From assembly GCA_033819885.1 (NCBI GenBank), contig JAQYUZ010000080.1, positions 1-25,458 on the forward strand: 25,458 bases of DNA, read 5' to 3'. Source of the DNA: Microbotryomycetes sp. JL201 (Eukaryota > Basidiomycota > Microbotryomycetes). The position numbers and the translations under genes were made by a program. Under the pieces are notes generated by a model, which did not search any database, had not been told where the DNA came from, and saw only the letters and a program-made list of their open reading frames with translations. This document shows, in pieces, positions 1 through 25,458 of the stretch (the stretch's first letter is position 1; every line of letters starts with the position of its first letter).

Positions 1-707
1 AGCAGCGGGTACTTGACAATGTGTGACTTCAGACAGGGCTGGCTGAAATCGGCCAGAGCGAGTGGCGTGCCGGAATCTGTAGGAGCAGACAACGCCCGGA
101 ACCAGTCCATGGGTACACGAGTGGCCGCGTCATTTCCAAGCGCTGATGTAAGAGCAGCAAAGTGAGCGCCAGGCGATATATCCAGCCCTTCGGGTGTCCG
201 AAAGGCAACGTAAGAATGCCATGCATCAATATATGCCTGCCAACGTCCCGGCAAGCCGCCATAGACGTAGATTGAGGCGTCGTCAATACCAAGAGGAGCG
301 CTGCGCCGAAATAGTACAAAAGGGAACGTCCAACACGCTTCGCGCATACGTTGAAAGCGATATTCGCGTGCCAATGCGTGACTGCGAACCTGCAGAGCCA
401 AGCGGGACCACCAGTGGCAGAGCAGGGCAACGTAGGCAGGACCCTCGGAGTTTGGAGCCAGGGCTGGCGACGGCGACAGAACATTGTAGACCCACTGTGC
501 CCGGGCGCCTCGAAGACGAAGAGTCAGATTGTGTAGGCCGAAGCCTCCCAAGGCAGTTGGCGTGCACAGGCGAGGGTATCCCACAGGAAGGCGACTGTGG
601 TGCCCACGGAGTTTCTCGAATGCTCGCCGGTTGATCTCGTTAAGAATGTGTGGTGCCGGCGAGTTCCTTCCAAAATAGGATATATGATTTGTAATTTGCT
701 GAGCACT
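1..707 (-). mobile_element. LINE (non-LTR retrotransposon) fragment, end of reverse-transcriptase ORF
   Basis: One minus-strand frame is open for about 235 codons from a stop at 708-710 to the window edge. It has no start codon, so the 5' part is missing. Near its beginning it reads PAPHILNEINRRAFEKLRG, then PTALGGFGLHNL and RARAQWVYNVLSP. This is the layout of the region after the palm of LINE reverse transcriptases: a call to 'P..GGFGL', then an 'A..A+W' helix. No catalytic FADD box is present, because that part would lie upstream, where an intact tRNA gene now sits. The rest (for example WWSRLALQVRSHALAREYRF and IYVYGGLPGRWQAYIDAW) is Trp/Arg-rich and unassigned. The 3' end lies outside the window. 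I read it as a 5'-truncated LINE copy whose visible reading frame is unbroken, hence perhaps fairly young. A host gene exon is the less likely alternative. Confidence 0.68.
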
Positions 708-714
708 TCAACAA

Positions 715-788
715 GGTTTAGTGGTGTAGTTGGTTATCACGCACCCTTCACACGGGTGAGGTCCTGGGTTCGAATCCCTGCTGAATCA
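715..788 (+). tRNA. tRNA-Val (anticodon CAC)
   Basis: The cloverleaf folds with a 7-bp acceptor stem (715-721 with 781-787, allowing two G-U pairs). The D arm is 724-740, the anticodon stem is CACCC/GGGTG (742-746, 754-758), and the loop TTCACAC places CAC at 34-36, so it decodes GUG valine. The T arm is 764-780 with a canonical B box (GGTTCGAATCC, 768-778). Base 788 is the A discriminator. One flaw is visible: the second pair of the T stem is T765-T779, a mismatch. There is no intron. The gene lies directly beside the truncated end of the LINE fragment. Confidence 0.93.
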
Positions 789-793
789 TTTTT
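789..793 (+). terminator. RNA polymerase III terminator of tRNA-Val
   Basis: A run of five T begins immediately after the discriminator base. Longer T runs follow about 20 bases downstream and could act as backups. Confidence 0.75.
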
Positions 794-1047
794 GGTGCGC
801 CGTCAACTTTTTCTTTTTATTTTTTTTCCGTGACAACCCACGACGATTGCATTCGCGCATGTCATCAGCACATCGGAGTCGTTGAACCCTCATTGTGTCG
901 CTTACTCCGTGTTCACCAATCTCAGGCAGTACGGGTGAACCCGGAAATGACGTATTTGGCACGCAACCTTATCATGCATGTTTTCTTTCCAGACTCATAC
1001 GCGAGTAGCTGTGTTGCAGTGAACGAATCTTCTCTCGCGATGCGGCC

Positions 1048-1114
1048 ACGCGTTTCATATGGAAGTAGACGCGTATTGCTTGGAACGCGACGCGTCGAAA
1101 GCGCTTTCGACGCG
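1048..1114. promoter_or_regulatory. Cluster of MluI cell-cycle boxes with a 24-bp palindrome
   Basis: Three ACGCGT hexamers lie within 48 bp (1048-1053, 1069-1074, 1090-1095), about 135-180 bp before the RNR1 ATG. The last overlaps a perfect 24-bp palindrome at 1091-1114, whose centre is AAAGCGCTTT and whose ends are CGCG. In yeasts MBF (Mbp1/Swi6 or Res/Cdc10) binds ACGCGT and drives S-phase genes, RNR1 being a classic target. That the same factor works here is inference. Single ACGCGT copies occur elsewhere in the window at about the chance rate; the clustering is what is notable. Confidence 0.6.
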
Positions 1115-1229
1115 CGTCGCGTCAGGGCGCGTGCTTGTCCATCTCCGGCTTTCTCCTTCTTCCAATCTAGGTCGACCCCTCCAGGCCACCCGTCTACGTC
1201 TTGCTCTCCCAGCTTCCGTCTTCAGAAGC

Positions 1230-4200
1230 ATGGCATATGTCTACAAGGTGCGTCCGTTGTCTCGCCGGGGAGACTACGCGCTGACAAATCTCCGTGTTTC
1301 TGCAATTGCTAGCGTGGTGAGTGCGCGCGCGCTCGCATCAATGTCACAGTGAATTTAGTTGATCAACTGATTATGTCGCGACAGACGGCCGGCGCGAGCT
1401 TGTCGCGTTCGACAAGATGTGAGTCTTTGCCCGGCGGTTGCTCGTCGCGTCAAGCCAACGCTCTCGTCGCGCAGCACGGCTCGTATCAACAAGTTATGCT
1501 ACGGTTTGGATGTGAATCATCTGGAACCGATCGAGGTACGTACAGTGGCTGTGATATACTGCGCAGGACAGCTGAGCGTCCCGTTCGCATCCCTTCGCCT
1601 CGCTTCAGATCACCAAGCGCGTTATTGCCGGCGTCTATCAAGGTGTGACCACTGTCGAGCTCGACAATCTTGCTGCCGAGACAGCGGCAGCCATGACTAC
1701 GCGCCATCCAGTAAGCCGTCGCGAACCCATTTCCTCGAACTTGGCTCAAACATCGCTCACCCACAGGACTACGCCATCTTGGCCGCCCGCATTGCCATCA
1801 GCAATCTCCACAAGGAGACGCGCAAGACTTTTTCACATGTAATTGATGATCTATACACCTACGGTAAGCCATCTGCTGATGCGCGAATCACCGAGATACC
1901 TGGAGCTCACGCGACCCATGCCAGTCAACCCCAAGAATGGTCGACCTTCGAGCATGATCTCAAAGGATACTTATGAGGTCATCATGGCGAACGCAGACCG
2001 CCTGAACAGCAGCGTCATTTACGATCGCGACTTCGGCTACGTAAGTCTCTCGGCCTGTGCAGATGCGCACCAAATGAATTCGGATTCCTGCGCCAGAATT
2101 ACTTCGGTTTCAAGACATTGGAGCGCTCTTACCTGCTTCGAATAAACGGCAAGGTTGCTGAACGCCCTCAGCACATGCTTATGCGCGTGGCTGTCGGCAT
2201 TCACGGATCCGACATCGACCGCGTGATCGAGTCGTACAATTACATGTCAGAGCGCTACTTTACTCATGCGTCGCCAACTCTTTTCAATGCCGGTACGCCT
2301 CATCCTCAGCTCTCATCATGCTTCCTCGTGACCATGAAGGAGGACTCGATCGAGGGCATTTACGACACACTCAAGACCTGCGCGCTCATCTCCAAGACTG
2401 CTGGAGGCATTGGCTTGAGCATCCACAACATTCGCGCAACTGGCTCGTACATTGCGGGTACGAATGGCTACTCGAACGGTATCATTCCAATGCTTCGCGT
2501 CTACAACAATACGGCGCGATACGTCGACCAAGGAGGCAACAAGCGGCCCGGTGCATTTGCGATCTACCTCGAGCCATGGCATGCCGACATTTTCGACTTC
2601 TTGGACCTGCGCAAAAACCATGGCAAGGAAGAAGTTCGAGCGCGCGATTTGTTCTTCGCGCTGTGGATCCCCGATCTCTTCATGGAGCGAGTAGAGGAAG
2701 CCGGGGACTGGCCATTGTTCTGTCCGGCGGAGGCTCCTGGTCTCCACGAGGTTTACGGCGACGATTTCAAAGAACTTTTCACCAAGTACGAGAAGGAGGG
2801 CCGCGCCAAGAAGACGATTCCCGCTCAGAAACTCTGGTACGCGATCTTGGAGGCTCAAGTTGAGACCGGTAACCCTTTCATGCTCTACAAGGACGCTGCC
2901 AATAGTACGTTGAGGCCCATTCACACGAGAATTGCTTGAGCCTGATCATTCTGCGCATCTGCAGCGAAATCCAACCAAAAGAATCTGGGAACAATCAAAT
3001 CGTCAAACCTTTGCACCGAAATTATAGAGTATTCGGCCCCAGATGAGTGGTGAGTGCTGACCGTGCTTCGCATTTGCAACACAATCCTGACCGCGAGGCT
3101 GGTTAGTGCCGTGTGCAACTTGGCGTCCATTGCGCTGCCCACGTTTATCAAAAATGGAGCTTATGATTTCAAAAAACTTCACGAAGTTGTCAAGGTACGT
3201 GGTGAGATGTCCTGAATTCGGCCGTTTGGAATGCCTGACTGGTCCCGCAGGTTGTTGCCTTCAATCTGAATCGCATCATCGACGTGAACTTCTACCCTGT
3301 TCAAGAAGCCAAGAACTCGAACATGCGCCACCGACCAATCGGTATCGGCGTTCAAGGTTTGGCGGATGTCTTCATGGCTATGCGACTCCCCTTCGATTCG
3401 CCTGATGCCCGCCGTCTCAACTTGCAAATATTCGAGACAATCTATCATGCCGCAATCGAATCATCGTGTGACATTGCTCGAGACTACGCCGCTGCTCATC
3501 CTGGAGAGGATGGCTGGTACCCGTCTTACAAGGCAAACGGAGGCTGTCCCGCAAGCCAAGGCCTGCTGCAGTACGACCTCTGGAATGTCACGCCTACCGA
3601 TCTTTGGGACTGGACAGAGCTCAAGCGCAAGGTCGCAGCTCATGGCTTACGCAACTCCCTCGTCTGCGCGCCAATGCCCACCGCATCCACGAGTCAAATT
3701 CTCGGTTTCAACGAGTGCTTTGAGCCCTACACATCGTGCGTTTCATGTGTGGTGCCTGGAGCGATAAGCTGACGCCCAAACCTTCCTGCAGAAATATTTA
3801 TTCTCGTCGCGTGCTCGCCGGAGAGTTCCAGATCGTCAACCCATGGCTGCTGCGTGACCTCGTCGATCGCGGACTTTGGAATGACAACATGAAGAACACA
3901 ATTATCGCCCATAACGGCTCAATTCAGAGCAGTCAGTCGATGGCCGAAACGAGCCTCAGAAGTCGGCAATCTAACGCTCCTGCCCCGACTTATAGTCCCC
4001 GGCATGCCAGCCGACTTGAAAGCGATCTACAAAACTGTATGGGAAATCTCGCAAAAGACCATTTTGGACCTTGCTGCGGACCGAGTGCGTAATTGTTGAG
4101 TTCGCGCCCTACATTTTCACTGCTGACCGCTTCTGTGTCTATCAGGGCGCATTCATTGACCAGAGTCAATCGCTCAACATTCACCTGTCGAGCCCCACAA

Positions 4201-4859
4201 TGGCTCAGCTGACTTCAATGCATTTCTACGGCTGGAAGAAGGGTTTGAAGACCGGAATGGTCAGTTCACGGACAGCTCATTGATGCGTGTTCACTGAGAC
4301 CTTATGCCCCATACAGTACTATCTCCGGACCAGGGCCGCCGTCGGCGCCATCAAGTTCACCGTAGACCAAGCGACGCTTGGTGAGTTGTCCTTGGCGGTC
4401 ACGGGATCGCGGAGCTGATGCGCATTTCGCCTCAGATCAAGCTAAGGCTGCAAACAAGAAGCCCACTCAGAGCACTTCAAGCCGGCCGGTGGTCTCGGCT
4501 CCGAGCCCGATCAGAGACATTACGAACGGTGTCGCCAAGGCCTCACTCAGCAACGCGAACCCACTCTCGAAGCGGTTCGATGCCTCATCGAACTCACCTT
4601 CCCCAGCGCAGTCGCCGGCCCCGTCTACGCCCATTCTTCCAACCGCACCGAACGCTGCTTCCGCCAGCAAGTCTGCAGCTGATGACGAGGGAGTCTCGTT
4701 TGAGGAAGCAGTCCGCCGCCGCGAAGAGCGCGAGCTCGAGCAAGCAAAGCTGATGTGCTCACTCGAGAATAAGGAAGCCGTGAGTGCGATGTGGTAAAAC
4801 CCGTCATGCTCTCATTGAAATTTCGCCCTACCTGACAGTGCTTGATGTGCTCCGGATGA
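1230..4859 (+). CDS. RNR1: Ribonucleoside-diphosphate reductase large subunit
   Basis: Class Ia ribonucleotide reductase large (R1) subunit, which reduces NDPs to dNDPs in the cytosol together with the R2 radical subunit. Exons: 1230-1247, 1313-1316, 1385-1418, 1475-1535, 1609-1710, 1767-1863, 1925-2040, 2097-2904, 2965-3049, 3107-3194, 3251-3735, 3792-3931, 3996-4084, 4146-4259, 4317-4380, 4436-4779, 4839-4859. They sum to 2670 nt and encode 889 residues with no frame break. The N-terminal ATP cone begins MAYVYKRDGRRE. Active-site residues are present: Cys219 (HPQLSSCFL), Asn428/Cys430/Glu432 ([11 protein letters not shown]) and Cys445 ([10 protein letters not shown]). The C-terminal shuttle pair ends the protein as CLMCSG and sits on its own 21-nt last exon. 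Exon 2 is only 4 nt. Residue 442 is an extra Cys three residues before Cys445, encoded across an intron. About 100 residues before the C-terminus form a Ser/Pro/Ala-rich linker. MCB boxes upstream suggest S-phase control. Confidence 0.97.
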
Positions 4860-5126
4860 ATGTTACTTGAGATCTGCTGACGACCGTGAATCTGCTAGTT
4901 GTATATCCCGCTTGCTCTTATGCATCCATCAGTTCTGTAACCTGCCTTGGTTTTCCATTTGTCCATGTACATAGCAAGGGGTCGGAATGAGCGTAGATAA
5001 AGCAAACTTGTGCCATGCACATGTGACTGACGATCAGATTGCTATGTTCAAGAAGTCGATACACTTGGCCACGACGCGTCGCTTGACTTCGTACGATACC
5101 GCGGCTTGCCCGAGCTGCTGCAATCA

Positions 5127-6022
5127 ATGGCTCTCACGCAATTGTCGCTTGCAGGTCTACTGCCTAATGAGCTGCACGCCAACGTTGTGCGGCTGCTGTG
5201 CGAAACCAGCCATCAAGCGCGAGCGTTCACGTCATGCGAGGCGATGTACAGCACGTCAGGTGCGTTTCGGCGGGCCGTACACCTGGCGCATGACCAGCAA
5301 TCTAGGCCAGTGGCTGACGGGCTTTCTGTGCAGCCTCGCCGGAGAACACAGTAGACGGCGAATCAACTGTGCGAGTTCAAGCTCTGCAGTTCAGAGGAAC
5401 AAGAGCGACTAATTGGTTCGCGCTCTGCTATACTGGATTGTGATCATATTGACTCAAACACATTGACAGGACAATCAGAGTGCCGCGGTCAGCGGAGTCC
5501 TCCAGGCTGTCTCCTTTATTCATCGAGCGTGGGCTTACAGAGTGTCAAACAAGTTTAGGATGTCATCCAGCACAGGTTTGTAGCGCGTTTGGGTACAGGT
5601 GAGACTTGCATCAGCGCATTGACCAGGTAGACCGCCGCAAGCTTAATTGGGCATCATGCAGCAAGCTCCGATACCAGATTTTCAAGAAAGGCGTGCGCTT
5701 TGATAAGAACCTGACTACTGTAGATGTTTATCAGCTGTTCGAGGTTCGTGGCAATGCGGTTGCTGCATTGTCGGAGTTGAACACTGATCGCTTTGTCGCT
5801 TTACAGACAGAGGACTCTGCCACACCACTCGATTCACAGCGATGGGTCGTGCAAGTTTCTTCTTCTTTCGCAAACCATCCGACTCGAGCGCAGCCGAGCT
5901 CGCCCGCTGCGAATCAGGCGGCCGTTGCCGTCCAAGAGCTAAGACATGCGGCAGCAACAGCTGTACAAGAGGCGGCCGCTGGACTCAAGGCATACGTCGA
6001 TCTGCAAAGGATTGAGACATGA
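5127..6022 (+). CDS. MED18: Mediator of RNA polymerase II transcription subunit 18
   Basis: Head-module Mediator subunit (yeast Srb5), which pairs with MED20. Proposed exons: 5127-5259, 5334-5439, 5506-5575, 5627-5743, 5807-6022; 642 nt, 213 residues, close to human MED18 (208). The start MALTQLSLAGLLPNEL fits the family opening, a beta strand followed by a helix. Later parts read RVQALQFRGTRATNWFALCY, then LRYQIFKKGVRF and VDVYQLFE, then QRWVVQVSS and a C-terminal helix ending LKAYVDLQRIET, matching the MED18 beta-barrel layout. Two junctions are less sure: 5440-5505 was chosen over 30- or 39-nt options because it gives a normal intron length and the right spacing, and the 5576-5626 acceptor could be 5614. 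The 63-nt intron 5744-5806 has no stop and is a multiple of three. The gene converges on VPS71, with 127 bp between stops. Confidence 0.72.
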
Positions 6023-6149
6023 TTCTCACTGAGCACTGAAGGGCTCTGGGCGCATCGAGGACAGCGAGGACAAATGTATAGAACAACAACATGCAATCAA
6101 GCAGACCTCTTTGTGCACATCCGAGACACTTCAGCGAATTTGCCTTCCC

Positions 6150-6814
6150 TCAACGCTTCTCGCAGCGATTGTCCTCGTGAATCGCTTTGCATCCTAGGTC
6201 GCAGAACCTCATTCCACATTTGCCGCAAACGTATTTGCCTCTGTAACCACAGACCGAGCACAGCTGCAGTGGAGGAAAAACCGAAGGGCGCGCTGCTGCA
6301 GTCGCATAAGTGTATGTCGACTTAGGAAACTGATCGCCATCCTGCAGTCCGTCGTGTTGCAGTGTCAGGGACAGACGACCACGGCAGTGTCAGTACACCA
6401 CTATGTACCAACTCTCACATTTTCTTCCATCAAGGTTGTCAGGCTCTTGCGGTACAGCAGCAAGGACCGGACGGCCATTGTCTTTTTGCGTTTGCGCCCT
6501 GCAATACGGCAGCCCCGTTGTTGAGTGGTATAGCAGACACGTGAATAAGGAGCTGGCGCACCCTGGGGGTCTTCACTGCTGTAACTTGTGGATCCTCGCC
6601 CGCCCGCTTCGTCCGTGTCATCGTCGGTCGGCTGTCGGAACAGTTTTGTGCTCGTGCCTTGCTCAGAGTAGTTGGTCTTTTCTAGCTCTGCCAAGTGCCG
6701 CTTGACACGACGTGATACAAAGTCGTGGTCGGCGAGCGCCGTCGCGGCAGCGCGTGTCGCTGCAACGGCGTGTACGCAAAAGTCAGCCTTTGCCGTTGCT
6801 CTTGCACTGCCCAT
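6150..6814 (-). CDS. VPS71: HIT-type zinc finger protein, SWR1 complex subunit Vps71/ZNHIT1
   Basis: Subunit of the SWR1 chromatin remodeller that deposits H2A.Z. Exons on the minus strand: 6814-6562, 6498-6419, 6341-6150; 525 nt, 174 residues (human ZNHIT1 154). The order matches the family. A basic N-terminal helix contains RRVKRHLAELEKTNYSE. An acidic stretch follows, then KRKKTMAVRSLLLYRKSLTT, and a C-terminal zf-HIT domain: LCSVCGYRGKYVCGKCGM continuing to FCDLGCKAIHEDNRC, with the C-x2-C, C-x2-C, C-x3-C, H-x4-C pattern. Intron 6499-6561 is 63 nt with no in-frame stop, so retention would add 21 residues; removing it gives the better family match. Intron 6342-6418 has a TACTGAC-type branch site. 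The N-terminus before about residue 25 is not conserved, so the start at 6814 is probable rather than certain. Confidence 0.85.
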
Positions 6815-6957
6815 CAGCCAAAGTTACGCAGTTTACGCTCTTTGCGAAGCGCGGGCATCGGAAGTGGCAGACAACGGTGGGCATCTACAGCGTGTGCCAA
6901 GCGTAATTTGCTGCACACATCTACGGCACGAAGTTCACAACATCGAGTATTATTACT

Positions 6958-8438
6958 TTAATGCGTCTTCTTGACGGCTCTTCGCAGTAAGCGCCGCCGC
7001 CTACTTTGAGCATGCGTGCCCGACGGTCCCAGCGCTGCAGCGCCTGCAGTGCCATCGAGGTAGACGTACATGTAGCCAACTGGAAGCGTAGCGTCAGCGA
7101 GACATAATTTCAGCTAAATTGCGGTCGAGACGGTTCTCCCAGAATGAAAAAGACCTACATGAATCGACTTTACCGCCAGCATAGGCCGTGTCGACTTCCC
7201 AGTCGCCGGTCGACAGCCACTCGAATCCGGACGGGGTCTCTCCCCCAATCACGACCTCTGGAAGCCATTGCTGGTCGAGCCGAGACTCCACCTCGATTCT
7301 CTCGACTTCGACGATCTCACCGTCCAGGTCCGAATCCTCAAGCGAATCGTCTTCCGCTAGCCTGGCTGCCCCTTTCCAGCTCTGCTCAAGGAACGGTTTG
7401 ACAACCGACAGAGATTCGACCATGAAAGCTTGAGCGACAGGGTGACCAGCGAGAAAGACGGCTTCGCCACCGACAAGCATCACGAGGCGCCAGGGGACGT
7501 AGGGCGCAGCGAGCACGAGAGCGAGAGCAGAAACCATGGACAACTGCAGCAGGACGAGACTGACTCGCTCATCGCGCCAGGTGAGGTAAGGCACAAATAG
7601 CCGCAAGAAATCGGTCAGGTCGGAGACGCGGCCCATCATGATTTGAATGTTTTGCTGTGCCGACGACAAAGGGCGAGGTCAGCAAATGGTATGGCGAGAC
7701 TGTGATAAGCCAGCCCACCATGTTCGCAAGATAGCTGACGGAGGTGGGTCAGCCGGTCACCGGTTCTCACGAGATGAATCTGGACGTACTCGACAGAGTC
7801 CTCGGCCGGAGGTGCACTGGACAAGGCAACGCCTTCCCTTGCGTCTTTACCCGTGGAGGAAGGCTGATGACGAGCAGCATGCGTGCTGAGCAAGGTTGCA
7901 GCGAGCGCAAGGCCAGGAACGGCCAAGATCAAATTCGGATTGTAGCCTGCGCAGGTAGGGAAGGCGAGTCAGATGGGCCGGGTCTGGAAGAAGAGGCCCG
8001 ACTCGCAGATAAGCGCCCAAGCACACGCGAAGAATAACGTTTTGGACGGATCTTGCCACAGCAGCACGGCTTCTATGGCGTCTTGGGCGACAAAGACCGG
8101 GCCCGATTTTTGCACAAATCTGATCAATGGTGACGTCAACTTCTGTCGGCCTTTATGCGATCCAAACGAGCCAAACTGACTTGCGAAAGTTGACGGATGT
8201 CTGCTGCAGTGATAAACGCTCCTTGTCGCCTGCACGCGATCCGCACTCGCACCCGGTCAGTCTTCGTGTGTATGCTCGACAGCGTTGGTTGTCATTTACC
8301 TGGACCTGCACCAATTGCAGCGCTCTTGACCAAGCTTGCCATGATGAGCTCGTCGACAGCGGGCACGAGGCCGGCGAGGCGGGACGCCGGCATTGCAGGC
8401 GCTGCACCCGAGCTCACGCCGGTATTGACAGCGGTCAT
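6958..8438 (-). CDS. Peroxin of the Pex24/Pex28-32 family (peroxisomal membrane protein)
   Basis: Integral peroxisomal membrane protein of the fungal Pex24p family, which controls peroxisome size, number and contact with other membranes. Exons (minus): 8438-8300, 8229-8181, 8119-8007, 7946-7771, 7654-7174, 7079-6958; 1080 nt, 359 residues. Family hallmarks are FVAQDAIEAVLLWQDPSKTL followed by a hydrophobic span (about residues 84-115) with CYNPNLILAVPGLALA. Next come QNIQIMMGRVSDLTDFL and a second paired hydrophobic region of about 50 residues starting LVLLQLSMVSALALVLAAPY. A C-terminal WEVDTAYAG..GYMYVYLDG resembles the end of a DysF-type domain. The tail is basic (RRRRLLRRAVKKTH). Intron 7947-8006 uses a GC donor (GCGAGT); no GT donor keeps the frame. 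Intron 7655-7770 is long (116 nt) with alternative acceptors. The exact orthologue (Pex24, 28, 30 or 32) is unclear. Confidence 0.78.
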
Positions 8439-8608
8439 GACGCGTGTCAAGCGCCACCAGAAGCAAAGCCACGCGTGGCCGCTGCAGTAGTGTCAAGCGC
8501 AAGATATATTCGATCGCGACAAGCCGAATTGCGCTGCGGCACGTGACGTGAGATTGGTATCATCGTAATCCTTGCCAGACCGGCGACGCTAGTAGAGCAA
8601 GCTATTTA

Positions 8609-9955
<1,347 letters not shown>

Positions 9956-10192
9956 CGTCGCTCACACCCTCAGGGACTGCTGGTAGGTGGAGGCGCGGGG
10001 GGCGTTCTCGCAGCTGCAGAAGGTTCGAATCGCCGGCGAGTGCATGTCGCCTTCCCCTCTCGCTAGGCACCGCAAGAGAAATGTAGACGAATTCTTCAGC
10101 CATATTATACTTCGTCCAGGATGCATTGGGTCGTTCTATTTGTTACAACAATCTCTTGAAGAATGCCGAAGCCCGAAAGAAGAAATAAAAGT

Positions 10193-11290
10193 CTACATTG
10201 TTGCTGACGCCGATACAGCGTCCGCAGTCCGCCGCAAGTTTGCATCCCATTCTTCGTACCATGTTGCTTCATTCTCTCCAAGTAGCAAGTCGCGCAAACT
10301 TTCCTTTAGGGTTGATGCCGATTGAACAAATTCTCTGGCCGAGTCGACCACATCGTCAAAGGGCGGGGTCAAGCTCATCGCCAGCTCATCGGCACTTGCA
10401 GACAGCGCATTCAAACCTGCAGAAATGGCTTGTAAAGCTGCTACGTCCGTTTCTGCACCTTGAGGCTTGCCCGTTTTTGCCATTAGGTGCTGGACCAGCA
10501 CTTGCCCCAGTTGAAGGAGTTCCACGGCTAGTTTTGGACAATTCGAACTGTCCGTCCTGCCTTGTTCAGTCTCCGCTCGACCTTGCGCTGACACGGCGCT
10601 GTGTTTTTGCTCGGCATCGCTTGAGCTAGATATTTCTTCTTCAATCTCGTCGGCAACGGCTGCAGCTTCCTCAATGCAGTCGTCCAGCAGCTCGAGCAAC
10701 CCTAACCACTCGGCTCGTCTAGCGCTGACCTCGTCTGCGGCAATGCCTTGTGTTTGTTCGACGACCGACCAGACCTCGCCTGTTAGACGCAGATTCGTGT
10801 CACGTTGTCTCTTGCGTTTGAGCGCATCTTCCAGCTCCAAAGCGAGCAAGGAACCCTGCAGCAGCCGTGTCTGCGCCTGCAACAGGACCAGGCCAGTAGA
10901 TCTACGGTAGATTACAGGCTTCGCGTCAGTCCTTGACGAGTGACGCGAGGTACGACTTGCGGGACAGCGTGCTCACTGTATTTGCTTCGACAGCAGACCT
11001 GCTTCAGGGCATGATTTGAGGCAGACGTGCAGTTTTGCGAGGCCGTCCTGCATTTTTGCCGCTGTTCCCTCGACGGCCGACACGGTGACCGGAGGCTTGA
11101 GGGCAAGAGACAATTCAGTCGACAGCTTTCCTAATGAGGCCGCTAGCATGACAAAGTCATGCCGGACATGGGTGATGGCGGCACCTGGTTGGCGAGCGTC
11201 GCCTGCTTCGATTGCCTTTACGGCCGCTTCACATGTCCCAAGACATGCCCTCAGGGCTGTTGAAGCTCCTCGAAAGTCGGGCCTCGACAT
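10193..11290 (-). CDS. GCIP/CCNDBP1-like (Grap2 and cyclin-D-interacting) family protein
   Basis: Exons (minus): 11290-10977 and 10901-10193; 1023 nt, 340 residues. The 75-nt intron 10902-10976 is supported because GTGAGC and the CCGTAG acceptor join the frames as SKQIQSTGLVLLQAQTRLLQ. The protein is almost wholly helical and acidic. It starts MSRPDFRGASTALRACLGTC, continues with SLGKLSTELSLALKPPVTVS, then has a central GEVWSVVEQTQGIAADE and LLELLDDCIEEAAAVADEIE, and ends with a long helical region. The length and the helix pattern 'W..V..T.....D...A....+..L..D...E' fit the GCIP family (human CCNDBP1, 360 residues), whose biochemical role is poorly known. The assignment rests on pattern, not on a catalytic motif. 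It is divergent from the gene at 11520. Confidence 0.5.
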
Positions 11291-11519
11291 GGACTTGGTA
11301 TGGAGGAAGCGTGTTCATAAGGCCTGCGCGCGCGGGTTTCTCTAGCGTCTCTAGTCGCGACAAGACCTGCACCTCAGGGCATGCAACAGAATGTCGATGG
11401 AGCGTTGACGACATTTTGACGACGACTTCGACTTCGGTTCACCGCAGGCGTGTCCTATGTGGTGACAGGAGGCTTGATGCTCAATCCGCGTCGCGACGCG
11501 TCACAAGACTAGTCGCGCT
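11291..11519. promoter_or_regulatory. Divergent intergenic region (GCIP-like gene / membrane-protein gene)
   Basis: This is a 229-bp gap between the starts of two diverging genes, so it probably carries both promoters. It holds repeated GACGAC/TTCGACTTCG-like blocks and one ACGCGT box at 11496-11501. No TATA box is evident. Confidence 0.4.
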
Positions 11520-12785
11520 ATGACCCCCCTTGTTCTCTGTTCCGAGCCCGCAAGTCAGACCCGACCTCGAACTTCACTTTTGCGGGAACGATCCAATTTC
11601 ACGCCAGCTCCTCCCTTCAAGCCCGCTTCGAAAGTCATGGCGTTCGCGCCGCGAGACGTGAACGTCCTCGTCGACACACACGCAGCACACGCGACCACAT
11701 TCGAAAAGTCGACCATGCGTACGTGGTCATTCCCACGAGGACCAGTCGCAGCTCCCCAAGACCAGACTCTGTCGCAAACGACCGTGCGCTTCGCCGAGCA
11801 AGGCTCGCCCGCACATTCCTTCGCGCACGGACGATCTTCGTCCATCGCGCCATCGCCAAACAAAGGCGCGGACAGCGACAGCAGCATCCATAGAGCACGA
11901 TTCCGTTCACGTGACTTCCGCAATCGCAGCACCGCGTCCGTTGCGCTTGCGCCTGCCGTATCCTTCAGCATTCTCTCACAAGAGAAGACTTCGCAAAGTG
12001 GCGTCGTATCGCGATGGAGAGCTAAACCACTCGCAGAATGGTTGCACTTGTTTGTTTTCTGCGCATGTCTGCTCGTATTTACGCTGGCCACCACTGGATT
12101 CGGAGTAACGCCGTCGATCTCGACACCCAAAACAGACTCGGATTTCGTGACACTGGATCAATCGAAATCGATCAAGGTGCCCATCCCAGATACTTTTGAA
12201 GGTCGGCGGTCTCTTCCGTTTGGCGAACAGGCTTCTGTGCTTGACTCAGAGCAGAACTCTCGTCCCGACATGGATCCCAAGAAGAGGCAAGCTTTCTTGT
12301 CTCGCGCAGAGTATTTGGTGCAGTACTGACAGGCAGACTGCTTTCTCCCCAGGTTCCTCCAAGTGCGCATCGCCGATCATCCGTCGCCCGATGCCGACGA
12401 GCTTCTCAAGGACGGCGAGCTTGTTGAGGACGACGAGCCTGTCGAGTACGACGAGCGTGATATGAGGGAGACAGACGAAGCGCCGAACAAACGCGAAGGC
12501 CTAGACACAAGTGTTAAAGAGGCGATACTTGATCCGAGGGAATCACTCGACGTTGACGAAACCGACCCTGAAGCCAACATTGACCTAGATGGGGTGGCAG
12601 CTGAGGAACAGACGGACAACGATGAAGGCTCAGATCAGGCTATCATCTTCTCAGAAGCCTCACAGAGGCCAGAGCCATACAATGAGATGAGTGATCGGTT
12701 CGGCGAACAGGGCGCAGCGGTCGACGCCGATTACGAGCACCCCCCGGAGCGCCGCCGCCGGGCCAAACCAGCCAGGCTCGCCTGA
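11520..12785 (+). CDS. Unknown single-pass membrane protein with acidic C-terminal domain
   Basis: Not recognised. Proposed exons: 11520-12298 and 12353-12785; 1212 nt, 403 residues. Residues 1 to about 170 are Ser/Arg/Pro-rich and look disordered, with basic patches such as RARFRSRDFRNR. One transmembrane segment follows (HLFVFCACLLVFTLATTGFG, about residues 178-197). After it comes a Ser/Asp/Glu-rich, highly acidic tail with LLKDGELVEDDEPVEYDER, ending in the basic ERRRRAKPARLA. No signal peptide is visible. A basic cytosolic N-terminus and acidic lumenal C-terminus would suit a type II protein. The intron 12299-12352 (54 nt, branch TACTGAC, acceptor CTCCCCAG) has a weak donor, GTCTCG. A donor at 12313 would need a 30-nt intron; without splicing the protein ends at 12329. 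ATG 11637 is an alternative start with good context. Confidence 0.5.
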
Positions 12786-13799
12786 GAAGCGAGCGATTGT
12801 TACTATGGTGCTGTAGAATGTTTCGTTGCAATGCACTACCACGAATATGTTGCTCGTGCACTGCCACCGGGGATCGGATTTTCCCTGCGCACGTGTTCCG
12901 CACAACGCGAGCTATTCGCCATTACCCCTCTGAGATGTTCTGCTGTCTAGTAAGTCCCTTCGACGCCTGAAGTTGGCTCGTACCTCCCTTGATATCCGTC
13001 GAAGGGCATCCTTGGAGTGCCCAGCTTCCATATTCCGCCTAATAAGCCATGTCAGTATGGCACAGGTTCTGTTATCGCCCAATCTGTGCTTGGTGGACTC
13101 GCAGTTTTTGCGTGAATATCGACGCAAGCTCTTGCTCTAACATCGAAAACGCAACGCTAGAGTTGCCCTGTGGCGACCTCGACCTGACCTGCAAAGCAGG
13201 AGGACGCGTCATTTGGCGGCAATTGGGTTTCCTGCGCTCCAAGGCTTAGCAATCTTCCACGATTCACAGCGAGTGATGACGGACTGACTTGGAATGTGAG
13301 TTCTTCGATTTTTCCTGGCAAACTTTGACGGACTTGCACTCTATGGCGCGGGCCGTGACCTGTGCCTTTACTTCCTGTCTAGATGCAGTTTTGACCTCAA
13401 TTACTTGCTCGTGGGCATCGTGTTGAATCATTTCCAGAGGCGGCTGAGCAGTCAGCTCAGCGGTGGTGCTGTAGCAGTCATCGCCTGTGCGTGAGTGTGC
13501 CTTCAGGGTTCAGTATCGTCTCGAATGCTGACCGTGCATGGTGGCGGGTTCGTGCGCGTCGTTGCTTGCGACCGTCCGGCGACGGTGTTTGCTCCGTGGC
13601 CGACCTTTTGAGCGGCGAGCGGAATGTCGGTATCCTGATATTGCCAATTGAAGAGATGAACCAGCTCATGAACGGGGAAGGCGGAAGCAGAGGCGGTGTC
13701 GCATCGGGCAGACTCTGAACAACAGATTCGCCCGGTGGCAATTCAAACTACAACAAGACAAGAGCATCACTACGGGATCTGACTACTCGTTCAATCTCA
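12786..13799. other. Unresolved 1-kb stretch, possible small spliced membrane-protein gene
   Basis: No protein family is recognised on either strand. The plus strand has splice-like signals. A short ORF beginning MFCCL meets GTAAGT at 12951. After a CTAAT branch and the acceptor ending at 13055, a hydrophobic frame YGTGSVIAQSVLGGLAVFA follows up to a GTGAAT donor at about 13108. GTGAGT donors recur at 13296 and 13491, and 13383-13490 has an open frame FDLNYLLVGIVLNHFQRRL. A 10-bp inverted repeat (CCCTTCGACG, 12956-12965, with its complement at 12997-13006) lies in the first putative intron. A minus-strand ORF (13478-13741, 87 codons) is proline/arginine-rich and looks like chance. I cannot build a complete gene here with confidence. 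Confidence 0.3.
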
Positions 13800-14845
13800 C
13801 TAAGCTCGCTTGAGCAACCTGCGCGCGCCATGAGTCAGTCCTTGGATGGGACCGCGGTCAAAAGAGTCATCCTGACCAATTCAATGTCAAATCAATGTTG
13901 TGTTGGGATTTTGCTGGATGTCACGTCACTTGTCAATTGGTGACTTCGCCAGCATTGTGCTTGAAGAGCTCTCACCTGAGACAGAGTAGCAGCTAACTTC
14001 GCGATTGGCGATTGTCGCCAGGTCCAGCGCAGATATTATGTCCTGAACCGTGGCATGTCCCTCAAGGTCGCTTTTGTTGCCGAGTACCTGAGGAATCATA
14101 TACACGTTCAAAGACAACAAAACAGCTGAGTCTGGCGAGACAACTCACGAGCAGGGGAATCCCAAGCAGCTGAGGCTTCTCAAGCAATGCGTGAAGTTCC
14201 GCACCCGCAGCTGAGAACGTGTCTTTGTCGGCCGAGTCCACCAAGAACCTGGTGGGTGGCGCATGATCAGCGCTTGACCCATTTTGGTAATGACGAGCGA
14301 GGCCCACACTATGGCGGCAACACCCCGACAGTATCTCTCCCACATTGATCGAAACCGAGGCTGGCCACCGATGTCTGTAGAGAGGCCGTCATGGGAGGGT
14401 TCACTATACCTTTTCCCGAAGCACATACCCCACAGCTTGAAAGTCTGGGCAGCATAGCGTCATGTCTCAGTCAATAGGATGCTGCGACAATGTGAATTCA
14501 TGCGACGCACAACATTGCCCTTGGTCACCTTTCTTAGGTTGAAGCCGCTGTCGTGAAGCTTCGAATTAGCTTGAGGGCAGGCGCGCCCATGAAATCTGCT
14601 AGACTAGAACACTTGCACAGTGGGGATCATCGAGCTGTTGAATTCTCCTGAAGCCAGCACATTGACCAGCGAAGTCTGTATCAGAGGACCGAGGCGTCAG
14701 ATCTCGGGCGGCAAGCCGTCCACATGAGCGGCAAACCTGATTGACGAAGACGTACCTTGCCAGAATTCTGCAATCCAATGAGCGCAATATCCGCATGCTT
14801 GCTGAAGAAGAGGCCGCGCAACCAATTCAGGAATGCCTGAAACAT
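13800..14845 (-). CDS. ARL8: ARL8-type small GTPase (Arf-like)
   Basis: Arf-family GTPase of the ARL8 group, which in animals links lysosomes to kinesin. The group is missing from budding yeast. Exons (minus): 14845-14756, 14675-14617, 14547-14511, 14444-14429, 14374-14308, 14248-14149, 14087-13976, 13913-13877, 13818-13800; 537 nt, 178 residues (human 186). The start [14 protein letters not shown] is an amphipathic helix lacking Gly2, as in ARL8, so no N-myristoylation is expected. Nucleotide motifs are GLQNSGKTS (24-32), switch [43 protein letters not shown] (126-130) and CYSVSAK. The C-terminus [13 protein letters not shown] matches the family. Exon 4 is 16 nt and exon 9 is 19 nt. Intron 14548-14616 uses a GC donor (GCAAGT); the overlapping GT would break the frame. 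Confidence 0.93.
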
Positions 14846-15093
14846 CGCCCAGGTACCCCGGCCGGCGGTCCGACAGGCACCAAATGGCTCGCCAGCAGAG
14901 CCGTCGAAAGTCCCTGTTCTGCCGGTACTCGAGGGAGTAGCTGACTGCGGTGCGCCGTGAGTGACAACGCACCGCGTGCGCCGAGGGCATGTTATTCGTG
15001 GGTTCTGTCCGCAAAGTCCGCACAGAATGACGTCATTGGCACCACGAATGTATATGCATGACAAAACAGACGTTTGACGTATACAAATGTCCC

Positions 15094-16652
15094 TCAACCT
15101 GCCTTGATGAAGGCTTCCAGGCTTTCGAGCAGATGGGCCCGCTGGTCCTGGCTCATGACCTTTCTCGCGAGATCTGCTCGCATGTCTTCAATCACCTTCA
15201 GCTTCAACTCTTCATAGCTGGGAGCCGTACTCGGCAACGTGACTTGGAACTGAAAGCCGTTAGCAGCAGGAATCGCCGAATCGCCGATCTGTGTGGCGCT
15301 GCGGCTTCCAGTCTTGTGCTTCAACGGTCCATTAATCTTCGGCGCGGGCATTGGATTCTTCTTGATGGCATTGCTCACCATCGCGAGACCTGTTGGAGGG
15401 CGAGGGCGGCGGATGATGTCTTCGGCCTGGCTTGCTTCATGCCTGTCCATAATGTCCCAGTCGTCCGCGTCGTCCTGCAGACCCTCAGTATCACTACCCA
15501 AGTCGTTCGAATCGAGTTCACTGGCAACGAATTCTCCCAGCGGACTTCCGTTGACAGACTGGATCACGATCGATTCGCCTCTTCGCGGTCGTCGCGTTGC
15601 ACTCTTGCCACGAATAGATGGCGTGGCCGGTAATTGGGTATTGAAGGTGCTGCATTCTACCGACATTCTCGTTCTGGCTCCTGCATCATTGTGATCGTTT
15701 TGAAGGTCGGAACGCAGTCGTAGTCTTGCTCCGCGGACAGACTGTACAGTGCCAGAGTTTCCCCAAACAGCATCAAATTGAGTCAGATTTTCTACACATT
15801 GTAGGCAGAGACATCAAGATTCCTCTGACCTGTTTTGTGGCGGAGGATTTAGTCGCTCTGTCTTTTCTGGCTTCTGTCAGTTTTGTAGGTTGACCACGAA
15901 CTCTCTTGGTCGAACATGTTGAGGTGTCACGATTGGTGCCTGCTCGAGAGTATTTGCGTCAACACAGGGCTCTGCAGACGCCTCGGAGGCGACGTACTGT
16001 TGACGGGGGAGTGCTGCTCGCCGCGTTTCCTAAGATTACCGTGGTGAGCTCCGGGTCAGTACAGAAAGTTTCGTGTGTGCGCAACGACTGCGAATGAGAA
16101 ACCTGAATATGAGCCTACCTCTTGCGTGCCGATTGCTCAACCTGGCTCGTCATGCTCGCCGCTTGCTGCACGCTGGCGCTGACAACGCTGCGCAGAGCGG
16201 CATCGTGGTCTGCTGAAAACGTCGTGACAAATTCGCGCATCGTCATGTCATGGATGCGTGTGTCAATGGCCGCTGTAGCCGCCTGCCAATGTCTGCGCAT
16301 AGCGTCGAGTCGGAGCATCTGGTTGCGGCGCAAAGCCTGCAGTTTTGAGGTGGCTGAGACGCAATGGAAGTCAGCGGGGCCCTCGCCGTGTGAGTTGACA
16401 GGGCTCACCGTCGAGCTCGAATGTGTCGAGCATGGCTTGTAGTTCGACGACGGCGTAACCCACGCGCGAGCTATGCGAGCCATCGTTGGATCTGTAAGTG
16501 TCATTGACATGATGCGAGATAGACTTTGCGAGCTGGCTGGCATCCCGGGACGCGTCTGTCGCCGTAAGATGGGCCGTGTTGAGTGACGCGGACTGGTCGA
16601 TGAGCGCCTCGCGCGCCAAAGTAGACTTGGCAGTTTTGCGTTTTGGCGGCAT
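15094..16652 (-). CDS. Borealin-like chromosomal passenger complex subunit
   Basis: Probable borealin/Nbl1 family member, the scaffold partner of survivin and INCENP that places Aurora B on centromeres. Exons (minus): 16652-16409, 16353-16119, 16029-15998, 15939-15830, 15741-15094; 1269 nt, 422 residues. The N-terminal half has a helix, LQALRRNQMLRLDAMRRHWQ, then TRIHDMTMREFVTTFSADHD, which resembles the borealin pattern 'RI..+P...R.M.+.+F...Y..D'. The middle is basic and low-complexity (KRVRGQPTKLTEARKDRATK). The C-terminal half has TQLPATPSIRGKS and RRGESIVIQSVNGSPLGEF, matching the borealin C-terminal 'GE.....NGSPL' signature. It ends with SYEELKLKVIEDMRADLARK, a helix. All five exons join in frame. 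The assignment depends on short motifs; another kinetochore or spindle protein remains possible. Confidence 0.62.
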
Positions 16653-16783
16653 ATCGTGTTTCGAGCTCAGTCAAGACCGATCGAAGGCGTGTATGGGGGG
16701 GCGTGCCGGGGCGGTTGTATGAGGCAGAACGGCTTCGCTCAACACGACGCGCGGGGTCTCGTTCTTTCTGCATGCATAACGCC
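16653..16783. promoter_or_regulatory. 131-bp bidirectional promoter (borealin-like / BRN1)
   Basis: The gap lies between the start codons of two divergent mitotic genes. A G-run (GGGGGGG at about 16694-16700) and a CGACGCGCGGGG block near the BRN1 side are visible. No perfect ACGCGT is found, only CGACGCGC. The true untranslated regions must overlap or be very short. Confidence 0.55.
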
Positions 16784-19576
16784 ATGCCGCGAAAGGGAGG
16801 CGTCTTACAAGATGCGCATCGTCACAATATCCCCAACGACGCGCTAGCTCGCTCCAACAAGACACAACAACAGCGCACGCCAACAAAGGTCGCGGCGATC
16901 GCAGCTGCTAATCGCGCTCGCGCCGCCGCCGTCGCAGCAGCAGCAGCGGCAGCCTCGCCACGAGATTCTGCAGCTCAAGACCTTGTCCAGCAAGCTCAAG
17001 CAGCACCCCTCGTCGTCGAGTCGCAGCGGTACGAAGAATGGATGAAGATCGCGACCGACAATGTGAGTCGGATCGCATGCTGTGGCGCGGCGAGCTCGCC
17101 TTGCGTCAAGCTTCTTGGTATTGACATGCACGGAACCTGTCGCTTTCTCTTTCGTCTCACTGCAGAAAATCACGTCGACAAACACCTGGAACTTGGCGCT
17201 GATCGATTACTTCCACGACATGACCTTGTTGCGCAACGGAGACGACAACTCGATCAATTTCCAAAAGGCATCCTGCACACTCGACGGCTGTGTCAAGATT
17301 TGGACGAGCCGAGTCGACAGTGTGGCGACAGAGACGGGTAAACTCCTCAGCGGCTTGGCAGACGACCGTAAGCATATTCTTGGCCATTATCAGCGAAAAT
17401 TGATTCAACTCACCAATTGATGAAACGTAAGCAGATGGTTCAGCAGAAACAGCACAACAAGACGATGACGTTGACGATGATGAAGGCGAAGATGAGGAAG
17501 GAAGAGACAAAAAGGCAAGAAAACGAGTAAGCAGGCTTCCACGCTGGCGAGCTACATTCGTCTTTCTCATCGTTGGATGTGCCCTTAGACCGCGCGTCAG
17601 ACTGCCACTTTAGCAGACTCGTTCAGCAAGGTGAAGGCCAGAGCCCTGGACCTCGAATTCACAGTCGATCCTCTCTTCAAAAAGACGAGTGCTGACTTCG
17701 ACGAAGGCGGAGCCGGCGGGATTCTGATGAACCACCTTGGATGTGACGGCACAATGCGGGTTGTTTTCGATGCCGGAGACGCAAAACTGTCGCAGGACGA
17801 GGATGTAGATGACCCGGAAGGCGACGACAGTGTTGCTTCACTCGACTTGTCTGCGCTAGCTGGTGCGTTGTACGCGTACGCAAGGTTCGTCAGCAGGAGG
17901 CTGACTTTTCCCTTCAGCTAATTTTCTCTCAAACGGCCTCGAGGCTGTGGAAGGCATGTCTCTTTGCCCATCACTTGCAACATTCAGATTCTCTCTCGAG
18001 ACGAAGATCGACCTTGATCTACTTGGCTCTGCAAACGACTCTGATGAGGAAGAGGGCGACAATGGGCCAGCTGGTCGGCTCTCACCCGCACATTTACCGT
18101 TACCTATGCTGCCTGATTACGACGATGATGCAAATCGTGAATTTGGAGGAGAGGGCTACATGGCTGATGCTGCGGAGACGGACTTCTTCGCAGCTGATGG
18201 ACGTGACGCCCTGGCATCCGAAGATTCGCTCTCTTTCGCTGCCGGCGATGCGCAACATTTCGACACGCGTCAAGTCGGGCCCAACCATGTCGTTTCAGCC
18301 GATGGAAGCAGCGATCAGATGCTTGACTATTTCGACCGAAAGCTCCACAAAAACTGGGCAGGACCGGAACATTGGAAAATGCGCAGAGCTCCGAAAAAGC
18401 GCAAGTTCGGGGATCTTCGATAGATACTTCAATCCTTTTTTTGTGCTGACATGTGTTCCTGAACACTCAGCGGAAGACAGGCCTGCGCAGAAGCAGCAGA
18501 AGGAGAAGATTCCGTTTACCATAGACTTTTCAGCTCCTCTACAGCTTTCTGCCGAGGACTTGTTCGCTCCTGCGACCTCATCAACGATCAGGCTCTCGAA
18601 GAAACCCGGGTCAAAGACGACCAAGGGTGGACCGACGCCGCGCGACGATTTATTCATGTTACCGGACGATTGCCGATTCACAAGCGCGAGTCTGCTTCGG
18701 TTGTTCCTCAAGCCCAAGGTTTCGGTGAGCCACAAGGCTATGTAGTTGAAGCGGCGGAACTAACATCCTGCAACAGTTGCGAATGCGAAAACGTTTGACA
18801 GCTGCGCCCGTTGCAGAGCTGTGGGGTGGAGCTGTTATTGACGAGGATCTGGGAGGTGAAGACCTGGCTATGCAGGTCGACTATGACGACGATGGTCCGT
18901 ACATGGTGTTCTATGATCTGTGCTGGATTGTCCTCGGCTGACGCGCTGCAAAATCAGTGGTTGACGACTTTGTGGTTCCCTTCGATACGCAAGTTTTGAA
19001 TGACGGAGACGAGCACAGCAGTGCTTTGGACGTAGATGACGAAACCGGCGTGACGAGACATGAAGACATGGACGACGTCTTAGCCGAAACGCAAGGGCAG
19101 CTGAAACGTGTCAAAGTCGAAAACATCAATTATGCAAAGCGAGCCAAACGTGTCGACGTGAAGAAGCTGAAAGAGAGGATTTGGAGAGAGCTCGAAGACG
19201 TGGCCATCCCCGTCGACGATGTGAGTGTTGCTTTCTGCCTCAAGTCAGAACGAGCGTCAGCGGTTTCGTGGATCTTACAAGACCATCTCAACAGTTGCCG
19301 GCGACATCGAGCTACTTACCCCAGCGCGGAGACAGCGAGCAGCCACTTGTGCCGGTCGTGACTGGCCTGCGCAAGGCGTATCCGAAAGACAAGATGGACG
19401 AGATTTCTACGTCATACTGCTTCATTTGTCTGCTTCATCTGGCCAACGAGAAGGGTCTGCGGATCCAAACTCCTGCTGTGGAAGAGGTCGACGCTCAAGG
19501 TCTCGATGACGGCCTGCAGCTGCGAAAGTCTGTCGGCGGACTCGAGCGGCTGCGCGTTTTGCGCGCACTTGCATAG
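16784..19576 (+). CDS. BRN1: Condensin complex subunit 2 (kleisin, Barren/CAP-H)
   Basis: Kleisin subunit that bridges Smc2 and Smc4 in condensin and is needed for mitotic chromosome compaction. Exons: 16784-17062, 17166-17367, 17435-17526, 17589-17862, 17918-18400, 18471-18724, 18777-18894, 18958-19220, 19295-19576; 2247 nt, 748 residues, the normal family length. The conserved N-terminal block reads YEEWMKIATDN, then NTWNLALIDYFHDMTLLRN and NSINFQKASCTLDGCVKIWT continuing SRVDSVATETGKLL. Middle motifs include ARALDLEFTVDPLFKKTSAD, MRVVFDAGDAKLS and KIPFTIDF. The C-terminal winged-helix region has YAKRAKRVDVKKLKERIWRE and SYCFICLLHLANEKGL. Intron 18401-18470 has a GC donor (GCAAGT), which is required to reach the frame of KKPEDRPAQK. 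ATG 16784 was chosen for its context; ATG 16772, in the same frame, is the alternative. Confidence 0.96.
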
Positions 19577-20613
19577 TGGACGACGACCTTCGGTCCAGAG
19601 GAATCAATCAGTACTGTTGTAATTTCGTGACTGCGTCTGCATCATCATACAATTATAATTGCGGAGGTCCGAATACTGCACGCTGTCCAATCGGCGCAAC
19701 GTGTTTGGGATTTCGATGGTCTAGGACACCATGTGACAAACCTAGTCGGGCCATCCCACTTTGCCAAAACGGCGTACTGTGATGCAACCGCGCTTCGCGA
19801 ATTTCCATACCTGACATGGTCGGGGACTACCAAATGGAAAGTGGTTTGAAAATGAAAAAAGAAGACATCTGTACACGGATGATCTGTCAGCCTTTGGGGA
19901 AGCAGCGGATGGAATGAAGGATTATGGTCATACATTGAGCGTGATCTGCAAGGAGCTAGGTCTGCCTGCTTGCGAATCAGGCGCTTAACCGGAGAGTCAA
20001 CTGCATCAAGAAGTGCCAGACAAACTGGAGCTCGAATCCATCGTCATCGCCAACAGCATAGTCGAATCAGCCACTAATCGCATATCCATAGGCATTAATG
20101 TGGACACCACATCAGGCCTAGGATCATGAGGTGCAACTGCGATGGAATCCGTCATGGATGATTTGATTGTGATCCACTACAGGAATTACTGTGGGGAATC
20201 TAGAGCTGATACAAGCTGAAAATGCCCGACTTCTGGACGCGATGTAATCTCTAGATCGATAAACCAGCGGCATCAGTCTCATTGGTGAAACATGATGACT
20301 GCTCGAATCGCATGGACTTGCGCCGGAGATGGTTCATACCAATTTCTGCCCTATGACATTTCATTGTCAAGACAGCGGCCTGTGATTGTGATACGTGACG
20401 CCGTCTCAGGACACACACGAGGCGCTCAAATTATCTTGTAGCAACAATTTGCCGATCTAGTGGCGAGACGAGTGCTAGCCCCGCTCAACTGTAGCTAGCG
20501 TTGGAACATATATGTCTGTCTTTTTGTTTGCCTTGGTGTGTCAAGATCGGGTGGCTGACGAAAGGGGTGAAGGATGGGCACTTGTTCGTTCACGCGCAAA
20601 GTTCTCATATCTG
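19577..20613. other. 1-kb intergenic region without a credible gene
   Basis: After the BRN1 stop the sequence becomes less GC-rich, with A/T-rich patches around 19640-19670 and 19845-19865. All six frames are broken often. The longest ORF (minus, 19645-19935) has no recognisable motif. The last 100-150 bases before 20614 probably hold the promoter of the flavoprotein gene. An in-frame ATG at 20512 would extend that protein by 34 residues. I see no tRNA, repeat array or transposon end. Confidence 0.5.
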
Positions 20614-22629
20614 ATGAAGGTCGCCGTCGTCGGCGCAGGCACGGCCGGCCTTGGCGCAGCCTGGGCGCTCAACAAGTACTCTGAGCACGAGGTACACCTT
20701 CTCGAGGCCGACACGCGTTGGGGTGGCCATGCCAACACGGTCAAGTTCACGCGTCCGCAAGGCTCGGCCGCCGACGCAGGCGACCGGCCGCACAATGTCG
20801 ACACGGGATTCATCGTGTGAGTCGTGGATGTAAGCAGCTCACCCTGCTGCGCGAGCACTTGGTGTCGCGGAGGACCGCTCTGACGTCGATCGGTGGTGTT
20901 GACTGATGATCGCACAGATTCAACAAGGTCACATATCCCAATTTTCTACAATTCTTGCATCTCGAAAACATACAGTACATTGCGAGTGACATGTCGTTCG
21001 CAGTCACACGCGATCGCGGCGCGTTCGAGTGGTCGGGCTCGGGCCTCGGCAGTCTGTTTGCGCAGCGGATCAATTTGCTCAACCCGGCACACTGGCGAAT
21101 GGTCTGGGACATTGTGCGCTTCAATTCAGCAGCGCTCGATGTCTTGCGTCAAGGCGAATCGGGCGAAAGCATAGGAGAATACGTCGCAAGGCACGGATAC
21201 TCTGCGGCGTTCGTTGACAACTATTTGCTTGTGAGTAATCTCGGCAGACCAGGACAGTATAGCAGCGGACCTGTCTGACGAATGTTCCGTGCCGCACAGC
21301 CCATGACCGCCGCTATCTGGTCGACGCCACCAGACAAGGCCGCGCTTGACTTTCCCGCTTCGACGTTAATCAGGTTCATGCACAATCATCATTTGATGCA
21401 GATCCTCGGTCGCCCGACCTGGCTCACAGTCAAAAACGGTTCGCATTCCTACGTCAACGCGATACTTTCTCAAATTCCAGCCGAACGATTGCAAAAGGGC
21501 GTTCGCATTCACTCGGCTCGCAATGTCAATGACAAGGTCGTTCTTGAGGCGGAAAGCGGAGAGAAGCTCGAGTTTGATCACGTCGTGTTTGCGTGTCACG
21601 CCGACACCACTCTCAAGATCCTCGAGCGAGGGCAAGCCGTCACGTCGGAGGAACGCGAAATCCTTGGCGGCTTTGAATTCTCCAAGAACCGAGCGATCTT
21701 GCACGCCGACACAGAGGCGAGCGGATATCACTCCATGCTCGAAGCTGCTCGATCTCACGTGATACTCTCTGCAGATGATGCCTAAATTGCGGTCTACCTG
21801 GTCCGCATGGAACTACCTGACGTTTACTGATGGCAAAAAAGCGAACGTAGATCGCGTATCACTGTGAGCCGCCAAAACCGATTCTTCCCTACCCAGTGCG
21901 CTGACAATGCGCCACATGCTCGTAGCACTTATTGGATGAATCTGTTGCAGTCGATCCCGGAAGGCGAGTACGGGCCAGTGCTCGTTACGCTTAACCCGCC
22001 ATTCGAGCCAAGGCCAGGGCTCCTCGTTGACGAGTACTGGTATCAGCATCCCTTGTTCACTGAACGGGTGAGAGCGGCTTCTCAAGATGTCTTAACGATC
22101 CTGACGACTGCCTTTTTTCGTGCCCAAAGAGCGTGCAGTCTCAGGCAGAGCTTCCACGGATTCAAAACCGTCGTGCCATGACGTTTATCGGTGCATGGAC
22201 TAAGTATGGATTCGTATGTTGATTTTATCCCACGTTTGTCTTCGGTGCCGGGCTGACGCGAGATGACAGCACGAAGACGGATTTGCGTCCGGGCTGCGAG
22301 TCGCTAAAGAGTACCTCAATGCCGACCTGCCGTTCGATGTCCGTCACGCTGAAAGGGACCTGCCGTCCGGTTTCCCAGACCAGGCTATGTCGTTCGTCGT
22401 GAATGTGCTCGAGCAGCTCCGGCGTATGCTTGAGATACCATTCGCCGGGGTGTTGTTTGCGCTCACGGTTGCCCTCACTGCGCTAGAGCTCGGTCTGAGC
22501 GCTTCGGCTGGCGCCATGAACGCACTTGGGATTGACAATAAGCGCACGTTGCGCACGAAATCGACAGTCTCGCGGGTATCTACGTTCTGGAGAAGTACGC
22601 AGGTGACTGAAAACAGAAAGGAGAAGTGA
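20614..22629 (+). CDS. FAD-dependent amine-oxidase-type protein
   Basis: Flavoprotein of the amine oxidase/phytoene desaturase fold, in the subgroup of 'NAD/FAD-binding' proteins often found near cyclopropane-fatty-acid synthase genes; the substrate is unknown. Exons: 20614-20816, 20918-21230, 21300-21716, 21775-21863, 21926-22067, 22130-22213, 22270-22629; 1608 nt, 535 residues. The Rossmann motif is at the N-terminus (MKVAVVGAGTAGLGAAWAL, then LLEADTRWGGHANTV). Family motifs follow: HNVDTGFIVFNKVTYPNF, TAAIWSTPPDKAALDFPAST, GRPTWLTVKNGSHSYV, FDHVVFACHAD, PKLRSTWSAWNYL and TFIGAWTKYGFHEDGFASGL. A C-terminal hydrophobic stretch (FAGVLFALTVALTALELG) may anchor it to a membrane. Intron 21717-21774 needs a GC donor (GCGAGC); reading through ends the protein early. 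An upstream in-frame ATG at 20512 is the alternative start. Confidence 0.87.
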
Positions 22630-22991
22630 CTGATTGTAGTGATCGGTGTTGTAATGGGTTCACTGGGCTGCACACCGTTAGTCGCGAAATAGCCGCATGC
22701 TGTGCGGCATTTTCTTAATGCATGTTTCTTTACCTCTGTGCTTGTCAATGATATGCGCACGCGCTCAAGATGTATCAAAACGACGTCGTGCTTGCTCTAT
22801 GCAATACGCCGCAGCCCGCGTTATGGCTGGCAGGTCACGTGCACGATGACGTTGGCTGTGGAAGGCGGGCGGGAGCTCGAGCGCGCTTTTTGTGCGACCA
22901 ACTTGCGCGCATTGAGCGGCTAAGCGATCGACCTTTTCGACCTTTTCGCCGCTCGCCTCATCTCCATATTCCTCATCTTTTGCACCGAACG
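22630..22991. promoter_or_regulatory. Intergenic region and promoter of the ornithine monooxygenase gene
   Basis: There is no gene. The region holds a small perfect hairpin (GCCGCA, 5-base loop, TGCGGC) at about 22692-22708, soon after the flavoprotein stop. A CACGTG palindrome lies at about 22836-22841, and a tandem CGACCTTTT repeat (about 22929-22947) lies 45-65 bp before the ATG. I found no GATAA/GATAG motif, the site used by GATA-type iron repressors in other fungi, in these 362 bases. Confidence 0.45.
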
Positions 22992-25275
22992 ATGACGACA
23001 GACACAACACCTTGTCCCGAAGACGTGTACGACATCGTGGGCGTCGGTTTTGGTCCGGCGGCTCTTGCGCTCGCGATCGCGCTCGTCGAGCCCGATGCAG
23101 CGACATCGGCGAAGGCTTATTCACAGTTGGGCGGTCTGCAGCAAGCGCTAGAGCAGCTGCCGCTGTCGCCGACCGCTTCCAGCTCGACACATGCAGGCGC
23201 GAGCGCCGACGGTCGAGCTTCGGCCGCTGCGACGCCCTGCACGAGACCATTGCGCGCTTGCTTTATTGAAAAGCACGACCGCTTCAGGTGGCATCCAGGA
23301 ATGATGCTCGACGGCTCTGTCATGCAAATATGTATGTCTCTTTTGTCCAGCCAATCGCGATCGAGCTATTCCTCGAGTGGCGACGAGACGGGCTCCGATC
23401 GTAGATCGCCTCGCTGACAAGAATAGGACTTGATGACACGATCTGCAGCATTCCTCAAGGATCTTGCAACCCTTCGCAACCCGCAATCGGCCTATACTTT
23501 TCTATGCTACCTCGCCTCATTCTCGCCCTCCAGGCTAGTTTCGTTTATTTCGCGCGAAACCTTTACGCCAACCCGCAGGGAGTTTGTGTGTCGCACATCT
23601 CATGTCTATTTCAAGGTACAATCCGTCTGACCAAGACATTTCTACAGAGCGATTATCTTGCATGGGCCGCGCGCAAGGTGGAGCAAGATTTGCTTTCCCA
23701 AGGTGGCGAGATCGGGTACGGCGAGCAAGTTCTAGCAGTCGAGGGCGTCTTCAACGGGGCAAATGCAGATGTGCGCTTGCTGAAAGTTACATCTCGCTTT
23801 TTGGCCACCGGCGAAATTCGCGAGCGTTTCACGCGCAACATTGTCATGTCAACCGGAGGCGCTCCCAGGATTCCTTCACAGCTCAAAACTGCAGATCTGG
23901 CGCGCACAGGAAGGATTGTCCATACTTCTGCCTTCCTAGAAGCTGTGCCGCGCTTGTTTGGCGCTTTGTGTCATCAGTTACCCTCGGAACGACCCTTCCG
24001 CGTGGCGGTCATCGGTGCAGGCCAGGTCAGCGTGTGCGCTCTCGCCCAAAAAAACTTGCGCAGACTGACCGGTGTCTCGCATTCTCGGGATCGCTGCTCC
24101 ACAGTCTGCTGCAGAAACCTTCCTCGCAGCTCGCAACGAGCTGGCAAACAAGCTACCGATCGACCCCCTACACCGACCCGAGGTGCAGCTGTTTATTCGC
24201 GGCGCGACACTCTTGCCGGCAGACGACTCTGCATCTACGAATGAAGTATTTGATCCTGGCATGTCACAGGCTGTGTACGACTTGACGCCCGAGGGGCGCA
24301 CAAAAATGCTCGAGGCTGCCAAGGCGACCAATTATTCTGTCGCTAATCCCAACACCCTCGCCAACGTAAGCCTGAGACATGGTGCTGTGAATCAGTGCGC
24401 TGACAACATGCCTTTTGAAAGATCTACGAGACTTTGTACGCCCAGCAAGTTGAGATGGACATTGCTCTTCGGGACGAGGGTTCGACGCGAGGACTCCACC
24501 ATGACCCGCGTCTAGTCATTAGGCCATTCAGCGACGTCTCGGGTGCCGAACACTTGCAAAGTCCCGAGGAACACATCAAACTGCGAATTTTGAATAATCT
24601 CACGTCGGTCGAGACTTTCGAAGATTTTGACCTGATCATTTGTGCGACTGGGTACGTCGCTCTGCTCATTCGAGGCAGAATCTCCAGCTCATACGACGCT
24701 TGATGTGCAGATATGATCGGCAAGGCTGGAAACCGCTTTTGTTCACGCCGTCGAGTAGCTCTGTGAACACCGTGCCACTCTCAGACCTGTTCGTGAGCCG
24801 GGAAGAACCCTTTGCACAACTCAACGAAGTCTTCGGCACAACCTCTTTGGCCGCTTTCAATCATTCCCGGGAAAATCAGGCCTTCAGCTCGAGATCGGAC
24901 TCGACCGACTCGTCGCAGCCAGATTCTCCACTCTTATCTGCCCGAGACTCACGAGGAGGATCAAGATGCTCGTCGCCGCCGACATCCCGCAGCTCGTCAT
25001 CGAAGGAATATATCCCCGATTTTCCTGTCGCCAAGAACTACCGGTTGCAGCTTCCAGCAACCACCTCTTCCGGTGCAAATTTCAAGCCGACTGTGTGGCT
25101 GCAAGGCAGCTGCGAGGCGACACATGGGATATCTGACTCTTTGCTGAGGTGCGCCACCATCATGGCTCAATTTGGACTTGGCTGACCCTTTGAGGCTACA
25201 TTCTACAGCGTTCTTGCTGTAAGATCAGGTGAAGTTGCTTCCGCCATCAGACGAGAAGGCTGGCTTGCCGCGTAG
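22992..25275 (+). CDS. L-ornithine N5-monooxygenase (siderophore biosynthesis)
   Basis: SidA/Sid1-type flavin monooxygenase that hydroxylates L-ornithine with NADPH and O2, the first committed step of hydroxamate siderophore synthesis. Exons: 22992-23331, 23449-23585, 23648-24025, 24105-24365, 24422-24651, 24711-25148, 25209-25275; 1851 nt, 616 residues. Motifs: FAD site DIVGVGFGPAALALA (14-28); WHPGMMLDGSVMQISFLKDL; NPQSAYTFLCYLASFSP; NADPH site VAVIGAGQSAAETFLAAR; NYSVANP; ATGYDRQGWKPLL; and VWLQGSCEATHGISDSLLSV near the end. The last intron (25149-25208) is supported because it restores the family ending LLSVLAVRSGE; without it the protein stops at 25185 with an odd tail. Two Ser/Ala-rich insertions (about residues 35-85 and one of about 60 residues before the C-terminal motif) make it longer than the usual roughly 500 residues. 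Confidence 0.95.
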
Positions 25276-25458
25276 ACACTATTTATGTTGAAATAGTCCC
25301 CATGAAACTTCCCGTCTGACACCATCCAAAATGAAGCTGCCAGGTCACGTGGGCTACACTTGATTACACGTGAAAGATAGTCTTCACGCTGCCTGCATGC
25401 GCATTCAGCTGAGCGTGTCAGAGCGGGACATCGTCTCGCGCGAGGCTCGTTGCCGACT
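25276..25458. other. 3' flank of the ornithine monooxygenase gene
   Basis: There is no gene in these 183 bases. Two CACGTG palindromes lie at about 25345-25350 and 25367-25372, followed by GATAG at about 25376-25380. If a divergent or downstream gene starts beyond the window, these could be its promoter sites. Confidence 0.35.

Follow-up and report, generated by a model that had tools for sequence, protein, structure and literature searches.

A predicted 4-nt coding microexon in the ribonucleotide reductase large-subunit gene RNR1 of a basidiomycete

Introduction

Several systems with exons of a few nucleotides have been described. In Fusarium, a 1-nt exon was reported for the P450 gene CYP621A (PMC12940212). 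P450 genes of Phanerochaete chrysosporium contain microexons, the shortest being 6 bp according to the available account (PMC1184071), and a regulated 20-nt exon was described in Trichoderma (PMC11121469). Outside the fungi, exon 2 of human MPC1 is reported to be constitutive with a length of 4 bp (PMC9929638), and the plant genes APC11 and VPS55 are described with 1-nt microexons (PMC8831610). In C. elegans, PRP-40, a protein of the U1 particle, was reported as needed for microexon splicing (PMC8378409, PMC11463390). In two further articles the term microexon occurs a single time, in both cases as a parameter of read mapping (PMC4014442, PMC3990503). Among the literature matches listed, none concerned an RNR1 microexon; the one match for ribonucleotide reductase together with microexons was a herpesvirus host-cell transcriptome.

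Here we examine RNR1 of Microbotryomycetes sp. JL201 within a window of 25,458 nt, i.e., the whole stretch of DNA that was analysed. An initial annotation of this DNA had proposed that the second exon of RNR1 consists of the four bases CGTG. We consider this exon a well-supported prediction; exons this tiny are rare but known already.

Methods

The RNR1 exons were assigned manually on the DNA, with yeast Rnr1 as a guide, and were then joined by script. Splice sites and intron lengths were compared with 29 introns: 14 from RNR1 (introns 3-16), seven from the ARL8-like gene and eight from the condensin subunit 2 gene. These were hand-called by the same kind of homology reasoning as the introns flanking the microexon. 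An earlier splice-site model was trained on 14 introns, a later one on 29; all comparison values are leave-one-out. In-frame splice patterns were enumerated using GT or GC donors, AG acceptors and introns of at least 31 nt.

The relatives comprised 115 loci, i.e., 35 viral contigs and the best 80 of 592 prokaryote contigs. An N-terminal query matched 110 of the 115 loci, which yielded 97 distinct segments, 96 of them spanning residues 7-8; all are viral or prokaryotic. To derive the null expectation, the 137-nt interval between exons 1 and 3 was subjected to dinucleotide shuffling 100,000 times, with the outer six bases fixed at either end.

The RNR1 gene and its surroundings

The 17 exons of RNR1 (Table 1) join to 2670 nt, i.e., 889 codons plus stop, with zero internal stops. 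The unbroken 889-codon frame that had been claimed for a transcript including CGTG was thereby reproduced. In the protein, Pfam PF03477, PF00317 and PF02867 score above cut-off, representing the ATP-cone, the all-alpha and the barrel domains. PDB chain 1zyz_A, which we take to be yeast Rnr1, aligns with 1316 bits from residue 3 to the very last residue (YVYKRDGR to CSG), and chain 3hnc_A, presumably human RRM1, with 1276 bits. The N-terminal YVYK is the same as in 1zyz_A. The C-terminal cysteine pair is present as well, CLMCSG being aligned with CEMCSG of 1zyz_A. Domain content and C-terminal cysteines characterize the predicted product as the large subunit of a class I ribonucleotide reductase with an ATP-cone.

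Table 1. Positions of the predicted RNR1 features, of two rival introns and of other features in the window
Feature	Positions	Strand	Description
tRNA-Val	715-788		in the initial 5 kb of the window, as is RNR1
RNR1, whole coding region	1230-4859	+	17 exons, 16 introns, 889 codons, C-terminus CLMCSG
RNR1 exon 1	1230-1247	+	ATGGCATATGTCTACAAG, ATG GCA TAT GTC TAC AAG, i.e., MAYVYK; ends in phase 0
RNR1 intron 1	1248-1312	+	65 nt; donor GTGCGT; CTGAC at 1281-1285; acceptor GCTAG
RNR1 exon 2 (predicted microexon)	1313-1316	+	CGTG, 4 nt; Arg7 and first base of Asp8 (KRDG)
RNR1 intron 2	1317-1384	+	68 nt; donor GTGAGT; CTGAT at 1367-1371; acceptor CGACAG
RNR1 exon 3	1385-1418	+	starts AC GGC CGG CGC GAG, i.e., (D)GRRE
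Rival single intron	1321-1384	+	64 nt; donor GTGCGC; 1248-1320 kept as coding
Rival single intron	1252-1384	+	133 nt; donor GTCCGT; product MAYVYKVHGRRE
Pex24p-like peroxisomal membrane protein, fragment	7094-7678	-	Pfam PF06398
ARL8-like small GTPase gene	13867-14845	-	8 exons, 175 residues; Pfam Arf, 146.9 bits
16-nt exon of the ARL8-like gene	14429-14444	-	ACTTTCAAGCTGTGGG; hand-called
Condensin complex subunit 2 gene	17030-19576	+	Pfam Cnd2 on 17067-17420; nine hand-called exons, starting from an internal codon
Amine-oxidase-like FAD enzyme, fragment	21279-21785	+	Pfam PF01593, 22.8 bits
L-ornithine/L-lysine monooxygenase-like gene, start	22752-23417	+	Pfam PF13434; type used for siderophores

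For the small GTPase gene the name ARL8 is our assumption. Its 16-nt exon, located in the same window, was counted as support for the RNR1 microexon, and tiny exons may be common in the JL201 genome. Two of the 29 hand-called comparison introns are apparent GC-AG introns with the donor GCAAGT, one in the ARL8-like gene (14548-14616, minus strand) and one in the condensin subunit 2 gene (18401-18470, plus strand).

Reading frame and the KRDG motif

Reading frame, motif, splice-site strings and intron sizes of the microexon model are read directly from the DNA. Exon 1 ends at 1247 and AC GGC starts at 1385, as annotated initially. The yeast-type chain 1zyz_A reads YVYKRDGRKE, and therefore CGTG is needed between the two. 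Exactly these four bases were found where they had been placed, with CTGAC and GCTAG on the left and GTGAGT on the right. With its 4 nt CGTG belongs to the ultra-short microexons (at most 15 nt). Frame and conserved motif both need it, and it is bordered by the AG and the GT of two plausible introns, the acceptor at 1312 being the weak point. We consider it highly probable that RNR1 carries CGTG as a constitutive coding microexon between two ordinary short GT-AG introns.

The enumeration yielded 64 in-frame solutions: 10 with a single intron (six starting from the ATG at 1230, four from that at 1237) and 54 with two introns (ATG at 1230). A single one of the 64, the combination of introns 1248-1312 and 1317-1384, results in YKRDGRRE. 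RDG emerges in four two-intron solutions, each time via the same CGTG exon, and KRDG of the ATP-cone is retained solely in the one just mentioned; none of the 10 single-intron joins keeps it. The initial annotation had further argued that a single intron shifts the frame. This is correct for an intron of 137 nt covering 1248-1384, which was rejected because the frameshift leads to a stop at codon 31. It is incorrect for the 10 other single-intron joins, all of which are in frame.

Five models were compared with respect to the ATP-cone. The model with the 4-nt exon scored 56.7 bits vs. 44.4 to 46.7 bits for the four alternatives. When fitted to the 110 RNR1 relatives it gave the single best fit in 108 and shared the best fit in two, with mean losses of 5.3 to 7.1 bits for the alternatives. 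Thus, the 4-nt reading, originally based on inspection of the sequence, is the sole solution with the expected peptide, the best by ATP-cone score and by fit to relatives, and has introns of normal size. Another pattern, combining a GC donor with an exon of 10 nt, was rejected with an ATP-cone score of 44.4 bits vs. 56.7; its path score of 27.2 was second to 34.9, a ranking that is indicative only as the patterns differ in intron number.

The motif is highly conserved. Of the 96 distinct viral and prokaryotic segments, 95 have R and one has S at residue 7; at residue 8, 81 have D, 14 have N and one has S. The offset of 3 to the E. coli numbering agrees with the alignment to chain 2r1r_A, which we take to be E. 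coli ribonucleotide reductase (query 4-632, chain 7-639). In the class Ia enzyme of E. coli KRDG occupies positions 9-12 in the β-hairpin of the cone, and K9 and R10 are reported to touch the phosphates of dATP/ATP (PMC11447812). As the R of KRDG contacts nucleotide phosphates there, the RNR1 microexon would encode a nucleotide-sensing residue.

In four viral contigs (L025, L027, L028, L029) the RNR1 matches extend over about 3.5-3.8 kb instead of some 2.3 kb, a pattern suggestive of interruption by inteins or introns.

Splice sites and intron lengths

The 29 comparison introns have lengths of 52 to 103 nt (median 61). RNR1 introns 1 and 2 are inside this range, and the compound interval is longer than every one of the 29. 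The donors at 1248 and 1317 score 10.0 and 10.7, respectively, the leave-one-out range being 0.7 to 10.2. In the 14-intron model the donor at 1317 ranks first and that at 1248 second of the GT/GC sites in 1230-1418; GTGAGT had rightly been called a strong donor. The acceptor at 1384 scores 7.1 (29-intron model). The acceptor GCTAG at 1312 scores 0.5, slightly under the lowest of the 29 leave-one-out acceptors (0.7); in the 14-intron model, about 35% of the AG dinucleotides across the window reach at least its score. Within the sequence, the strongest argument against the 4-nt exon is the weakness of this acceptor. A stronger-looking acceptor is present inside intron 2 at 1349 (score 5.3); joining 1247 to 1350 places a TGA immediately 3' of AAG. 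The RNR1 acceptors are CAG in 13 of 16 introns and TAG in three, intron 1 being among the latter. In the branch-like sequences CTGAC and CTGAT the A is located 28 nt before the end of intron 1 and 14 nt before the end of intron 2, respectively.

The most serious rival is a single intron from 1321 to 1384, with bases 1248-1320 as coding sequence. It leaves the frame open, has a normal size, a donor within the leave-one-out range (GTGCGC, 4.8) and the strong acceptor (7.1), and an automatic gene finder could well pick such a model. Nevertheless we consider it very unlikely: it breaks KRDG, in which R and D/N are each kept in 95 of 96 relatives, it reduces the ATP-cone score to 45.2 bits vs. 56.7, and it costs on average 7.1 bits over the 110 relatives, being better in none and tied in one. 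Further, the two top-ranked donors at 1317 and 1248 would be left idle.

An even slimmer chance has to be assigned to a single intron from 1252 to 1384 or to a stwintron over the same span that is removed in two nested steps. The in-frame product, MAYVYKVHGRRE, exchanges the conserved R-D for V-H, scores 46.7 bits vs. 56.7 for the ATP-cone and is a better fit in none of the 110 relatives (tied in two), and with 133 nt the intron would be longer than all 29 comparison introns. Its donor GTCCGT (4.7) is a hexamer used once among the 29 introns, in CND2. Twin introns as such are known in fungi (PMC12403724, PMC6616335). The RNR1 interval does not behave as a stwintron: excision of 1248-1384 leads to the stop at codon 31, excision of 1252-1384 keeps the frame and loses R-D.

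Practically negligible is the likelihood of a 1-nt exon, i.e., the C at 1313 followed by a donor GTGGTG at 1314. A 1-nt exon has been reported in a fungus (PMC12940212), and the product, MAYVYKHGRRE, is in frame. Yet the donor scores -7.9 vs. 10.7 for the one located three bases downstream, one residue of the conserved motif is removed, the ATP-cone score falls to 45.0 bits vs. 56.7, and the fit is better in none of 110 relatives.

Chance expectation

A 4-nt exon coding for R-D or R-N between AG and GT was present in 1,757 of the 100,000 shuffles. This number dropped to 504 when both introns were required to have at least 50 nt, and to 52 when, in addition, neither site was allowed to score below the poorest leave-one-out value among the 14 training introns. 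With both sites matching the observed quality not a single case remained (0 of 100,000). On the other hand, 7,381 shuffles contained some in-frame exon of 1-22 nt whose sites and introns were acceptable. Small in-frame exons are thus not unusual by chance, and therefore the case for CGTG rests on the match to motif and peptide.

These numbers also bear on the view that a sequencing error or a decayed gene makes the microexon unnecessary. The window sequence derives from one source, and this is what can be said for such a view. The remaining 889-codon frame is intact, C-terminal cysteines included. Correcting a single base would not bring back R together with D because all 64 solutions use the acceptor at 1384 and a TGA at 1360-1362 closes the DGRRE frame on its upstream side. 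The sequence would need to lack several bases, and the position of CGTG between splice sites would then be coincidental, as in the 52 of 100,000 shuffles. We consider error or decay a very remote prospect.

Splicing and origin of the two introns

Short introns like these usually have their two ends paired with each other across the intron itself. RNR1 introns 1 and 2 would each be recognised by such intron definition and would be taken out sequentially, one after the other, since the 3'-site machinery of intron 1 and U1 bound to intron 2 can hardly fit together on four bases. Either order of removal should result in the same product because each excision spares the sites of the other intron. 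An RNA fold bridging the exon was rejected, as 191 of 200 shuffled versions of the 189-nt region were equally or more stable (z +1.62).

All failures end early. The stop is at codon 31 when exon 2 is skipped, at codon 54 when intron 1 is retained, at codon 55 when intron 2 is retained and at codon 41 when both are retained. With stops at codons 31-55 mis-spliced RNR1 RNA should be non-productive, and it would decay. As failure at either step leads to an early stop in the RNA for an essential enzyme, inclusion of the exon should be near complete. Conceivably the exon is a regulated checkpoint at which unproductive splicing and mRNA decay could lower RNR1 and the supply of dNTPs: the weak acceptor at 1312 would make inclusion sensitive to the state of splicing, and the stops are within 55 codons. 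We regard such a checkpoint as improbable.

An origin of introns 1 and 2 by mutual duplication was rejected (score 12 vs. a null mean of 11.4, p 0.44). RNR1 introns searched against the rest of the window gave solely 12-base matches at E ≤0.1. In four Cryptococcus species the available account reports no clear case of intron sliding in 28,256 introns (PMC2740785). Accordingly, two introns four bases apart may most simply reflect two separate gains.

Discussion

If real, RNR1 exon 2 ranks with the smallest exons that have been proposed for fungal-type genes, and it cuts the nucleotide-sensing motif of an enzyme required by dividing cells. Gene finders would probably mis-annotate the start of RNR1 by using an in-frame rival. 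The locus is a natural test of how an intron-defining spliceosome handles an exon too small for simultaneous recognition from two sides, and also of how two introns end up four bases apart.

CYP621A of Fusarium shares several properties with RNR1: both are fungal, both have a tiny exon in a conserved protein motif, and both exons were found because direct joining of the neighbouring exons breaks the frame. The compound intervals are 139 nt in CYP621A and 137 nt in RNR1, and for CYP621A an intronless relative is described as a length marker (PMC12940212). They differ in exon length, 1 vs. 4 nt, and in kind, a P450 vs. an essential housekeeping enzyme. The CYP621A exon is reported to be confirmed by reads and to be present in 20 orthologues, whereas the RNR1 exon is predicted from one genomic sequence.

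In plants, the ultra-short exons of APC11 and VPS55 were, as described, overlooked by annotation with the result of altered predicted N-termini, and the VPS55 donors are GTRAGT; RNR1 has such a donor in intron 2 and would probably be mis-annotated in a similar way. Unlike the RNR1 exon, they are reported as conserved across many land plants and as supported by RNA-seq and RT-PCR (PMC8831610). The P450 genes of P. chrysosporium resemble RNR1 in having compact introns (45-55 bp in the published description) with tiny exons in between; there the exons are larger and belong to the P450 family (PMC1184071).

Spliceosomal twin introns, too, are two short introns in one interval that are removed stepwise. 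According to the accounts at hand they leave zero exon bases, whereas RNR1 must keep four (PMC6616335, PMC12403724). Finally, exon 2 of human MPC1 is like RNR1 exon 2 in length, 4 nt and thus not a multiple of three, and its inclusion is reported as constitutive. MPC1 has long flanking introns, and exon definition involving a 67-nt upstream region was reported (PMC9929638). For RNR1, whose introns 1 and 2 measure some 65 nt each, intron definition is likelier.
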